A stretch of 64,000 nucleotides of DNA, from NCBI GenBank assembly GCA_947498595.1, contig CANMKX010000005.1, positions 1 through 64,000 on the forward strand, in the 5' to 3' direction. The position numbers were made by a program, and so were the translations under genes. This document shows positions 1 through 64,000 of this stretch, piece after piece. The notes under the pieces are model-generated. The model did no database searches. It was not told the DNA's origin and worked only from the letters and a program-made list of their open reading frames with translations. Origin of the DNA: an uncultured Aquimarina sp. (GTDB lineage Bacteria; Bacteroidota; Bacteroidia; Flavobacteriales; Flavobacteriaceae). Position 1 is the first letter of the stretch, and each line of letters opens with the position of its first letter.

Positions 1-84
1 GATTCATTAAACGATTTGGCACCAATTCCCTATGCTAAATTAAAATTGGGAAAGAATAACTATATTGAACCTTTAGATATTTAA
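1..84 (+). CDS. 3' end of an unidentified gene (cut by window edge)
   Basis: An open frame enters from the left edge and reads about 27 residues, ending in YIEPLDI before a TAA stop. No family can be recognised from so short a tail. It lies just before an RHS-family remnant, so it may be part of the same decayed locus rather than an intact gene. Only the open frame itself is seen; any assignment would be a guess. Confidence 0.3.
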   Translation, partial: DSLNDLAPIPYAKLKLGKNNYIEPLDI

Positions 85-109
85 GCAGTTCTAATTTGGG
101 GAAGCCGAC

Positions 110-612
110 ACGATGATTACAACCGAGTATGCAGGTAATTATATTTATAAAAATGGAGTTTGGAATTTTTCAACCATGCCGAAGGATATATAGAACTAAC
201 AGTTGATGAGAATTTTGACTATATACCAATACAAAGATTACCTCGAAAATATAAAGCTTTTGTATTCAGATGATAATAATTATGGGGAGGTAGGTGCAGA
301 TACAGAAATCAAACAAGAACGAAATTACTATTCCTTCGATTTACGTATGTGTAGATTTAATAATGCTATGAGTGGAACTGTTCATTCATATGGATTTGTA
401 GGGAAAGAAGGAAACAATAAACTTGGATTAGAATGATTAGGTTTTGGTGCTAGAAATTATGATGCATCAATAGGCTGATGGATGAATTTTGATTCTCTTT
501 CTGAAATGAGCTTTGACCTTGCTTCTTATAGATTTGCAGGAAATAAACCTGTTTTATATAAAGGTTTAAGCGGTTTATGGGAATTTGGATTTGATGGAAA
601 AATAGGAAGTTA
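110..612 (+). pseudogene. RHS-repeat core remnant, frameshifted
   Basis: Three frames in succession carry pieces of the conserved RHS-repeat-associated core of Bacteroidota: TTEYAGNYIYKNGVW near 115-165, then FFNHAEGYIEL near 165-200, then TIYQYKDYLENIKL near 215-260 and YGFVGKEGNNKLGLE near 390-435. GFGARNYDASIG and AGNKPVLYKGLSGLWEF follow to about 600. In intact proteins these motifs lie in one frame immediately before a variable C-terminal toxin. Here at least two frameshifts and several in-frame stops (for example after GLE and after YDASIG) show that the gene is dead. RHS proteins are secreted polymorphic toxins or surface proteins; that role is family knowledge and does not apply to this broken copy. 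Confidence 0.75.
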
Positions 613-1258
613 AGCATAAATAGACAAGAAGGAGATAGTTATGAGTCTTTTATAGAAGAATCAAGTTTATCTGCTAAACCAGCAAAAAAAACTGTTGGAG
701 TTAATAATAAAGAATTAAAAGAAATGCTTAATGAAGTAGGAAAAAGATAGCTTTGGAGTTTCAAAGTTAAATTGAAAATCTAAAATAGGAAAAATACTTC
801 AAGAAGTTGAAAAAGCATTAACAGAAGGAAATATACGGTTGTTAAATAATGGTGATAGATTAAAAGAGAAAGATGTAATAAATAATTGTTTTAATTGTAC
901 TAAGGAGCTTAACAACTGATAGTAATGTAGATTCAAAACTATTAGCTCCTCTAACTATTAATAGAAAACCTAATCCTAAATCGATGTTATCGAATCCGCA
1001 GTTATACGATGAGATATTGTGTTTTGATTATAAGAATGTGAGTACTCCAAGTATGGATATGTACTTCTTCTAGAAAATAGTGATGGAGTTCAAGTTTTTA
1101 CTAAAAATGGTCATTCAAATAGCCAGCTCTATAAAGTATTATATCAAAAACAAATTACCAAAACCTATGGAAGTCCTACTGGTATCCAAAATCTAAGGGT
1201 TAGTACTACTAATGCTGATGGTCAACAAAAAAGGTTGAGATTTCTAAAGAAGAATTAA
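613..1258 (+). pseudogene. Decayed C-terminal (toxin-side) region of the RHS gene
   Basis: Short open pieces in shifting frames follow the RHS core: EESSLSAKPAKKTVGV near 655-700, IGKILQEVEKALTEGN near 785-830, NPKSMLSNPQLYDEIL near 970-1020, and GVQVFTKNGHSNSQLYK with TYGSPTGIQNLRVSTT near 1090-1210. Each piece is plausible coding sequence, but stops and frameshifts separate them. The position directly after the RHS core is where a polymorphic toxin domain would sit. No toxin fold is recognisable. The reading as one broken coding region is inference from position and from the coding-like pieces. Confidence 0.45.
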
Positions 1259-1260
1259 AT

Positions 1261-1817
1261 ATGGAGAGTAATAATAAGGTATTACTTTTTATAGAAACTT
1301 CTTCTATTGAAGAAAAGAACGATAAAACAAAGCGATATTATAAGAATATCAATTTAATTGAAGAAAAAACAAATTCGACAAAAGATTTAAAATATTATTT
1401 AAATGATAAGTTAGTCTTTGTCAATAAACAAAGTAATTGCAATCTTTTAGAACAATCTTTTGATCATTTTTTGATCATTTTTTGATATTTCAAAAATCAT
1501 TAAATAAAAGTGAATTTCAAGCAGCTTCTATACCTGGGTTTGAGAGAAGTGAATTTTATGTTTTTAATGTAGTAAATAATGACGCATATAAATTAATATT
1601 ACCTGAACCAATAAGTTTATATTACAAAAAACAAGACATTATTGAGAAATTTTCAGAAATTAGTGATGAAGAATTTGAATCTCATAAAATGAAGACTTAT
1701 GTTATAGAAGATATAGATTTTAAAAAAGAAGTTATTTCTTTTTTTGGTATGAATCGTAAAATAAAGACGTATGATATGGTTAGAATAGAACAATTACCAG
1801 TTAATTGTAATTATTAA
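1261..1817 (+). pseudogene. Immunity-like hypothetical gene, broken by an 11-bp duplication
   Basis: Two open frames abut: one starts with ATG at 1261 and stops at 1483-1485, and the second continues in another frame to 1817. The junction holds an exact 11-bp tandem duplication (1461-1471 and 1472-1482). Removing one copy fuses the frames into a single 181-residue protein reading through DHFLIFQKSLNKSEF. The product would be soluble and acidic, rich in Lys/Glu/Ile, with no signal peptide and no family I can name. Its place just downstream of an RHS toxin remnant suggests an immunity gene; this is inference from position only. Apart from the duplication the gene has no internal stops, so the lesion may be recent. 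Confidence 0.55.
1461..1482. repeat. Exact 11-bp tandem duplication causing a frameshift
   Basis: The unit tgatcattttt occurs twice, back to back, and is followed by a partial third copy (tgat). An 11-bp insertion shifts the frame by two and creates the TGA at 1483-1485. Losing one unit by slippage would restore the frame of the surrounding gene. Confidence 0.85.
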
Positions 1818-2010
1818 TTTAGTATGATGTAGTAAATTTTAAAATATTAAAAACCTCTGACTAGCCTTTACTTGTGACGAGTATGGGTAAAGAATAATAA
1901 TTCAGAGAGAGGTAATCATCTAGAAATAGGTAGCTGTTTTTTAAGAGAAAGCTTACCTCCCAGTATTCTATGATAAAAACAAATAAAAATGATTAACTTT
2001 TCAAAGTAAT

Positions 2011-2400
2011 GCACGTTTTGATTTAAAAATACAAGCGAGTACAGTAGTTATAACTAAAGCAATTGTTCTAAAAATTAAATTTCAAAAAACCTATCTATAT
2101 GGAGTTTGTTCATCTATAAACAGAGATAGTATTGTTTTAGAGCTAGAGAATGTAAATAAAGGTGTTTTTCATAACTATTTGAAGTAATTATTTAAGTATA
2201 AACTTAGTAAGTTTAAAATAATAGTAATTGATAACATTGGATTTTATTCAATAAAAGACATAGAAACCAAAAAAATATTAGACTTCTCAGAATACCTCCA
2301 TATACATTCGAACTTAACTCTTCATCAAAAAAAGATTCAAAAAATAAATTTATCAAAGCAGATAAGATTTAAAAAATAGGTTAAAACAGTTTGTCAGAAA
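2011..2400 (+). mobile_element. Decayed IS630-family transposase
   Basis: One frame from about 2011 reads ARFDLK, then YLYGVCSSINRDSIVLEL, then a stop at 2185-2187. After the stop the same frame continues with IIVIDNIGFYSIKDIE, which carries the second catalytic Asp of the DDE domain. A neighbouring frame near 2295-2310 gives PPYTFELN, matching the family motif PPYSPELNPxE that holds the catalytic Glu. These three landmarks in order are characteristic of IS630-family DDE transposases. The copy has a premature stop, a frameshift and a ruined Glu region, so it is inactive. No terminal inverted repeats or TA duplication could be defined. The non-coding stretch 1818-2010 before it shows nothing else identifiable. 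Confidence 0.7.
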
Positions 2401-2503
2401 CATAAGTTAAGAAATCATAAAATCTATTGCCGAAAATGTACATTGCCTCAATGCATTTTAAGCGAAATAAAATTTCAGAAATCGTATTAGAACTATTTTA
2501 AAC

Positions 2504-2543
2504 AAAAAAAAAGAGACCGTCTTTTTGACAGTCTCTTTTTTAT
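2504..2543. terminator. Bidirectional terminator after the efflux operon
   Basis: The hairpin arms at 2512-2521 and 2527-2536 pair over nine of ten positions with a TTTTT loop. An A-tract lies to the left and a T-tract to the right, so the stem can terminate in both directions. It sits 15 bases beyond the RND pump stop codon on the minus strand. Confidence 0.8.
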
Positions 2544-2558
2544 TTAAGTGATTAAATC

Positions 2559-5500
2559 TTATTTGTTACGCCTAAATCGTACTTTAAATCGATTCACGAT
2601 GTAAAATAGAGCAGGAACAATGATTAAAGTTAAAAATGTAGCGATGATCAAACCATATATAACAGTCCACGCTAAAGGTCCCCAGAAAATAACATTATCT
2701 CCACCCATATAGATTTTTGCATCAAATTCAGAGAATAATGAAAAGAAATCTATGTTTAAACCAATAGCTAAAGGAATTAAACCTAATACAGTTGTAATAG
2801 CTGTTAAAAGAACAGGACGTAAACGAGCTTTACCTCCTTTTATGATTAATAGCATTACTTCATCATTAGATAATAATTCACTTTCAGGAATATTTAATTC
2901 GGATTTTCTACGATCTATTAATAATTGAGTATAATCTAATAATACTACACCATTATTTACAACAATACCAGCAAGAGATATAATTCCCATCATAGTCATC
3001 ATAATAACAAAAGAAGCTCCAGTGATTAAGATTCCTCCAAATACCCCTATAAAACTTAGGAATATGGCAATCATAATAATTGTTGGTTTAGAAATAGAGC
3101 TAAACTGGAAAATCAAAATTAACATGATAAGACCTAGTCCAGCAAAGAAAGCTCCCATTAAAAAGCTCATTTGTTTACCTTGTTCTTCAATCTGACCAGT
3201 ATAATCGATTTTAACACTTTTAGGAGATTCTGTAAAATTAGCCATTTCGGTCTGTATTTGACTTACAATAGCTCCCGCATCTGTGTAACCAGCTTGTAAA
3301 GCCGAATATACTGTAACTACTCGTTTAGAATCTTTGTGTTTGATAGCGCTAAAAGAAGAAGTGTTTTTTTGAGATGCTAATGCCGAAACAGGAATTTGCT
3401 TAATTTGTCCATTAGCTGGATCTCTAAAAATAATATTCTGATTAAATAAAGCACTTTTGTTATAACGAATATCTTCATTAAAACGAACATAAATATCATA
3501 ATCTTCACCGTCTTTTTTATAGATACCAGCTTTGTCACCAAAGATAGAACGACGTAATTGATTACCTACTTGACCAGCAGCTACACCTAGTTCACCAGCT
3601 TTTTGACGATCAACAGTAATTTGCATAGCAGGTTTTCCTTTATTTACGTCAATTTTCAATTCTTCAATACCAGGAATGTTTTTAGTATTGATAAAATCAC
3701 GCATTTTTTCGGCAACTACAATTAGTTCATCATAATCAGAACCTTCTAATTCAATATTAATAGGATATCCAGCTGGAGGACCTACAGGATCTTTTTCTAC
3801 AGAAATAGCAACACCAGGGTAAATTCCTTTAAGATCTTTTTGAATTTTTTGTCTTAAAATTTCACTGTCTTCCCCTTTTCTGTATTTATATTCACGCATT
3901 GTAGCAGTAATTTTTCCTCTATGAGGCATTTCTGCATTACTACCACCATCAGTTTGTGGATTACCAGCTCCTTCTCCTACTTGAGAAACCGCAGATTCTA
4001 CTAAAAAGTTATATCCATCAGCTTCTACATATTCAGGAGAGTTAACCACATTGTATACACGTTGTTCGATTTCTTTGGTAATCAAATTAGTTTTTTCGAT
4101 ATCGGTACCTTGTGGATATTCTATATAAACTGTAATCTGATTAGGTTTATTATCAGGGAAAAATTCAATACTAGTACGCTTACTACCTACAGAAGCTCCG
4201 AAAGCTGCAAAAACAATGAATAAGAGAATGAAAGTACCAATGACAAAAACATACGATCTCCATCCTTTTAACGCAAATGCAAGGAAGCTTTGATATTTGT
4301 TTTCTAACCAAGTAAGAATTCTACTTTGGAAGAAGTTGGCTGCTTTTTTAAGAATGTATTTATAGATCCAGAACATGATAGCTGTAAAAATCATTACAGA
4401 ACCTAAACCACTTACTTCTCCACCAAATAATAATATAAAGATACCAAACCCACCTAAAATAATGCTTAAACGAATTAGCTGTTTAATAGTTAATTCTCGT
4501 TGTCCAATTTCCATGAATTGTGATACTAACATAGAGTTAATAAAAATGGCAACAAATAAAGATGATCCAAGTACTACTGATAATGTAATAGGGAAATAAA
4601 TCATGAATTGTCCCATAACACCAGGCCACATTCCTAATGGAATAAAAGCAGCAACAGTTGTAAGAGTAGAGATGATTATAGGGAATGCAATTTCACCGAT
4701 TCCTTTTTTTGAAGCTTCTAAACGAGACATTCCTTCTTCATCCATCAAACGATAAACATTTTCTACTACAACGATACCATTATCAACCAGCATTCCTAAT
4801 CCCATAATCAAGGCAAATAGAATCATAGTATTCATTGTATATCCTAATGCAGATAAAATCATGAATGACATAAACATCGACATTGGGATTGCAAAACCAA
4901 CAAATAGTGCGTTTCTAAATCCTAAAAAGAACATTAAAACACCAACTACAAGAATGATCCCAAAAATGATGTTATTAACTAAATCATTTACTTGATTAAC
5001 CGTTTTTGCTGATTGATCATTTGCAATAGTAACAGATAAGTCTGTAGGGAAAATATTTTCCTTAGCATCTTCAACAATTACATTGATTTTTTCTACAGCT
5101 TCTACCATGTTTTTACCAGAACGTTTTTTAACATCTAGCATTACTACGCTATGTCCAAATTCTCTAGCATAAGTTGTTCTTTCTTCTTCTTTAAAAGTAA
5201 CCTGAGCTATATCTTTAAGATATACAGGGCCATTTTGAGATTTTACAACAAAATTATCTAACTCTATAGGTGTATCGATCTCTCCTAAAATTCTTAAAGT
5301 ACGGCGTTGACCACTAGAAATCATGTTTCCAGCAGACATAGTAACGTTTCCGTTTCTAATGGCGTTGATAACATCATCAAAACTTACTTGAGCAGCCATC
5401 ATTTTATAAATATCAACAGCAACTTCAACTTCTTTTTCTTGAGCACCACGAATGTCTACTTGCTTAATTTCAAGTAAATCTTCAATTTCATCTTCTAGAT

Positions 5501-6023
5501 GTTCGGCGTATTCTTTTAATTTCTCGATAGGATAATCACCAGCAATGTTAATATTCATTATCGGTGTTTCTTCAGAAATACTTAGGTCAAAAACATTAGG
5601 TTCTACCTTAACGCCATTAAAAGTAGGCCAATCTTCATTAGCTTTCTCACTATCAACCTCATCTTTTACTTTTTGTTTTGCCTCAGCAACACTAAGACTT
5701 TCATCAAACTCTATTGTGATAATACCATAATCTTCTTGAGAAGTAGATAAGGTTTCGACAACATTACTTACGTTTTTTAATCGATCTTCTAATGGATCTA
5801 CAATCAAACGTTCTATATCTTCAGCAGTGTTTCCTGGATAAGGAACACTTATATATATCTTGGTTTCCTTTATTTCAGGGAAATTCTCTCTTGGCATAGC
5901 AAAATATGCTGATAAACCAAGTGCTAAGATAATAGCCATCATTACATAGACGGTTGTTTTATTATCGATAGCCCAAGACGAGAGTTTAAACTCTTTATTT
6001 ATTTTTTTATCATTTACTTGCAT
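2559..6023 (-). CDS. RND-family efflux pump inner-membrane subunit (AcrB/HAE1-like)
   Basis: The 1154-residue protein begins with a cytoplasmic N-terminus and a first membrane helix followed by MPRENFPEI and a periplasmic porter segment (VPYPGNTAEDIERLIVDPLE), typical of RND permeases. The TM4-6 block contains GLGMLVDNGIVVVENVYR, which holds the proton-relay Asp pair region. A second large periplasmic loop and a second TM bundle with GIISLAGIVVNNGVVLLDY complete the two-fold repeat. It is about 100 residues longer than Escherichia coli AcrB. It would act as a trimeric proton antiporter in the inner membrane, joined to the fusion protein and outer-membrane channel encoded just upstream. Seven bases separate it from the fusion protein gene. 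Substrate is unknown; metabolite or drug export are both possible. Confidence 0.93.
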   Translation of the reverse strand: MQVNDKKINKEFKLSSWAIDNKTTVYVMMAIILALGLSAYFAMPRENFPEIKETKIYISVPYPGNTAEDIERLIVDPLEDRLKNVSNVVETLSTSQEDYGIITIEFDESLSVAEAKQKVKDEVDSEKANEDWPTFNGVKVEPNVFDLSISEETPIMNINIAGDYPIEKLKEYAEHLEDEIEDLLEIKQVDIRGAQEKEVEVAVDIYKMMAAQVSFDDVINAIRNGNVTMSAGNMISSGQRRTLRILGEIDTPIELDNFVVKSQNGPVYLKDIAQVTFKEEERTTYAREFGHSVVMLDVKKRSGKNMVEAVEKINVIVEDAKENIFPTDLSVTIANDQSAKTVNQVNDLVNNIIFGIILVVGVLMFFLGFRNALFVGFAIPMSMFMSFMILSALGYTMNTMILFALIMGLGMLVDNGIVVVENVYRLMDEEGMSRLEASKKGIGEIAFPIIISTLTTVAAFIPLGMWPGVMGQFMIYFPITLSVVLGSSLFVAIFINSMLVSQFMEIGQRELTIKQLIRLSIILGGFGIFILLFGGEVSGLGSVMIFTAIMFWIYKYILKKAANFFQSRILTWLENKYQSFLAFALKGWRSYVFVIGTFILLFIVFAAFGASVGSKRTSIEFFPDNKPNQITVYIEYPQGTDIEKTNLITKEIEQRVYNVVNSPEYVEADGYNFLVESAVSQVGEGAGNPQTDGGSNAEMPHRGKITATMREYKYRKGEDSEILRQKIQKDLKGIYPGVAISVEKDPVGPPAGYPINIELEGSDYDELIVVAEKMRDFINTKNIPGIEELKIDVNKGKPAMQITVDRQKAGELGVAAGQVGNQLRRSIFGDKAGIYKKDGEDYDIYVRFNEDIRYNKSALFNQNIIFRDPANGQIKQIPVSALASQKNTSSFSAIKHKDSKRVVTVYSALQAGYTDAGAIVSQIQTEMANFTESPKSVKIDYTGQIEEQGKQMSFLMGAFFAGLGLIMLILIFQFSSISKPTIIMIAIFLSFIGVFGGILITGASFVIMMTMMGIISLAGIVVNNGVVLLDYTQLLIDRRKSELNIPESELLSNDEVMLLIIKGGKARLRPVLLTAITTVLGLIPLAIGLNIDFFSLFSEFDAKIYMGGDNVIFWGPLAWTVIYGLIIATFLTLIIVPALFYIVNRFKVRFRRNK

Positions 6024-6030
6024 AAGATGC

Positions 6031-7194
6031 TTAGTTTAATATTTTTACTTTTTGACCATCTTTTACACTTCTAGCTCCTTCTTGAATGATTGCATCTCCG
6101 CTTTTAAGACCCTCTAAAATTTCAATTAAATCTCCTTGAGTTTTTCCTGTTTTAACAATGGCTCTTTTTGCTTCCGCTTCATTATTTGCATTTTTTGCAG
6201 ATGTTATATAAGTATATTGATCTCCGTTTGCGTTTTCTGAAATAATACTTTGCGGAATTAATATAGCTTTTTTGCTAGTATAGTCATTGATTTTCAGCTT
6301 AGCAGTTAAATTAGGTTTGATTAAATTATCTCTATTAGGAACAGCTACTTCTACTGTAAAAGTACGGTTGCTAGGGTGTATATAGTTACCAGCTTGTCTA
6401 ATCTTACTGGCAATTGTTTTACCTAAGATTGGGAAGAATATTTCAACTTTTTTTCCTTTTGTTACATTAGCAATATAACTTTCAGGAATGTCTGCTTTGA
6501 TATACATGTTTCTCAGATTTACAATTCTAAATAAAGATGCACCTGGAGCAACAATACTACCTTGTTCAGAAATAACGTCATCAATTACACCTGTAAATGG
6601 AGCAGTAACTTGAGACTTTGCAATTTGCTTTTTTAATTGAGCTATTGAGTTTTGTTGTGCTTTGTACGTAGTTTCAGCTTGTAAAAATTGTATTTCAGAA
6701 CCAATTTTTTGATCCCAAAGTTTCTTTTGACGATCGTAAGTTGTTTTAGCTAAAGCAGCTTGTACTTCTAATTGAGCTAAATTTTGACTTAAACCTCCAT
6801 CATCAATAGAAGCTAATAATTGCCCTTGAGTAACACGTTGTCCTTCTTTTACAAAAATTCGATTGATAGTACCAGAAGCTTCTGCTACTATAACAAGGTT
6901 TTGTTTTGTATCTACGCTACCTTGAATTTCTAAATAGTGATTAAACAACGTATCCTTAGCTGTAATTGTAGTTACTAAAGGTAATTTTTTAATAGTATCA
7001 AGAGAGGCAATAGCTTTATCTAGCTCTTGTATTTTTGATGTAATTTCTTGTTGCTCTCCTACGATTTCTGTTCTTTTAGTTCGTATAGCTTCTAAATTTC
7101 CGCTTTCGATAATGTCTTCAACAGATTTGCTCTTCTTCTCTCCACAAGAGATAATAAGAAACGATATAGTGAATATTGAAAATAATTTTTTCAT
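6031..7194 (-). CDS. RND efflux periplasmic adaptor (membrane fusion lipoprotein)
   Basis: The 387-residue product has a lipoprotein signal peptide with the invariant Cys at residue 17 (IISC). Next comes a coiled-coil N-terminal stretch, a biotinyl-lipoyl-like half (ASGTINRIFVKEGQRVTQGQ), a helical hairpin (QKKLWDQKIGSEIQFLQAE) and the second lipoyl half (SQVTAPFTGVIDDVISEQG). The beta-barrel and membrane-proximal domains follow. This is the HlyD/AcrA adaptor architecture that bridges the inner-membrane pump to the outer-membrane channel. It sits between tolC-like and RND genes with 7-8-base gaps, so the three are co-translated parts of one tripartite pump. Confidence 0.92.
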   Translation of the reverse strand: MKKLFSIFTISFLIISCGEKKSKSVEDIIESGNLEAIRTKRTEIVGEQQEITSKIQELDKAIASLDTIKKLPLVTTITAKDTLFNHYLEIQGSVDTKQNLVIVAEASGTINRIFVKEGQRVTQGQLLASIDDGGLSQNLAQLEVQAALAKTTYDRQKKLWDQKIGSEIQFLQAETTYKAQQNSIAQLKKQIAKSQVTAPFTGVIDDVISEQGSIVAPGASLFRIVNLRNMYIKADIPESYIANVTKGKKVEIFFPILGKTIASKIRQAGNYIHPSNRTFTVEVAVPNRDNLIKPNLTAKLKINDYTSKKAILIPQSIISENANGDQYTYITSAKNANNEAEAKRAIVKTGKTQGDLIEILEGLKSGDAIIQEGARSVKDGQKVKILN

Positions 7195-7202
7195 TATTAA
7201 TA

Positions 7203-8558
7203 TTATTTGTTTGGTGTGTTTAAAATTGTTTCTAAATCAGCTTTCTTGATAATGATATCAAGCATTGATTGTAATAATTCTTGTTGCGTACTATATAGTT
7301 GTAATTGAGCTTGTCTCAGTTCAAAGCTAGTAGCTAATCCTTCTTTGAATTTTATTTGGTTTTTGTTCTCAATTCGTTCAGAAAGAGCAAGATTCTTTTT
7401 TGAAGTATCATAGTTTTCTATAGCAAACTGATAATCACTTTTAGCACTGTTTAAACTAAGTTTAATACGTTGTTGTGCTTCTGTAAACTGAGTATTAGCT
7501 TGTTCTAAAGCTATTCTAGCTTGCTTTGTTTTTGAAGTTCTACTTAAAGAACTAAAAATAGGAATATTAATGCTAGCTCCAAGTATTGAAGATTGAAACC
7601 AAGCTTGATCACTGTCTAGAAAACTAAAACTATCACTGTTAGCAGCTGTACCATAGTTAACAAAAGCTGAAACAGAAGGTAAAGCTCTACTACGCTCAAG
7701 TTTTAATTCTAAACTTCTTTGTTCAGTTAAATTATATGCTAATTTATAATCTACATTATTTTCTATTGTTAATGGTGCTTGAGCAATTGCCAAATCCATG
7801 TTTTGAGAAGCTAATGTTTCTAAATTTTCTTTAAGAATAGATTTTGAATTTACATCTAATCCCAACGCAAGGTTAAACATTTGCATAGCTATTTTCTCTG
7901 TACGCCTAGCGTTGTTTAATTGACTGTTAACTTGAGCTAAAGTAATTTGTAATTGTTCAACACTTTCTTCTTCTTCAAGACCATTTTCAAATATTTTTTG
8001 AGTATCTGATAAATTTTGTTCTAGAGTTGCTTTATTTTTTTCGATAATAGCAACACTCTCTTGAGACAATAATACACTACCATATGCATTGATAACACCT
8101 TTGCGTACATCAAGCTGCATTTTTTCTTCGTTATTGTAAGTGTATTCTAGGAAACTTTTAGCAGCTTGTAATCCAACTAGGTATGAACCATCAAAAATTA
8201 ATTGATTCAATGTTACGGTTGCAGAAGCTTGTTGCTTTGTTCCAAAAACTACAGGGACAAATGTTCCGGGTGCACCACCAGAAAATTCACCTGGAATAAA
8301 AGAAACAGGTTGCTTTAATTGATTTTGATAATCAATTTTACCGCTTATTTGCGGAAGCCCAGTAGCAGTAGCTTCCCATTTTCTTTGTAAAGCTTTTGCT
8401 ACATCTCTGCGTGCATTAAGACTGGTATAGCTGTTTTTTAATGCAAAATCAACAGCTTCTTCTAATGTGAAACTGTGTTCGCTTGCAGTTGGTTGTTGTG
8501 CTATAATAGCTGTAGAGAAGATACAGCATATTATTAATAACCAGAGGTTGTTTTTCAT
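7203..8558 (-). CDS. TolC-family outer-membrane efflux protein
   Basis: The 451-residue protein has a cleavable signal peptide ending near AIIAQQ and then the TolC N-terminal pattern FTLEEAVDFALKNSY. Two internally related halves of long helices follow, rich in Gln, Glu, Leu and Asn (for example RSLELKLERSRALPSVSAF and the C-terminal FKEGLATSFELRQAQLQL). Length and repeat structure match OEP/TolC channels, which form trimeric outer-membrane exit ducts. The gene starts 3 bases after the tetR stop and 8 bases before the adaptor, in the efflux operon. Confidence 0.92.
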   Translation of the reverse strand: MKNNLWLLIICCIFSTAIIAQQPTASEHSFTLEEAVDFALKNSYTSLNARRDVAKALQRKWEATATGLPQISGKIDYQNQLKQPVSFIPGEFSGGAPGTFVPVVFGTKQQASATVTLNQLIFDGSYLVGLQAAKSFLEYTYNNEEKMQLDVRKGVINAYGSVLLSQESVAIIEKNKATLEQNLSDTQKIFENGLEEEESVEQLQITLAQVNSQLNNARRTEKIAMQMFNLALGLDVNSKSILKENLETLASQNMDLAIAQAPLTIENNVDYKLAYNLTEQRSLELKLERSRALPSVSAFVNYGTAANSDSFSFLDSDQAWFQSSILGASINIPIFSSLSRTSKTKQARIALEQANTQFTEAQQRIKLSLNSAKSDYQFAIENYDTSKKNLALSERIENKNQIKFKEGLATSFELRQAQLQLYSTQQELLQSMLDIIIKKADLETILNTPNK

Positions 8559-8561
8559 AAG

Positions 8562-9158
8562 TTAATTGTTTATAAAATTTTGAAGTATTGTAAGTCCTTT
8601 GTTAGTTGCGATTCCTCTTACATGGTATTCTAGATATTCACCCATAAGTTTAATTATAGAAAAATCGGATAGAGGAAATAAATCTTGATCTTTAATTCCG
8701 GTAATTCCCATAAAATAAAGACGAGATATAATTTCGATATCCATATTTTCTCTATAAACACCAGAAGCAATTCCACGATGTAGGTTATTGATGATGCAAT
8801 CTTGCATAACATCAAATTGTTTGGCTTTTATTTCTCTATGTATTTTTGGATAATATTTTTGAAGTTGATATTGAGGTGAAGCCTTTTCATTTTTTAAATG
8901 CTCTAATACAAAAGCTTTGATAGTAAAAAGTTCCTCAATAGGATCTTTGTCAGCGTCTAAAATAGTTTCTATACCAGTACAAACATTATTAAAAAGATGA
9001 TTAGTAGTTGCTTCTACTAATTTAGTTTTGTTGCTGAAATGGGTATAAATAGTTTTTTTTGAAATCCCCATTTCTGAAGCTAAATCATCCATAGTAACGC
9101 TTTTGAAACCATAATTCAAAAACATTTTGGATGCAGATTCTATTATTTTTTCTTTCAT
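8562..9158 (-). CDS. TetR-family repressor of the efflux operon
   Basis: The 198-residue protein has an N-terminal TetR DNA-binding domain: VTMDDLASEMGISKKTIYTHF at about residues 21-41 forms the helix-turn-helix. The remainder is a helical ligand-binding and dimer domain (a TetR_C-type of unknown ligand). It is the first gene of the tetR-tolC-adaptor-RND operon, so it is probably autoregulated and controls its own pump. A perfect 10-bp inverted repeat lies upstream across the promoter. The ATG at 9158 follows an in-phase candidate promoter. Confidence 0.9.
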   Translation of the reverse strand: MKEKIIESASKMFLNYGFKSVTMDDLASEMGISKKTIYTHFSNKTKLVEATTNHLFNNVCTGIETILDADKDPIEELFTIKAFVLEHLKNEKASPQYQLQKYYPKIHREIKAKQFDVMQDCIINNLHRGIASGVYRENMDIEIISRLYFMGITGIKDQDLFPLSDFSIIKLMGEYLEYHVRGIATNKGLTILQNFINN

Positions 9159-9177
9159 AGTTTGCGTTATTGGAGCG

Positions 9178-9209
9178 CAAATTTAAGGCAAGGAAACTTT
9201 AAAAACAAT
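9178..9209 (-). promoter_or_regulatory. Candidate promoter of the tetR-efflux operon
   Basis: Read on the minus strand, TAAATTTG (9178-9185) fits the Bacteroidota -7 consensus TAnnTTTG exactly. An ATTG at 9206-9209 lies 20 bases upstream and is a near match to the -33 TTTG box. The -33 element falls in the spacer of the inverted repeat at 9191-9220, so a bound repressor would block it. Confidence 0.6.
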
Positions 9210-9220
9210 AAAAGTTTCCT
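9191..9220. promoter_or_regulatory. Probable TetR operator (perfect 10-bp inverted repeat)
   Basis: AGGAAACTTT (9191-9200) and AAAGTTTCCT (9211-9220) are perfect inverted arms with a 10-base A/T spacer. A third half-site, AAAGTTTCT, lies at 9249-9257, towards the divergent polyprenyl synthetase gene. Geometry and location upstream of a self-regulating tetR gene point to an operator. Binding is inferred and not shown. Confidence 0.65.
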
Positions 9221-9303
9221 AAGTTTTACATAAAAATAATATTATCGTAAAGTTTCTATCGCATTTTGAGGAATTCATTTACATTAGCATAAAATTTTTT
9301 GAA

Positions 9304-10278
9304 GTGAATACGATTATTGATTACCAGAATTATTTTTTAGAGTACTTATCTCAAAAGGTTCAAAATAAAGAACCTAAGAATTTATACGAACCTATTTCTT
9401 ATATATTAAATTTAGGAGGAAAGCGATTAAGACCAGTTCTTGTATTGATGACCTCAGAAATTTTTGGAGGTAATTATCAAAAAGCATTAGATGCAGCATT
9501 AGCTGTTGAAGTATTTCATAATTTTTCATTAGTTCATGACGATATTATGGATGATGCGCCTTTACGTAGAGGAAAGGAAACGGTTCATGAAAAATGGGAT
9601 ATAAATACAGGGATACTGTCAGGAGATGCAATGTTGATTAATGCGTATCAATTATTTGAAAATTACGACAGTGAAATTTTTAGAGAACTAGCTACATTAT
9701 TTACAAAAACGGCTATTGAGGTTTGCGAAGGACAGCAATATGACATTGATTTTGAAACAAGAGATGATGTTACAATTCCTGAGTATATGAAAATGATAGA
9801 ATATAAAACAGCTGTTTTAGTCGGGGCAGCTATGCAGATGGGAGCAATTGTAGCTGAAGCACCTGAGACTTGTAAAAAGGAGATTTATAATTTTGGAAAA
9901 CTATTAGGAATTGCATTTCAATTACAAGATGATTATTTGGATGCTTTTGGTGATCCAGAAACATTTGGGAAACAAGTCGGAGGAGATATTATAGAAAATA
10001 AAAAGACGTATTTATATCTTAAATCGCTAGAATACGCTTCAGAAGAAGAGATCAAACAGTTAGAAGGATTGTTTACATTAAATCCAGAAAACCCTTCAGA
10101 GAAAATAGAAACAGTAAAAAGTTTGTTTGAAAGTACTGGTGCTAAAGAGAGAACAAGAAAAGAAATTGTTAAATATACAGAAGAAGCATTTGATGTTTTA
10201 GATACTCTTTCTATAGACGAAAGTAATAGAGAAATTTTGAGAGATTTCGGTAAAAGCTTAATGAATAGAACTGTATAG
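9304..10278 (+). CDS. Polyprenyl (isoprenyl) diphosphate synthase
   Basis: The 324-residue protein carries both Asp-rich motifs of trans-prenyltransferases: HDDIMDDAPLRRG at about residue 78-90 and QLQDDYLDAFGD near 207-218, plus LGGKRLRPVL near residue 38. It condenses isopentenyl diphosphate onto an allylic diphosphate through Mg2+ held by the Asp motifs. The product may be the side chain of menaquinone or another C15-C40 chain; chain length cannot be read securely. Start is GTG at 9304, since no ATG fits the conserved N-terminus MNTIIDYQNYFLEYL. It is divergent from the efflux operon. Isoprene precursors probably come from the mevalonate genes at 15.3-17.6 kb, which is inference. Confidence 0.92.
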   Translation: MNTIIDYQNYFLEYLSQKVQNKEPKNLYEPISYILNLGGKRLRPVLVLMTSEIFGGNYQKALDAALAVEVFHNFSLVHDDIMDDAPLRRGKETVHEKWDINTGILSGDAMLINAYQLFENYDSEIFRELATLFTKTAIEVCEGQQYDIDFETRDDVTIPEYMKMIEYKTAVLVGAAMQMGAIVAEAPETCKKEIYNFGKLLGIAFQLQDDYLDAFGDPETFGKQVGGDIIENKKTYLYLKSLEYASEEEIKQLEGLFTLNPENPSEKIETVKSLFESTGAKERTRKEIVKYTEEAFDVLDTLSIDESNREILRDFGKSLMNRTV

Positions 10279-10300
10279 AAAGAAATTTAGAAGTAAGAGT

Positions 10301-10337
10301 AAAAGCATTCAAAATAAATGGATGCTTTTTATTTTTA
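10301..10337 (+). terminator. Terminator after the polyprenyl synthase gene
   Basis: Arms AAAAGCATTC (10301-10310) and GGATGCTTTT (10320-10329), with one G-T wobble, are followed by TATTTTT. The stem lies 22 bases past the stop codon. Confidence 0.75.
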
Positions 10338-10510
10338 AGAGCTATTCCGTAACACATTAATAACAGATATCTCTGTGTAAGGAAAGATATATTAATGATA
10401 CTAATCCAAAGGCAAATAAAAAATTAACAAAGAATAGCTTTAATGTTAAAGTTGTAAAATATTGCTAGATAAATATAAAAAATAGCATGTTTAATATAGT
10501 GTATTTGTTG

Positions 10511-10518
10511 TATTTTTG
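10511..10518 (+). promoter_or_regulatory. Candidate -7 box for sucA
   Basis: TATTTTTG matches the Bacteroidota -7 consensus TAnnTTTG exactly and lies 38 bases before the sucA ATG. The -33 position carries only a weak match (TGTT near 10488-10491). Confidence 0.4.
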
Positions 10519-10556
10519 TTGCGTTTTGTTATTTAAAGAACATTGTAACCATAATT

Positions 10557-13325
10557 ATGGATAAATATTCATTTTTAAATGCGGCTAATACCGCATTTTT
10601 TGCAGATTTATACGATCAATATTTGCAAAACCCTGATGGTGTTGAACCTAGCTGGCGTGCATTTTTTCAGGGATTCGATTTTGGACTAGAAAGTGCAGAA
10701 ACAGAAACTATTTATGTAGAAACAGAAAGCTCTGGCGAGAAAATAGCTGTACCTGAAAGTTTGCAAAAAGAATTTCAAGTTGTTAAGCTTATCGACGGAT
10801 ATAGAACACGTGGTCATTTGTTTACAAAAACAAACCCTGTTCGAGAAAGACGTAAATATACACCAACATTAGCATTAGAAAATTTTGGTTTAAGTCAAGG
10901 AGATTTAAATACAGTATTTAGTGCAGGTGAAATATTAGGAATAGGAGCAACTAGCTTAAGTAACATTATTGTACATTTAGAAAAAATCTATTGTGAAGCT
11001 ATAGGAGTTGAGTATATGTATATTCGAAATCCAGAAGAAATAGCTTGGATACAAGAGCAGATTAATATAAATGATAATCATTCCAAATTTACTCCAGAAG
11101 AGAAGAAACATATTCTAAAGAAGCTTAATCAAGCTGTTTCTTTTGAAAGCTTTTTACATACAAAATATGTAGGACAAAAACGTTTCTCTTTAGAAGGAGG
11201 AGAATCTTTAATTCCAGCATTAGATGCTTTAGTTGAAAAGGCAGCGGACCAGGGAGTTAAAGAGTTTGTTATGGGGATGGCACATAGAGGTAGATTAAGT
11301 ACATTAACTAATATTTTTGGAAAGAGTGCAAAGGATATCTTTAGTGAATTTGACGGAAAAGATTATGAAGAAGCGATTTTTGATGGAGATGTAAAATACC
11401 ATTTAGGGTGGACTTCAAAAAGAAGTACAGATTCAGGAAAAGCTATCAATATGAATATAGCACCTAATCCATCTCACTTAGAGACGGTAGGGGCAGTTGT
11501 TGAAGGAATTACAAGAGCAAAACAAGATCGTCATTATCAAGAAAATACATGTGATGTATTGCCTATCGTAGTACATGGAGATGCTGCTGTAGCAGGACAA
11601 GGTCTTGTGTACGAAATTGTGCAAATGGCGCAATTAGATGGATATAAAACTGGAGGAACTATACATATTGTAGTAAATAACCAAATTGGATTTACAACAA
11701 ATTATTTAGATGCACGATCATCTACTTATTGTACAGATGTAGCAAAAATTACGCTATCACCTGTTTTACATGTAAATGCAGACGATGCAGAGGCAGTAGT
11801 ACATGCGATGCAATTTGCATTAGACTTTAGAATGAAATTTAAAAGAGATGTATTTATTGATCTTTTAGGATATCGTAAATATGGACATAATGAAGGAGAT
11901 GAGCCAAGATTTACACAACCTAAATTATATAAAGCAATTGCTAAGCATCAAAATGCACGAGATATTTATGCAGCTAAATTATTAGCTGAAGGAGTTATCG
12001 ATGCAGATTATGTTAAGCAATTAGAAAAAGAATATAAAGCATCTTTAGAGGAAGAATTACAAGAATCTAGACAAGAAGATAAAACTGTTATAACACCATT
12101 TATGCAAGATGAATGGTCAGGGTTTAATCTGGTTCAGGAAGATGAAATGATGAAAGTAGTTGATACTACTTATGCTAAAGATAAGCTTACAGAAATAGCT
12201 GAGGTAGTAACAAAATTACCATCAGATAAAAAATTTCTACGAAAAATTGAGCGTTTGATTAATCAGCGTAATAAAATGTTCTTTGAAGATGATAAGTTGG
12301 ACTGGGCTATGGGAGAAATCCTAGCATATGGTTCTTTACTTAAAGAAGGATATGACGTACGTATGAGTGGTCAAGATGTAGAAAGAGGAACATTTTCCCA
12401 TAGACATGCTGTTGTAAAAGTTGAAGATAGTGAAGAAGAGGTTATCTTATTAAATAATTTAAAAGGAGACCAAGGAGATTTTTATATTTATAATTCATTT
12501 CTATCAGAATATGGTGTTTTAGGATTTGACTATGGTTATGCAATGGCAAGTCCAAAAACGTTGATGATTTGGGAAGCACAATTTGGTGATTTTAGTAATG
12601 GAGCTCAAATTATGATTGACCAATATATATCTTCGGCAGAGGATAAGTGGAAATTACAAAACGGTATCGTTATGTTATTACCACATGGATATGAAGGACA
12701 AGGAGCAGAACACTCTTCAGCACGTATGGAACGTTATTTACAATTATGTGCTAAAGATAATATGTTTGTTGCAGATGTATCTACTCCAGCTAATATGTTC
12801 CATTTGTTACGTAGACAAATGAAAGCTAGTTATAGAAAACCATTGATAGTGTTTACTCCTAAAAGTTTATTAAGAGATAAACGAGTAGTGTCGAGTGTAG
12901 AAGAGTTTGCGAATGGACAATTTATGCCAACAATTGATGATCCAATAGCAAAATCAGAAAAGGTAAAAACATTAGTGTTCTGTACAGGTAAATTCTATTA
13001 TGATCTATTAGATAGAAAAGAAGAAACTAACAGAGAAGATATTGCATTGGTTCGTATAGAACAATTATTTCCATTACCAGCTGATGAGATCAGAGCTGCT
13101 ATAAAAAAATATGATGCAGAAGATATCGTATGGGCTCAAGAAGAACCACGTAATATGGGAGCTTTAAGTCATATTTTGATGCATTTGGATGAAGCAAAAA
13201 GTTTTAGATTTGCTAGTAGAAGGCCTTATGGAGCGCCAGCAGCAGGTAGTTCAACACGATCTAAAAGACGTCATGGAGAAGTAATCGATTACGTTTTCGA
13301 TAAAACAAAAAATAATCAGCGTTAA
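10557..13325 (+). CDS. sucA: 2-oxoglutarate dehydrogenase E1 component
   Basis: At 922 residues the protein has the full E1o length. The N-terminal segment FLNAANTAFFADLYDQYLQNP resembles the E2-binding tail, and PSWRAFFQGFDFG follows. The thiamine diphosphate core includes MGMAHRGRLSTLTNIFGK, HLETVGAVVEG, GDAAVAGQGLVYE and the GTIHIVVNNQIGFTT block. The C-terminal half holds EAQFGDFSNGAQIMIDQY and GYEGQGAEHSSARMERYLQL, also conserved. It decarboxylates 2-oxoglutarate and passes the succinyl group to the E2 lipoyl arm in the TCA cycle, in the cytoplasm. The E2 gene follows after 42 bases; E3 is not in the window. Confidence 0.97.
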   Translation: MDKYSFLNAANTAFFADLYDQYLQNPDGVEPSWRAFFQGFDFGLESAETETIYVETESSGEKIAVPESLQKEFQVVKLIDGYRTRGHLFTKTNPVRERRKYTPTLALENFGLSQGDLNTVFSAGEILGIGATSLSNIIVHLEKIYCEAIGVEYMYIRNPEEIAWIQEQININDNHSKFTPEEKKHILKKLNQAVSFESFLHTKYVGQKRFSLEGGESLIPALDALVEKAADQGVKEFVMGMAHRGRLSTLTNIFGKSAKDIFSEFDGKDYEEAIFDGDVKYHLGWTSKRSTDSGKAINMNIAPNPSHLETVGAVVEGITRAKQDRHYQENTCDVLPIVVHGDAAVAGQGLVYEIVQMAQLDGYKTGGTIHIVVNNQIGFTTNYLDARSSTYCTDVAKITLSPVLHVNADDAEAVVHAMQFALDFRMKFKRDVFIDLLGYRKYGHNEGDEPRFTQPKLYKAIAKHQNARDIYAAKLLAEGVIDADYVKQLEKEYKASLEEELQESRQEDKTVITPFMQDEWSGFNLVQEDEMMKVVDTTYAKDKLTEIAEVVTKLPSDKKFLRKIERLINQRNKMFFEDDKLDWAMGEILAYGSLLKEGYDVRMSGQDVERGTFSHRHAVVKVEDSEEEVILLNNLKGDQGDFYIYNSFLSEYGVLGFDYGYAMASPKTLMIWEAQFGDFSNGAQIMIDQYISSAEDKWKLQNGIVMLLPHGYEGQGAEHSSARMERYLQLCAKDNMFVADVSTPANMFHLLRRQMKASYRKPLIVFTPKSLLRDKRVVSSVEEFANGQFMPTIDDPIAKSEKVKTLVFCTGKFYYDLLDRKEETNREDIALVRIEQLFPLPADEIRAAIKKYDAEDIVWAQEEPRNMGALSHILMHLDEAKSFRFASRRPYGAPAAGSSTRSKRRHGEVIDYVFDKTKNNQR

Positions 13326-13367
13326 TAAAACGCCACAGAAATATAAATACAACTAAAAAGTAAAATA

Positions 13368-14588
13368 ATGGCTTTAGAAATGAAAGTCCCTTCACCGGGA
13401 GAATCAATTACCGAAGTTGAAATAGCACAATGGCTTGTTGAAGACGGTGATTATGTAGAAAAAGATCAAGCAATAGCTGAGGTAGATAGTGATAAAGCAA
13501 CACTTGAATTACCAGCAGAAGCTAGTGGTATTATAACGTTAAAAGCAGAAGAAGGAGACGCTGTAGAAGTGGGTCAAGTAGTATGCTTGATAGATACAGA
13601 TGCTGCTAAACCAGAAAGTGGAGCTACTCCATCTGAAACTCCAAAAGTTGAAGAGAAAAAGACAGTAACTCCAACACCAGTTGCAGCAACTCCAGTAAAA
13701 ACGGAAACATATGCTACAGGTACTGCTTCTCCAGCAGCAAAGAAAGTATTAGCAGAAAGAGGAATTGATGCAAGTCAAGTAGCAGGAACTGGACGTGATG
13801 GACGTATCACAAAAGCAGATGCGGTAAACGTAAAACCTTCTATGGGAACTCCAGGACCTGGTAGTAGAGGAGAAGAGCGTAAAAAGTTATCAATGTTACG
13901 ACGTAAAGTAGCACAACGATTAGTTTCAGTGAAAAATGAAACTGCAATGTTGACTACTTTTAATGAAATCGACATGCAACCAATATTTGATTTACGTGCT
14001 GCACATAAAGAAGCATTTAAAGCAAAACATGGAGTTGGTTTAGGATTTATGTCATTCTTTACAAAAGCAGTTACAAGAGCTTTACAATTATATCCAGATG
14101 TAAATTCTATGATTGATGGAGATTATAAAATTTCATATGATTTCCAAGATATAAGTATAGCTGTTTCTGGACCAAAAGGATTAATGGTTCCTGTGGTACG
14201 TAATGCTGAAAACTTAAGTTTTAGAGGTGTAGAGAGTGAAATTAAAAGATTGGCTATTAGAGCTCGTGATGGACAAATTACTGTTGATGAAATGACAGGA
14301 GGTACTTTTACGATTACTAATGGAGGTGTTTTTGGAAGTATGTTATCTACTCCAATAATCAATCCACCTCAAAGCGCAATTTTAGGAATGCATAATATTG
14401 TAGAGAGACCTATTGTTCGTGATGGACAGATTGTTGCAGCTCCGATTATGTATGTAGCACTTTCTTATGATCATAGAATTATTGATGGAAGAGAGTCTGT
14501 AGGATTTTTAGTTGCAATCAAAGAAGCATTAGAAAACCCAACAGAATTGTTAATGGATAATAATGTAATGAAAGCTTTAGAGCTTTAA
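13368..14588 (+). CDS. sucB: Dihydrolipoyl succinyltransferase, 2-oxoglutarate dehydrogenase E2
   Basis: The 406-residue protein starts with one lipoyl domain whose lipoylated Lys is residue 43 in [13 protein letters not shown]. An Ala/Pro/Thr-rich linker follows, then the peripheral E1/E3-binding domain ([22 protein letters not shown]). The C-terminal catalytic domain ends with [16 protein letters not shown], in which His369 and Asp373 are the expected catalytic pair. It transfers succinyl groups to CoA. The gene is downstream of sucA in a two-gene operon closed by a strong terminator. Confidence 0.96.
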
Positions 14589-14605
14589 AATAAAGTTAAT
14601 AATAC

Positions 14606-14652
14606 AAAGAAGAGGGTTTGAATGATTTTATTCAAACTCTCTTCTTTTGTTT
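14606..14652 (+). terminator. Strong terminator after sucAB
   Basis: Arms at 14606-14623 and 14630-14647 form an 18-bp stem with a single G-T wobble and a 6-base loop. The stem is followed by a short T-rich run and lies 18 bases past the sucB stop. Confidence 0.85.
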
Positions 14653-14653
14653 A

Positions 14654-14690
14654 TAAAAAAAAGAGAGACACCTTGTAGGGTGCCTCTGAA
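14654..14690 (-). terminator. Minus-strand terminator far downstream of the GHMP kinase gene
   Basis: Arms 14664-14672 and 14679-14687 pair over eight of nine positions with a 6-base loop. The long A-run at 14654-14662 reads as a T-tract only on the minus strand, so the stem terminates leftward transcription. The nearest minus-strand gene ends at 15353, some 660 bases away. Confidence 0.6.
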
Positions 14691-14699
14691 AAAACTTAG

Positions 14700-15352
14700 T
14701 GAGAATATGTTAGGGGTAATTTTAAAATACGCTTTGTTAAAATGATTCATTCTCTAGGTAACTAGAAATAAATCAAAGATTATTTTTTGAGCTACATACA
14801 TGTTAGTGTTTATAAAAGGTTTCTAATGTTCCTTAGTTAATTGATATAAAACTTAATTAACTATTAAAAACACGAGTTAATAACCTTACTAGCCTTTATG
14901 CTAAATTAAATTCTAGCATAAGAAATAGATATAATTAATTCAAAGAAATTTAATGTAGCCCAAAAATTAATCTTTTTCATAGTAAAAAGTTGAGTTTAAT
15001 TAATGCTGGATATTAGTTAGATATCCTTTGTGTTGAGACAAATGTATAGAAGAGTTGAGAAATCAATTGTGATTTTGATCACTAAAGGAACTTGATCACA
15101 GATGTGTTAAAACCATAGCATAAAGTGTGGCTTTATTATATATGTTAAAAAGTAGTTGATTGTCGGAATAAGATGTTATGTTGTTTAAAAACAGTTTTTT
15201 ATATGGTAAAAATCAATGAGTGATTCTAATAAAAAATAAAAAGAAAAGTGTTAAATATACTTTTTGTAAGAAAAATGAAAGTCGAAACATTAACATTAAA
15301 TTAAGTAAATTTGGTGATAAATTAACGTTTGTTAAGATTTTGGCTTTAGTTT
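14700..15352. other. Long intergenic stretch with hairpins and a CRP-like palindrome
   Basis: No credible coding frame is seen on either strand. Visible structure: a perfect 8-bp stem TTATGCTA/TAGCATAA (14896-14903 with 14914-14921); TGTGA-N6-TCACT at 15069-15084, close to the classical CRP site; and TTGATCACA at 15092-15100, which repeats one half-site. The stretch may be a long 3' untranslated region of the GHMP kinase message or may encode a small RNA ending at the minus-strand terminator. Neither is shown. Confidence 0.4.
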
Positions 15353-16279
15353 CTACTTAGAATAAATCATTTCTGAATAAGAAATAATCGTATTGAAACC
15401 TTTCTTTTTAAAATAAACCATATCATTTAAGGTACCAGTCACTAGAATAAAATCACCACCCCAACCACCTAAACTTTTTATACCACCAGTATAATCAGGA
15501 AAAAAAGAATCTTTTACCGTTGCAGTTTTTATGATGTTTGAAATTAACGACTCATGCTGATGAATTAATAATATGAAATCAGAAAGTGTTTCACAATTGA
15601 TAAACTGACTAGTGTAAGTGTTAACTATATTTATAGCTTGATCTATCGTTTTATTGTTTTGTGCTCTGTAATGAGTGATAGATTCTTTGCTATTTTGCTT
15701 TTTATTTAAATGAATAAAAAATAAGTTGTCCTTAAAAACAGGATCAAAAGAAACGTTTTTAATTATAGGAGAATTATTATTTCTAATATAAGTAATAGGG
15801 GTATTGTGTTGCGCACAAGCAATATCGTAACCACTACCGCCAAACCCTTTTTCCAATAAAATAAATGGATCAACTTTAGCCCATTGAGCAATATTATTTA
15901 TTAAAGTAGAAGAAGAGCCTAAACCCCATGAACGATCAAATTCTAAACAAGTTTCTATTTTATAACCTTCTTCTTGATTAGAAAGAAAATTAGGATTTAT
16001 CTGTTGAGCAGTTTGTAATAATGTGATTAAAGTATGTTGAAGTTGATTTCCCTTGGTTGTAGATAATAAAGTAGTTAATTCTGAAAAAGAAAAAATAAAA
16101 TCAAACCAACAATTGCCAAGGTGATCGTAACTCTTCCAAGAAATCATACTGGAAGTATACGAATCGATAGTCATGGATTGTCCTTTTTTTGTGGGAATTG
16201 CTAATGCAGTAGCATTATCTAATACTAGATATTCTCCGGTAAGAAGAAGTTTGCCATGACTATAAAATGCTTGTTTCAT
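15353..16279 (-). CDS. GYDIA-family GHMP kinase (mevalonate-pathway type)
   Basis: The 308-residue protein opens with SHGKLLLTGEYLVLDNATALAIP, the substrate-side motif of mevalonate-type GHMP kinases. The ATP loop is compact, WGLGSSST at residues 118-125, and FGGSGYDIACAQ holds the GYDIA signature at 150-154. The C-terminal SLGGWGGDFILVTG matches the third GHMP motif. GHMP kinases phosphorylate small alcohols such as mevalonate or phosphomevalonate. It lies 19 bases downstream of HMG-CoA reductase, so a kinase step after mevalonate formation is the natural reading. Exact substrate is inference. Confidence 0.85.
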   Translation of the reverse strand: MKQAFYSHGKLLLTGEYLVLDNATALAIPTKKGQSMTIDSYTSSMISWKSYDHLGNCWFDFIFSFSELTTLLSTTKGNQLQHTLITLLQTAQQINPNFLSNQEEGYKIETCLEFDRSWGLGSSSTLINNIAQWAKVDPFILLEKGFGGSGYDIACAQHNTPITYIRNNNSPIIKNVSFDPVFKDNLFFIHLNKKQNSKESITHYRAQNNKTIDQAINIVNTYTSQFINCETLSDFILLIHQHESLISNIIKTATVKDSFFPDYTGGIKSLGGWGGDFILVTGTLNDMVYFKKKGFNTIISYSEMIYSK

Positions 16280-16298
16280 ACTGAATGAAAAAATATAA

Positions 16299-17615
16299 TT
16301 AACTTCTTAATTTCTCTAATTGGGTTACAACTTCGCTATGTGATACAGGATTAGTTTTAAAGTAAGAAACTAGATTTTCTTTTTCTGTTGGTGTTGCTTG
16401 AAACTGATTTAAAATATTCATTAGATGCATTTTCATATGCCCTTGTTGAATACCTGTAGTAATTAATGAATTTACAGCTGCAAAATTTTGAGCCAAACCA
16501 GCTACAGCAGTAATTTTCATTAATTCTTTAGCATTGGGACTTTGTAACATTTGTAATGCAAGCTTAACTAATGGATGCAGTGTAGTTAATCCACCAACAG
16601 TACCTAAAGCTAAGGGTAATTCAATATAAAAATGAAAAACATCATTTTCTATAGATGCGTGAGTTAAACTAGCATAGATACCATTTTTAGCAGCATAAGC
16701 ATGCGCACCAGCCTCTATCGCTCTAAAATCATTTCCAGTAGCTAATACAACTGCATCAATACCATTCATGATTCCTTTATTATGAGTAACAGCTCTGTAA
16801 GGTTCTATCTGAGCAATTTTAATAGCTCTTACAAATTTTTGAGCATATTGAAGCGAGGATAATTCAGTGGTGTTAGGTAGGTCTTTGATAGGACAAGAAA
16901 CTTCTGCCTTAACAATACAATCAGGTACGTAATTAGAAAGAATGCTCATCATGATTTCCAAATCTTTTTCTTCATCAGAAAATTCAGGATATATGGCAGC
17001 TTCATTTTTTAATGTACTAGCAAATTGTTCTAAACAAGAATTGATGAAATTAGCACCCATAGCATCTACTGTTTCAAAAGAACAATGTAGCTGATAATAA
17101 TGTTCAAGATCGGTAGTCTTATCAATTAATTGAATATCAATAATACCACCACCTCTTTTCTCCATATTCTTGGTGATATTTTGAGAAGCTTCAATTAATT
17201 TGGGCTTAACGGCTTTAAAGAAGCTTTTTAACTTATCTATTGCTCCATTATAATTGAAATGTACCTGTCCAATCTTAGTCGTACTAATTACTTCAGCTTT
17301 AAAACCACCTCTGTTCTCCCAAAATTTAGCAGCTTTACTAGCGGCTGCTACAACCGAACTTTCTTCGATTGCCATCGGGATGGTATAGCGACTCCCATTA
17401 ATAATGAAATTTGGAGCTACACCAAAAGGTAAATAATAATTAGAAACTGTGTTCTCAGTGAATTCATCATGAAGTTGTTGTAGTTTTTCATCCGAATTCC
17501 AATAGGTTTTTAAAACATCAATTGTGGCATTACTATTGTGGAAATGATGCTCAGCGAGCCATTGTATTTTTTCTACTTTAGAAAGTTTAGAAAACCCAGA
17601 AATAGGTGGTATCAT
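16299..17615 (-). CDS. Hydroxymethylglutaryl-CoA reductase, class II
   Basis: The 438-residue soluble protein has no membrane anchor. The motif EESSVVAAASKAAKFW is followed by ENRGGF, a class II feature. DAMGANFINSCLEQFA, HNKGIMNGIDAVVLATGNDFRA and GTVGGLTTLHPLVKLAL mark the catalytic and nucleotide-binding regions. It interconverts HMG-CoA and mevalonate in the cytoplasm. Class II enzymes include degradative forms in some bacteria, but in flavobacteria the pairing with a GHMP kinase suggests biosynthesis of isoprenoids. Start ATG at 17615 lies 23 bases after a good -7 box. Confidence 0.93.
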   Translation of the reverse strand: MIPPISGFSKLSKVEKIQWLAEHHFHNSNATIDVLKTYWNSDEKLQQLHDEFTENTVSNYYLPFGVAPNFIINGSRYTIPMAIEESSVVAAASKAAKFWENRGGFKAEVISTTKIGQVHFNYNGAIDKLKSFFKAVKPKLIEASQNITKNMEKRGGGIIDIQLIDKTTDLEHYYQLHCSFETVDAMGANFINSCLEQFASTLKNEAAIYPEFSDEEKDLEIMMSILSNYVPDCIVKAEVSCPIKDLPNTTELSSLQYAQKFVRAIKIAQIEPYRAVTHNKGIMNGIDAVVLATGNDFRAIEAGAHAYAAKNGIYASLTHASIENDVFHFYIELPLALGTVGGLTTLHPLVKLALQMLQSPNAKELMKITAVAGLAQNFAAVNSLITTGIQQGHMKMHLMNILNQFQATPTEKENLVSYFKTNPVSHSEVVTQLEKLRS

Positions 17616-17638
17616 GTGCTATTATAATTATAAGAGAG

Positions 17639-17646
17639 CAAAGATA
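17639..17646 (-). promoter_or_regulatory. Candidate -7 box for HMG-CoA reductase
   Basis: On the minus strand the bases read TATCTTTG, an exact TAnnTTTG match 23 bases upstream of the ATG. No clear -33 TTTG is seen at the expected distance. Confidence 0.4.
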
Positions 17647-17996
17647 CTATTCTATTTGAGTATTCGAGGTATTTAAATGTAATAGAAAGATTGTATACAA
17701 GCTTTTAAATCAAATGATTGAGAAGGATGTAGGGGACGATTTTATAAAATTGCTAAATAAATGATAGATTTGACAGCAATTTTTGTGCTATTTAACAACA
17801 AATGTTATATTTTTCACACAATTTTTAGTAATCTTGACATTGGATTTTTTAGAATGATTAAAAATAAAAAGAGAAAGAGCTATTTTATGAATAACATTTT
17901 AAAAATCAGAATAAAAAATGTGAAGCCATTAAAGGCAATTAAAAAACGAAATCATTTTTAGAATAGCTATAAGTGATTATTTTAAATTAAAAATAA
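17647..17996. other. Intergenic region between HMG-CoA reductase and the dipeptidyl peptidase
   Basis: This is a divergent promoter region of about 350 bases. A 66-codon open frame at 17761-17961 begins without upstream signals and encodes a Lys/Asn/Ile/Phe-rich string typical of chance frames in A+T-rich DNA, so I do not call it a gene. No repeat or RNA gene is evident. Confidence 0.4.
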
Positions 17997-20168
17997 ATGA
18001 AAATGAATCGATTGTTTATTGCAGTGTTTATTTGTATAAGTACTGTAGTTTTTGCGCAAAACAAACAATTTACGTTAGAAGAAATTTGGGGAGGTACGTT
18101 TAGAACCGAATATTTACAATCTCTTCATTCTATGAATAATGGAAAGCAGTATTCTGTTTTAGATTATAATAGATCTACAGGAGCAATGAGTATCGATATT
18201 TACGATTATGCAACTGCTAAAAAATCAAGTACATTAATAAGTACAGCTACTATCAAAGGATTGGATAGATTTGATGGATATCAATTTAGTAAGGATGAAA
18301 AAAACATCTTATTGTCAAGTCAATTACAATCTATTTTTAGAAGATCTTCAAGAGGGATTTACCACGTTTATAATGTAGAAACAAAGAAATTAACGCAAGT
18401 AAGTACTCAAAAAATTCAAGAACCAACTTTTTCACCTGATGCATCAAAAGTAGCGTATGTATACGAAAATAATATTTATGTGTTTGATATAGCTTCTGGC
18501 GATACAAAACAAATTACTACAGATGGAAAAAAGAATGAAATTATAAATGGAGTTACTGATTGGGTATATGAAGAAGAGTTTGCTTTTGTAAGAGCGTTTG
18601 ACTGGAATACTACAGGAACGCATATAGCATATATTAGATTTGATGAAAGAAATGTGCCAGAATTTTCTATGGATGTCTATGGGAAAGAATTATACCCAGA
18701 CCAAGATGTCTTTAAATATCCAAAAGCAGGAGAAAAAAATGCACTTGTTTCATTGCACATAAGAGACTTAGCAAAGGAATCTACAAAAGAAATAAAATTA
18801 GGAGATTATAAAGATTTTTATATTCCTAGAATCGAATGGACTATGAATCCAGATATTTTGAGTGTTCAAGTAATCAATAGACATCAAAATAATCTGGATT
18901 TATTATTTATAGACGCACCATCAAGTAAAGCGACAGTAATCTTGAATGAAACAGATGAGGCATATGTTGACGTAACAGATAACCTTACTTTTTTAGCTGA
19001 TAATAGTTTTATTTGGACAAGCGAAAAAGACGGATATAATCATATTTATCATTATGGTAAAGACGGTAAGTTAATTAAGCAATTGACTAATGGTGATTGG
19101 GAAGTAACAGCTTATTATGGGTATGATGCTAAGAACAAGAAAATTTTCTATCAAAGTGTAGAAAACGGAAGTATTAACAGAGATGTGTACTCCGTAAAAC
19201 TTAATGGAAAAGGTAAAAAACGATTAAGCAGTAAAGAAGGAACTAACGAAGCAGAATTTAGTGCAGACTTTACATATTATATAAATTATTTTTCTAATGC
19301 TACGACGCCTTATGAGTTTACTCTAAACAAAGCCAAAGATGGAAGTGTTGTAAGAGAAATTAAGGATAACAAAGAATTACAAGAGAAATTAGGGACTTAC
19401 GCAATGAGTCCAAAAGAATTTTCTGCCATTGAGGTAAATGGAGAAAGTTTAAATATGTGGATGATAAAACCTAAGAACTTTGATCCTTCAAAAAAATATC
19501 CATTGTTAATGTATCAATATTCTGGACCAGGATCTCAATCAGTAGCTAATACATGGAATAGATCAAATGATTATTGGTATCATATGTTAGCACAACAAGG
19601 GTATATAGTTGCTTGTGTGGATGGACGAGGAACAGGTTTCAAAGGAGCTAAATTTAAAAAAGCGACATATTTAAATTTAGTAAAGTTAGAGACAGAAGAT
19701 CAAATTGCTGCAGCAAGAAAATTAGGTGATTTATCTTATATAGATAAAAATAGAATAGGAATATGGGGATGGAGTTTTGGAGGACATATGTCAACTAATT
19801 GTTTATTAAAAGGAAGTGATGTTTTTAAAATGGCTATAGCAGTTGCACCTGTAACAAGCTGGAGGTTTTATGATACAATCTATACAGAAAGATATATGCG
19901 TACGCCGCAAGAAAATCCTTCAGGATATGATGATAATTCACCATTTAATTACCCAGAATTATTAAAAGGAAAATATTTATTAGTACATGGGTCAGGAGAT
20001 GATAATGTGCATGTACAACATACAATGCGTATGGTAGAAGCATTGATTCAAGCTAATAAACAATTTGATTGGGCAATATATCCAGATAAAAACCATGGAA
20101 TATATGGAGGGAATACAAGATTACATTTGTATACCAAAATGACCAATTTTGTGAAATCGAATTTATAA
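17997..20168 (+). CDS. S9 family dipeptidyl peptidase (DPP IV-like), exported
   Basis: The 723-residue protein has a signal peptide ending in VVFAQ, then an eight-bladed beta-propeller region containing the conserved DWVYEEEFAF helix that binds the substrate N-terminus in DPP IV. The C-terminal alpha/beta hydrolase has GWSFGG with nucleophile Ser593, HGSGDDNVHVQ with the acid at about Asp668, and KNHGIYGG with His700. It removes dipeptides, usually X-Pro, from peptide N-termini in the periplasm. Two proton-dependent peptide transporters follow directly, suggesting a peptide-scavenging unit. Start at ATG 17997 (MKMNRLF); an ATG at 18003 is also possible. Confidence 0.94.
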   Translation: MKMNRLFIAVFICISTVVFAQNKQFTLEEIWGGTFRTEYLQSLHSMNNGKQYSVLDYNRSTGAMSIDIYDYATAKKSSTLISTATIKGLDRFDGYQFSKDEKNILLSSQLQSIFRRSSRGIYHVYNVETKKLTQVSTQKIQEPTFSPDASKVAYVYENNIYVFDIASGDTKQITTDGKKNEIINGVTDWVYEEEFAFVRAFDWNTTGTHIAYIRFDERNVPEFSMDVYGKELYPDQDVFKYPKAGEKNALVSLHIRDLAKESTKEIKLGDYKDFYIPRIEWTMNPDILSVQVINRHQNNLDLLFIDAPSSKATVILNETDEAYVDVTDNLTFLADNSFIWTSEKDGYNHIYHYGKDGKLIKQLTNGDWEVTAYYGYDAKNKKIFYQSVENGSINRDVYSVKLNGKGKKRLSSKEGTNEAEFSADFTYYINYFSNATTPYEFTLNKAKDGSVVREIKDNKELQEKLGTYAMSPKEFSAIEVNGESLNMWMIKPKNFDPSKKYPLLMYQYSGPGSQSVANTWNRSNDYWYHMLAQQGYIVACVDGRGTGFKGAKFKKATYLNLVKLETEDQIAAARKLGDLSYIDKNRIGIWGWSFGGHMSTNCLLKGSDVFKMAIAVAPVTSWRFYDTIYTERYMRTPQENPSGYDDNSPFNYPELLKGKYLLVHGSGDDNVHVQHTMRMVEALIQANKQFDWAIYPDKNHGIYGGNTRLHLYTKMTNFVKSNL

Positions 20169-20202
20169 GATTCTAATAAAATACTAACTTAATTAATATT
20201 AT

Positions 20203-21591
20203 ATGTCAGCAACTGTACAAGCTCAAGAGAAAGAACTTTTTGGGCATCCTAAAGGATTGTATATACTTTTCTTTGTAGAAATGTGGGAGCGTTTTTCATA
20301 TTATGGAATGCGTGCAATTTTAACATTATTTTTAGCAGCCCCAGTAATTATGGGAGATCCGTTATCAGGATATGGCTGGACTAATGCAAAAACAATAGCA
20401 TTTTACGGAACATATACAATGTTTGTTTATTTGACATCTATCCCAGGAGGTTTTATAGCAGATAAATGGATAGGACAGAAAAAAGCTGTAATGCTAGGAG
20501 GAGTATTACTCTGTATTGGACATGGAATATTAGCGATTAATGCACAATGGGCATTCTTTACAGGATTAGTTTTTATTGTTATAGGAGTAGGGTTTTTAAA
20601 ACCTAATATTTCAACAATGGTTGGAGGTCTATATAAAAAAGGTGATGAAAGAAGAGATAAAGGGTTTTATTTGTTTTATATAGGAATAAATTTAGGAGCA
20701 TTTTTAGGAGCACTTGCTGTGGGTACAGTTGCTGCAGCTTGGGGATGGCATTACGGATTTGGTCTAGCAGGTATAGGGATGGCTTTAGGGCAATTAGTGT
20801 ATATGTGGGGATTGAAATACTTGAAAGGTATAGGTGAGTTTTTAGGAAAAAAAGATTCCCCAGATAAAGAATTAATGAAAAAGCCATTAACGAAAATTGA
20901 AAAAGATAGAATGTTAGTTTTATTTTTATCATTCCTTATCATTATTGTTTTTTGGGGTGCCTTTGAACAAGCGGGTGGTTTAATGAATTTATATGCTGAA
21001 CAAAAAACAGATAGAGCTTTAGGATTCTCTTTACCTTTTATAGGAGATACAATTCCATCAGCTTGGTTTCAATCTGTGAATTCGTTTTTCATTATTACTT
21101 TGGGAACAGCAGTTGCTGCTTTTTGGTATAAGTGGAAAATGAAAGGGAAAGAAGGATCATCATTATTTAAAATGGCTATTGGTGTTATTATAATGGGGTT
21201 AGGATTCTTGTTTATGACCAAAGCAACTATGGAAGTTGTAGGAGAAGATGGTAATTATACAGAAAAAGCATCAATGATATGGTTAGTGTTAGCATATCTA
21301 TTTCATACGATAGGAGAACTTTGTGCTTCTCCAGTGGCATTGTCATTTATAACAAAATTAGCTCCAGTTAAATATGCATCATTTATGATGGGAGCTTATT
21401 TTGCTGCTACAGGATTAGGTAATAAAGTAGCGGGAATTGTAGGTGAATTTTCTCAATCTGCGGGAGAATTCGAAATATTCACAGGGATAGCAGTTTTTTG
21501 TACAATCTTCGGGATATTAATAATTTTATTATTAAAGCCTCTAAAAAGATTAACGCATGGAGCTGAAGATTTAGAACCAGCAAAGGATTAA
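20203..21591 (+). CDS. POT/PTR2-family proton-coupled peptide transporter
   Basis: The 462-residue membrane protein has the POT signature FVEMWERFSYYGMRAILTLFL in its first helix, which includes the ExxER-type proton-coupling motif. FYIGINLGAFLGALAVG matches the second POT signature, and AFEQAGG and LFHTIGELCASPVALSF follow in the C-terminal half. About 12 helices are expected. It imports di- and tripeptides with protons across the inner membrane. It lies 34 bases after the dipeptidyl peptidase whose products it could import. A terminator follows before the next transporter. Confidence 0.94.
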   Translation: MSATVQAQEKELFGHPKGLYILFFVEMWERFSYYGMRAILTLFLAAPVIMGDPLSGYGWTNAKTIAFYGTYTMFVYLTSIPGGFIADKWIGQKKAVMLGGVLLCIGHGILAINAQWAFFTGLVFIVIGVGFLKPNISTMVGGLYKKGDERRDKGFYLFYIGINLGAFLGALAVGTVAAAWGWHYGFGLAGIGMALGQLVYMWGLKYLKGIGEFLGKKDSPDKELMKKPLTKIEKDRMLVLFLSFLIIIVFWGAFEQAGGLMNLYAEQKTDRALGFSLPFIGDTIPSAWFQSVNSFFIITLGTAVAAFWYKWKMKGKEGSSLFKMAIGVIIMGLGFLFMTKATMEVVGEDGNYTEKASMIWLVLAYLFHTIGELCASPVALSFITKLAPVKYASFMMGAYFAATGLGNKVAGIVGEFSQSAGEFEIFTGIAVFCTIFGILIILLLKPLKRLTHGAEDLEPAKD

Positions 21592-21607
21592 AAAACTAAA
21601 CATATAT

Positions 21608-21642
21608 AAGCCTTACATAATTTTATGTAAGGCTTTCTTATT
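21608..21642 (+). terminator. Terminator between the two peptide transporters
   Basis: Perfect 12-bp arms AAGCCTTACATA and TATGTAAGGCTT (21608-21619, 21624-21635), loop ATTT, then TCTTATTT. The T-run is short, so partial read-through into the second transporter is possible. Confidence 0.75.
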
Positions 21643-21656
21643 TAAAAAAAGTAAAT

Positions 21657-23204
21657 ATGAGTACAGTTACTACAAATGAATTTACTCTTCTAGGGCATAA
21701 ACCATCATTGTTTGTATTATTCTTTACCGAAATGTGGGAGCGTTTTTCATATTACGGAATGCGAGCAATATTTGTGTTGTTTTTAACAGCATCTTTCGCA
21801 GATGGGGGATGGGAATGGACAAGAGAGCGAGCAATCGGATTGCTAGGAATTTATACAAGTTCAGTTTATTTAACTCCATTAATAGGAGGTTATATAGCAG
21901 ATAAATTTTTAGGATATCAAAAAGCTGTAGCTATAGGAGCCTTAGCAATGACCTTAGGACATGCTGCAATGGCTATGGAAACAGAGATGACATTGTATTT
22001 AGGAATAGGATTATTGATAATTGGTAATGGATTGTTTAAGCCAAACGTTACTTCTATCGTAAGCGGTTTATATAATAAATACCCAGAGCGTAAAGATGGT
22101 GCGTTTACCATATTTTATATGGGAGTTAATGCTGGAGGTTTCTTAGGAGTTCTATTGTGTGGATTTTTAGCAACTAACTTAAGTTACTCTTGGGGATTTG
22201 GTTTAGCAGGAATCTTTATGCTTTTAGGAATGTTACAATTTTGGTTTGGAAGAAGTATTTTTGGAAGTATAGGTGCTGAAGCATCTAAAAAAGAATCAAA
22301 TGTAGAGATTGAAAGTAAAGTTGAGGAAAGAATAGAAGAAAAAGTGCCTTCAAATGTACAAAGAGATCGATATATAGTTGTTGCGATTTTGGCCTTTTTC
22401 ACAGTGTTTTTCTGGGCAGCTTTTGAACAGGCTAGTGGATCGATGAACATCTTTGCTAGAGATTATACACAAAGAACACTTGGAGGAGATGCAGCTTTTA
22501 TATTTAAAATTGTAGATACTCTTATAACAGTAATACCTTTAGGAATTATTACGTGGGTGTTGTTAAAGCTTTTTGGACAAACATTTAAAAAGATTTCACT
22601 TTCTAATATTGTTCTTGGTATTAGTTTCTTAAGTATTTGGGGAATCGCAATTTGGAAATTATATATTATCCTTCCAGAAAATAATGCAGAGATTGAAGCT
22701 TCATGGTTTTTGATATTAAATTCTTTATTTATAATTGGATTAGCGCCACTTTTTTCTAAATGGTGGGAAAGTAAATTTAATCCATCTGCAGCAATAAAAT
22801 TTGGAATAGGAATGATTTTGTTAGGTATTGGATTTGGGGCGTTAGCATATGGATCTAGTAGTATTCCTCAAGGAGCCAAAACAGCTTCAGTGAGTTTAAT
22901 ATGGTTAGTTCTAGCATACTTGTTTCACACTATGGGAGAGTTGTGTTTGTCGCCAGTAGGATTGTCTTATGTGTCTAAATTAGTACCTCCTAAAAAAATA
23001 GGGATGATGTTTGGTATGTGGTATTTAGTGAATGCATTAGGGAATTTTTTAGCAGCAAAAATTGGAAGTTACATCGATGTTATCGTTAATGAATTCTCAA
23101 TGTCATACTTTTTCCTGATTTTTACAATTATACCAGCAGGAGTAGGTGTTATACTAATATTTATATCACCGCTAATAAAAAGACTAATGCATGGTATTAG
23201 ATAA
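21657..23204 (+). CDS. Second POT/PTR2-family peptide transporter
   Basis: The 515-residue protein is a paralogue of the preceding gene: the first helix has FTEMWERFSYYGMRAIFVLF and the middle has FYMGVNAGGFLGVLLCG. A hydrophilic, Glu/Lys-rich linker (SKVEERIEEKVPSNVQRD) separates the two six-helix bundles, and AFEQASGSMNIFA and LFHTMGELCLSPVGLSY are conserved. It carries about two additional helices relative to its neighbour in the central part, as many bacterial POT proteins do. Role: proton-driven uptake of short peptides. Divergence from the neighbour suggests different peptide ranges, which is inference. Confidence 0.93.
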   Translation: MSTVTTNEFTLLGHKPSLFVLFFTEMWERFSYYGMRAIFVLFLTASFADGGWEWTRERAIGLLGIYTSSVYLTPLIGGYIADKFLGYQKAVAIGALAMTLGHAAMAMETEMTLYLGIGLLIIGNGLFKPNVTSIVSGLYNKYPERKDGAFTIFYMGVNAGGFLGVLLCGFLATNLSYSWGFGLAGIFMLLGMLQFWFGRSIFGSIGAEASKKESNVEIESKVEERIEEKVPSNVQRDRYIVVAILAFFTVFFWAAFEQASGSMNIFARDYTQRTLGGDAAFIFKIVDTLITVIPLGIITWVLLKLFGQTFKKISLSNIVLGISFLSIWGIAIWKLYIILPENNAEIEASWFLILNSLFIIGLAPLFSKWWESKFNPSAAIKFGIGMILLGIGFGALAYGSSSIPQGAKTASVSLIWLVLAYLFHTMGELCLSPVGLSYVSKLVPPKKIGMMFGMWYLVNALGNFLAAKIGSYIDVIVNEFSMSYFFLIFTIIPAGVGVILIFISPLIKRLMHGIR

Positions 23205-23233
23205 TACGATTTAAGTATTTATATAAAATAAAC

Positions 23234-23268
23234 AAAAAGCGTTTCTGATTTAGGAACGCTTTTTGTTT
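23234..23268 (+). terminator. Terminator after the second peptide transporter
   Basis: Arms at 23234-23246 and 23252-23264 give a 13-bp stem with one wobble pair, a 5-base loop and a T-rich tail. Confidence 0.8.
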
Positions 23269-23351
23269 GTAAAATTATGATAGTTTTTACGACTATAAAA
23301 AAGAGATTTTATATTTTTAAAATTCAATTAGATAGAATCAAGGAAAGATAT

Positions 23352-23897
23352 ATGAAAAAAATAGTAATGACTTTAATGCTTGTGTTAACAGGTGTGATCA
23401 TTAGTCAAGCACAAGAAATAAAATGGATGTCAATGAATGAAGCTTTAGCAGCTCAGAAAAAAAATCCTAAAAAAATATTTATGGATGCATATACAGATTG
23501 GTGTGGTCCATGCAAACTTTTAGATAAAAATACATTCCATAATAAAGATGTTGTTGAGTATGTAAATGAAAACTTTTATGCAGTAAAATTCAATGCAGAA
23601 GGTACTGAAGAGATAAAATACAATGATTTTACTTATACAAACCCGAATTATCAACATGGTAAAAAAGGAAGAAATAGCCAACACTTTTTTGCAAATGCAT
23701 TAAAAATATCAGGATATCCAAGTATCGTTTTCTTTGATGAAACTGGTAAAGTTATAGCGCCAGTAGTTGGGTATAGAACTCCACAACAATTAGAGATTTA
23801 CTTAAAAATGGTGGCAAGTAATGCTTATAAAAAAATGACAACACAAGACGCTTGGGCTAAATACGAGTCTTCTTTTGTTGGAACCTTTAAAAATTGA
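23352..23897 (+). CDS. Secreted thioredoxin-like protein
   Basis: I start the gene at ATG 23352, after AGGAAAG, because this gives a clean signal peptide (MKKIVMTLMLVLTGVIISQAQ); an open frame reaches back to 23277 but adds a basic stretch before the signal. The mature protein has DAYTDWCGPCKLLDKNTF, a CGPC active site, and GYPSIVFFDETGKV with the cis-Pro. Length is 181 residues. The DUF255/thioredoxin_7-like pattern with an insertion (YTNPNYQHGKKGRNSQ) before the cis-Pro strand resembles periplasmic reductants. It may act in disulfide or haem-related chemistry; the neighbours give no clear partner. Confidence 0.85.
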   Translation: MKKIVMTLMLVLTGVIISQAQEIKWMSMNEALAAQKKNPKKIFMDAYTDWCGPCKLLDKNTFHNKDVVEYVNENFYAVKFNAEGTEEIKYNDFTYTNPNYQHGKKGRNSQHFFANALKISGYPSIVFFDETGKVIAPVVGYRTPQQLEIYLKMVASNAYKKMTTQDAWAKYESSFVGTFKN

Positions 23898-23927
23898 TTA
23901 GATAAGATTTTGCTAAGATAATTTTAT

Positions 23928-25949
23928 CTAATCCACATAAGCTCCCTTTTTATCGGTACGATGGAAAGGGATTTTTTTTGCATTACAAGTAATTTCCCAT
24001 CGATTGATATATGATTTGTAATTACTTCCATCTGCAATAATTATTGTAGGTTTTAAAGTATGTATGACTCTATTTAAATTAACTTTTGGAGAATTTCTTA
24101 AAAGTAAAATGGTGGTTTTATTGCTTCTAGAGTGATATAAACTTGTGCTGTCGATAACAACTAAATCTTTTTGTTTGTAGCGATAACTGTTCTTTATAGA
24201 ACTAAAAGAAATCTTTTTGATATTATGATTGACTACATAATTTTTAAATAGATAATTTTCAGAAGATAGTTGTTTGTCCGAACTTAAAATAGATAATTCT
24301 TGTTGTTTATGAATTCCTATAATGGTTGCTAACGGTTGATGAAAAATAATAAATTGAGAAGTATTAGATACAATTTGTTTTTCAATAATTAATACTGTCA
24401 ATAAAGCGATAATACTTCCTCCTACAAAATAAACCTTGTCAAATCGAAATTTTTTTAATAATAAAGAAGTCGAAATGATGACTAGATACCATCCCAAAAG
24501 TAATCTCCATGAAAAATAAATTGATGTAAATAAAAAATCTTCTTGTTGTGCTATCGAGCTAATGAAAATATTCATAGACGAAATAATAAATTCGTAGGCA
24601 GTGATTACAAACTCGGGAAGTATATCAAGTGTAGCTAATAATATTACAAGAATACCCGATATTAAAATAATACTTAGAAAAGGAAGAATAACGAGATTTG
24701 TTATTAAAAATAATGAGGGAAATTGATGAAAATAAAATAACGAAAGAGGGAGTATACCCACTTGCGCGGCTATAGATACCGTAATAGTGTCCCAGTAGAG
24801 CTTAATAAGCTTGTTTTTTGGAATATAAATAGGCGATAGTATAGGGTGTATCCATAAAATGGAAAATACTGCGATGTAACTTAGTTGAAATCCTACATCA
24901 AAAAGTAGCATAGGATTAAAACAGAGTAATATGAAAAATGAAGCGATTAATGAGTTATAAGAGCTTGTTCTTGATTGAATTTGTTGACCAATAAGTAAAA
25001 AAGAAAACATTGTAGAAGCTCTTAATATTGACGGCGAGAAACCAGTAATAAAAGCAAAAAACCATAATAATGATAACAATAAAAGCATACGAATAATCGC
25101 GCCATTTTTAAAGCGTAACAGAAAAGAAAATAAGTTTTTAAATAAGAATATAATTATGCCAACGTGCAATCCTGATAAAGCTAAAATATGTATTGCACCA
25201 GCTTTTGTATAATTAGCTAATGTTTGAGAATCGATATCGTGTCTTTGACCAAGTAAAAGAGCATTAATAATAGCTAAAGTTTTAGAAGAAAAACTATAAT
25301 GACTTAATTTTTGATTAAAATAAGATCTTATTTCATATGCATAATTTGAAAATGATTGTTGTGTACTAAGTTTTTTATAATCGTCAGAAGAAAGAGTCAA
25401 TTGTTGTGTTATATATTGTTTTTTTAGATACGTTGAATAATCGAATTGATCAGGGTTTAAAGGAGCTTTGAGAGTTGTTAAAGAACTAGTCGTTAGATAA
25501 AAAGAGTTAACTTGAAGAGATGATGTTTGATTTCTTTTAGGAATACGTATAAGGATACTTCCTTTTGTGGAAGTATGATTTACTTGCCGTATAGAAGCAA
25601 TATACTTTTCATAGTAATTAGATGGTTTTAAACGATCTTCTACTTTGAAGAATATGATATTTGAAGAAACTAGTTTATTGCTGTAATGATACTGATGATT
25701 TAGTTGGTGATGAAATTTAAATAATAAAATTCCAATACATACGAATAGAATAAATGTTATGGATTCGAAAGCAAATTTAACTTTGAATTTCCAATTATAA
25801 AGAGTTTTGTAAATACTAAAAAAAAGAACAAGAATAGAAGTAAACGTATAAAGAAAATATGTAGTATTTATAAAAAAGTAATGATCAATAAGAATACCAA
25901 GGGAAAGACCTATTGTGAGTATTAGTAGCGGAAGATTGAGTAATTTCAT
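23928..25949 (-). CDS. comEC: ComEC/Rec2-family DNA-uptake channel
   Basis: The 673-residue membrane protein has N-terminal helices, an OB-like DUF4131 region (KGSILIRIPKRN), and the Competence domain with ALLLGQRHDI and HILALSGLHVGIIIFLF near residues 225-260, followed by a helical bundle. ComEC transports single-stranded DNA across the inner membrane. The C-terminal part (from about residue 540) keeps the beta-lactamase-like shape in outline (VVIDSTSLYHS, PTIIIADGSN) but no HxHxDH cluster is visible, so the nuclease site seen in some ComEC proteins seems absent. Its start codon lies inside a long hairpin. Confidence 0.88.
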   Translation of the reverse strand: MKLLNLPLLILTIGLSLGILIDHYFFINTTYFLYTFTSILVLFFSIYKTLYNWKFKVKFAFESITFILFVCIGILLFKFHHQLNHQYHYSNKLVSSNIIFFKVEDRLKPSNYYEKYIASIRQVNHTSTKGSILIRIPKRNQTSSLQVNSFYLTTSSLTTLKAPLNPDQFDYSTYLKKQYITQQLTLSSDDYKKLSTQQSFSNYAYEIRSYFNQKLSHYSFSSKTLAIINALLLGQRHDIDSQTLANYTKAGAIHILALSGLHVGIIIFLFKNLFSFLLRFKNGAIIRMLLLLSLLWFFAFITGFSPSILRASTMFSFLLIGQQIQSRTSSYNSLIASFFILLCFNPMLLFDVGFQLSYIAVFSILWIHPILSPIYIPKNKLIKLYWDTITVSIAAQVGILPLSLFYFHQFPSLFLITNLVILPFLSIILISGILVILLATLDILPEFVITAYEFIISSMNIFISSIAQQEDFLFTSIYFSWRLLLGWYLVIISTSLLLKKFRFDKVYFVGGSIIALLTVLIIEKQIVSNTSQFIIFHQPLATIIGIHKQQELSILSSDKQLSSENYLFKNYVVNHNIKKISFSSIKNSYRYKQKDLVVIDSTSLYHSRSNKTTILLLRNSPKVNLNRVIHTLKPTIIIADGSNYKSYINRWEITCNAKKIPFHRTDKKGAYVD

Positions 25950-25996
25950 AGAAATCAGATGAATGGTCTATTATTTTTAGACGTCTGATTTCTATG
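25947..25996 (-). promoter_or_regulatory. Hairpin that buries the comEC start codon
   Basis: Perfect 13-bp arms CATAGAAATCAGA (25947-25959) and TCTGATTTCTATG (25984-25996), with an inner 5-bp stem GTCTA/TAGAC (25966-25970, 25978-25982). In the minus-strand RNA the 3' arm ends exactly with the comEC AUG (25949-25947), and the entire space before it is paired. It has no strong U-tract, so I read it as translational control rather than a terminator of the genes upstream. Confidence 0.55.
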
Positions 25997-26029
25997 GAAT
26001 TACAAAATAATTAATTTTTTAATAAATCA

Positions 26030-26632
26030 TTATAATATTCTACGAGCAGAAGCGAAGCTATTTTTCCAATAACGTTCGTTTAAACCCGATATCATTACAC
26101 CTCTAGAAGAAGAAGCATGAATAAAGCTAATTTTACCTTTAATACTAATAACTAATCCAACATGGTTAATTACATTTTTTCTGTTATTGGTTTTGAAAAA
26201 TAGTAGATCGCCAGGAACAACTTTGCTTAAAGATATTTTTTTACCTTTTGTAGACATTGATCTTGATGTTCTAGGTAGAACAACGTTTTCTTTTTTGAAT
26301 GAAGTATAAATCAAACCAGAACAATCCATTCCTTTTTTTGTAGTACCTCCTAGTTTATAGCGAGTTCCATTAAAACTTTTTGCGTATTTAATAATGCTAG
26401 ACGCTTTCTTTTTTACAGTAGTAGAAGATACTCTTTTTGTTGTAGTAGGCTTCTTTTTGGTTGTGGTAGAAGAAACTCTTTTCGTTGTTGACTTCTTTTT
26501 CGAACTTGTTTTGGTACGAGTAGAAACAGTAGTTCTATTTTTTACATGTTTACTTTGTAAAGACCGTTTAGAAGATCCACAAGAAGTTAAAATTAAAGAG
26601 ATTGTTAGTAGGAACAGTAATTTTTTAATCAT
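26030..26632 (-). CDS. NlpC/P60 (C40) cell-wall peptidase lipoprotein
   Basis: The start at 26632 gives a lipoprotein signal peptide (MIKKLLFLLTISLILTSC, lipid Cys18); the longer frame to 26716 would overlap lpxB and spoil it. Residues 22-80 are a Lys/Ser/Thr linker with two copies of KRVSSTTxKKK. The NlpC/P60 domain has catalytic Cys104 (GMDCSGLIYTSF), His157 (NHVGLVI) and a third polar residue near His172. Such enzymes cut gamma-D-Glu-diaminopimelate bonds in peptidoglycan. Twenty-five bases separate it from lpxB, so it belongs to the surE-lpxB run. Confidence 0.9.
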   Translation of the reverse strand: MIKKLLFLLTISLILTSCGSSKRSLQSKHVKNRTTVSTRTKTSSKKKSTTKRVSSTTTKKKPTTTKRVSSTTVKKKASSIIKYAKSFNGTRYKLGGTTKKGMDCSGLIYTSFKKENVVLPRTSRSMSTKGKKISLSKVVPGDLLFFKTNNRKNVINHVGLVISIKGKISFIHASSSRGVMISGLNERYWKNSFASARRIL

Positions 26633-26657
26633 AAGTAGGGGAATGATAAGGGGAGTT

Positions 26658-27770
26658 TTATTGTAAAGAGTTAATAATAAGTTCAGCAGTGGTGTCACTA
26701 GCACCTGCACCACCAAGTTTCTTTTCTAAATCGTTATAATCAGCAAGAATTGTTGTACGTTTTTGACCTTCTAAAATTGAAGCTAATTCGTTTTTAAGTT
26801 GCCTAGCATTAAAATCATTTTGAATAAGCTCTGTAACTACAGGTTTATCCATAATTAAATTCACTAAAGAGATGTATTCAAGGTTGATTACTCTTTTTGC
26901 TATTTGATAAGAAATATTATTTCCTTTATAACAAACTACTTCAGGAACTTTAAATAAAGCAGTTTCAAGGGTAGCAGTTCCAGAGGTAACCAATGCAGCA
27001 CTTGAATGACTAAGTAAATCATATGTTTGATCAGTTACAAGTCGAATTGCTTGTTTTTTTATAAATGAATTATAAAAAGAAATTTCTTGACTAGGAGCTC
27101 CGGCAATAACAAATTGATAAGCTTTAAAATCGTCTACAACACTTAACATTACATCTAGCATCTTTGTGATTTCTTGTTTTCGACTACCAGGAAGCAATGC
27201 TATTATAGGACGATCATCCAAATTATTTTTCTTTTTAAAATCAATTAGAGAAGTAGTTTCTCTACTTGAAATCGCATCTAATAATGGATGACCTACAAAA
27301 TGAACAGGAAATTGATGCTTTTTTTCATAGAATGTTTTCTCAAAAGGTAGAATGACATACATATGATCAGTATCTCTTTTAATAGATGTAATTCTTCCTT
27401 CTTTCCAAGCCCAAATTTGTGGAGATATGTAATAATGAGTTTTAAAACCTAATGGTTTAGCCCATTTAGCAATACGCATATTAAAACCAGGATAATCTAT
27501 AAAAATTATAGCATCAGGATTAAAGTTTAAAATATCCTGTTTGCAGTTTTTTATATTCCGTAAAATTGTAAATAAATTAAAAAGAACTTCAATAAACCCC
27601 ATAAAAGCTAATTCTCGATAATGTTTTACGAGAGTACCTCCTACAGATTCCATTAAATCACCTCCCCAAAATCTAAATTCTGCTTGAGGGTCTTTTTTTA
27701 AAATAGACTTCATTAAATTGGAACCATGTAAATCCCCAGAAGCCTCTCCAGCTATTAGATAATATTTCAT
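26658..27770 (-). CDS. lpxB: Lipid-A-disaccharide synthase
   Basis: The 370-residue protein begins with YLIAGEASGDLHGSNLMKS, the LpxB signature. FIDYPGFNMRIAKWAK, YYISPQIWAWKEGR, FVGHPLLD, LLPGSRKQEI and TSGTATLETALFKVPEVVCYK are all family motifs in order. It joins UDP-2,3-diacylglucosamine and lipid X into the lipid A disaccharide at the inner membrane. The genes upstream are a small membrane protein and surE, an order often seen in Bacteroidota. Length is near the usual 380 residues. Confidence 0.97.
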   Translation of the reverse strand: MKYYLIAGEASGDLHGSNLMKSILKKDPQAEFRFWGGDLMESVGGTLVKHYRELAFMGFIEVLFNLFTILRNIKNCKQDILNFNPDAIIFIDYPGFNMRIAKWAKPLGFKTHYYISPQIWAWKEGRITSIKRDTDHMYVILPFEKTFYEKKHQFPVHFVGHPLLDAISSRETTSLIDFKKKNNLDDRPIIALLPGSRKQEITKMLDVMLSVVDDFKAYQFVIAGAPSQEISFYNSFIKKQAIRLVTDQTYDLLSHSSAALVTSGTATLETALFKVPEVVCYKGNNISYQIAKRVINLEYISLVNLIMDKPVVTELIQNDFNARQLKNELASILEGQKRTTILADYNDLEKKLGGAGASDTTAELIINSLQ

Positions 27771-27815
27771 CTAAAGTTATTTTATAAATATAGTTATGAA
27801 AAAACTATATAGAAT

Positions 27816-28094
27816 TTATAATTTGCTCAATGCTATAGCAACTGCTGCAACCACAGTAGCTAATAAAACACCACGAGCACGAAATGTCTTGTTTTGTTTT
27901 AAAAACAAAAAGAAAGCAACTAGATTTAAAATTGCGCCTAATGCAATTAAACTACCTAGAAACCCCTGTTCTAAAGCCGTTTTTAATGTTTCTTTAATAC
28001 TGATTTTAGAAAAAGCACTGATATATAAACCTATACCTAAAACGTTAGCAATGACTCCAACAAAAAAACCGATAATAATTTCCTTTACTTTCAT
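27816..28094 (-). CDS. Small three-helix membrane protein between surE and lpxB
   Basis: The 92-residue product has three hydrophobic segments (about residues 5-28, 45-65 and 75-90) separated by short charged loops (KISIKETLKTALEQG, KQNKTFRARG). No enzymatic motif is recognised. It begins 4 bases after the surE stop and ends 45 bases before lpxB, so it is translated with them. The conserved position suggests a role linked to the envelope, but function is unknown. A weak hairpin (27788-27810) lies in the gap before lpxB. Confidence 0.75.
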   Translation of the reverse strand: MKVKEIIIGFFVGVIANVLGIGLYISAFSKISIKETLKTALEQGFLGSLIALGAILNLVAFFLFLKQNKTFRARGVLLATVVAAVAIALSKL

Positions 28095-28098
28095 GAGT

Positions 28099-28875
28099 TT
28101 ATAAATTCCAATTATTAAGCTCTTTTATATGTTGGTGTGCCGTTAGATCAAACTGAGTTGGAACTATAGAAATATAATCATTCTTTAAAGCCCATTCATC
28201 AGTGTCTTCTCCCTCATCCTCATTGATGAAAGTTCCGCTTAACCAGTAGTAATCTCTACCCATAGGATTAATACGTTTGTCAAATGTTTCTTTCCAATGT
28301 GCGTTAGCTTGTCTGCATATCTTAATACCTTTGATAGCATCACTACTCAATTTAGGAATATTTACATTAAGAACAACTCCTTTAGGTAACCCATTTTCTA
28401 AAACAGTTTTAGCAATAGTTTTGATGTATTTTTTAGCAGGTTCAAAATTAGCAGTCATAGCATAGTCTAATAAAGAAAAACCAATAGCAGGGATTCCTTC
28501 TATACCAGCTTCAACAGCAGCACTCATTGTTCCAGAATAAATAACATTAATAGCAGAGTTAGATCCATGATTAATACCACTAACACATAAATCAGGAGTA
28601 CGTTTTAGAATTTCTCTTGTAGCCATTTTAACACAGTCAACAGGAGTTCCAGAACAACTATATTCTTTTTGTGGAGCATCAGGGTCAATTGTAATTGGAT
28701 CACAGTATAAAGTGTTATTTATTGTGATAGCATGCCCCATTGCGCTTTGTGGACTATCTGGAGCGACTACATATACTTCACCGATTTCGTTCATGACTTC
28801 AATTAAGGCACGTATACCAGGAGCTGTGATTCCATCATCATTAGTAACTAAGATGAGTGGTCTTTCTGTATTCAT
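28099..28875 (-). CDS. surE: 5'/3'-nucleotidase SurE
   Basis: The 258-residue protein opens with LVTNDDGITAPGIRALIE, containing the metal-binding Asp pair, and has VVAPDSPQSAMGHAIT and SGINHGSNSAINVIYSGTMSAA, the diagnostic SurE motifs. It hydrolyses nucleoside monophosphates (and some polyphosphate) with divalent metal. It is the first gene of the surE-small protein-lpxB-C40 peptidase run. ATG at 28875 is preceded by a divergent region shared with the tail-specific protease gene. Confidence 0.96.
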   Translation of the reverse strand: MNTERPLILVTNDDGITAPGIRALIEVMNEIGEVYVVAPDSPQSAMGHAITINNTLYCDPITIDPDAPQKEYSCSGTPVDCVKMATREILKRTPDLCVSGINHGSNSAINVIYSGTMSAAVEAGIEGIPAIGFSLLDYAMTANFEPAKKYIKTIAKTVLENGLPKGVVLNVNIPKLSSDAIKGIKICRQANAHWKETFDKRINPMGRDYYWLSGTFINEDEGEDTDEWALKNDYISIVPTQFDLTAHQHIKELNNWNL

Positions 28876-29090
28876 GAAATGAGAATTTAGACCTGTAAAA
28901 CTACGTTTTTTATATAAAATTAAGAAGATAATTGATTGAAATAATTGTTCGAGAGAAGTATTGTAATTATGCTAGCAGAGATCGTTTCTATAGATTAGTT
29001 CATTTAAGAAAAATTTAGTATTATTACTTATTCTTGGCACAGTTTTTAATGTAATTTGCCTACACCCAATTAAGAATATAAAATACGTAT

Positions 29091-31226
29091 ATGAAGAAGA
29101 GTTTTTTAATAGTGATGCTATCTGTAATCTTAGCAGGTGCATCTTGCAGTTTCACTTCAAAAAGTTTTGAAGGGAATCCTGATAAAGACAAATTGTTGAT
29201 TGATTTGATAAGCTACGTACTGAGTAAGTTACATTATGATGCTAAAAATGTAAATGATGATTTCTCAAAAGAAGTTTATAATGATTATATAGATGCACTA
29301 GATCCTCTGAAAAGATATTTCTATGATAGTGATATAGCTGAATTCAAAGCTTATGAAACACAAATAGATGATCAGATTAAAAATAAGGATATTACATTTT
29401 TTAATCTTACATACGATAAATTACAAGAAAGAATGGCAGAAGCTAGAATCCTATATAAAGAGATTTTAGAAAAACCTTTTGATTTTGATAAACAAGAAGT
29501 AATTAATACAGATTATGACCATTTATCATATGTAAAGAATAAAAAGGAAATGGAAGACCGTTGGAGACAACAGTTGAAATTAAATGCATTATCAAGTTAT
29601 TATGATAAAGTAAAAGAACAAGAAGATAGTAAAGATAAAACGTTAGAGAAGAAGAATATAAAAGAATTAGAAAAAGAAGCTAGAGATTTAACGCTAACTT
29701 CAATGAAAGAATATTTTGAATTTTCTGATGATTTACAAAGAAAAGATTGGTTTGCGATTTATATTAATTCTATAGTAGAAGAGTATGATCCTCATACTTA
29801 TTACTTTGCTCCACAAGATAAAGATCGTTTTGATATAGCAATGTCGGGGAAACTAGAAGGAATAGGAGCAAGATTGCAGAAAAAAGATAACAACATAAAA
29901 ATTGTAGAGATAATATCTGGAGGACCAGCTTGGAGAGGTGAAGAATTAGAAGTTGGTGATTTAATCTTAAAAGTGAAGCAAGAAAAAGAAGAAGAACCTG
30001 TTAGTTTGACAGGGATGAGAGTTGATGATGCTGTAAAACTTATTAAAGGACCAAAAGGAACTAAAGTAATTTTGAACGTTAAAAAAGTTGACGGATCTAT
30101 AGAAGATATTCCTATCGTTCGTGATATTGTCGAACTTGAAGAAACTTATACAAAATCATCTTTGGTTAAGAAAAATGAAAGAACATATGGAGTGATTAAT
30201 TTACCTAAGTTTTATTTTAACTTACAAGATTATAATCAACGCAATGCGGCGAGTGATATCAAAAAAGAGATTATTCGCTTAAAAGAGCAAGATATGGAAG
30301 GGCTTGTTCTAGATTTAAGAAATAACGGAGGAGGATCACTACAAACAGTAGTTGATATCGCAGGATTATTTATCAAACAAGGACCTATAGTTCAAGTAAA
30401 AGGAAGCGATGCTGAACCCGAAATATTAAAGGATAAAGATCATACAATACTTTGGGATGGACCATTAGTTATTCTTGTGAATAAATTATCAGCTTCTGCT
30501 TCAGAAATTTTAGCAGCTGCAATGCAAGATTATAAAAGAGCAATCATTATCGGAAGCGAACAAACTTATGGTAAAGGAACTGTACAAAATGTAATGGATC
30601 TTAATCGTTGGATGAGAAGTAATGATTTTGGTGATTTAGGAGCATTAAAACTAACAACTCAGAAATTTTATAGAGTTAATGGAGGTTCTACACAATTAGA
30701 AGGAGTGAAAAGTGATGTTGTAGTACAAGATAGATATAGTTATATCGATATTGGAGAAAAAGATCAAGAGAATCCGTTACCATGGGATAAAATTAGAGCT
30801 GCAGAGTATAAAGTATGGGATGGATATATTGATTTTGAAAAAACAATTGCAAGTAGTAAAGAGCGTATGGCGAAAAACGATCAATTGCAATTAATAGGAG
30901 AAAATGCAAAATGGATAAAAGATAAGAGAGATATTGATGAGTATTCTCTTAATTTTGAAAAATATAAAGCCAATATTGAAAAAAGCGAAATGGAAGCTGA
31001 AAAGTTTGAAGCTATCACAGAATATAAAACCGATTTACTTTATGAATCATTACCCTATGAAATAGAAATGATAAAAAAAGACACAATACTTGGTGAAAAA
31101 AGAAAAAGATGGCACAAAAGCCTAAGTAAAGATGTTTATATAGAAGAGGCTTTAAATGTTCTTGAAGACATTAAAATGAATAATATTAGAAAAGCTAAAG
31201 CTAATTCATTGACAATAAAAAACTAA
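29091..31226 (+). CDS. prc: Tail-specific (C-terminal processing) protease, S41
   Basis: The 711-residue protein has a signal peptide (ending near GASCS), a long helical N-terminal domain, a PDZ domain (LEGIGARLQKKDNNIKIVEI, ELEVGDLILKV) and the S41 catalytic core. In the core, LSASASEILAAAMQDY near residue 465-480 holds the Ser nucleophile, and TYGKGTVQ near 492-499 holds the Lys base. A C-terminal DUF3340-type helical tail follows (to KAKANSLTIKN). It trims or degrades proteins from their C-termini in the periplasm. The OppC-like permease follows after a single base. Confidence 0.94.
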   Translation: MKKSFLIVMLSVILAGASCSFTSKSFEGNPDKDKLLIDLISYVLSKLHYDAKNVNDDFSKEVYNDYIDALDPLKRYFYDSDIAEFKAYETQIDDQIKNKDITFFNLTYDKLQERMAEARILYKEILEKPFDFDKQEVINTDYDHLSYVKNKKEMEDRWRQQLKLNALSSYYDKVKEQEDSKDKTLEKKNIKELEKEARDLTLTSMKEYFEFSDDLQRKDWFAIYINSIVEEYDPHTYYFAPQDKDRFDIAMSGKLEGIGARLQKKDNNIKIVEIISGGPAWRGEELEVGDLILKVKQEKEEEPVSLTGMRVDDAVKLIKGPKGTKVILNVKKVDGSIEDIPIVRDIVELEETYTKSSLVKKNERTYGVINLPKFYFNLQDYNQRNAASDIKKEIIRLKEQDMEGLVLDLRNNGGGSLQTVVDIAGLFIKQGPIVQVKGSDAEPEILKDKDHTILWDGPLVILVNKLSASASEILAAAMQDYKRAIIIGSEQTYGKGTVQNVMDLNRWMRSNDFGDLGALKLTTQKFYRVNGGSTQLEGVKSDVVVQDRYSYIDIGEKDQENPLPWDKIRAAEYKVWDGYIDFEKTIASSKERMAKNDQLQLIGENAKWIKDKRDIDEYSLNFEKYKANIEKSEMEAEKFEAITEYKTDLLYESLPYEIEMIKKDTILGEKRKRWHKSLSKDVYIEEALNVLEDIKMNNIRKAKANSLTIKN

Positions 31227-31227
31227 A

Positions 31228-32340
31228 GTGAAGACGACAAAATCAAACTCACTGAATAGATTAGCGCTCCAAAAATTCAAGAAGAATTTTTGGGGCGTTT
31301 TGAGTTTTTGGTTTGTAATCTGTTGTGGTTGTATTGCATTATTTGGATATATGATAGCTCCAGATAATTCTGAAAATGCAAATCAAATGCATTTGTCAAT
31401 TCATTCAAAACCACCAGGTTTTAATGTTCAAATGCTAACAATCCCTTCAAAAAAACAACTAGAAGAATCAAGTTTGAAAACACTGTTTTTTGGAAAGAAG
31501 AATAGAACTACAGAGTTGCCTATTGAAGGATATCATTTTGAAGGAAAATTATTAAAAGTAATTCCGTTTAGAGAAGGAGAAGACGATGGAATGCTCAAAG
31601 AAATCTCATTAGATAAATTTCCAAAAGGATTAACTATAAAAGAGATTGAAAAAGAATTTATCGATAATAAAACTTTTATATTAGGAACAGATAAATATGG
31701 CAGAGATTTATTGAGTAGAATGATTGTAGGCGCTAGAATATCATTTTCAATAGGTTTTATAGCTGTGCTTATATCATTGTTAATAGGCATTCCTCTAGGG
31801 GCATTAGCTGGTTATTTTGGAGGAAAGATTGATGCACTTATAATGTGGTTTATTAATGTTACTTGGTCTATTCCCACCCTACTATTGGTAATAGCTATAA
31901 CATTGGCTTTGGGGAAAGGTTTTTGGCAAGTTTTTATTGCTGTAGGACTCACTATGTGGGTTGAAGTGGCAAGAGTTGTTCGAGGACAGATTTTAAGCAT
32001 AAAAGAGAAACAGTATGTTACAGCTGCTAGAGCTTTAGGGTATACCCATTTTAGAATTATTACAAAGCATATTTTACCAAATAGTCTAGCGCCAGTAATA
32101 GTAATTTCTGCAGCGAATTTTGCTGGAGCCATACTTATCGAAAGTGGCTTAAGTTTTTTAGGAATTGGAGCACAACCGCCAATGTCTAGTTGGGGAGCGA
32201 TGATAAAAGATCATTATTCATATATTATATTGGGAAAAGCATATTTAGCGATTATACCAGGAATTGCAATAATGAGTCTAGTAATGGCTTTTATGCTGAT
32301 AGGGAACGCTCTTAGAGATGCTTTGGATGTAAAAGCATAA
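31228..32340 (+). CDS. ABC transporter permease, DppC/OppC type
   Basis: The 370-residue protein starts at GTG 31228, one base after the prc stop, and is probably translationally coupled. A first helix (WGVLSFWFVICCGCIALFGY) is followed by a 100-residue extracytoplasmic insert, then LGTDKYGRDLLSRMIVGARIS, the BPD_transp hallmark of this family. The cytoplasmic EAA loop is RALGYTHFRIITKHILPNS. Such permeases import oligopeptides with a second permease, a solute-binding protein and two ATPases, none of which is adjacent. The large insert is typical of Bacteroidota homologues. Substrate unknown. Confidence 0.9.
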   Translation: MKTTKSNSLNRLALQKFKKNFWGVLSFWFVICCGCIALFGYMIAPDNSENANQMHLSIHSKPPGFNVQMLTIPSKKQLEESSLKTLFFGKKNRTTELPIEGYHFEGKLLKVIPFREGEDDGMLKEISLDKFPKGLTIKEIEKEFIDNKTFILGTDKYGRDLLSRMIVGARISFSIGFIAVLISLLIGIPLGALAGYFGGKIDALIMWFINVTWSIPTLLLVIAITLALGKGFWQVFIAVGLTMWVEVARVVRGQILSIKEKQYVTAARALGYTHFRIITKHILPNSLAPVIVISAANFAGAILIESGLSFLGIGAQPPMSSWGAMIKDHYSYIILGKAYLAIIPGIAIMSLVMAFMLIGNALRDALDVKA

Positions 32341-32366
32341 AACTATACTTAATAAAGAAGAAGTAT

Positions 32367-32408
32367 AAAAAAGAGAGCATGTATCAATAGATACACGCTC
32401 TCTTTTTG
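32367..32408. terminator. Bidirectional terminator between the permease and the peptide operon
   Basis: GAGAGC-A-TGTATC (32373-32385) pairs with GATACA-C-GCTCTC (32390-32402), loop AATA; one mismatch. A-tract to the left and T-tract to the right serve both converging transcripts. The right edge touches the stop codon of the last peptide gene (32409). Confidence 0.85.
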
Positions 32409-32573
32409 TTAATCTGTGACACAATAACAATCTCCTGTAAGGAAATCTATAGCTATTATGCCATTACAAGCAGCTGAGCAATCTGGTAGTGAATGTCTAG
32501 TACCACCATTGATTGTTTTTTGTTGAGATTTATTTAACAAAGTGAAATTCTCAAGTTTTGACATTTTTTTCAT
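32409..32573 (-). CDS. Double-glycine leader Cys-rich peptide D (54 aa)
   Basis: A 54-residue gene starting with ATG at 32573 and ending at TAA 32411-32409. The leader MKKMSKLENFTLLNKSQQKTINGG ends in Gly-Gly at residue 24 and shows the L-x-K-x-Q-x-x-I-x-GG pattern of C39-processed peptides. The 30-residue core contains four Cys (positions 32, 36, 49, 51), suited to two disulfides. It is the last gene of the operon, immediately before the terminator. Bacteriocin or signalling roles are possible; neither is shown. The shared leader with three neighbours makes the call secure despite its small size. Confidence 0.8.
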   Translation of the reverse strand: MKKMSKLENFTLLNKSQQKTINGGTRHSLPDCSAACNGIIAIDFLTGDCYCVTD

Positions 32574-32607
32574 GACTATAAATGATTAATTAATTAACAA
32601 GGTGTTT

Positions 32608-32793
32608 TTACAAAGGAACACATGTACCGTGTGATCCGTGTCGAACGCAAGCCCAATCATATTCACCAGTAACTTCAAAACAATCACGTCTAGAACGACA
32701 ACCTATAGGATATTGTATCGCTCCTCCTTTAATTGTTTCTTGTTCTTTTTTATTTAAGATAGTAGCTCCTTTTATATTTTTTAAATGATTCAT
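32608..32793 (-). CDS. Double-glycine leader Cys-rich peptide C (61 aa)
   Basis: The 61-residue product has the leader MNHLKNIKGATILNKKEQETIKGG, cleaved after Gly24 by homology with C39 substrates. The core is AIQYPIGCRSRRDCFEVTGE and onward, with four Cys (residues 32, 38, 49 and 58) and Arg/His content that makes it basic. It lies 34 bases from peptide D and 34 from peptide B in the same minus-strand run behind the VKOR/thioredoxin gene. Disulfide-stabilised export product is inferred; the target is unknown. Confidence 0.85.
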   Translation of the reverse strand: MNHLKNIKGATILNKKEQETIKGGAIQYPIGCRSRRDCFEVTGEYDWACVRHGSHGTCVPL

Positions 32794-32827
32794 ATGTGAT
32801 AAAATTAATGAGTTTATATAATATTTT

Positions 32828-33031
32828 TTAATGCCCTAATCCAGAAATAGGAGTAGAACCATCTGGACAAACGTTATTGCAGTCTACAACTATAATTTCT
32901 AGCTGACCGCCTCGTCCTCTAATAATGCAGCCACAACCTTCTCTGTGGTTTGTTAAATCTCCACCAAATACATTTTTTTGATTTGATTTAGATAAAACAG
33001 TTATTCCTGCAATGTTTTTTATTTTATTCAT
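32828..33031 (-). CDS. Double-glycine leader Cys-rich peptide B (67 aa)
   Basis: The 67-residue product has the leader MNKIKNIAGITVLSKSNQKNVFGG (Gly-Gly at 23-24). The core holds a CGC pair (residues 33 and 35), a Gly/Arg-rich turn (RGRGG) and a second CNNVC group, four Cys in total. Core sequence is unrelated to the other three peptides although the leader is the same type. Gap to peptide A is 21 bases. The upstream linker (attaattttaacc) resembles that before peptides A and C, supporting duplication of units with new cores. Confidence 0.85.
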   Translation of the reverse strand: MNKIKNIAGITVLSKSNQKNVFGGDLTNHREGCGCIIRGRGGQLEIIVVDCNNVCPDGSTPISGLGH

Positions 33032-33052
33032 TTATGGTTAAAATTAATTTGT

Positions 33053-33223
33053 TTAACAAGTACAAGGTTGACCAGGATAAATGCAAAACCATCTTAGCTG
33101 ATCACTATTAAAACAAGCTTCTTGACCATTTTGGCACACAGGAGCTTTTCCACCATTAATGGCTTTCTGTTGATTTTTATCTAATCGATGAGTTGATTGT
33201 AGTTTTGAAATGTTTTTTAACAT
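33053..33223 (-). CDS. Double-glycine leader Cys-rich peptide A (56 aa)
   Basis: A 56-residue gene with ATG at 33223 and TAA at 33055-33053. Leader MLKNISKLQSTHRLDKNQQKAINGG ends at Gly25. The core has five Cys (residues 30, 37, 46, 53 and 55), ending in PCTC; two would form disulfide pairs and one may be free or dimerise. It is the first peptide gene, 33 bases after the stop of the VKOR/thioredoxin fusion gene. Too short for usual gene callers but clearly part of the family. Confidence 0.8.
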   Translation of the reverse strand: MLKNISKLQSTHRLDKNQQKAINGGKAPVCQNGQEACFNSDQLRWFCIYPGQPCTC

Positions 33224-33256
33224 GATTATTTATTTAAAGGTTAAAATTGATTGCTT

Positions 33257-34852
33257 TTATACTGACTCTAGATTGGATGTATTTTCTTCGACTGATTCTG
33301 TGTAGAAATTGTCACTTAATACACTTATAAAATGGTAGAATTCGTCGTAGCTGTATTTTTTTGGATAAAATGAACCGTTTATTAAAGTAGCAGGAGTATA
33401 ATATAGATTATTTTCATCTGCCCAATTTGATTGATTTTGTAATACTTCTATATATTTAGGTTCATTACTTGGAGCTCCATAGTTTTTCATCCATACTGTG
33501 TGTGTTCTGTTTTCAAACCATGCAGTATATGCTTTGATAAAAGAATCAGCACCTTGTTCGTGGAATATTTCAAGTAATCTTAAACTAATTTGAGTAGCTG
33601 GGTTATCTAATTGTGTTGGCTGTACTTTTAAACGAATTGCTATTTGAATATTATCTCCTAAACTTTTTACGGTTCTAGCATATGCTTCAAATGCATTTTT
33701 ACAATACCCACACATTGGATTTGTAACACTAATGATTTTTAGTTTTGCATTGGGATTACCGATGATTATTTCGTTTGTGATTGTTTTTTGATTTTCAATT
33801 TTTTCTGATTTAGAAAATAAATAATTGAAAATTTGAGTATCCCGCTTAAAGCGATTCAGTGTAATATTTTCACTTTTTTGAGCTTTACTTTCTACTAATT
33901 TTTCTTTAAGAAGTGTATATCCTAATGTGATTATAGTAGTAATTGTTATAAATTGAGCTAGAGCAGCAATATCAAATTCAAAATTTAATTTAAATAAAGC
34001 TATAGCAGCCATCCCTATAGTGATAGCACTAATCGTTAAGCATATAGCACACCATTTTTTAATTACAAATGCTTGAGAGTATAATGCATATAAAATAATA
34101 GGAATACTAAGTAAGGATGGGAAAATTAGGATAGATGTAAAACCAAAGAAAAATTGATAAGCCGTAATACCTAAAAAATATGTCAAACTAGCATCAGCGA
34201 TACTAAAGTTTTTGAAAATTTTACCACTAGTGTTATTAATTACATCTCCGCAATTGGTATTACCTACAGTAGTACAAAATTGATGCATCGTTTGTGACTG
34301 AAAGCCTAAACTTTCTCTAACGGCAAAAAAACCAAATAAACCTCCACTAATAGATAATACTAAAAAACCAATAGCTTGAAAATCCCAATTTTTAAAGAAT
34401 AATAAACCAATAATACCGGCTATTAAAAGAGAGACAAGAGTGGTTTGAAAAAATGATTTTGAAATTTTTAAATGTGATTTACTACTATGCTCAACAGCAA
34501 TAACTTTTGGAATCCATATTTTTTCGAATTCATTAATGCTGATTTTTTTATCTTTTTGATTAGGATATTTTAAATGGATTTTATTTTTCTTTCTTAAAAC
34601 AGAAACTATTTCATGATCAGATTCTGATGAGACTAAAGATATGAAGCTATCAGGAAGTTGATCTAAAGCTTCTCTAGGAACTTCTACAGCAATATTATCA
34701 ATGTTAAAATAATCAAGAGTATCTGTTATAGAATTAAAACTAGGATAATTAGGATGAATTTGTAATTGAAGATCTAAATCTTGTTTGTCATAGTTATTAA
34801 TTCCGTTTTGAATTAAAACATTTTCAACAATACTTTCTATGTTGCTTTTCAT
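33257..34852 (-). CDS. C39-like / VKOR / thioredoxin fusion, oxidative folding of GG-leader peptides
   Basis: The 531-residue protein has three parts. Residues 1-122 resemble a C39 peptidase domain (HPNYPSFNSITDTLDYFNI; DHEIVSVLRKKNKIHLKYPN) with the His kept (His80) but no Cys at all, so it cannot cleave; leader binding is inferred. Residues about 130-320 form a VKOR membrane domain with loop Cys193 and Cys201 and the redox pair WCAIC (268, 271). Residues about 360-515 form a DsbA-like thioredoxin domain with MCGYC (381, 384) and cis-Pro487 in YTPATLING. VKOR-thioredoxin fusions make disulfides using quinone. The four following genes encode Cys-rich GG-leader peptides, the likely substrates. 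No exporter is adjacent. Confidence 0.9.
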   Translation of the reverse strand: MKSNIESIVENVLIQNGINNYDKQDLDLQLQIHPNYPSFNSITDTLDYFNIDNIAVEVPREALDQLPDSFISLVSSESDHEIVSVLRKKNKIHLKYPNQKDKKISINEFEKIWIPKVIAVEHSSKSHLKISKSFFQTTLVSLLIAGIIGLLFFKNWDFQAIGFLVLSISGGLFGFFAVRESLGFQSQTMHQFCTTVGNTNCGDVINNTSGKIFKNFSIADASLTYFLGITAYQFFFGFTSILIFPSLLSIPIILYALYSQAFVIKKWCAICLTISAITIGMAAIALFKLNFEFDIAALAQFITITTIITLGYTLLKEKLVESKAQKSENITLNRFKRDTQIFNYLFSKSEKIENQKTITNEIIIGNPNAKLKIISVTNPMCGYCKNAFEAYARTVKSLGDNIQIAIRLKVQPTQLDNPATQISLRLLEIFHEQGADSFIKAYTAWFENRTHTVWMKNYGAPSNEPKYIEVLQNQSNWADENNLYYTPATLINGSFYPKKYSYDEFYHFISVLSDNFYTESVEENTSNLESV

Positions 34853-35259
34853 GAAATGATTAATTAGTATTCTTATATTGTTTATTCGAGTTGTTTACCG
34901 ATCTATAATTAGTTGATTTATTAGCATGAATCTTAGAGCTAAGAGATGAAGCGAAAGATGATGATTGAATCCTGAAATAAATAAACGTTATTAAAAATAG
35001 ATATAAATAAGAGTAGTTGTAGTGAGGCTTTTTTATAAAAAAATAATGGTTTAACCGCAGTAATGAAGTTGAATTTGATTTAATCTATTGTTTTTTAATT
35101 GTTTATGTTGTTTTGTTAGATGTGTTATTGTAAGTGTTAAAGTTATGAGAAATTAATAGTGTTAATACTTTTTATTAAGTAGTGATTTGCATATTAAAAG
35201 GTGTGTTCATTGGTTAAAAAAAAAGTATTTTAATTATTTTTGTTTCAAATTTTAATAAG
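34853..35259. other. Divergent promoter region (VKOR fusion / nuclease)
   Basis: No coding frame is visible. On the plus strand TTGG (35210-35213), a 21-base spacer and TATTTTTG (35235-35242) form a good Bacteroidota promoter 17 bases before the nuclease ATG. No comparable box was found for the minus-strand peptide operon. No long repeat or RNA gene is evident. Confidence 0.45.
35210..35242 (+). promoter_or_regulatory. Candidate promoter of the nuclease gene
   Basis: TTGG-N21-TATTTTTG; the second box fits TAnnTTTG exactly. Start of transcription would fall about 10 bases before the ATG at 35260. Confidence 0.5.
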
Positions 35260-36054
35260 ATGAATAGTAGTCGTAAATATGTATACCCATTATTAATACT
35301 TGTTGTAACTACAGGGTTTTATTTCTTTGAAGATTATATCGAAAAGAAGCCTACAATAGATCCTATAATAAAAAAGCAATCATTTTTTTATTTACCAACA
35401 TCAACAACGAATACTATAATTGTCCATGATAATTATTCATTATCATATTCTGAGGCTAATGAACAAGCCGAGTGGGTGGCTTATGAATTAAAAAAATCAG
35501 ATATTTCACGAAATGAGTTTAAGAGACCTTATTTTATAGAAGATAAAAAAATCAAATCTAAATCTGCAAGCTGGCGTAATTATAAAAAATCGGGTTATGA
35601 TAAAGGACATTTATGTCCAGCAGGAGATAGAAAGTTTAGTTATGACGCATTTAATGAAACATTTTTGACCTCAAATATTAGTCCTCAAGAACATGATTTT
35701 AATGGAGGTGTGTGGAATCGATTAGAGAAAAAAGTAAGAAAATGGGCTGTTAAATACGATGGAGTTTATGTAATAACTGGAGGTGTTTTAAAAGGGGATT
35801 TAGAAAGCATTGGAAGTGAAAACGTTTCTGTACCTAAATATTTTTACAAAATAATATTTGATAACAATATGCAATCACCAAAAATGATAGGCTTTTTAAT
35901 CCCTCATCAAAAATCAAATGAGCAACTAGAAAAATTTGTAGTGACTGTAGATGAAATAGAAAAAATAACTGGAATAGATTTTTTTCCTAAACTAGAGGAT
36001 GCTATAGAAACTAAATTAGAAGCTGCAAAAATCACTAAAAACTGGATGTTTTAA
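35260..36054 (+). CDS. DNA/RNA non-specific endonuclease (NucA type), exported
   Basis: The 264-residue protein has an N-terminal membrane anchor or signal (YVYPLLILVVTTGFYFF). The catalytic motif is YDKGHLCPAGDRKFS with His117, a DKGH variant of the DRGH motif. The metal-binding segment is LTSNISPQ followed by FNGGVWNRLE (Asn148, Glu156 region). NUC_1 nucleases degrade DNA and RNA outside the cytoplasm with Mg2+. It converges on rodA with only nine bases between stop codons. Confidence 0.92.
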   Translation: MNSSRKYVYPLLILVVTTGFYFFEDYIEKKPTIDPIIKKQSFFYLPTSTTNTIIVHDNYSLSYSEANEQAEWVAYELKKSDISRNEFKRPYFIEDKKIKSKSASWRNYKKSGYDKGHLCPAGDRKFSYDAFNETFLTSNISPQEHDFNGGVWNRLEKKVRKWAVKYDGVYVITGGVLKGDLESIGSENVSVPKYFYKIIFDNNMQSPKMIGFLIPHQKSNEQLEKFVVTVDEIEKITGIDFFPKLEDAIETKLEAAKITKNWMF

Positions 36055-36063
36055 GAATAAAAA

Positions 36064-37317
36064 TTACCATTCATTAACCCTATTTGAATCGAGTTTAATA
36101 AAAATAAATAATAAAATAGCAAACCCCCATAGACCTGAACCACCATAGCTAAAAAATGGTAGAGGGATTCCCACTGTAGGTAATAGACCTGTTACCATTC
36201 CTATATTAACAGTAAAATGGATGAATAAAATTCCAACAACACTGTAACCATAAATCCTACTGAATTGATTTTTTTGCCGTTCAGCAAGATGTAATAAACG
36301 AAGTAAAAGTGTTATAAAAAGTAACACTATAATGGTAGAACCAATAAATCCCCATTCTTCACCAACAGTGCTAAATATATAATCAGTATGTTGCTCAGGA
36401 ACAAAGCCTCCTTTGGTCTGTGTACCTTCTTTCCACCCTTTACCTAGCCAACTACCACTACCGATAGCAATTTCACTTTGATTAGTGTTGTAACCAATAC
36501 CTTTAGCATCAACTTCTTTTCCTAAAACAATATTAAACCGATCTCTATGACGTTGTTCAAAGATGTTATTAAAAATATAATTAACAGAGAAAGAAAATAC
36601 CATGATAGCAAACCCAGTAGTAATATAAGTTGCGAATTTTGGCTTTAATTTTCGATTTTTTAAGAATACTAAAAGAATAATAAATAAAGCAATTGAAACT
36701 ACCCAAATAGGGCCAAATAGAAGCGTTACAACAAATAATAAAGTGGCCGATGCACCAATGATTAAATACATGGCAGATAAGCCTTCTCTGTAAAGAGGAA
36801 AAAAGAACGCTGCATAAACCAAAGCACTACCTGGGTCAGGTTGCGGAATAATGATTAAAGCAGGTAATATTATAATTAAAAAAGCTTTGAGTTGATCATT
36901 TAGGCGTTTGATATTAGTTTGTAAATCACTAAGGAATTTTGCGAGCGCTAAGGCTGTAGCAGCTTTGGCAAATTCTGATGGTTGTAATCCAAAAGAACCA
37001 AAATTATACCAAGATCTTGCTCCTGATATCTCTTTTCCAAAAACAAATAGACCAAGTAACGAAACTAAAGAGATAACATAGATGACACTTGCAAAACGTT
37101 CATAAAATTTAGCTTCTATAGATAAAATAATAATGACTAATACAACACTTAAAATAATAAATAAACCTTGTTTAACATAAGGTAAACTCAAATTAGTGAA
37201 AGAAGCCGTTTCTTCGTTAAAGGAAGAAGAATAAATATTACCCCATCCAAACCCAATTAATAAAATAAATATTAATACAGTAAGCCAGTCAATGGCAGCG
37301 ATACTTGATTTAGCCAT
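36064..37317 (-). CDS. rodA: Peptidoglycan glycosyltransferase RodA (SEDS)
   Basis: The 417-residue protein has about ten membrane helices, with the SEDS signatures FGLQPSEFAKAATALALAKFL, PQPDPGSALVYAAFF and GLLPTVGIPLPFFSYGGSGL. The large extracytoplasmic loop contains FNIVLGKEVDAKGIGYNTNQS and WKEGTQTKGGFVPEQHTDYIF. RodA polymerises glycan strands with its partner PBP2, whose gene is six bases upstream. It is the final gene of the purH-mreBCD-mrdA-rodA run. The elongasome role follows from the family and the operon. Confidence 0.96.
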   Translation of the reverse strand: MAKSSIAAIDWLTVLIFILLIGFGWGNIYSSSFNEETASFTNLSLPYVKQGLFIILSVVLVIIILSIEAKFYERFASVIYVISLVSLLGLFVFGKEISGARSWYNFGSFGLQPSEFAKAATALALAKFLSDLQTNIKRLNDQLKAFLIIILPALIIIPQPDPGSALVYAAFFFPLYREGLSAMYLIIGASATLLFVVTLLFGPIWVVSIALFIILLVFLKNRKLKPKFATYITTGFAIMVFSFSVNYIFNNIFEQRHRDRFNIVLGKEVDAKGIGYNTNQSEIAIGSGSWLGKGWKEGTQTKGGFVPEQHTDYIFSTVGEEWGFIGSTIIVLLFITLLLRLLHLAERQKNQFSRIYGYSVVGILFIHFTVNIGMVTGLLPTVGIPLPFFSYGGSGLWGFAILLFIFIKLDSNRVNEW

Positions 37318-37323
37318 TTTTAA

Positions 37324-39186
37324 TTATCTATTAATTTGAAAAGGTTCTCCACTCAATGGTTTAGCATATTCTTCTTCAAGACTATGTTCTAATACCCATT
37401 TTTCTAGATCAGTTCTAGTAACATGTCCTTTAAGATATTTTTCAATCATCAAACTTGTAATTCTACCAGCAGATCTTGAACCCCAATATCCATTTTCAAT
37501 AAAAACAGCAATAGCTATTTTAGGATCATCTTTAGGAGCAAAAGCTATAAATATTGAATGATCTGTTAATTGCACTCGCTTTCCATCGATTCTAGTGTAA
37601 TTTTCTGAAGTCCCAGTTTTTCCACAAATCTCGATATCTGGTACTTGTAAAGCTCTAGCTGTACCTTTGGTATATACCTCATGCATTCCTTCAATTACAG
37701 GAGAGAAGTGCTCTTTATCGATTGTTGTTTTTTTAGGTTTAGTATAGTGTTCGTTTTCTATAGGTGTATTATCTATTGCTTTGACAATATGAGGTGTGTA
37801 AAAGAAACCTTTATTTGCAATAGCTGCAGTCATATTTGCTAATTGGATAGGAGTAGTGGTTACTTCCCCTTGGCCAATAGCATTAGATAAAGTTGTGATA
37901 CCTCTCCATTGATTACCAGGGTAATACCTGTCGTAATAATCACCATCAGGAATGAGTCCTTTATTACCAGATGAAAGGTCATTGTTTAAGAAAGCACCAA
38001 GACCAAAGCTTTTAGCATGAGCATTCCAATTATCCATTCCTTCTTTAGGGGAGTCGTATTTTTCAATGACATTGCGATATGTGGTAGCAAAGTATGTATT
38101 ACAGGATCTTGAAACCGCAGTTGTTAAATGACGACGACCTGTTCCGCAATGGCACCCCATTTTAGATTTTTTTCCGTATTTATAAACACCTGAGCAATAC
38201 ACCGAAGAATGATCTGTAATAACTCCTTCTTGTAAACCGATTAAAGCGGTTAAAGTTTTAAAAGGTGACCCTGGCGGATATGCACCTTGTACACCTCGAT
38301 CAAAAAGAGGTTTAGCTATCGTATCATTGTAAAGTTTTGTGAAGTTAGGAGATCTTTTTCTACCAACTAATAAACTAGGTTTGTAACTAGGAGCAGTAAC
38401 CAATGCAAGAATCTCTCCTGTAGAAGGTTCTAGTACAACAATTCCTCCTCGTTTATTAATCATAAGCTCCTCTCCATACTGTTGTAATTCAGTATCAATA
38501 GTTAGTGTTAAATCTTTTCCGGGTATAGGAAGTGTATCAATTGTACCTTCTTTGTAAGATCCAATATCTCTACTAAATCTATCTTTTTGTATATATTTTA
38601 CTCCTTTTTTACCTCTTAATACTTGTTCATATTGTTTTTCAACGCCTTGCATTCCGATTAAATCACCAGAAATATAGTAATTATCTTTTTTAATAATAGC
38701 ATTGTTTACTTCGGCTATATATCCTAAAATATTAGCACCATGATCTGTATGATAATTACGTAAAGATCTTTTTTGAATATAGAACCCTTTAAATTTATGC
38801 ATTTTCTCTTGGAGAAAAGCATATTCATCTTTTGTTAATTGAGGAACAATTACTGATGCAACTCTTCGGGAATAGCGTTTTGCTTTTTTGAGCTGTTTTT
38901 CAAGTTTTTCTTTCGGAATATTAAGAATCGAACAAAATTCAAGAGTATCAAATGGTTTTAATTCTCTTGGAATTACCATCACATCATAAGATGGTTGATT
39001 CGCTACTAATAACTTTCCATTTCGATCATATACAGCACCTCTTTCTGGGTAATCATGAATAATTTTAATTGCATTATCTTCAGATAAAGAGGCGTACGAA
39101 GTATTATAAATTTGTAGATAAAATAATCTAGAAATAAAAATGATACCAGTAACTATTATAATAAGATAAAGTAATAATTTTTTCAT
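37324..39186 (-). CDS. mrdA: Penicillin-binding protein 2 (elongasome transpeptidase)
   Basis: The 620-residue protein has one N-terminal anchor (LLLYLIIIVTGIIFISRLFYL), a dimerisation/pedestal domain starting with RGAVYDRNGKLLVANQPSYDV, and a transpeptidase domain. Active-site motifs are GAYPPGSPFKTL (SxxK, near residue 306), SRSCNTYF (SxN) and EICGKTGTSEN (KTG). It cross-links peptidoglycan side chains with RodA. The start ATG overlaps the mreD stop by four bases (ATGA), so translation is coupled. Confidence 0.96.
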   Translation of the reverse strand: MKKLLLYLIIIVTGIIFISRLFYLQIYNTSYASLSEDNAIKIIHDYPERGAVYDRNGKLLVANQPSYDVMVIPRELKPFDTLEFCSILNIPKEKLEKQLKKAKRYSRRVASVIVPQLTKDEYAFLQEKMHKFKGFYIQKRSLRNYHTDHGANILGYIAEVNNAIIKKDNYYISGDLIGMQGVEKQYEQVLRGKKGVKYIQKDRFSRDIGSYKEGTIDTLPIPGKDLTLTIDTELQQYGEELMINKRGGIVVLEPSTGEILALVTAPSYKPSLLVGRKRSPNFTKLYNDTIAKPLFDRGVQGAYPPGSPFKTLTALIGLQEGVITDHSSVYCSGVYKYGKKSKMGCHCGTGRRHLTTAVSRSCNTYFATTYRNVIEKYDSPKEGMDNWNAHAKSFGLGAFLNNDLSSGNKGLIPDGDYYDRYYPGNQWRGITTLSNAIGQGEVTTTPIQLANMTAAIANKGFFYTPHIVKAIDNTPIENEHYTKPKKTTIDKEHFSPVIEGMHEVYTKGTARALQVPDIEICGKTGTSENYTRIDGKRVQLTDHSIFIAFAPKDDPKIAIAVFIENGYWGSRSAGRITSLMIEKYLKGHVTRTDLEKWVLEHSLEEEYAKPLSGEPFQINR

Positions 39187-39689
39187 GAATCTTTTCTTCG
39201 AAATAAAACTAAAATTAACATACTGAGCAATATTGTAAACAGACTAGAAAATAACGTTGTTTTTGCAAAGAATAGTATGTGTGATAGATTAAATATTTCT
39301 AAAGAAAATAAAATAATATGATGTACTAATACCATTACAAGTACATAGACCAAACGCTGGATAAAACTAACACTACTCAACTTGATTGTTTGAAACTCAT
39401 AACTTACACCAAAAGTTGAACGTAAAACTAATGGCCTGATAAAAGCAATTGTTACACAAGCAGCAGCATGTACCCCTCCCGAATCACTGAAAATATCTAA
39501 GAATAAACCTAAAAGAAAACTAATAAATAAAAATAAACTTCGATTAGCATTTAAAGGAAATAAAAGTATAAAAATGATATAGATATAAGGATTAATATAT
39601 CCTAAAAAATCGATATGATTAAAAATCAATACTTGAAATAAAATTAGTAAAATAAATCTACCTGCGTTAAGAGCTATATCAGTATTCAT
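39183..39689 (-). CDS. mreD: Rod-shape determining protein MreD
   Basis: The 168-residue protein is almost wholly hydrophobic with five to six helices and the MreD pattern FNHIDFLGYINPYIYIIFILLFP near the start, and GLFLDIFSDSGGVHAAACV in the middle. It sits between mreC and mrdA, overlapping both by one and four bases. MreD is a membrane partner of MreC that regulates PBP2 during lateral wall growth; this role is family knowledge. Confidence 0.93.
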   Translation of the reverse strand: MNTDIALNAGRFILLILFQVLIFNHIDFLGYINPYIYIIFILLFPLNANRSLFLFISFLLGLFLDIFSDSGGVHAAACVTIAFIRPLVLRSTFGVSYEFQTIKLSSVSFIQRLVYVLVMVLVHHIILFSLEIFNLSHILFFAKTTLFSSLFTILLSMLILVLFRRKDS

Positions 39690-40510
39690 TAATTTGATTC
39701 AGCTTTTATTAATGATTTAATTTCTTCTTTATTATTATTTTTAATAGCATATACAAAACCAATGTCAGTCATGTCATTAAACAATGCTATATCTATTAAA
39801 TAATAACTTTGACTTTGATCTAGTTCAAAATCCAAAACTGTTCCTATACCAATTCCTCTAGGGAAAATAGTTGAACGACCGGCAGTAATAATGGTATCTC
39901 CTTTTTTAACAGGAGCCTGTCGTGGAATAACTTCAAGTTGAACAATATTGGGATCTTTTCCGTTCCACACTAGAGTTCCATAATGATTCGTTTTTTTTAA
40001 ACCAGCATTAATTTTTGAATTACTATTCAATATAGATATAACTCTAGAATAATTAGAGGAAGTATGTTCAACGATACCTACAATACCATTATCTGTAATA
40101 ATTCCCATATCAGTTGTTATACTATCATTAAGACCTTTGTCTAATAAAATAGAATTGTCAACTTTATTATAAGTATTGCGTATAACCAAAGCTTTATAAA
40201 ATGTAAAAGGACGGTTATACGATGCTGTATCTATATATTGATGTACTGTATCACTCTTTAATAAATGTAATTGATTTCTTAAGAAAGTATTTTCATTTAA
40301 TAAACGCTGATTATGTTCTTTAAGGTTGAAATATTTATGAATAGAATAATTCCAATCATAAATACTGCCACTTAAAAAATTTGTAGAGCTAATAAACTTA
40401 CTCTTATGATACGAATGTGATTGTATCGTTAAGACTAATGAAATAAAAAGCAGAAACAGAAACAATAGGAAGTTTTTATTCCTAATAAAAAAATTAAATA
40501 TCTGCTGCAT
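39689..40510 (-). CDS. mreC: Rod-shape determining protein MreC
   Basis: The 273-residue protein has one N-terminal helix (FLLFLFLLFISLVLTIQ), a coiled-coil region (HNQRLLNENTFLRNQLHLL), and two beta-barrel domains: LVIRNTYNKVDNSILLDKGL, GIITDNGIVGIVEH and PVKKGDTIITAGRSTIFPRGIG. It forms periplasmic filaments that activate PBP2. The gap to mreB is nine bases, and its stop overlaps the mreD start by one base (TAATG). Confidence 0.94.
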   Translation of the reverse strand: MQQIFNFFIRNKNFLLFLFLLFISLVLTIQSHSYHKSKFISSTNFLSGSIYDWNYSIHKYFNLKEHNQRLLNENTFLRNQLHLLKSDTVHQYIDTASYNRPFTFYKALVIRNTYNKVDNSILLDKGLNDSITTDMGIITDNGIVGIVEHTSSNYSRVISILNSNSKINAGLKKTNHYGTLVWNGKDPNIVQLEVIPRQAPVKKGDTIITAGRSTIFPRGIGIGTVLDFELDQSQSYYLIDIALFNDMTDIGFVYAIKNNNKEEIKSLIKAESN

Positions 40511-40519
40511 TCTCTAGAA

Positions 40520-41548
40520 TTATTTAATCAATACACCTTTGTATCTACTGATATTTTTAAGGGTAATTCCTGTACCACGTACTACAGCTCTTAAAGGATC
40601 TTCTGCAATATACACAGGTAAGTCAGTTTTTTGAGACAGACGCTTATCCAATCCTCTTAGCATAGAACCTCCACCTGCAAGATAAATACCTGTATTGTAT
40701 ATATCAGCAGCTAATTCTGGAGGAGTCTGAGATAATGTTTCCATGACAGCATCTTCAATACGTAAAATAGATTTGTCCAATGCCTTAGCAATCTCTCTAT
40801 ATGAAATTTGAACCTGCTTAGGCTTACCTGTTAATAAATCTCGTCCTTGTACACTCATATCTTCTGGAGGAAGTTCAAGATCTTCAGTAGCAGCTCCGAT
40901 TTGTATTTTAATTTTTTCAGCAGTACGTTCCCCAACATATAAATTATGTTGTGTACGCATGTAATATATAATATCATTGGTGAATACATCACCAGCAACT
41001 TTAACCGATTTGTCACATACAATACCACCTAAGGCAATAACAGCAATTTCAGTAGTACCACCACCTATATCAACAATCATATTTCCTTTAGGTTGCATAA
41101 TATCAACACCTATACCTATAGCTGCAGCCATGGGCTCGTGTATTAAGTAAACCTCTTTACCGTTTACACGTTCTGCACTCTCTTTAACAGCGCGCATTTC
41201 AACTTCTGTAATTCCAGAAGGAATACAAATTACCATTCGTAACGAAGGAGTAATCCATTTTTTCTTTAATGCAGGAATTTCTTTGATAAACATGCTTATC
41301 ATTTTTTCACTAGCATCAAAATCTGCTATAACACCGTCCTTTAATGGACGAATAGTTTTAATATTTTCATGAGTTTTACCTTGCATCATAGCAGCCTCTT
41401 TCCCCACATGAGTTATCTTTCCTGTGGTTCTATCTCTGGCTACTATAGATGGACTATCTACAACAACTTTGTCATTATGTATCACTAGCGTATTCGCTGT
41501 ACCTAAATCTATCGCGATTTCTTCGGTTAAGAAGTCAAAAAATCCCAT
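40520..41548 (-). CDS. mreB: Rod-shape determining actin homologue MreB
   Basis: The 342-residue protein has the actin-fold nucleotide motifs EIAIDLGTANTLVIHNDKVV (phosphate 1), NMIVDIGGGTTEIAVIALGG (phosphate 2) and IYLAGGGSMLRGLDKRL (adenosine). An amphipathic N-terminus (MGFFDFLTEE) would bind the membrane. It organises the elongasome inside the cytoplasm. Forty-two bases separate it from purH. Confidence 0.97.
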   Translation of the reverse strand: MGFFDFLTEEIAIDLGTANTLVIHNDKVVVDSPSIVARDRTTGKITHVGKEAAMMQGKTHENIKTIRPLKDGVIADFDASEKMISMFIKEIPALKKKWITPSLRMVICIPSGITEVEMRAVKESAERVNGKEVYLIHEPMAAAIGIGVDIMQPKGNMIVDIGGGTTEIAVIALGGIVCDKSVKVAGDVFTNDIIYYMRTQHNLYVGERTAEKIKIQIGAATEDLELPPEDMSVQGRDLLTGKPKQVQISYREIAKALDKSILRIEDAVMETLSQTPPELAADIYNTGIYLAGGGSMLRGLDKRLSQKTDLPVYIAEDPLRAVVRGTGITLKNISRYKGVLIK

Positions 41549-41590
41549 GGGTGCAATTATAAAAGTTATAACTCGGTAAAGTTAATAAAA

Positions 41591-43123
41591 TTAATGTTTA
41601 AAATGACGTGTTCCTGTCATTACCATCGCTAAATCGTTTTTATTACAATAATCAATGCTTAATTGATCTTTAATTGAACCTCCTGGTTGGATTACAGCTT
41701 TGATACCAGCTTTGTCCGCAAGTTCCACGCAATCAGGGAATGGGAAGAAAGCATCACTAGCCATAACAGCTCCATTGAGATCAAAATTAAAAGAAGCAGC
41801 TTTTTCTATAGATTGTTTTAAAGCATCTACTCTAGATGTTTGACCAGTACCACTAGCTAATAACTGTTTTCCTTTTGTAAAGACAATCGTATTAGATTTA
41901 GTGTGTTTGCAAATTTTGGAAGCAAATAATAAATCCTCAATTTGCTCTGGAGTAGGAGCCGTAGTAGTTACTGTTTTTAAATCAGTAATACTATCGGTTT
42001 TAATATCTTTATCTTGAACTAGTACACCATTTAGACAGGTTCTTACTTGTTGCTGTGGTAATTTTATAGCTTTTTGTACTAATAGAATTCTATTTTTCTT
42101 ACCTTTTAGTATATCAATAGCTTCTGAAGAGAAAGAAGGAGCAATAACAACTTCGCAAAACAATTTATGTATTTCTTGAGCTGTAGCAGCATCAATCTCT
42201 GTATTACTAATTAAAATTCCTCCAAAAGCGGAAACAGGATCTCCTGCAAGGGCATCTGTATATGCTTGAAAAACGGTGTCACGTTGTGCAAGACCACAAG
42301 CGTTATTGTGTTTCAGGATAGCAAAAGTTGGATCCTCTTTAGCAAATTCTTGCATTAAGTTAACAGCAGCATCAACATCTAGTAAATTATTATAAGATAA
42401 TTCCTTTCCGTGTAATTGATCAAAAATATCATTAAAAGCACCAAAAAAGAAACCTTCTTGATGTGGGTTTTCTCCATATCTTAATGTTTTTCCTTCTGTA
42501 TAACTAGATTTATATACATTTTCATCATTAGCGCTATTGAAATAATTAAAAATAGCAGTGTCATAATGTGAAGAAACATTAAAAGCTTTACCGGCAAAAC
42601 GCTTACGATCTTTTAAAGTGATACTTCCATTACCTTCAGAAATGATATTTAAAAATTCAGCATAATCTTGCATAGAAGAAACGCAAGTAACATCTGTGAA
42701 GTTTTTAGCAGCAGCTCTAATTAAAGAAATTCCACCGATATCAATTTTTTCGATAATTTCTTGTTCAGTTGCACCTGATGCTACAGTCTTTTCAAAAGGA
42801 TATAAATCAACAATAACGATGTCGATTTGCGGAATTTCATATGCTGCTAATTCGGCAACATCGTCAGCATTATTTTGACGATTTAAAATCCCACCAAATA
42901 CTTTTGGATGAAGTGTTTTTACTCTTCCACCTAAAATGGAAGGATACGAAGTGATGTCTTCAACAGGAATAACGTCAATACCTAAGTCTTTAATGAATTT
43001 TTCAGTTCCTCCAGTAGAGTAAATAGAAATGTTCAATTCATCAAGCTTTTTTACAATTGGAGCTAAACCATCTTTGTTAAATACAGAAATTAGGGCAGAT
43101 TTTGCCGTTTTTGTTGTGTTCAT
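41591..43123 (-). CDS. purH: Bifunctional AICAR transformylase / IMP cyclohydrolase
   Basis: The 510-residue protein starts with the MGS-like cyclohydrolase domain (SALISVFNKDGLAPIVKKL, YSTGGTEKFIKDLGIDV, GRVKTLHPKVFGGIL). The C-terminal AICAR transformylase has KTLRYGENPHQEGFFFG, LKHNNACGLA, and VMASDAFFPFPDCVELA with TGTRHFKH at the end. It carries out the final two steps of IMP synthesis. It leads the mre operon; a link between purine supply and wall synthesis is not implied by this alone. Confidence 0.97.
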   Translation of the reverse strand: MNTTKTAKSALISVFNKDGLAPIVKKLDELNISIYSTGGTEKFIKDLGIDVIPVEDITSYPSILGGRVKTLHPKVFGGILNRQNNADDVAELAAYEIPQIDIVIVDLYPFEKTVASGATEQEIIEKIDIGGISLIRAAAKNFTDVTCVSSMQDYAEFLNIISEGNGSITLKDRKRFAGKAFNVSSHYDTAIFNYFNSANDENVYKSSYTEGKTLRYGENPHQEGFFFGAFNDIFDQLHGKELSYNNLLDVDAAVNLMQEFAKEDPTFAILKHNNACGLAQRDTVFQAYTDALAGDPVSAFGGILISNTEIDAATAQEIHKLFCEVVIAPSFSSEAIDILKGKKNRILLVQKAIKLPQQQVRTCLNGVLVQDKDIKTDSITDLKTVTTTAPTPEQIEDLLFASKICKHTKSNTIVFTKGKQLLASGTGQTSRVDALKQSIEKAASFNFDLNGAVMASDAFFPFPDCVELADKAGIKAVIQPGGSIKDQLSIDYCNKNDLAMVMTGTRHFKH

Positions 43124-43146
43124 GAGTGTATTTAGTTAATAAGCCG

Positions 43147-43179
43147 CAAAAGTAGCAAATAAAGAAGCAAATAAACAAT
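43147..43179 (-). promoter_or_regulatory. Candidate promoter of purH-mre operon
   Basis: On the minus strand ATTG (43176-43179), a 21-base spacer and TACTTTTG (43147-43154), an exact TAnnTTTG box. The box is 23 bases before the purH ATG and identical to that ahead of tatD. Confidence 0.55.
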
Positions 43180-43340
43180 GTATTAGGTTACTTATTTGAA
43201 TAAGAAAACAGGATTGTTTTTATAGGTTAATTATTAGAAATGATGAAAGTAGTACAATGAATTTCAAAAATATGTAACGAATCTATTAAGAAAACGTCCT
43301 ATCTTTAATTACGGAATAATTGAATTAAAAGAATAAAATC

Positions 43341-44594
43341 ATGCTGATTTATCTTAGAGTCCTAAAAGAGAGTTTTAATTTTGCTATTAATGCTTTAAAA
43401 AATAATAAGCTTCGTACTTTTTTATCCCTATTAGGTGTAACTATTGGGATTTTTTCAATTATAGCTGTGCTTGCTGCTGTAGATTCATTAGAACGAGAAA
43501 TAAAAGGAAGTATTAGTGGGTTAGATAATAGTACGATTATTATTATGAGGTTCTCTTTTGGGCCGTCAAATATTCCCCAATGGAAACGAGAACAATTTCC
43601 TGATGTAAGTTTTGATGAATATCAATATTTGAATAAAAATATGCCTGATTTAGAAGCAGCTACTTTTGTGCTAAACGTAAAATCAGAATCAGTGAAATTT
43701 GAAGATCAAACAGTTTCTAGTGTTGAGATAGGTGCCATTACACATGAATATTATGATATAGAAGCTTTACAAATAGCACAAGGCCGTTTTTTTAACGAAT
43801 CAGAATCTGTAAGTGGAACACCTGTTGTCGTTTTAGGAGATGAAGTTGCTAAAGGGCTTTTTGGAGAAATAGATCCTATTGGAAAAAAAGTACGATTGTA
43901 TGGACGAAAATTTTCTGTTATTGGAGTGCTGAAAAAAGAAGGGGCGGGACTATTTGGAAATTCTAAAGATAGCGCAATGTTTTTACCAGTTAATTTAGTT
44001 AGAAGAATTTATGGAGATAACAATCGATCTACTTTTCCGCAAATAATAGTAAAACCTCAAGATGATGTTGATATAGCAGAGTTTAAAGCAACTTTAGCAC
44101 AGCGGCTTCGATCATTTAGAGGGATAAAGCCAAGTGAAGATGATAATTTCTTCATTAATCAATTGCAAGGATTATCCGATTTTATTGATAATATAACAAC
44201 TCAAATGAATTTTATTGGATTGATTATCAGTGGTTTTTCGCTTTTGGTTGGAGGGTTCGGAATTGCGAATATTATGTTCGTGAGTGTGAAAGAAAGAACT
44301 AATTTGATTGGAATTCAAAAATCTTTAGGAGCAAAAAATAGATTTATTCTTTTTCAGTTTTTATTTGAAGCGATAGTTCTTTCAATAATAGGTGGGTTAA
44401 TAGGATTGATTTTAGTTTGGTTATTATCTTATATAGCATCATTTTTTACAGGAGATTTTGAATTTATTTTATCTCCATGGAATATGTTTATAGGAACTGT
44501 GATCTCCGCAATTATAGGATTAATATCAGGTATTATACCTGCTATTTCGGCTTCTAGATTAGATCCAGTAGAAGCAATTAGGACAGGAATGTAG
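43341..44594 (+). CDS. MacB/FtsX-type ABC transporter permease
   Basis: The 417-residue protein has an N-terminal helix after ALKNNKLRTFLSLLGVTIG, a periplasmic MacB_PCD core (LDNSTIIIMRFSFGP, VVVLGDEVAKGLFGEIDPIG, FSVIGVLKKEG), and three C-terminal helices with VSVKERTNLIGIQKSLGAKN and RLDPVEAIRTGM, the FtsX domain ending. This type does mechanotransmission for lipoprotein or drug transport with an ATPase partner. No ATP-binding gene is next to it, so the partner lies elsewhere. Start ATG at 43341. Confidence 0.9.
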   Translation: MLIYLRVLKESFNFAINALKNNKLRTFLSLLGVTIGIFSIIAVLAAVDSLEREIKGSISGLDNSTIIIMRFSFGPSNIPQWKREQFPDVSFDEYQYLNKNMPDLEAATFVLNVKSESVKFEDQTVSSVEIGAITHEYYDIEALQIAQGRFFNESESVSGTPVVVLGDEVAKGLFGEIDPIGKKVRLYGRKFSVIGVLKKEGAGLFGNSKDSAMFLPVNLVRRIYGDNNRSTFPQIIVKPQDDVDIAEFKATLAQRLRSFRGIKPSEDDNFFINQLQGLSDFIDNITTQMNFIGLIISGFSLLVGGFGIANIMFVSVKERTNLIGIQKSLGAKNRFILFQFLFEAIVLSIIGGLIGLILVWLLSYIASFFTGDFEFILSPWNMFIGTVISAIIGLISGIIPAISASRLDPVEAIRTGM

Positions 44595-44599
44595 GAGGA

Positions 44600-44716
44600 T
44601 TATAATTCTAAGAAATAGAAGAATAAATATATATTCATAGCCAAAGCTATAAGAATCATGATAATAACTAATATGGGGATTAGTTTAAGAAAATTTTTAT
44701 GTTTTGATGAATTCAT
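44600..44716 (-). CDS. Very small membrane peptide (38 aa)
   Basis: ATG at 44716 opens a 38-residue frame: a basic start (MNSSKHKNFLKL), one hydrophobic helix (IPILVIIMILIALAMNIYLF) and a short acidic end. The positive-inside pattern and single helix resemble small membrane peptides. It ends five bases from the convergent permease stop. No homology is known to me; a chance frame in A+T-rich DNA is a real alternative. Confidence 0.4.
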   Translation of the reverse strand: MNSSKHKNFLKLIPILVIIMILIALAMNIYLFFYFLEL

Positions 44717-44837
44717 AGTGTAGGTATATATGTTAAATATACAATAGCATTTAGGAGTAAAACAATACGGGGAAATACTTGTTTTTGTATAAATGAGAAA
44801 TAAAATATGTAATTGATTATTGTTTGAAATAATAAAA

Positions 44838-44872
44838 TGAAAAAACCGAGAAGCATTTCTCGGTTTTTTATT
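44838..44872. terminator. Terminator after the T9SS cargo gene
   Basis: AAAAACCGAGAA and TTCTCGGTTTTT form a perfect 12-bp stem around GCAT. T-tracts lie on both strands, so it works in both directions; it is 18 bases beyond the minus-strand stop at 44890. Confidence 0.85.
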
Positions 44873-44889
44873 TATAGCTAATACGAAAA

Positions 44890-47800
44890 TTAGTTTTTAA
44901 TGATTTTTCGAGTAATATTTCCTTTATCAGAAGTAATTCTAATAAAATATACTCCACTAGGAATATTGGTAATATCAATCGTATTAATTTGTAAAGTACC
45001 TTGGAGTTTTTGAGTATCAAGTAATTTTCCTCTAATATCAAAAATATTAAGATGTTGTATTCCTAAATTTGGATCTGCATTAATTGTCAAAATACCATTA
45101 GTAGGATTAGGATATACTAAAAATTGTTGATCAGTTACAAAGTCACCAACACTTAAAGTGCTATCATATAGTATAGAAAATTCTGTAGCAATAGAGTTAC
45201 CGTTACTTGCATTATCAATGGCTACATTTGCTGCAATATTAATTGTAACTTCTCCATTAGAAACTGGTGTAACCTCAATATCAAATACGGTATTAGAAGT
45301 TGTTTCAGTAAAATTGCTAATAGTTCCATTAGTAACAACAATATCAGTCATCTCAAAACCAGTAACATTTTCATTGAAAGTAATCGTTACAGGTATTGGA
45401 TTAGCTCCTGTCGGAGAGCTTTCTGTAGAAATAATATTTATAGATGGTAGATTCGTATCTTTATTAGCAGTATCCATTACAGTATTACCCGTATTTCCAT
45501 TCGTATCAACTAGAGTTACACTTAATGATACAACACCATCACTTAATCCAGATGTATTAATATTTATGATTTGTTGATCAATAGAAGTGATTGTTCCTGT
45601 ACCATTTACTGGTGTTCCACCAGTATTACTACTTAAAGTATAATTGAAAGTAGCTCCTATTTCTGCATTAGCAAAAGTATAACTTATAGCGGATGTATTC
45701 GAAGCATTAATAACAGCTTGATCTATGCTTACAGAATAACCTGAAGGAGATGAGTTATCTACATTAAAAGTAGCGCTAGGGCCAGCTGCAGGAGCATTAT
45801 TTCCAGCAGTATCGCTAGCAGTATTAGCGTCGATAGAAAAACCTAAAGTACCATTACCTGTAATATTGCTAATAGTAACAGTTCTAGTAGAAGTTCCTGT
45901 ACCAGTTACATTAACAATACCAGTTGCAGTTCCAGTAGTATTAAGTGTAATGTCAGCGTTTGTAAGCGTTACATTATCAGCATTAGAGTAGCTAATTGAA
46001 TACGTAATAGGGCCTGTGTTTGTATCAGTTGCACTAGGAGCACCAATAGCAATAGAAGGAGGAGTATTGTCCACATTAAAAGTAGTACTAGGCCCAGCAG
46101 CAACTGCATTATTTCCAACTGTATCGCTAGCTGTATTAGCATCTATAGAAATGCCTAAAGTACCATTACCTATAATATTGCTAATAGTAACAGTTCTCGC
46201 AGAAGTTCCCGTACCACTTACATTAATAATACCAGTTGCAGTTCCAGTAGTATTAAGTGTAATGTCAGCGTTTGTAAGCGTTACATTATCAGCATTAGAG
46301 TAGCTAATTGAATACGTAATAGGGCCTGTATTTGTATCAGTTGCACTAGGAACACCAATAGCAATAGAAGGAGGTGTGTTATCCACATTAAAAGTAGCAC
46401 TAGGCCCAGCAGCGATTGCATTATTTCCAACAGTATCGCTAGCAGTATTGGCGTCGATAGAAAAACCTAAAGTACCATTACCTGTAATATTGCTAATAGT
46501 AACAGTTCTAGCAGAAGTTCCCGTACCACTTACATTAATATCACCCGTAGCAGTTCCAGTAGTATTAAGTGTAATGTCAGCATTTGTAAGCGTTACACTA
46601 TCTGCATTAGAATAGCTTACTGAATACGTAATAGGGCCATTATTTGTATCAGTTGCACTAGGAACACCAATAGCAATAGAAGGAGGAGTGTTATCTACAT
46701 TAAAAGTAGCACTAGGCCCAGCAGCGACTGCATTATTTCCAACAGTATCGCTAGCAGTATTAGCGTCGATAGAAAAGCCTAAAGTACCATTACCTGTAAT
46801 ATTGCTAATAGTAACAGTTCTAGCAGAAGTTCCCGTACCACTTACATTAATATCACCCGTAGCAGTTCCAGTAGTATTAAGAGTTAAATCCGCATTTGTA
46901 AGTATTACATTGTCAGCATTAGAATAACTTATAGAGTAAGTGATAGGTCCACTATCTGTGATTATGGCACTAGGAGCACCAATAGCAATAGAAGGAGGTG
47001 TGTTATCTACATTAAAAGTAGCACTAGGGCCAGCAGCGACTGCATTATTTCCAACAGCATCACTAGCAGTATTAGCATCGATAGAAAAACCTAAAGTACC
47101 ATTACCTGTAATATTGCTAATAGTAACAGTTCTAGCAGAAGTTCCTGTACCACTTACATTAATATCACCCGTAGCAGTTCCAGTAGTATTAAGAGTTAAA
47201 TCCGCATTTGCAAGTGTTACATTGTCAGCATTAGAATAACTTATAGAATAGGTGATAGGTCCACTATTTGTGATTATGGCGCTAGGAGCACCAATGGCAA
47301 TAGAAGGAGGTGTGTTATCTACATTAAAAGTAGCACTAGGGCCAGCAGCGACTGCATTATTTCCAACAGCATCACTAGCAGTATTAGCATCGATAGAAAA
47401 ACCTAAAGTACCATTACCTGTAATATTACTAATGGTAACAGTTCTCGCAGAAGTTCCTGTACCGCTTACATTAATATCACCAGTAGCAGTTCCAGTAGTA
47501 TTAAGAGTTAAATCCGCATTTGTAAGTGTTACATTGTCAGCATTAGAATAACTTATAGAATAGGTGATAGGTCCACTATTTGTAATTATAGTACTAGGAG
47601 CACCAATGGCAATAGATGGAGGCGTATTGTCTACATTAAAGGTAGCGCTAGGGCCTGCAGCAGCGGCATTATTTCCAGCAGTATCACTAGCAGTATTAGC
47701 ATCGATAGAAAAACCTAAAGTACCATTACCTGTAATATTGCTAATAGTAACAGTTCTCGCAGAAGTTCCTGTACCGCTTACGTTAATATCACCCGTAGCA

Positions 47801-48999
47801 GTTCCAGTAGTATTAAGAGTTAAATCCGCATTTGCAAGTGTTATAGAGTTAGCTCCCGAGTAAGTAACGGTATATGTAATAGGTCCACTATTTGTTATTA
47901 TATCGCTTGAAGCTCCTAGAGATATCGTTGGAGCAACTAGGTCTACTGTATGAGTGTTCCCTGAAGTAAAAGCTGAAACATTACCATTTGTACCATTACC
48001 ATTTCCAGAATCATCAGTTATATTTGAAGTTCCTAAAAGATCTAATCGTAAAGAACCCTCACCTCCAATAGAATTGATGGTTACATCTATAGTTGTACCA
48101 GAGCTAGTAGAAACAGAAGCAATTGTTCCTATAGCAGAACCTGTACTAGTTAATGTGAAATCATCAATAGAAACATTATTTGTGCTCTCGTCAAAAGTAA
48201 TTCTTTTGGTAATTGAAATAGCATTAGAAGAAGGCGATCCTAATGTTGTTATTGATTGTACTACAGGAGGTGCTGTATCTGTATTAACAAGACAAGAAGT
48301 GAAAGACCAAGAAATAGTACTTAATGGTTGTTCAACAGAATTATTTGAAGTATAATTATTGGATTGTAAAGGGTCTGCTGAATTAGCATAGATAGCCATT
48401 CTAATGTTTTGAGCTGTGTCATTAATTATAGTACCTGAATATACAGTATTGTCAACTTCAGGATTGACAGCAAAAGCACTTTCTCCTTCAATTAACCCTG
48501 GAGGTAATGCAGAATCATTTACATTGCTAGAGGAAGAGTCGAACATACCAGATTCATTATGAAAAGCTGTAATGAAATTAGGAGAAGCAAAAGATCCTTG
48601 ATAGGCTAAGATTTGATCCCCAGAAGTTGCAAAATCAAAACCTCCAGTTGTAGTGCCTATATCAGAAGTGGAGTTGTTAACATCGTTTGCTGAGATTACA
48701 ATTTCTGATCCGCAAGATAATGCTGTTCCTGATGTCCAAACTGCTACCCCTTCTGTGGCAGATGCAGTAAAAAAAGTAGTGCCAGTCCACCCTTGATCAG
48801 TGAAATTAATTACTGTATTAGCATCAATATCAACTAATAATAAAAAAGAAAATTTGTCGCCTCCATCAGCACTATATCCTGTAATGACAATATCTCCAGC
48901 ATTAAGAACTGTTTGAGCAATTGAGCTAGTAGAAATAAAAGTAATAAATAGTAATAAGATATAACTTTTGGTAAAAAAAGAATTGTAATTATATTTCAT
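44890..48999 (-). CDS. Large repetitive secreted protein, T9SS cargo
   Basis: The 1369-residue protein has a signal peptide (FITFISTSSIAQ) and an N-terminal beta domain of about 220 residues (LNAGDIVITGYSADGGDKFSF). A divergent Ig-like domain follows, then seven 104-residue Ig-like repeats built on PPSIAIGAPS, GPITYSISYSNADNVTLTNA, NTTGTATGDINVSGTGTS and GNGTLGFSIDANTASD. Two further beta domains and a C-terminal type A sorting domain (FLVYPNPTNGILTINADP to ITRKIIKN) complete it. The last feature is the T9SS secretion and surface-attachment signal. It is the final gene of an operon with a formyltransferase-like gene and two collar proteins. Adhesion is plausible; the function is not proven. 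Confidence 0.85.
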   Translation of the reverse strand: MKYNYNSFFTKSYILLLFITFISTSSIAQTVLNAGDIVITGYSADGGDKFSFLLLVDIDANTVINFTDQGWTGTTFFTASATEGVAVWTSGTALSCGSEIVISANDVNNSTSDIGTTTGGFDFATSGDQILAYQGSFASPNFITAFHNESGMFDSSSSNVNDSALPPGLIEGESAFAVNPEVDNTVYSGTIINDTAQNIRMAIYANSADPLQSNNYTSNNSVEQPLSTISWSFTSCLVNTDTAPPVVQSITTLGSPSSNAISITKRITFDESTNNVSIDDFTLTSTGSAIGTIASVSTSSGTTIDVTINSIGGEGSLRLDLLGTSNITDDSGNGNGTNGNVSAFTSGNTHTVDLVAPTISLGASSDIITNSGPITYTVTYSGANSITLANADLTLNTTGTATGDINVSGTGTSARTVTISNITGNGTLGFSIDANTASDTAGNNAAAAGPSATFNVDNTPPSIAIGAPSTIITNSGPITYSISYSNADNVTLTNADLTLNTTGTATGDINVSGTGTSARTVTISNITGNGTLGFSIDANTASDAVGNNAVAAGPSATFNVDNTPPSIAIGAPSAIITNSGPITYSISYSNADNVTLANADLTLNTTGTATGDINVSGTGTSARTVTISNITGNGTLGFSIDANTASDAVGNNAVAAGPSATFNVDNTPPSIAIGAPSAIITDSGPITYSISYSNADNVILTNADLTLNTTGTATGDINVSGTGTSARTVTISNITGNGTLGFSIDANTASDTVGNNAVAAGPSATFNVDNTPPSIAIGVPSATDTNNGPITYSVSYSNADSVTLTNADITLNTTGTATGDINVSGTGTSARTVTISNITGNGTLGFSIDANTASDTVGNNAIAAGPSATFNVDNTPPSIAIGVPSATDTNTGPITYSISYSNADNVTLTNADITLNTTGTATGIINVSGTGTSARTVTISNIIGNGTLGISIDANTASDTVGNNAVAAGPSTTFNVDNTPPSIAIGAPSATDTNTGPITYSISYSNADNVTLTNADITLNTTGTATGIVNVTGTGTSTRTVTISNITGNGTLGFSIDANTASDTAGNNAPAAGPSATFNVDNSSPSGYSVSIDQAVINASNTSAISYTFANAEIGATFNYTLSSNTGGTPVNGTGTITSIDQQIININTSGLSDGVVSLSVTLVDTNGNTGNTVMDTANKDTNLPSINIISTESSPTGANPIPVTITFNENVTGFEMTDIVVTNGTISNFTETTSNTVFDIEVTPVSNGEVTINIAANVAIDNASNGNSIATEFSILYDSTLSVGDFVTDQQFLVYPNPTNGILTINADPNLGIQHLNIFDIRGKLLDTQKLQGTLQINTIDITNIPSGVYFIRITSDKGNITRKIIKN
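45756..47945. repeat. Seven tandem 312-bp repeats in the T9SS cargo gene
   Basis: Near-identical 312-base units (104 codons) repeat seven times; the landmark attaaaagtagcactagg recurs at a spacing of exactly 312 bases from about 45,760 to 47,630. Units 2-4 (GAPSxIIT, DINV) and 5-7 (xPSATDTN) form two sub-families. High DNA identity indicates recent duplication or gene conversion. Confidence 0.9.
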
Positions 49000-49077
49000 T
49001 TTAATAATTTTATAAGTGAATCATGAATTAAACGTTAAAAAAATATTGACTTTTAATACGTTGAGATTATTAATGAT

Positions 49078-49662
49078 TTAGCTTCTTGATGGATAAATTC
49101 CAATCATACATATAATGTAATTAATGCTTAAGTAAGGCTGCATATTATTAATAGCTTGACTTGATCCGGTATTATGAGCAAGGATAGAGCCATTAATAAC
49201 ACCCGGAGAATTAAAAGGTTTAAGAGTTACATTAGAAGTTCCAGTTGTATATGTTTTTCCATCTGTAGCTTCAGCTAAATAAGCATCTTCTGGATTGTTA
49301 CTGTCTGCACCTGAATCAGCAGCAGGAATAGCAATTTGAGTTATAGTAGTAGCATTAGATGAGTCGATAATATGTGTATGTGAGGGGATTTGATTTTGAG
49401 TCAGATTATTGTATTCTAAACCTGAACGTTGTCCTAATTTTCTAGTAGATAAACCAGGCCCTGTTCCTGGGTTAATTGGGACTCTACCTCTTAAATCAGG
49501 CAAGGCAAACGTAGTTCTTCCGTCTCCTCCATATGTAGTTCCTAAAATAGAAAATAAAGCGTCGTTTTGTGAAATAGCAAGTATTTGTCCGTTGCAAAAT
49601 GCCCAATTTCTGGGAGCAAAATTGCCCGCAAACATGCGTGTTTCTCCTATAGTTCCTTCCAT
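49078..49662 (-). CDS. Phage-tail-collar domain protein 1 (microcystin-dependent-protein-like)
   Basis: The 194-residue protein shows the collar pattern MFAGNFAPRNWAFCNGQIL, ILGTTYGGDGRTTFALPDLRGRVPI and GTGPGLSTRKLGQRSG, and ends with MQPYLSINYIICMIGIYPSRS. Such stand-alone proteins resemble tail-fibre tips and are annotated as microcystin-dependent proteins in many bacteria, with unknown role. The neighbour upstream is a close paralogue of equal length. No tail, capsid or integrase genes are near, so this is not a prophage. Confidence 0.9.
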   Translation of the reverse strand: MEGTIGETRMFAGNFAPRNWAFCNGQILAISQNDALFSILGTTYGGDGRTTFALPDLRGRVPINPGTGPGLSTRKLGQRSGLEYNNLTQNQIPSHTHIIDSSNATTITQIAIPAADSGADSNNPEDAYLAEATDGKTYTTGTSNVTLKPFNSPGVINGSILAHNTGSSQAINNMQPYLSINYIICMIGIYPSRS

Positions 49663-49685
49663 AGTAATATATATTTAAATTCGAT

Positions 49686-50270
49686 TTAACTTCTAGATGG
49701 GAAAATCCCTTGCATGCAAATAATATAATTTAGCCCTAAAAACGGTTGCATGTTATTGATAGGTTGATTAGCACCAGTAGCTAATGTTGTGAGGTTTCCT
49801 TGGATTACTCCAGGAGAATTAAATGTTTTTAAAGTCGTATTAGGGGTTCCTGTTATATAAGTTTTTCCGTTTGTAGTTTCCGCTAGATAAGCATCTTCTG
49901 GATTGTTACTATCAGCTCCAGAATCTGCAGCAGGGATAGAAACTTGAGTTATAGTTGTAGCATTAGATGTGTTAACATAATGATTATGAGAAGGCATCTG
50001 AAGAACATTCATAGTATTTGTTTCTAGCCCTGAGCGTTGTCCTAATTTTCTAGTAGATAAACCAGGCCCTGTTCCTGGGCTAATTGGGACTCTACCTCTT
50101 AAATCGGGTAAAGCAAATGAGGTTCTTCCATCTCCTCCATATGTAGTTCCTAAGATTGAAAATAAAGCTGTGTTTTGTGAAATAGCGATTAATTGACCTT
50201 CGCAAAATGCCCAAGCCCTTGGTGCAAAATTACCTGCAAACATGCGTACTTCTCCGATTGTTCCATCCAT
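49686..50270 (-). CDS. Phage-tail-collar domain protein 2
   Basis: The 194-residue protein is a paralogue of the preceding entry and shares the collar core (AWAFCEGQLIAISQNTALF, FALPDLRGRVPISPGTGP) and end (NYIICMQGIFPSRS). Differences concentrate in the middle (MNVLQMPSHNHYVNTSNA; LATGANQPINNMQPF). Tandem duplication, 23 bases apart, is evident. Likely secreted or surface structural protein, but no signal peptide is present, so export would need another route or the protein stays inside. Confidence 0.9.
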   Translation of the reverse strand: MDGTIGEVRMFAGNFAPRAWAFCEGQLIAISQNTALFSILGTTYGGDGRTSFALPDLRGRVPISPGTGPGLSTRKLGQRSGLETNTMNVLQMPSHNHYVNTSNATTITQVSIPAADSGADSNNPEDAYLAETTNGKTYITGTPNTTLKTFNSPGVIQGNLTTLATGANQPINNMQPFLGLNYIICMQGIFPSRS

Positions 50271-50299
50271 AGTTAATTGATTTAAAAGGTATATAAATA

Positions 50300-51247
50300 T
50301 TAAATGTTAATAGTTTGTTTGATATTAGAATTAAAGCGATGCCCTTGTTGAATACCTAAATTCACGTATTTTGTTCCTGTAAGTATTCCAGCATCAGTAT
50401 TGATAATGTTAATGCGTAATAATTGGCCATATTTACAACAAACAAATAAGCCTTCTTGTGGATGCGCATATATAATCTCTCCAGGTATTTTTCCAAACAA
50501 AGGAGTTTGCATATCAACAGGAGATACTTCTAATAACTTAATGACGGCTCCTTGATAAAATGTGATTGCACCTCCATATTTTGAATTGGATGCGTTTACT
50601 AAAAACTCTATTTGTTCACTTGTTTGTGTTTCCCAATTAATAGTGTAATCACTCTCTTCAGGACGTTTGTTTATCGGATATAATTTATCCGAACTTTGCG
50701 TTTTGTAATTAGATGCTTCAGGAATCAAAGCAATAGTTTTTTCGAGAGCTTCTTTTGATAATAAACTCATCTTTGAATTAAGCATATCAGCTGTTTCTCC
50801 AAAAATTATAGAAACATTTTGTTGAAAAAGAATAGGGCCTCGATCCCAGTGAGAATTTATTTTATGAAATGTAATAGCGGTTTCTTTATCACCATTTTTT
50901 AAACTCCAAAAAATTGGATCAGCACCTCTATTATCTGGAAGTTTTCCAAAATGAGTATTTAAAAAACCGTAAGTTGGAATTTCTAAAAGAATAGAAGGGA
51001 TTTTTAATCCAAAACCGCAAACAATAATTAAGTCTGGACTAAGCTCGGTTAGCCAGTTTTTAAAAGTTGTAGTGATATTATCAGTAGTAATATCAAAAAT
51101 AGGATACCCTTGTTGTATAACAATATTCTTAAATTTATTATTAGAGGCTGTTTTATGAAAACATACACCTATTAAGTGATTATTTGTAGATAACCATTCA
51201 TAAACACCGTAACAAGTAGGGAAACTACCGATAAGAGCTATTTTCAT
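50300..51247 (-). CDS. Formyltransferase-fold protein (FMT/GART family)
   Basis: The 315-residue protein has a Rossmann-like start (KIALIGSFPTCYGVYEWL) and the formyltransferase core: DLIIVCGFGLKIPS, GFLNTHFGKLPDNRGADPIF and ITFHKINSHWDRGPILF. The family triad Asn, His and Asp is present (N-T-H and the D in HWDRGPI). A C-terminal beta domain like that of methionyl-tRNA formyltransferase follows. It is too divergent from Fmt to assume tRNA as substrate. It is the first gene of the collar/T9SS operon, so it may formylate an amino sugar or a surface product of this locus. That role is inference. Confidence 0.8.
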   Translation of the reverse strand: MKIALIGSFPTCYGVYEWLSTNNHLIGVCFHKTASNNKFKNIVIQQGYPIFDITTDNITTTFKNWLTELSPDLIIVCGFGLKIPSILLEIPTYGFLNTHFGKLPDNRGADPIFWSLKNGDKETAITFHKINSHWDRGPILFQQNVSIIFGETADMLNSKMSLLSKEALEKTIALIPEASNYKTQSSDKLYPINKRPEESDYTINWETQTSEQIEFLVNASNSKYGGAITFYQGAVIKLLEVSPVDMQTPLFGKIPGEIIYAHPQEGLFVCCKYGQLLRINIINTDAGILTGTKYVNLGIQQGHRFNSNIKQTINI

Positions 51248-51271
51248 AACAGTTGTGATTTTGATTAATGT

Positions 51272-51287
51272 TTAGATTTTAATCTAA
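51272..51287. promoter_or_regulatory. Perfect palindrome ahead of the formyltransferase operon
   Basis: TTAGATT-TT-AATCTAA, 7-bp perfect arms, 24 bases upstream of the formyltransferase ATG. It could be a repressor site; no regulator is adjacent. Confidence 0.3.
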
Positions 51288-51344
51288 TAGTATTGATATA
51301 CAATGCTATAATCTGTCAAATTTAAAGGATCAAGAAAAACAAAC

Positions 51345-51368
51345 AAACGCGTATTTATACGCGTTTTT
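51345..51368 (-). terminator. Terminator after the Tat-signal protein gene
   Basis: AACGCGTAT and ATACGCGTT form a perfect 9-bp stem, with an A-rich side at 51336-51345 that reads as a T-tract on the minus strand. It lies just beyond the stop at 51376. Confidence 0.75.
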
Positions 51369-51375
51369 ATATTGA

Positions 51376-51963
51376 TTATTTAATGATAGTTTTTGCTCCT
51401 TTTTTTGACGATATAATAGAGATCGTATTTCCGTGAGTGTTTTTAAAAGTGAATTCAGAAACACGACCTCTTTTATAGCTTATGATCTCCTCAGGAATGC
51501 TATAATGAAAAGTGTTTATAAAGTCAACTTGCTGCTGTTCTATTTCGTGATTGAAATTGTTGATAAATGTATCTAGTTGTAAGCTAGATTGTTCGTCTAT
51601 GATGAAATGATTGTATTTTGATTTTTTTTTACTAATAAAAACAAGCTCTTTTGAAGAAAAACCAAGTATAGATTTTTTATACAAAGGAATAACAAAACAA
51701 TGCGCATTAAGTTGAGTTAATTGATGAGAATCAAAGAGATAATTATTGCGCTCCAATTTTTGCAATAAATATTCGTGATGTTCTTTTAACGCTTGTACTT
51801 GACCTGTTATAGAAACCTGTTTTGCTTGTGAATTGATGAGGTTTAAGCCATTTCCAAAATGATTTAATGTGATTTTTTGATCATTGGCTATTATTGAAGT
51901 AGGAATAAGAGATGCTCCACTAAAAGCTAGAAAACCTGAATTAATAAAATACCTTCGATTCAT
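51376..51963 (-). CDS. Hypothetical protein with Tat-like signal
   Basis: Start at 51963 gives MNRRYFINSGFLAFSGASLIP, a twin-Arg signal pattern with hydrophobic stretch; the frame extends to 51987 with an extra eight residues and a less typical start. The 195-residue protein continues with a mixed alpha/beta stretch (HFGNGLNLINSQAKQVSITG, LTQLNAHCFVIPLYKKS, YKRGRVSEFTFKNTHGNTI). No domain is recognised. The signal suggests export of a folded protein through Tat, as for many flavobacterial proteins. Own terminator, so it is a single-gene unit. Confidence 0.65.
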   Translation of the reverse strand: MNRRYFINSGFLAFSGASLIPTSIIANDQKITLNHFGNGLNLINSQAKQVSITGQVQALKEHHEYLLQKLERNNYLFDSHQLTQLNAHCFVIPLYKKSILGFSSKELVFISKKKSKYNHFIIDEQSSLQLDTFINNFNHEIEQQQVDFINTFHYSIPEEIISYKRGRVSEFTFKNTHGNTISIISSKKGAKTIIK

Positions 51964-52180
51964 AATGAAATGATTAATTGTTAGCATATTAAAGATACTA
52001 ATAAAATTATAACAAACTGAACTGTAGGTTTTTACAGTTTAATGATTGTGGTTTTATTGTACAAGTGTAAAGCTAAAAATAGCGAAGAAGATTTCATATA
52101 GGTGAAAACACCTGTTTTTATCTGAGAAAGATAAAATAGTAAGATTAAAATTAAATATGATGAAGAATCTAAAAGTGAAA

Positions 52181-52618
52181 TTATTTTAGATATACGCATT
52201 TACGATCATAGTCGATAATTGCTTTTCCTTTTTTTAAGATATCTGCACCAATAATACCATCTACAGGTTCTGCTTGGTGATTGATAAGAGCTTTATTTAC
52301 ATGTTGTAGGTCAAAAAGAACTAATGAAACTTTTTTCTTAGACCACTTACCTAATTTTAAAGCGTTTTTTTTAGAAATTTGAGTTTGCATATTTGTAGCA
52401 CCAGCTCCAGCAGCTTTTACTTCACTATCTTGAGCTAAGAGATTAAACTTTTCAACAGATTCAAACCCTACACAAGAATTTGAAGCACCAGTATCTAATA
52501 TAAAATTTCCTTTAATACCATTAATAGTTGCTTTTACTTCAAAATGATTAGTTTTTGTAAAAGCTAATTTAATACGATGGTATTTTTTTTCGGATAAAAA
52601 TTTCTTAAGTGTACTCAT
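52181..52618 (-). CDS. Retropepsin-like aspartic protease
   Basis: The 145-residue protein has the clan AA pattern GNFILDTGASNSCVGFE with Asp42 in the DTGAS motif, and the second landmark VDGIIGADILKKGKAIIDYD. The single catalytic Asp per chain means it would work as a homodimer, as in retroviral proteases. It has no signal peptide. Bacterial family members are poorly studied. It lies divergent from tatD over a 122-base gap. Confidence 0.85.
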   Translation of the reverse strand: MSTLKKFLSEKKYHRIKLAFTKTNHFEVKATINGIKGNFILDTGASNSCVGFESVEKFNLLAQDSEVKAAGAGATNMQTQISKKNALKLGKWSKKKVSLVLFDLQHVNKALINHQAEPVDGIIGADILKKGKAIIDYDRKCVYLK

Positions 52619-52703
52619 TTAAGTATTAAAAGATCTTAATTAGAAGATAAAAGTAGTGTAAATAGCGTAGATATTGAATGTAAAGTTAAAGTAAATCTTA
52701 TGT

Positions 52704-52736
52704 ATTGTATTTCTAGAGGCTATTTTTTTACTTTTG
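52704..52736 (+). promoter_or_regulatory. Candidate promoter of tatD (possibly leaderless)
   Basis: ATTG (52704-52707), 21 bases, then TACTTTTG (52729-52736). With the usual seven-base distance, transcription would begin close to the ATG at 52741, giving a leaderless or nearly leaderless message. Confidence 0.5.
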
Positions 52737-52740
52737 CAGA

Positions 52741-53523
52741 ATGATATTAACAGATACCCATACTCATATATATAGTGAGGCATTTGATGAAGATCAAGGC
52801 CAAATGATGTCAAGAGCCATATCAGCTGGTGTAAAACGTTTTTTTGTTCCAGCAATAGATTCAACATATACAGAATCTATGTATGAGATTGAATCAAAAT
52901 TTCCTGAAGAAGTTTTCTTGATGATGGGATTGCATCCAACACATGTAAAAGAAAATTATATAGAAGAATTGCAACATGTCGAAGCGCAATTGAAAAAAAG
53001 AGAAGATCAGCATAAAAAGTTTTATGCCATTGGAGAAATTGGAATGGACTTATATTGGGACAAAACTTTTTTGGAGGAACAAAAAAAAGCTTTTAAAATA
53101 CAAATTCAATTAGCTAAAAAGTATCAGCTACCTATTGTTATTCATTGTAGAGACGCATTTGATGAGGTTTTTGAAGTATTAGAAGAAGAGAAAGGAAAAG
53201 ATTTATTTGGAATTTTTCATTGCTTTACAGGAAATTTAGCACAAGCCAAGTTAGCAATTGATTATAATATGAAATTGGGAATAGGTGGTGTTGTAACATT
53301 TAAAAATGGAAAAATTGATAAGTTTTTAAATGAAATACCAATAAGCGAAATAGTTTTAGAAACAGATGCTCCTTATCTTGCGCCAACACCATATAGAGGT
53401 AAGCGAAATGAAAGTGCTTATTTGATTAATGTGGTAGAAAAACTAGTTGATATATATAAGTTGAGTGAAACTGAAATTGCATCAATCACAACTCAAAATT
53501 CCATAGACGTTTTTGGAATTTAA
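52741..53523 (+). CDS. tatD: TatD-family metal-dependent DNase/hydrolase
   Basis: The 260-residue protein starts with ILTDTHTHIYSEAF (metal-binding DxHxH) and has GEIGMDLYWD, PIVIHCRDAFDEV, GIFHCFTGN and LETDAPYLAPTPYRGKRNESAYL, covering all the TatD metal ligands. TatD enzymes act as 3'-5' exonucleases and AP endonucleases or as general hydrolases in the cytoplasm. The gene begins a plus-strand run with the acyltransferase and asparaginase. A candidate promoter lies so close to the start that the message may lack a leader. Confidence 0.95.
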   Translation: MILTDTHTHIYSEAFDEDQGQMMSRAISAGVKRFFVPAIDSTYTESMYEIESKFPEEVFLMMGLHPTHVKENYIEELQHVEAQLKKREDQHKKFYAIGEIGMDLYWDKTFLEEQKKAFKIQIQLAKKYQLPIVIHCRDAFDEVFEVLEEEKGKDLFGIFHCFTGNLAQAKLAIDYNMKLGIGGVVTFKNGKIDKFLNEIPISEIVLETDAPYLAPTPYRGKRNESAYLINVVEKLVDIYKLSETEIASITTQNSIDVFGI

Positions 53524-53568
53524 CGATTGAAAATTAAAAAATAATTGCTAATTAATAGACGAAAAAAA

Positions 53569-54690
53569 GTGTCTTTATTTGATTCCATTAGACCATATAA
53601 CGATGAAGAGGTTCCGGAAGCGCTGGAAAACTCTGTAAAGCATCCAATGATTAAAGCATTGTTGAAATTTGCATTTCCAAAACTTACGTTAGACGAAGTC
53701 ATAGATAAGGCAAAACAATGTAAAAGTATACATGATTTTCAGACGAGAATAATTTATCATGCAATACAAGAATTAAGAGTAAGATCTATAGATGAAATTA
53801 CTACATCAGGTTTTGAAAAACTAAATAAAAAAGAAGGATACCTTTATATATCAAATCACAGGGATATTGTATTAGATACATCATTACTAAATTGTATTTT
53901 AATAGAAAAGGAAATGACAACTACAACTTCGGCGATAGGAGATAATTTAGTGAAAAAACCATTTTTAATGTCGTTGTCTCGATTAAATAGGAGTTTTTTA
54001 GTAAAAAGAAGCGCAAGTCCAAGACAGATGTTATTAGACAGTAAAATAATGTCTCAATTTATCGGTACAGCATTAAAAAAAAGACGATCGGTATGGATAG
54101 CTCAAAGAGAAGGAAGAACAAAAGATGGCAATGATAAAACACAACAAGGGGTTTTAAAAATGTTAGCGATGGGTAAAGAAAGGAATGAAGAGTTATTAGA
54201 ATATTTATACAAACTAAAAATTGTTCCAGTATCTATATCATATGAGTTCGACCCTACGGATTTATTAAAAATGCCAGAGTTACTAGCAAAAGCCCAAGAA
54301 GAAGAATATATAAAAACCCCGAATGAAGATTTTAATACAATATTATACGGTATAAGGGGGAATAAAGGAAGAGTACATATTACAGCAGGTGATGTTTTAG
54401 AATATGGAAAAGAACCTTCTCTTCTAGAAAAATCAGTTAACGAACAATTAGAAATTGTCGCAAAACAAATAGATACATCTATATATAGTACTTTTAAATT
54501 ATGGCCTTCAAATTATATAGCATATGACTTGGTATTTAATACAGATAAATATTCAAGTAAATATAACGATAAACAGAAGAGACAATTTAAAAGAAGAATA
54601 AAACGAAGAGTAGAAAAAAATAATGCAATTGCATTAGAAAATTTTCTATTGATGTACGCTAATCCAGTTTTAAATAAAGAAAGAATATAA
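53569..54690 (+). CDS. PlsC-like glycerolipid acyltransferase
   Basis: I start at GTG 53569 (MSLFDSIRPYNDEEVP), where the likely conserved N-terminus begins; a TTG at 53545 would add eight residues. In the 373-residue protein the acyltransferase motif I is LYISNHRDIVLDTSLL, with a HX5D rather than the usual HX4D spacing. The third motif is IAQREGRTKDGNDKTQQGVL. The protein carries a basic C-terminal tail (KRQFKRRIKRRVEKN). It would acylate a glycerol-3-phosphate or related backbone at the membrane. Forty-five bases separate it from tatD. Confidence 0.85.
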   Translation: MSLFDSIRPYNDEEVPEALENSVKHPMIKALLKFAFPKLTLDEVIDKAKQCKSIHDFQTRIIYHAIQELRVRSIDEITTSGFEKLNKKEGYLYISNHRDIVLDTSLLNCILIEKEMTTTTSAIGDNLVKKPFLMSLSRLNRSFLVKRSASPRQMLLDSKIMSQFIGTALKKRRSVWIAQREGRTKDGNDKTQQGVLKMLAMGKERNEELLEYLYKLKIVPVSISYEFDPTDLLKMPELLAKAQEEEYIKTPNEDFNTILYGIRGNKGRVHITAGDVLEYGKEPSLLEKSVNEQLEIVAKQIDTSIYSTFKLWPSNYIAYDLVFNTDKYSSKYNDKQKRQFKRRIKRRVEKNNAIALENFLLMYANPVLNKERI

Positions 54691-54693
54691 TTT

Positions 54694-55725
54694 ATGGCAA
54701 AACCAGCAATATTACTTGTGTACACAGGAGGAACGATAGGGATGGTCAAAGATCATAATACTGGAGCTCTAATAGCTTTTGATTTTAAAGAATTACTACA
54801 GCGTATTCCTGAATTGAAACAATTAGATTGTAGTATTGATACTGTCAGTTTTGAAGAGCCAATAGATTCTTCAGATATGGATATTTCTAAATGGAAACAA
54901 ATAGGTGATATTATCAATAGCAAATATGAAAATTATGATGGTTTTGTTGTATTACATGGAAGTGATACAATGTCCTATACAGCATCTGCGATTAGCTTTA
55001 TGTTTGAAAATTTATCAAAGCCGATAATCTTTACAGGATCTCAATTACCTATAGGAGATTTAAGAACAGATGCAAAAGAAAATTTAATAACAGCTGTTCA
55101 AATAGCAGCTTTACAAGAAAAAGGCAAGCCAGTAGTTACAGAAGTAGGCTTGTATTTTGAATATAAGTTGTTAAGAGCAAACAGGACGACGAAAATTAAT
55201 GCAGAACATTTTGAGGCATTTAAATCCTTAAATTATCCTACACTGATTACATCAGGAGTACATCTTAAAGTTCATAAACAGGCATTACGATTGGTGAACA
55301 GAAGAAAGAAGATGGTTTATCATACAGATTTTAATACTAATGTTGCTGTTATAAAAATGTTTCCTGGAATTAATAAAGAAATTCTTAAATCAATGATTTC
55401 TTCAGAAAATCTTAAAGGAATTATTTTAGAAACGTACGGAGCAGGTAACACAACAACCAAAGATTGGTTTATAGATTTATTATCAGAAAAAATAAGTAAG
55501 AAAATTCCGATAGTAAATGTAACACAATGTATAGGTGGTAGTGTAGAAATGGGGAAATATGATACAAGTGTAAAGCTCCGAGAAATAGGAGTTATATCAG
55601 GAAATGACATAACAACAGAAGCAGCGATAGCAAAGTTGATGTATTTGTTAGGAGAAAAATTACCTCCTAAAGTGCTAAAAACCATCTATGAAACGTCATT
55701 AAGAGGGGAAATGTCAGAAAATTAA
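54694..55725 (+). CDS. ansA: Type I (cytoplasmic) L-asparaginase
   Basis: The 343-residue protein has the nucleophile loop LLVYTGGTIGMVKD near residue 11 and the second catalytic segment FVVLHGSDTMSYTASAISF. FTGSQLPIGDLRTDAKENL and LETYGAGNTT follow, and the C-terminal domain contains TQCIGGSVEMGKYDTSV. Type I enzymes lack a signal peptide and usually form tetramers that hydrolyse L-asparagine to aspartate. It lies three bases after the acyltransferase stop. The symbol follows the bacterial type I enzyme. Confidence 0.95.
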   Translation: MAKPAILLVYTGGTIGMVKDHNTGALIAFDFKELLQRIPELKQLDCSIDTVSFEEPIDSSDMDISKWKQIGDIINSKYENYDGFVVLHGSDTMSYTASAISFMFENLSKPIIFTGSQLPIGDLRTDAKENLITAVQIAALQEKGKPVVTEVGLYFEYKLLRANRTTKINAEHFEAFKSLNYPTLITSGVHLKVHKQALRLVNRRKKMVYHTDFNTNVAVIKMFPGINKEILKSMISSENLKGIILETYGAGNTTTKDWFIDLLSEKISKKIPIVNVTQCIGGSVEMGKYDTSVKLREIGVISGNDITTEAAIAKLMYLLGEKLPPKVLKTIYETSLRGEMSEN

Positions 55726-55790
55726 CGCATTAAATTTTATGGAGTAACATTTTTTTCGTTATTTGCTCATCAGTTTGACTAATATTTAAT

Positions 55791-55878
55791 AGAGAGGTGG
55801 CCGAGTGGTCGAAGGCGCACGCCTGGAAAGTGTGTATACGTCAAAAGCGTATCGAGGGTTCGAATCCCTTCCTCTCTG
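55791..55878 (+). tRNA. tRNA-Ser (anticodon GGA)
   Basis: The acceptor arms AGAGAGG (55791-55797) and CCTCTCT (55871-55877) pair perfectly, with discriminator G at 55878. The anticodon loop CTGGAAA gives GGA at 55825-55827 (Ser, UCC/UCU). A long variable arm (about 55834-55855) and GGTTCGAATCC T-loop confirm class II serine tRNA. The 3' CCA is not encoded. Confidence 0.97.
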
Positions 55879-55960
55879 CATTATTATCAAAAAATTAATA
55901 GATTTTATAATATTTTTATATCTTTAACCCTTTAACTAATTAAAATTAAGAATCAGCGCA

Positions 55961-56758
55961 ATGAAAAGATTATTTTCAATTCTGGCAATCGCAGTAGTAA
56001 TAGCTTTCGGTAATATGCAGACTGCCACGGCACAAACACAGTCATTAACGACAAATGTGCAATTATTAGTAGCTCCGGTAACGGCAACTGTTTTAGCTCA
56101 AGAGGAAACTCCGGCTAAGTCAGAATCCTTCCACCAAGAGTTAAAAAAGCGTTTTATAGAAGGAGGTCCAGGATTTATGGGGATTGTACTTTTATGTTTA
56201 ATTCTAGGTTTAGCTATCGCGATCGAAAGAATTATCTTTTTAAACCTTTCTACTACTAATACTAAGAAATTACAACAAAATGTAGAAGATGCGCTTAACA
56301 GCGGAGGTATCGAAGCTGCAAAAGAAGTTTGTAGAAATACAAAAGGACCTGTTGCTTCTATATACTACCAAGGATTGGATAGAGCAGACGAAAGTATTGA
56401 TGCTGCAGAAAAAGCTGTTGTAGCTTATGGTGGTGTTCAAATGGGACAATTAGAAAAGAACGTTTCTTGGGTTTCTTTATTTATCGCTTTAGCACCGATG
56501 TTAGGTTTCATGGGAACTGTAATCGGGATGATTCAAGCATTTGATAAAATTGAAGCAGCAGGAGATATGCAACCATCTTTAGTAGCAGGAGGTATTAAAG
56601 TAGCACTTCTTACTACAGTATTTGGACTTATCGTTGCAATTATATTACAGATATTCTACAATTATATCGTAGCAAAAATCGATAGTATCGTAAATGATAT
56701 GGAAGATGCTTCTATCTCGTTAATCGATATGCTTGTAGCATATAAAAACAAGAGATAA
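55961..56758 (+). CDS. exbB: MotA/TolQ/ExbB proton-channel protein
   Basis: The 265-residue protein has an N-terminal signal-like helix (FSILAIAVVIAFGNMQTATAQ), a helix around residue 75 (GFMGIVLLCLILGLAIAIERI), and the two core helices with LFIALAPMLGFMGTVIGMIQAFD and GGIKVALLTTVFGLIVAIILQI. The last two form the proton path with ExbD. The N-terminal signal with a Thr/Gln-rich segment is an extension compared with E. coli ExbB. With the following genes it should energise TonB-type outer-membrane transport. Confidence 0.92.
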   Translation: MKRLFSILAIAVVIAFGNMQTATAQTQSLTTNVQLLVAPVTATVLAQEETPAKSESFHQELKKRFIEGGPGFMGIVLLCLILGLAIAIERIIFLNLSTTNTKKLQQNVEDALNSGGIEAAKEVCRNTKGPVASIYYQGLDRADESIDAAEKAVVAYGGVQMGQLEKNVSWVSLFIALAPMLGFMGTVIGMIQAFDKIEAAGDMQPSLVAGGIKVALLTTVFGLIVAIILQIFYNYIVAKIDSIVNDMEDASISLIDMLVAYKNKR

Positions 56759-56892
56759 TAATATACTTGTTTAATTGGTCTATAGCATTATTATATTTAA
56801 AGATGCTGATTTTAGACTATAAGTAATAGTGTTATTGTAAATCCAAGATCATATATGAAAATATATTGATCTAACGTAAAATTCAAAAACAG

Positions 56893-57366
56893 ATGAAAAT
56901 TTCAAAAATATTATCATATGTTGTACTAGCAGTAGGAGCTCTAGGAATTATCTTATGGTTCGTTATGAATAGTGCAATTGATAAGCTTATGGAAGCTAAT
57001 GGAGCATCTGATCCAAGAGAACTTCCATTTACAGATGCTGCAGATGCTGTAAGCCCTATATACAGTCTTACACTAGTAGTATTTGTAGTTGCTCTTATAG
57101 CTACAGTTATAACTATATTTACAGCTTTGGCTAAAAATCCTGCAGGATTGAAGAAAACTGCAGTTGGTATTGTATCTTTCCTAGTAATTGTTGGGATTGG
57201 ATACGGTTTAGCTGATGGAGTTGAAACTTCTCTTAAAGATGGAGAAATACTTACTGCGGGAGAATCTCAATGGGTAGGTGCAGGACTTTATATATTCTAT
57301 TTTCTAGCTGCTATCGCAGTAGGATTAATGGTAATGTCAGGTGTAAAAAAATTAATAGGTAAATAA
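56893..57366 (+). CDS. Four-helix membrane protein in the exb cluster
   Basis: The 157-residue product has four hydrophobic segments: ILSYVVLAVGALGIILWFVM, YSLTLVVFVVALIATVITIF, VGIVSFLVIVGIGYGLADG and GAGLYIFYFLAAIAVGLMVM. No motif is recognised. It lies between exbB and exbD, separated by 134 bases upstream and by one base from exbD, so co-expression with the proton motor is likely. It may be a helper of the complex. Function is inferred only from place. Confidence 0.8.
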   Translation: MKISKILSYVVLAVGALGIILWFVMNSAIDKLMEANGASDPRELPFTDAADAVSPIYSLTLVVFVVALIATVITIFTALAKNPAGLKKTAVGIVSFLVIVGIGYGLADGVETSLKDGEILTAGESQWVGAGLYIFYFLAAIAVGLMVMSGVKKLIGK

Positions 57367-57367
57367 T

Positions 57368-57976
57368 ATGGCAAAGAGAGCAGCACCAGAAGTGAATGCA
57401 GGGTCAATGGCCGATATTGCTTTCCTACTACTTATATTTTTCTTGGTAACAACTACTATAGAAACTGATAGTGGTATTAGTCGTAAACTTCCTCCAATTC
57501 CTGAAGAAAATGTAGAACCACCTGTTTTAAAGGAGAAAAACATTTTTGTTGTTGAATTGAATAAAAACAACGATTTATTGGTTGAAGAGACACCAATGGA
57601 GATTAAAGACTTACGTGAGGCTGCTATAAAATTTTTAGATAATGGTGGAGGAGCAGGAGACGATGCTTGTACTTATTGTAGAGGAGCTAAAGATCCGTCT
57701 TCATCAGATAATCCAGATAAGGCAGTAATATCATTACGAAATAATCGTGAAACTAATTATGCGACGTACATAGCTGTACAAAACGAATTAGTAGCTGCTT
57801 ATACAGAATTACGTAATAGAGAAGCTCAACGTTTATATAATACTTCATTTGTACAGATGGAAAAAGATCTTACAGATGTGAATTATGTTGGGAGTAAAGA
57901 GAAATTGAAGGAAAAAGTGAAGAAAATTCAAGCTTTATATCCTGAGAAATTATCTGAAGCAGAACCAAAGAAATAA
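57368..57976 (+). CDS. exbD: ExbD/TolR biopolymer transporter, copy 1a
   Basis: The 202-residue protein begins with a short cytoplasmic part and PEVNAGSMADIAFLLLIFFLV, where the Asp in the helix is the proton-binding residue. The periplasmic part contains CTYCRGAKD, a CxxC pair not usual for ExbD, plus ISLRNNRETNYATYIAVQNE. It couples the proton current to TonB. Twenty-seven bases before copy 1b; a paralogous pair lies 1.5 kb downstream. Confidence 0.92.
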   Translation: MAKRAAPEVNAGSMADIAFLLLIFFLVTTTIETDSGISRKLPPIPEENVEPPVLKEKNIFVVELNKNNDLLVEETPMEIKDLREAAIKFLDNGGGAGDDACTYCRGAKDPSSSDNPDKAVISLRNNRETNYATYIAVQNELVAAYTELRNREAQRLYNTSFVQMEKDLTDVNYVGSKEKLKEKVKKIQALYPEKLSEAEPKK

Positions 57977-58003
57977 TTTTATAACATAAAAAAATATTAG
58001 CAT

Positions 58004-58486
58004 ATGTCTAAGTTTAAAAAGAAAAAAGGTGGTGAATTACCTGCAATTTCGACAGCGTCATTGCCAGATATCGTATTTATGTTATTATTCTTCTTCATGG
58101 TTGCTACTGTAATGCGTCAAAATACTTTGATGATTGAAAACAAATTACCTGTAGCTGATCAAGTAGAGAAATTAGATAAAAAAGATTTGGTAATGTATAT
58201 CTATGCAGGGAAACCTAGTTCAAGATATCAATCAAGTGCTGGTACACAAGCTAGAATTCAGTTAAATGATAAGTTTGCTGAAGTTAGTGATGTTAAAGCA
58301 TTTATTTTAGCTGAAAGAGAAGCAAAAAGAGAAGAGTTAATTCCTTTTTTGACTACAGCTTTAAAAGTTGATGGAAATACTAACATGGGACTTGTTGGAG
58401 ATATTAAAAAAGAATTAAGAGAAGTTAATGCACTGAAAATAAATTACACAACCAGAACTGGTGACGTAGGTCAAAATTTTCAATAG
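58004..58486 (+). CDS. exbD: ExbD/TolR biopolymer transporter, copy 1b
   Basis: The 160-residue protein has the ExbD pattern AISTASLPDIVFMLLFFFMV with the conserved Asp, then a periplasmic domain (VMYIYAGKPSSRYQ, GTQARIQLNDKFAEV). It is shorter than 1a and lacks the CxxC. Two different ExbD subunits behind one ExbB is common in flavobacteria. Followed by a strong terminator. Confidence 0.92.
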   Translation: MSKFKKKKGGELPAISTASLPDIVFMLLFFFMVATVMRQNTLMIENKLPVADQVEKLDKKDLVMYIYAGKPSSRYQSSAGTQARIQLNDKFAEVSDVKAFILAEREAKREELIPFLTTALKVDGNTNMGLVGDIKKELREVNALKINYTTRTGDVGQNFQ

Positions 58487-58506
58487 TAGAGACTAATTTT
58501 AGATAT

Positions 58507-58540
58507 AAAAAAATCCCGCATTTATTGCGGGATTTTTTTA
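58507..58540 (+). terminator. Terminator after the first exbBD cluster
   Basis: AAAAAAATCCCGCA and TGCGGGATTTTTTT form a perfect 14-bp stem around TTTAT, followed by T-rich sequence. Confidence 0.9.
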
Positions 58541-58842
58541 TACCATATATTTTGTGAAACTATAATGATTAAGATGGCACATCATTTGTATTATAAATTG
58601 CTCATTACAATCAAATTAAAGAACAGTATATATGCTAGAAATAATACAATCTATTTTGTGTTACCTATTATTTAATTAAAATATATATTAGGAATTATTA
58701 AGGTCGAATTTTATATAGAATTTAAATACATAGACTACAAATAAAATCGATGTGATAATATAAATTATTGATACATCGATGTTGTTCTAATGATTGATGA
58801 TTGTAATGTAAAATATAATATTAACATTTTAATCTAAAATTT
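58541..58842. other. Intergenic region before the second exbD pair
   Basis: No coding frame is credible. It carries an inverted repeat ATCGATGT/ACATCGAT (58746-58753, 58773-58780) with an inner ATAAT/ATTAT stem, a possible regulatory structure about 63 bases before the exbD start. No clear promoter box is visible. Confidence 0.35.
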
Positions 58843-59448
58843 ATGAGCAAAAGACAATTACCCGAAGTTAACGCCGGATCCATGGCTGATATAGCTTTTT
58901 TACTCCTTATTTTCTTTTTAGTAACTACAACTTTAGAAGCCGATAGTGGTATTAGTAGAAAATTACCTCCTATTATGGATGATGTCCCAATTGCAGATAT
59001 CAAGAAAAAAAACTTGTTTGTTGTCGAGATTAATAAATCTAATGAATTATTAGTTGAAGAAGAAATTATAGAATTAAGTGATTTAAAAGAACTCGCAATT
59101 GCTTTTTTAGATAATGGCGGAGGTGTTAATGATGCATATTGTGAGTATTGTCAAGGAGCTAAAGATTCGTTTTCATCAGATAACCCAGAAAAAGCTATTA
59201 TTTCTTTGAGAAATGATAGAGAAACATCTTATGCAGTATACATAGCTGTTCAAAATGAGTTGGTGGCTGCTTATAGTTTCTTAAGAAATAGAGAGGCTAA
59301 AAGGATATATAGTATTTCTTTTGAAGATATGATTCGTAATTATGAAGATGTTAGTTATACAGGTAATAGGCTCAATTTAAAAAATCAAATTGAGATGATA
59401 AAAAAAATGTATCCAGAAAAATTATCAGAAGCATTACCTATTAATTAA
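58843..59448 (+). CDS. exbD: ExbD/TolR biopolymer transporter, copy 2a
   Basis: The 201-residue protein is a paralogue of the gene at 57368: LPEVNAGSMADIAFLLLIFF with the same Asp, and YCEYCQGAKDSFSSDN in place of CTYCRGAKD. The two differ mainly in the periplasmic loop and C-terminus. Gene order and the 27-base gap to copy 2b match the first pair exactly, showing duplication of a two-gene block. There is no exbB in the second block, so it depends on the first or on another ExbB. Confidence 0.92.
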   Translation: MSKRQLPEVNAGSMADIAFLLLIFFLVTTTLEADSGISRKLPPIMDDVPIADIKKKNLFVVEINKSNELLVEEEIIELSDLKELAIAFLDNGGGVNDAYCEYCQGAKDSFSSDNPEKAIISLRNDRETSYAVYIAVQNELVAAYSFLRNREAKRIYSISFEDMIRNYEDVSYTGNRLNLKNQIEMIKKMYPEKLSEALPIN

Positions 59449-59475
59449 TCATTTAATCTATTAAAAACGAAGAGT

Positions 59476-59958
59476 ATGTCAAAATTTAGAAAGAAAAAGA
59501 AAGGGGAGTTACCTGCAATTTCAACAGCATCTTTACCAGATATTGTTTTTATGTTATTGTTCTTCTTTATGGTAGCTACTGTAATGAGACAAAATACTTT
59601 AATGGTAAATAATCAATTGCCATTTGCAGATCAAGTAGAGAAACTTGATAACAAGAGTTTGATAATGTATATCTATGCAGGAAAGCCTAGTTCAAGATAC
59701 CAGTCGAGTGCTGGTGTACAAGCTAGAATTCAGTTAAATGATAAGTTTGCTAATGTAAATGAAATAAAAGCGTTTGTACTAGAGGAAAGATCTCAAAAAC
59801 GAGAAGAGTTAATACCATTTTTGACCACAGCACTAAAAGTTGATGGTGAAACTAACATGGGATTAGTAAATGATATTAAAAAAGAATTGAGAGAAATTAA
59901 TGCATTGAAAATAAATTATACAACAAGGTCTGGTAAAGCCACACAAAATAAGAATTGA
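59476..59958 (+). CDS. exbD: ExbD/TolR biopolymer transporter, copy 2b
   Basis: The 160-residue protein is a paralogue of the gene at 58004, with the same AISTASLPDIVFMLLFFFMV helix and KPSSRYQSSAGVQARIQLND. The ends differ (IKKELREINALKINYTTRSG). Closes the duplicated block; a terminator follows. Likely a swap-in subunit of the same proton motor. Confidence 0.92.
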   Translation: MSKFRKKKKGELPAISTASLPDIVFMLLFFFMVATVMRQNTLMVNNQLPFADQVEKLDNKSLIMYIYAGKPSSRYQSSAGVQARIQLNDKFANVNEIKAFVLEERSQKREELIPFLTTALKVDGETNMGLVNDIKKELREINALKINYTTRSGKATQNKN

Positions 59959-59972
59959 TCATCTAAGATTTT

Positions 59973-59999
59973 AAATCCTGCTTTATGCAGGATTTTTTA
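59973..59999 (+). terminator. Terminator after the second exbD pair
   Basis: AAATCCTGC and GCAGGATTT form a perfect 9-bp stem around TTTAT, followed by a T-tract. Confidence 0.85.
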
Positions 60000-60025
60000 T
60001 TAGCTTTATCAAAAAAGAACAAAGC

Positions 60026-60724
60026 GTGAAAAATCTGTTTTTGATTATTGGTTTATTTTTTACATTAATTCCATCTTCATGGAGTCAAGAAGGTATCAAT
60101 AATAAAGAAAATGATTCTCTATATAGAGAGGACCAATTTTATGTAGGAGTGACTTTTAATTTGTTGTTAAATGGTCATAGTGATATTTCACAATCAGGAT
60201 TTTCAGGAGGAATCCATCTTGGATTTACTAGAGATATGCCAATAAATAAAAGAAGAAATGTAGCAATAGGGTTAGGTTTAGGGTATTCATTAAATACTTA
60301 TGGGCAAAGTTTATTTATTGGAGAAGAAGAAGGAAATGAAGAAACGATTTTTTCGAGTTTGAATAATGTTGATTTCGAAACAAATAGATTTACTACGCAT
60401 CTAGTTGAAGTACCCTTAGAGTTTAGATGGAGAACTTCTACGGCTCAAAGCCATAAATTTTATAGGATTTATACAGGGTTAAGAGGAGGATATTTATATA
60501 GATTTAAATCTAATTTTGTACAAACAGATAATACCGTTCGTCAAACAAGAGTAGATGAGTTAAATCGATTTAGATTGGGGGCTACCTTTACTTTTGGATG
60601 GAATACATTTAATTTTCACTTTTACTATAGTTTAAATCCATTATTTGATAAAAATGCAACAATAGATGGAGAAAAAGTAGGATGGAATACCTGTAAAATA
60701 GGATTGATGTTTTATATTTTATAA
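60026..60724 (+). CDS. Outer-membrane beta-barrel protein (PorT/porin-like)
   Basis: The 232-residue protein starts with GTG at 60026, giving a signal peptide (KNLFLIIGLFFTLIPSSWSQ). The mature part alternates aromatic and hydrophobic residues in beta strands (YVGVTFNLLLNGHSD, VAIGLGLGYSLNTYG, LVEVPLEFRWRTS, GLRGGYLYRFKSNF) and ends in ...GLMFYIL, as barrel proteins do. An eight-stranded barrel related to the flavobacterial PorT family is likely. Role unknown. Its stop overlaps the converging PAP2-like gene by six bases, with no terminator between. Confidence 0.8.
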   Translation: MKNLFLIIGLFFTLIPSSWSQEGINNKENDSLYREDQFYVGVTFNLLLNGHSDISQSGFSGGIHLGFTRDMPINKRRNVAIGLGLGYSLNTYGQSLFIGEEEGNEETIFSSLNNVDFETNRFTTHLVEVPLEFRWRTSTAQSHKFYRIYTGLRGGYLYRFKSNFVQTDNTVRQTRVDELNRFRLGATFTFGWNTFNFHFYYSLNPLFDKNATIDGEKVGWNTCKIGLMFYIL

Positions 60725-61324
60725 CCAGAAATTAACAAGAGTTAATTGAGGAATAATTCCTATTAACATACCTAGAACTAATTCTAGATTTGTATGAGCT
60801 TTACTATGTAATCTAGAGGTTCCTACCAATCCATTCGAGAATAAAATAATAGCAATTAGTAACGTTAGGTTTATATTGAAATGAATACTGATAGCTATAG
60901 TGAACATTGTTACATTTCCTATTCCAATCATATGTAAACTCGGTTTCAAGTTGAAAAGAGTCATAAATACAGCAGTTAGAGACGAAATAAGAGACCCTAA
61001 GAAGAAAAAATATAATTCTGGATAATCATAGGCATCAATTACCATTCTAGTAACTAAAAGCAGTAAGAGACTTTGTAATAAAAGAGGAATTTTTCGTTCT
61101 TTTACGTTCATTAACTCTATAGAGCTTATTAACCTTAAATTTTTTAATAAAAAATATAGAATTATAGGTATGATTACTGTAATAATAAAAAGGCCCAAGA
61201 TTTTGGCCTGGATAATTGATTCTGGCGTAAACCTAGGAGAAACTACAAAATATAGTATTGCACCAATTATAGGCATTAATATTGGATGAAAAATGTATGA
61301 AAAACTTCTTAGTATAAAATTCAT
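60719..61324 (-). CDS. PAP2-related integral membrane protein
   Basis: The 201-residue protein has about six helices. Its C-terminal part carries GTSRLHSKAHTNLELVLGM, close to the third PAP2 motif (SR-x5-H-x3-D), with the SR and H kept but the Asp replaced by an Asn/Glu position. Other PAP2 motifs are weak. It may be a divergent lipid phosphatase or a membrane protein that has lost catalysis. The start at 61324 overlaps the rpoN stop by one base, so the two are translated together, rpoN first. Confidence 0.7.
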   Translation of the reverse strand: MNFILRSFSYIFHPILMPIIGAILYFVVSPRFTPESIIQAKILGLFIITVIIPIILYFLLKNLRLISSIELMNVKERKIPLLLQSLLLLLVTRMVIDAYDYPELYFFFLGSLISSLTAVFMTLFNLKPSLHMIGIGNVTMFTIAISIHFNINLTLLIAIILFSNGLVGTSRLHSKAHTNLELVLGMLIGIIPQLTLVNFWL

Positions 61325-62781
61325 TATATCTTTTTTCGTAATCGAGCAACAGGAATATCAAGTTGTTCTCGATACTTTGCAACTGTTCTTCTAGCAATAG
61401 GGTATCCTTTTTCTTTTAAAATTGAGGATAATTTCTCATCAGTCAAAGGTTTTCTTTTATCCTCTTCACTAATTGTAATTTCTAATATTTTTTTAATTTC
61501 TCGTGTGGATACCTCTTCTCCTTGATCATTTGTCATAGATTCTGAAAAGAAATCTTTTATTAATTTTGTTCCATAAGGAGTATCTACATATTTGCTATTA
61601 GCAACTCTTGAAACGGTACTTACATCCATACCTATTTCATCAGCGATGTCTTTTAGAATCATAGGTTTCAAGTTTCGCTCATCTCCACTTAAGAAAAAAT
61701 CTCTTTGATAATGCATAATTGCACTCATAGTTAGAAATAATGTTTGCTGTCTTTGTTTTACAGCTTCGATAAACCATTTAGCAGCATCAAGTTTCTGTTT
61801 GATAAATAAAACAGCATCTTTTTGAGATTTAGATTTCTCTTTACTTTCTTTATAACCTTTTAACATGTTATTGTATTCTCTAGAAACATGAAGTTCTGGT
61901 GCGTTACGACCATTAAGAGTTAACTCTAAATCACCTTCTACAATTTTGATAGCAAAATCAGGAACTACATGCTCAATAATTCTATTGTTACCAGCATATG
62001 CACCACCTGGTTTAGGATTTAAATGTTCAATTTCTGAAATAGCTTCTTTGAGTTCTTCTTCGTTAATATCGAATTTAACAAGAAGTTTATCATAATGTTT
62101 TTTGCTAAAATGATCGAAAGATTTGCTTAAAATACCTTTGGCTAATTTAATAGGAATCGTAAGTTCTTTACGATCTAACTGTATTAATAAGCACTCTTGT
62201 AAATTTCTAGCGCCTACTCCTGCAGGATCTAATTGTTGTACAATTTTGAGTATGCTTTCTATCTTAGGCTCATCGGTGAAGATATTTTGAGTAAAGGCCA
62301 AATCATCCATAATATCGGTTAAAGATCTACGTATGTAGCCACTCTCATCGATACTACCAACCAAGAAATTTGCAATTTCAAATTCTTGACCATTTAATCG
62401 GTATGTGTTGAGTTGAGATTTTAAATGCTGATTAAAAGAAGTACCTGATGCATAAGGAACGTTTTTTTCTTCATCATCTGTACTATAATTATTTGCACTT
62501 AATCTATAACTAGGAATTTCATCATCACTTAAATATTCATCAACATTAATTTCTGTTTCTATAACTTCAGTTCCATAATCATCTTCATTACCGTCATTAC
62601 TGTAAGTATCTTCAAACTCGTCAACAGTATCTTTTCCACTATCTAAAGCAGGATTCTCTTCCATTTCTTGTTTGAGTCGTTGCTCAAAAGCCAATGTAGG
62701 TAATTGAATTAACTTCATTAACTGGATCTGCTGAGGAGATAATTTTTGGGATAACTTAAAGTTTAGTTGTTGTTTTAGCAT
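61324..62781 (-). CDS. rpoN: RNA polymerase sigma-54 factor
   Basis: The 485-residue protein has the Gln-rich activator-binding region I (LSPQQIQLMKLIQLPTLAFEQRLKQEMEENPAL), an acidic region II, the core-binding region (LVGSIDESGYIRRS, VQQLDPAGVGARNLQECLLIQL), the helix-turn-helix (LKDIADEIGMDVSTVSRVANSKY), and the RpoN box ARRTVAKYREQLDIP near the C-terminus. Sigma-54 needs enhancer-binding ATPases to start transcription. None is adjacent. It is preceded by a -7 box on the minus strand. Confidence 0.97.
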   Translation of the reverse strand: MLKQQLNFKLSQKLSPQQIQLMKLIQLPTLAFEQRLKQEMEENPALDSGKDTVDEFEDTYSNDGNEDDYGTEVIETEINVDEYLSDDEIPSYRLSANNYSTDDEEKNVPYASGTSFNQHLKSQLNTYRLNGQEFEIANFLVGSIDESGYIRRSLTDIMDDLAFTQNIFTDEPKIESILKIVQQLDPAGVGARNLQECLLIQLDRKELTIPIKLAKGILSKSFDHFSKKHYDKLLVKFDINEEELKEAISEIEHLNPKPGGAYAGNNRIIEHVVPDFAIKIVEGDLELTLNGRNAPELHVSREYNNMLKGYKESKEKSKSQKDAVLFIKQKLDAAKWFIEAVKQRQQTLFLTMSAIMHYQRDFFLSGDERNLKPMILKDIADEIGMDVSTVSRVANSKYVDTPYGTKLIKDFFSESMTNDQGEEVSTREIKKILEITISEEDKRKPLTDEKLSSILKEKGYPIARRTVAKYREQLDIPVARLRKKI

Positions 62782-62805
62782 AGAGTGAAAATGTCCTTAT
62801 ATTCA

Positions 62806-62813
62806 CAAAAATA
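62806..62813 (-). promoter_or_regulatory. Candidate -7 box for rpoN
   Basis: The minus strand reads TATTTTTG, an exact TAnnTTTG, 24 bases upstream of the rpoN ATG. No good -33 box is seen at 19-22 bases. Confidence 0.35.
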
Positions 62814-63027
62814 AATAAAATTTAAGTAAATATATTTAGGAGTGTTTTGATTGGTTTGTTATAAAATTCTTGAAAAATTTGGGGTAAAATAACCTAAATC
62901 CGACAAGAAGATATACTATTATAACAATAAATAAGCCAAAAATATTTTAAAAGATTATAAAAATTACTTAAAAAACTTAAGTATTAATGTATTTTATTGA
63001 TTTTTAAGTATTTAATAATGTTCGTTT

Positions 63028-63666
63028 TTATGGAATATATATTTTATTTTTAATAGCATATACTACTAAACCTGTCCGATTACGAATATTAAGTTTCTCA
63101 AAAAGAACGTCTCTATACCCTTCTATTGTTTTAGGACTTAAACACATTTCACTTGCTATTTCTTTATATGTTTTTTCTGTACATGCATGTTTTATAAAGT
63201 CTATTTCTCTGTCTTTAAGAAATATGTTAGACTTGTTTTTAGAGTTTAAAGAATCTAATAATAGATTCGTAATATCTTTTGTATGATAGAAACCTGTTTC
63301 TTGAACTTCTAGCAATGCTTTTTCAAGAATACTTTTTTCGGTATCCTTTAATAAATATCCTTTAGCTCCAGCTCGAAGCATTTTTAAAATAGTTTTATCA
63401 TCTTCTTCTACAGAAAGAGCTAATACGTTGACTTGAGAATATTTCTCTTTTAATATTTCTGTAGTTTCAATACCATTCATAATAGGCATATTTATGTCCA
63501 TAAGAACAATATCAGGAATATTTTTTGGGTTTTTAAACTTAGTTAATAATTCTTGTCCATTTTTACATAAATAGAGTACTTTAAACTTTGAGAATCGATC
63601 AACTAATTCTCCCATTGCTTGGGATAATAGAACGTGGTCTTCGACAATAACGACAGAGTATTTCAC
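63028..63666 (-). CDS. NarL/FixJ-family response regulator
   Basis: The 212-residue protein has a receiver domain with VVIVEDHVLL (acidic pocket), phospho-acceptor Asp57 in VLMDINMPIMNG, and KGYLLKDTE with the conserved Lys. A LuxR-type helix-turn-helix follows (TYKEIASEMCLSPKTIEGYRDVLFEKLNI). It is a transcription factor controlled by the histidine kinase just upstream, 21 bases away. Target genes unknown. Confidence 0.95.
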   Translation of the reverse strand: MKYSVVIVEDHVLLSQAMGELVDRFSKFKVLYLCKNGQELLTKFKNPKNIPDIVLMDINMPIMNGIETTEILKEKYSQVNVLALSVEEDDKTILKMLRAGAKGYLLKDTEKSILEKALLEVQETGFYHTKDITNLLLDSLNSKNKSNIFLKDREIDFIKHACTEKTYKEIASEMCLSPKTIEGYRDVLFEKLNIRNRTGLVVYAIKNKIYIP

Positions 63667-63687
63667 GGGTGTAGTAATTGAGTTGAA

Positions 63688-64000
63688 TTAAATAATAGGT
63701 TCGTTTTCTTTTTTATAAAAATACGTAAGCGTAATTGTTGTTCCTTGATTTTCTTTGGATAATAATGAAATATCTGCATTGATTAATTTTGCACGACTTT
63801 TCATATTAGTTAATCCTATTCCTGTATTAACTTGTGATGTAATAGCAGAAAAACCAATACCATTATCACGGGCATTGATAATCATTTTTTCTAATTGATA
63901 ATCAATAGAAATATTAAGCTTAGAGGCTTTTGAGTGTTTTATAGTATTAGAAAAAAATTCTTGTAATATTCTAAAGATAATAATTTCCACTTTCTTATCA
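63688..64000 (-). CDS. Histidine kinase C-terminal part (cut by window edge)
   Basis: About 103 residues of a HATPase_c domain remain: RILQEFFSNTIKHSKASK carries the N-box, ARDNGIGF the G1 box and GIGLTNMKSRAKLI the G2 box, ending in FYKKENEPII. The layout matches the HPK7 (NarX/DesK-like) family, which pairs with NarL-type regulators such as the next gene. The N-terminal sensor lies outside the window, upstream on the minus strand. Confidence 0.9.
   Translation of the reverse strand, partial: DKKVEIIIFRILQEFFSNTIKHSKASKLNISIDYQLEKMIINARDNGIGFSAITSQVNTGIGLTNMKSRAKLINADISLLSKENQGTTITLTYFYKKENEPII

What the first reader, a model, noticed from the sequence alone, without database searches (positions are those of the whole stretch)
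32409..34852. Operon pairing a VKOR-thioredoxin fusion with four Cys-rich double-glycine peptides
One minus-strand run with gaps of 21-34 bases contains a three-part redox protein and then four peptides with leader-GG-core layout. Every core has four or five Cys. The gene order suggests a dedicated oxidative-folding machine for exported bacteriocin-like or signalling peptides. No C39 ABC exporter or HlyD-like protein is nearby, so export would use a machine encoded elsewhere. Seen: leaders, Cys counts, redox motifs, operon layout. Known: VKOR-DsbA fusions make disulfides and GG leaders go through C39 exporters. Inferred: the link between them.
Basis: partly seen in the sequence, partly recalled or inferred. 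Interest (0 to 1): 0.85.

Follow-up and report, generated by a model that had tools for sequence, protein, structure and literature searches.

The report
Leader-guided disulfide machine for secreted peptides
A marine bacterium pairs four small cysteine-rich secreted peptides with an unusual membrane enzyme that seems to grip the peptides' leader and make their disulfide bonds, probably inside the cell before export, which is the opposite side of the membrane from textbook enzymes of this type.

Summary
In detail: a 531-aa protein and four GG-leader peptides (5, 4, 4, 4 core Cys) form one minus-strand run ending in a terminator-like hairpin. (1) The protein's first domain is a degenerate peptidase-C39 domain: the fold that binds double-glycine leaders, without the catalytic Cys. 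(2) It has six predicted TM helices, and positive charges lie on the catalytic side in 104 of 104 non-redundant homologues, against 0 of 15 ordinary VKOR-DsbA fusions, so the redox and C39-like parts are predicted to face the cytoplasm. 74 of 104 homologues have Cys-rich GG peptides, a C39 exporter, or both, close by. Core Cys counts are even in 250 of 269 peptides with at least 3 Cys. All 29 sampled Flavobacteriaceae genomes with the fusion have a C39 exporter match (29 of 170 without it do). This genome has an exporter-HlyD operon led by a paralogous fusion. Best reading: a leader-recruiting, quinone-linked enzyme that oxidises precursors before C39/HlyD export. Dedicated oxidoreductases in GG-bacteriocin operons are known; this architecture and orientation look like a new variant. 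Peptide activity and enzyme orientation are untested.

The parts
33257..34852 (-). C39-like / VKOR / DsbA-like fusion protein, 531 aa, six predicted TM helices
   Evidence: ORF; Pfam; AF2 model mean pLDDT 86.9, pTM 0.56
34478..34852 (-). C39-like domain (residues 1-125), catalytic Cys segment absent; proposed leader receptor
   Evidence: PF03412 E 2e-8; aligns to PCAT1 peptidase 8vp5 (Z 14.4, rmsd 2.9, 124 aligned) and the LahT-leader complex 6mpz (Z 13.9, rmsd 2.8, 119 aligned); no DCG motif
34394..34453 (-). extra TM helix (residues 134-153) between the C39-like domain and the VKOR core, which reverses the usual orientation
   Evidence: AF2 helix, hydropathy peak
33908..34381 (-). VKOR core (residues about 158-315) with C193, C201, C268, C271
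   Evidence: PF07884; 6wv8 Z 13.1, rmsd 3.2, 133 aligned; the four Cys invariant in an alignment of 53
33305..33808 (-). DsbA/ScsC-like domain (residues 349-516), CGYC active site C381/C384
   Evidence: PF13462; 7rgv Z 17.3, rmsd 2.7, 158 aligned; both Cys invariant in an alignment of 53
33053..33223 (-). GG-leader peptide 1, 25-aa leader, 31-aa core, 5 Cys
32828..33031 (-). GG-leader peptide 2, 24-aa leader, 43-aa core, 4 Cys; homologues in other loci
32608..32793 (-). GG-leader peptide 3, 24-aa leader, 37-aa core, 4 Cys; two homologues in L012
32409..32573 (-). GG-leader peptide 4, 24-aa leader, 30-aa core, 4 Cys
32368..32407 (-). terminator-like hairpin closing the run
   Evidence: 18 pairs, loop of 4, T-rich tail; a consensus match only

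Best explanation
The operon encodes secreted disulfide-rich peptides and their dedicated disulfide-forming enzyme. The enzyme's non-proteolytic C39-like domain binds the GG leader of each precursor in the cytoplasm. The tethered core is oxidised by the DsbA-like CGYC site. The VKOR core re-oxidises that site and passes the electrons to membrane quinone. Redox and leader-binding parts all sit on the cytoplasmic face (inverted VKOR topology). The folded or partly folded precursor then goes to a C39 ABC exporter (here encoded elsewhere, with HlyD), which cuts after GG and secretes the core straight past the periplasm. Shown by sequence or model: domains, loss of the protease Cys, conserved redox Cys, gene linkage, even Cys numbers, charge inversion. 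Inferred: leader binding, cytoplasmic catalysis, order of events, peptide function (bacteriocin-like or signalling).
For: Domain and fold matches. All six redox Cys invariant in an alignment of 53, with the catalytic C39 segment absent, while 85 of 87 exporter matches carry DCG (duplicate loci included). Operon fusion-C39 exporter-HlyD in the same genome, and fusion + exporter + HlyD + TolC on an Emticicia plasmid. Linkage: 74 of 104 fusions have peptides or an exporter close by; of 82 exporters fetched and distinct, those with a fusion have >=4-Cys peptides in 21/24 cases, those without in 8/58, Fisher 3e-10 (strict pattern 14/24 vs 5/58, Fisher 5e-6). Genomes: 29/29 with the fusion vs 29/170 without have a C39 match over 100 bits, Fisher 5e-19. 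Cys parity among cores with >=3 Cys: 250 even, 19 odd of 269; 140 vs 10 of 150 clusters. Topology: K+R on catalytic vs opposite side 8.89 vs 1.30 in fusions (104/104) and 1.47 vs 10.07 in ordinary VKOR-DsbA proteins (0/15); 20 of 20 further fusions, 18 of them from other families of the phylum, agree. The C39-like domain precedes the first TM helix, and no signal-peptide-like hydrophobic stretch opens the protein (seen in the sequence; no predictor was run).
Against: 30 of 104 fusions have neither peptides nor exporter within the searched distance, and 18 of the 32 in the group closest to the window gene. Some loci also carry Cys-free GG peptides (four in L034). Peptide 1 has an odd Cys number. 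No direct evidence that the C39-like domain binds leaders: by my alignment the position equivalent to PCAT1 I59 is T or S in 74 of 78 loci, though the exporters too have S there in 47 of 49. Topology rests on charge bias and helix count only; no dedicated topology predictor was run. Stable disulfides in a reducing cytoplasm are unusual, and in the PCAT1-CtA structure the cargo in the pathway is described as unstructured and flexible.
Confidence: 0.68

Rival explanations
1. Same link, usual orientation: the fusion forms disulfides in the periplasm, with the DsbA-like and C39-like domains outside, acting on peptides during or after export.
For: Characterised bacterial VKOR-DsbA fusions work there (recalled); the peptides plainly look disulfide-bonded (parity).
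Against: Needs about 9 K+R outside and about 1 inside on average, with that bias in every one of 104 homologues, the reverse of 15 ordinary relatives; needs a 130-residue N-terminal domain carried across without a signal peptide; leaders are removed on the cytoplasmic side, so a leader-binding fold outside would have no ligand; C39-HlyD-TolC export bypasses the periplasm (established knowledge).
Confidence: 0.18
2. The fusion is a general oxidative-folding enzyme, and its neighbourhood with GG peptides is incidental.
For: 30 of 104 copies have no such neighbour; in 199 Flavobacteriaceae genomes 42 of 45 VKOR matches are this fusion.
Against: Only 29 of 199 family genomes have it, all of them with a C39 exporter match; it lies with GG peptides and exporter on plasmids of Aureibacter and Emticicia; exporter linkage and Cys parity; C39-like domain retained.
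Confidence: 0.07
3. Overlaps with the best reading: the C39-like domain does not bind leaders but docks the fusion to the exporter; oxidation happens as the peptide passes.
For: Fusion and exporter are often neighbours (49 of 104); fusion-adjacent exporters (23 of 23) fall in one clade of 36 of the 57 exporters in a quick tree.
Against: Fusion-peptide operons such as the window have no exporter nearby; the groove positions resemble those of the exporters.
Confidence: 0.15

Closest known systems
Bacteroidetocin (class IIf) gene regions of Bacteroidales (Coyne 2019, PMC6671954)
   Same: GG-leader Cys-containing peptides with a dedicated thiol oxidoreductase (in most regions) and a C39 ABC exporter in Bacteroidota; deletion of the oxidoreductase attenuates activity (passages read)
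   Different: There a separate five-TM protein and a separate oxidoreductase, leaders of 15-16 aa, 36 peptides in 35 regions; here one chain with a C39-like domain, leaders of 24-25 aa, arrays of peptides. Whether the two bacteroidetocin proteins are a split form of this fusion was not tested.
Pediocin accessory protein PedC and bactofencin accessory protein
   Same: Thioredoxin-type helper encoded with a GG bacteriocin and ABC exporter; PedC reported to help correct disulfides (passages of PMC5465099)
   Different: In the passages seen they are not VKOR fusions and no C39-like domain is mentioned for them
Bacterial VKOR-DsbA/thioredoxin fusions (e.g. Synechococcus VKOR, recalled; 15 of the same phylum compared here)
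   Same: VKOR core, loop Cys pair, CxxC, fused thioredoxin-fold partner
   Different: Extra N-terminal TM helix, C39-like domain, reversed charge distribution
Aeropyrum pernix VKOR
   Same: A VKOR whose membrane topology is reported to promote disulfides in two compartments (only the title seen, in a reference list; paper not held)
   Different: Archaeal; any association with leader peptides or a C39-like domain there was not examined
C39-like domain (CLD) of HlyB-type exporters
   Same: Protease-dead C39 fold used to recruit substrate (passages of PMC6363468)
   Different: There part of the exporter, here part of a redox enzyme

Membership tests
VKOR family (PF07884) with fused thioredoxin fold | VKOR domain with four redox Cys and a fused CxxC thioredoxin-type domain | tested here: met
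VKOR family (PF07884) with fused thioredoxin fold | Periplasmic orientation of the catalytic side | tested here: not met
   By charge bias only: 104/104 fusions reversed vs 0/15 ordinary relatives; not an experiment
Peptidase C39 | C39 fold | tested here: met
   PF03412 over cut-off; structural matches
Peptidase C39 | Catalytic Cys (Q....DCG segment) | tested here: not met
   hence C39-like domain, not a peptidase
Double-glycine secreted peptides (class II bacteriocin-like) | Leader with hydrophobic -12 and -4 and GG at -2/-1 | tested here: met
   Window leaders; the -7 position is Q instead of the usual L
Double-glycine secreted peptides (class II bacteriocin-like) | Cleavage after GG, secretion, antibacterial activity | not testable with these tools
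   needs mass spectrometry and assays
Bacteroidetocins (class IIf) | 15-16-aa leader; separate 5-TM protein and (in most regions) separate thiol oxidoreductase | tested here: not met
   Leaders 24-25 aa, single-chain fusion; criteria
NCBIfam NF047798 leader_Chryseo 'bacteriocin-like protein' | Score over curated cut-off | tested here: not met
   Three of the four window peptides match at 11.1-14.5 bits vs cut-off 23.5, the fourth not at all; one relative (from L217) scores 37.2

The most novel reading that the evidence does not exclude
Bacteroidota have a cytoplasm-facing, leader-guided disulfide-forming machine: an inverted VKOR-DsbA enzyme with a recycled, protease-dead C39 domain as leader receptor, which makes disulfides in peptide precursors before C39/HlyD/TolC export. 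Disulfide formation would then be a leader-directed modification like those of RiPP enzymes, done inside a normally reducing bacterial cytoplasm.
Probability: 0.6. Interest if true: 0.9.

Novelty: new variant of a known kind. Interest (0 to 1): 0.8.

Why it matters
If true, it shows how Gram-negative bacteria put disulfides into peptides that never dwell in the periplasm, moves a textbook periplasmic reaction to the cytoplasmic side in mesophilic bacteria, and gives a C39 domain a second job as leader receptor. It also provides a genomic handle (fusion + GG peptides of even Cys number) on a large, mostly unannotated set of disulfide-rich secreted peptides across Bacteroidota, and a possible tool for making disulfide-rich peptides in cells.

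Tried and rejected
General periplasmic disulfide enzyme: rejected as the main reading (patchy presence, always with a C39 exporter match in the sample, inverted charges). Active leader protease on the fusion: rejected, catalytic segment missing. Peptides as chance ORFs: rejected (strand bias 197 vs 2, homologues with conserved Cys). Covariation between leader position -7 and the C39-like groove: looked for and not found in a usable form; groove residues are similar whatever -7 is, and phylogeny confounds it. NCBIfam and Pfam gave no family above cut-off for the four window peptides. The papers held gave no description of this fusion: searches (no paper with VKOR + bacteriocin + disulfide); listings only, plus passages of some; the library is open-access only. 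Whether the five-TM protein and oxidoreductase of bacteroidetocin regions are a split version of this fusion could not be tested (sequences not in hand). A Parabacteroides record labelled plasmid has the C39-like and VKOR-thioredoxin parts as two ORFs; that record and L253 also carry housekeeping-type genes, so they may be chromosomal pieces.

Caveats on counts. The redundancy filter dropped loci with Cys-free GG peptides (seen in L031, L034, L036, L037) from the histogram, which shows none with 0 Cys. Several loci end at contig edges, so neighbourhood counts are lower bounds. The parity test took only cores with >=3 Cys. The GG regex itself fixes positions -12 and -4, so their conservation is no evidence. 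Three VKOR loci without fused thioredoxin (L238, L239, L251) were left out of the 15 topology controls, and some controls are near-copies (L235/L252). Of 31 genomes with a match, two (G016, G038) had no full-length fusion and were counted as without. The C39 count used matches over 100 bits; one fusion genome (G153) and three of the others (G038, G119, G150) have a frame under 510 aa there. Not every C39 match was fetched (G150 and short or weak ones were not); two fetched stretches (L155, L188) gave no usable exporter. The careful exporter tree did not finish; the quick tree was used. Of the 8 'no fusion' exporters with >=4-Cys peptides, two (L117, L119) have a fusion in the stretch outside the distance or strand rule, four (L010, L168, L174, L182) lie in genomes with a fusion elsewhere, one (L143) has a fusion remnant, leaving L146.
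Full report
What is there. The minus-strand run 34852-32409 encodes a 531-aa protein and four short peptides with gaps of 33, 21, 34 and 34 bases; a hairpin with a T-rich tail at 32407-32368 closes it. Each peptide has a 24-25-aa leader ending in GG; the cores have 31, 43, 37 and 30 residues with 5, 4, 4 and 4 Cys. Peptides 2 and 3 have homologues with conserved Cys in other loci (for instance L032, L013 and L012); peptides 1 and 4 gave no hit in that set.

The fusion. Pfam gives Peptidase_C39 (19-124), VKOR (163-285) and Thioredoxin_4 (360-509), all over cut-off. An AlphaFold2 model on 53 sequences has mean pLDDT 86.9 and pTM 0.56, so domains are more reliable than their mutual placement. Structural comparison, a second look at Foldseek's best chains, matches residues 1-125 to the PCAT1 peptidase domain in a substrate-bound structure (8vp5, Z 14.4, rmsd 2.9 over 124) and to the LahT protease bound to a leader (6mpz, Z 13.9, rmsd 2.8 over 119); residues 157-291 to VKOR (6wv8, Z 13.1, rmsd 3.2 over 133); and residues 349-516 to ScsC/DsbA proteins (7rgv, Z 17.3, rmsd 2.7 over 158). 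C193, C201, C268, C271, C381 and C384 are invariant in an alignment of 53. The protease Cys segment is absent, whereas 85 of 87 exporter matches (duplicate loci included) carry DCG. It is therefore a C39-like domain of the kind that recruits substrate without cutting it, as described for HlyB (passages of PMC6363468).

The genome. The assembly has five C39 matches: two exporters and three of these fusions. All three VKOR matches in the genome are these fusions. One fusion is followed after 7 bases by a C39 exporter and then, after 1 base, by a HlyD protein (L009; families). The third is followed by two GG peptides with 4 and 6 core Cys (L011). So the exporter that the window operon lacks is in the genome, and is itself headed by a paralogous fusion. 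A same-genus genome (G177) has a contig of the same length as an Aquimarina contig (L039 and L092), so the window probably comes from that genus or close to it.

Comparison. 121 loci with a fusion reduce to 104 at 90% identity, most of them from Flavobacteriaceae. 64 have a GG peptide with >=3 core Cys within -2.5 to +5 kb on the same strand, 49 a C39 exporter within 5 kb downstream, 47 a HlyD protein within 7 kb, 39 both peptide and exporter, 30 neither peptide nor exporter. In the group closest to the window gene the figures are 13 of 32 with peptides, 1 of 32 with an exporter and 18 of 32 with neither; in the others 51 and 48 of 72, and 12 of 72 with neither. GG peptides near the fusion: 197 distinct cores on its strand, 2 on the other. 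Among 269 cores with at least 3 Cys (search widened to +9 kb), 250 have an even number; among 150 sequence clusters 140 do. Of 20 further loci from the phylum search, 18 of them from five other families, 13 have >=3-Cys GG peptides, 12 an exporter, 3 neither, and 27 of 28 such cores have an even number (families).

Controls. In a sample of 199 Flavobacteriaceae genomes the full-length fusion is in 29, and all 29 have a C39 match over 100 bits (28 with a frame over 700 aa, G153 with a shorter one); of the 170 others 29 do. Of 82 distinct exporters fetched, those with a fusion beside them have >=4-Cys GG peptides in 21 of 24 cases, those without in 8 of 58, Fisher 3e-10; with a stricter leader pattern 14 of 24 and 5 of 58, Fisher 5e-6. 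In the quick tree of 57 exporters all 23 fusion-adjacent ones lie in one clade of 36 rows with support 97; the label needs 9 changes against 18.1 in shuffles. GG peptides at exporters without a fusion have 0-2 Cys in 62 of 77 cases. So the fusion, the exporter type and Cys-rich peptides go together.

Orientation. The model shows six TM helices, one more than the five of a VKOR-DsbA protein (five recalled, from the Synechococcus structure), the extra one lying between the C39-like domain and the VKOR core. N- and C-terminal domains are then on one side. K+R near the membrane average 8.89 on the catalytic side and 1.30 on the other in 104 fusions, 104 of 104 in that sense. In 15 VKOR-DsbA proteins of the same phylum without the C39-like domain they average 1.47 and 10.07, 0 of 15. 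20 of 20 further fusions, 18 from other families, agree with the 104 (one of them, L228, is a partial frame). By the positive-inside rule the redox sites and the C39-like domain face the cytoplasm. This also fits the start of the protein, which has no hydrophobic signal-like stretch before a folded domain, the place where leaders exist, and the exporter-HlyD-(TolC) route, which bypasses the periplasm (TolC seen beside the fusion operon in Emticicia). It remains a prediction.

Mechanism and limits. The best-supported account is leader capture by the C39-like domain, oxidation by the DsbA-like site, electron flow through VKOR to quinone, then hand-over to the exporter. The two positions that form the leader knot in PCAT1 (A55, I59; passages of PMC6959990) correspond, by my alignments, to L or F in 68 of 78 and T in 63 of 78 loci with fusions, and to L in 48 of 49 and S in 47 of 49 exporters, so the groove resembles that of the partner exporters; this is suggestive only. 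Against the account: lone fusions, Cys-free peptides in a few loci, one odd-Cys peptide here, and the question of disulfide stability in the cytoplasm. Engineered strains show that cytoplasmic disulfides can be made in E. coli (title and abstract start of PMC5471842 and PMC6350376, listings).

Relation to known systems. Bacteroidetocin regions pair GG peptides with a thiol oxidoreductase, a five-TM protein and a C39 exporter, and deleting the oxidoreductase lowers activity (passages of PMC6671954). PedC-like helpers do a similar job in Gram-positive bacteria (passages of PMC5465099). A VKOR serving two compartments is reported for Aeropyrum pernix (title only). In plasmid records the fusions are annotated as 'vitamin K epoxide reductase family protein' (7 of 8 hits; the eighth, a split form, as 'thioredoxin domain-containing protein'). 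In the open-access library I found no paper on a C39-like-VKOR-DsbA fusion or on its inverted orientation (searches; mostly listings). The idea of a dedicated disulfide helper for GG peptides is known; the architecture, the predicted orientation and the phylum-wide pattern appear to be new.

Noticed in passing
L034 7874-9526 (+): Four GG peptides in a row with six Cys in a C..C..CC..C..C spacing that resembles knottin-like peptides (resemblance recalled), upstream of the fusion.
   Followed up: no
L034 12071-12871 (+): Four very similar tandem GG peptides with no Cys (cores ending about DLDISQEALISGHV) inside the same cluster as the fusion.
   Followed up: no
L010 5540-8324 (+): Beside the second C39 exporter of the genome: a Cys-free peptide rich in repeated T/V/R residues after a YGG motif, next to two proteins of 421 and 434 aa that look alike by eye and have no Pfam match over cut-off.
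   Followed up: partly
L010 11672-12146 (+): Two further Cys-rich peptides with GN and GA leader ends downstream of that exporter, with no fusion beside them.
   Followed up: partly
L009 4805-5107 (-): A 100-aa protein with a signal-peptidase-I-like match below cut-off (25.8 vs 51.85 bits) after HlyD in the fusion-exporter operon, followed by a TPR protein; role unknown.
   Followed up: partly
L253 6908-14721 (+): Parabacteroides record labelled plasmid with the fusion, a small peptide with six Cys, a LanC-family protein, glycosyltransferases and a C39 exporter in one run.
   Followed up: partly
leaders of 269 fusion-linked peptides, positions -15 to -20: Conserved N-terminal leader part (about ILNLKGA; L at -18 in 82%, G at -15 in 72%) beyond the stretch known to contact C39 domains; by eye present in 1 of 14 leaders from stretches fetched around exporters without a fusion (L143). 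Could be a second recognition element.
   Followed up: partly
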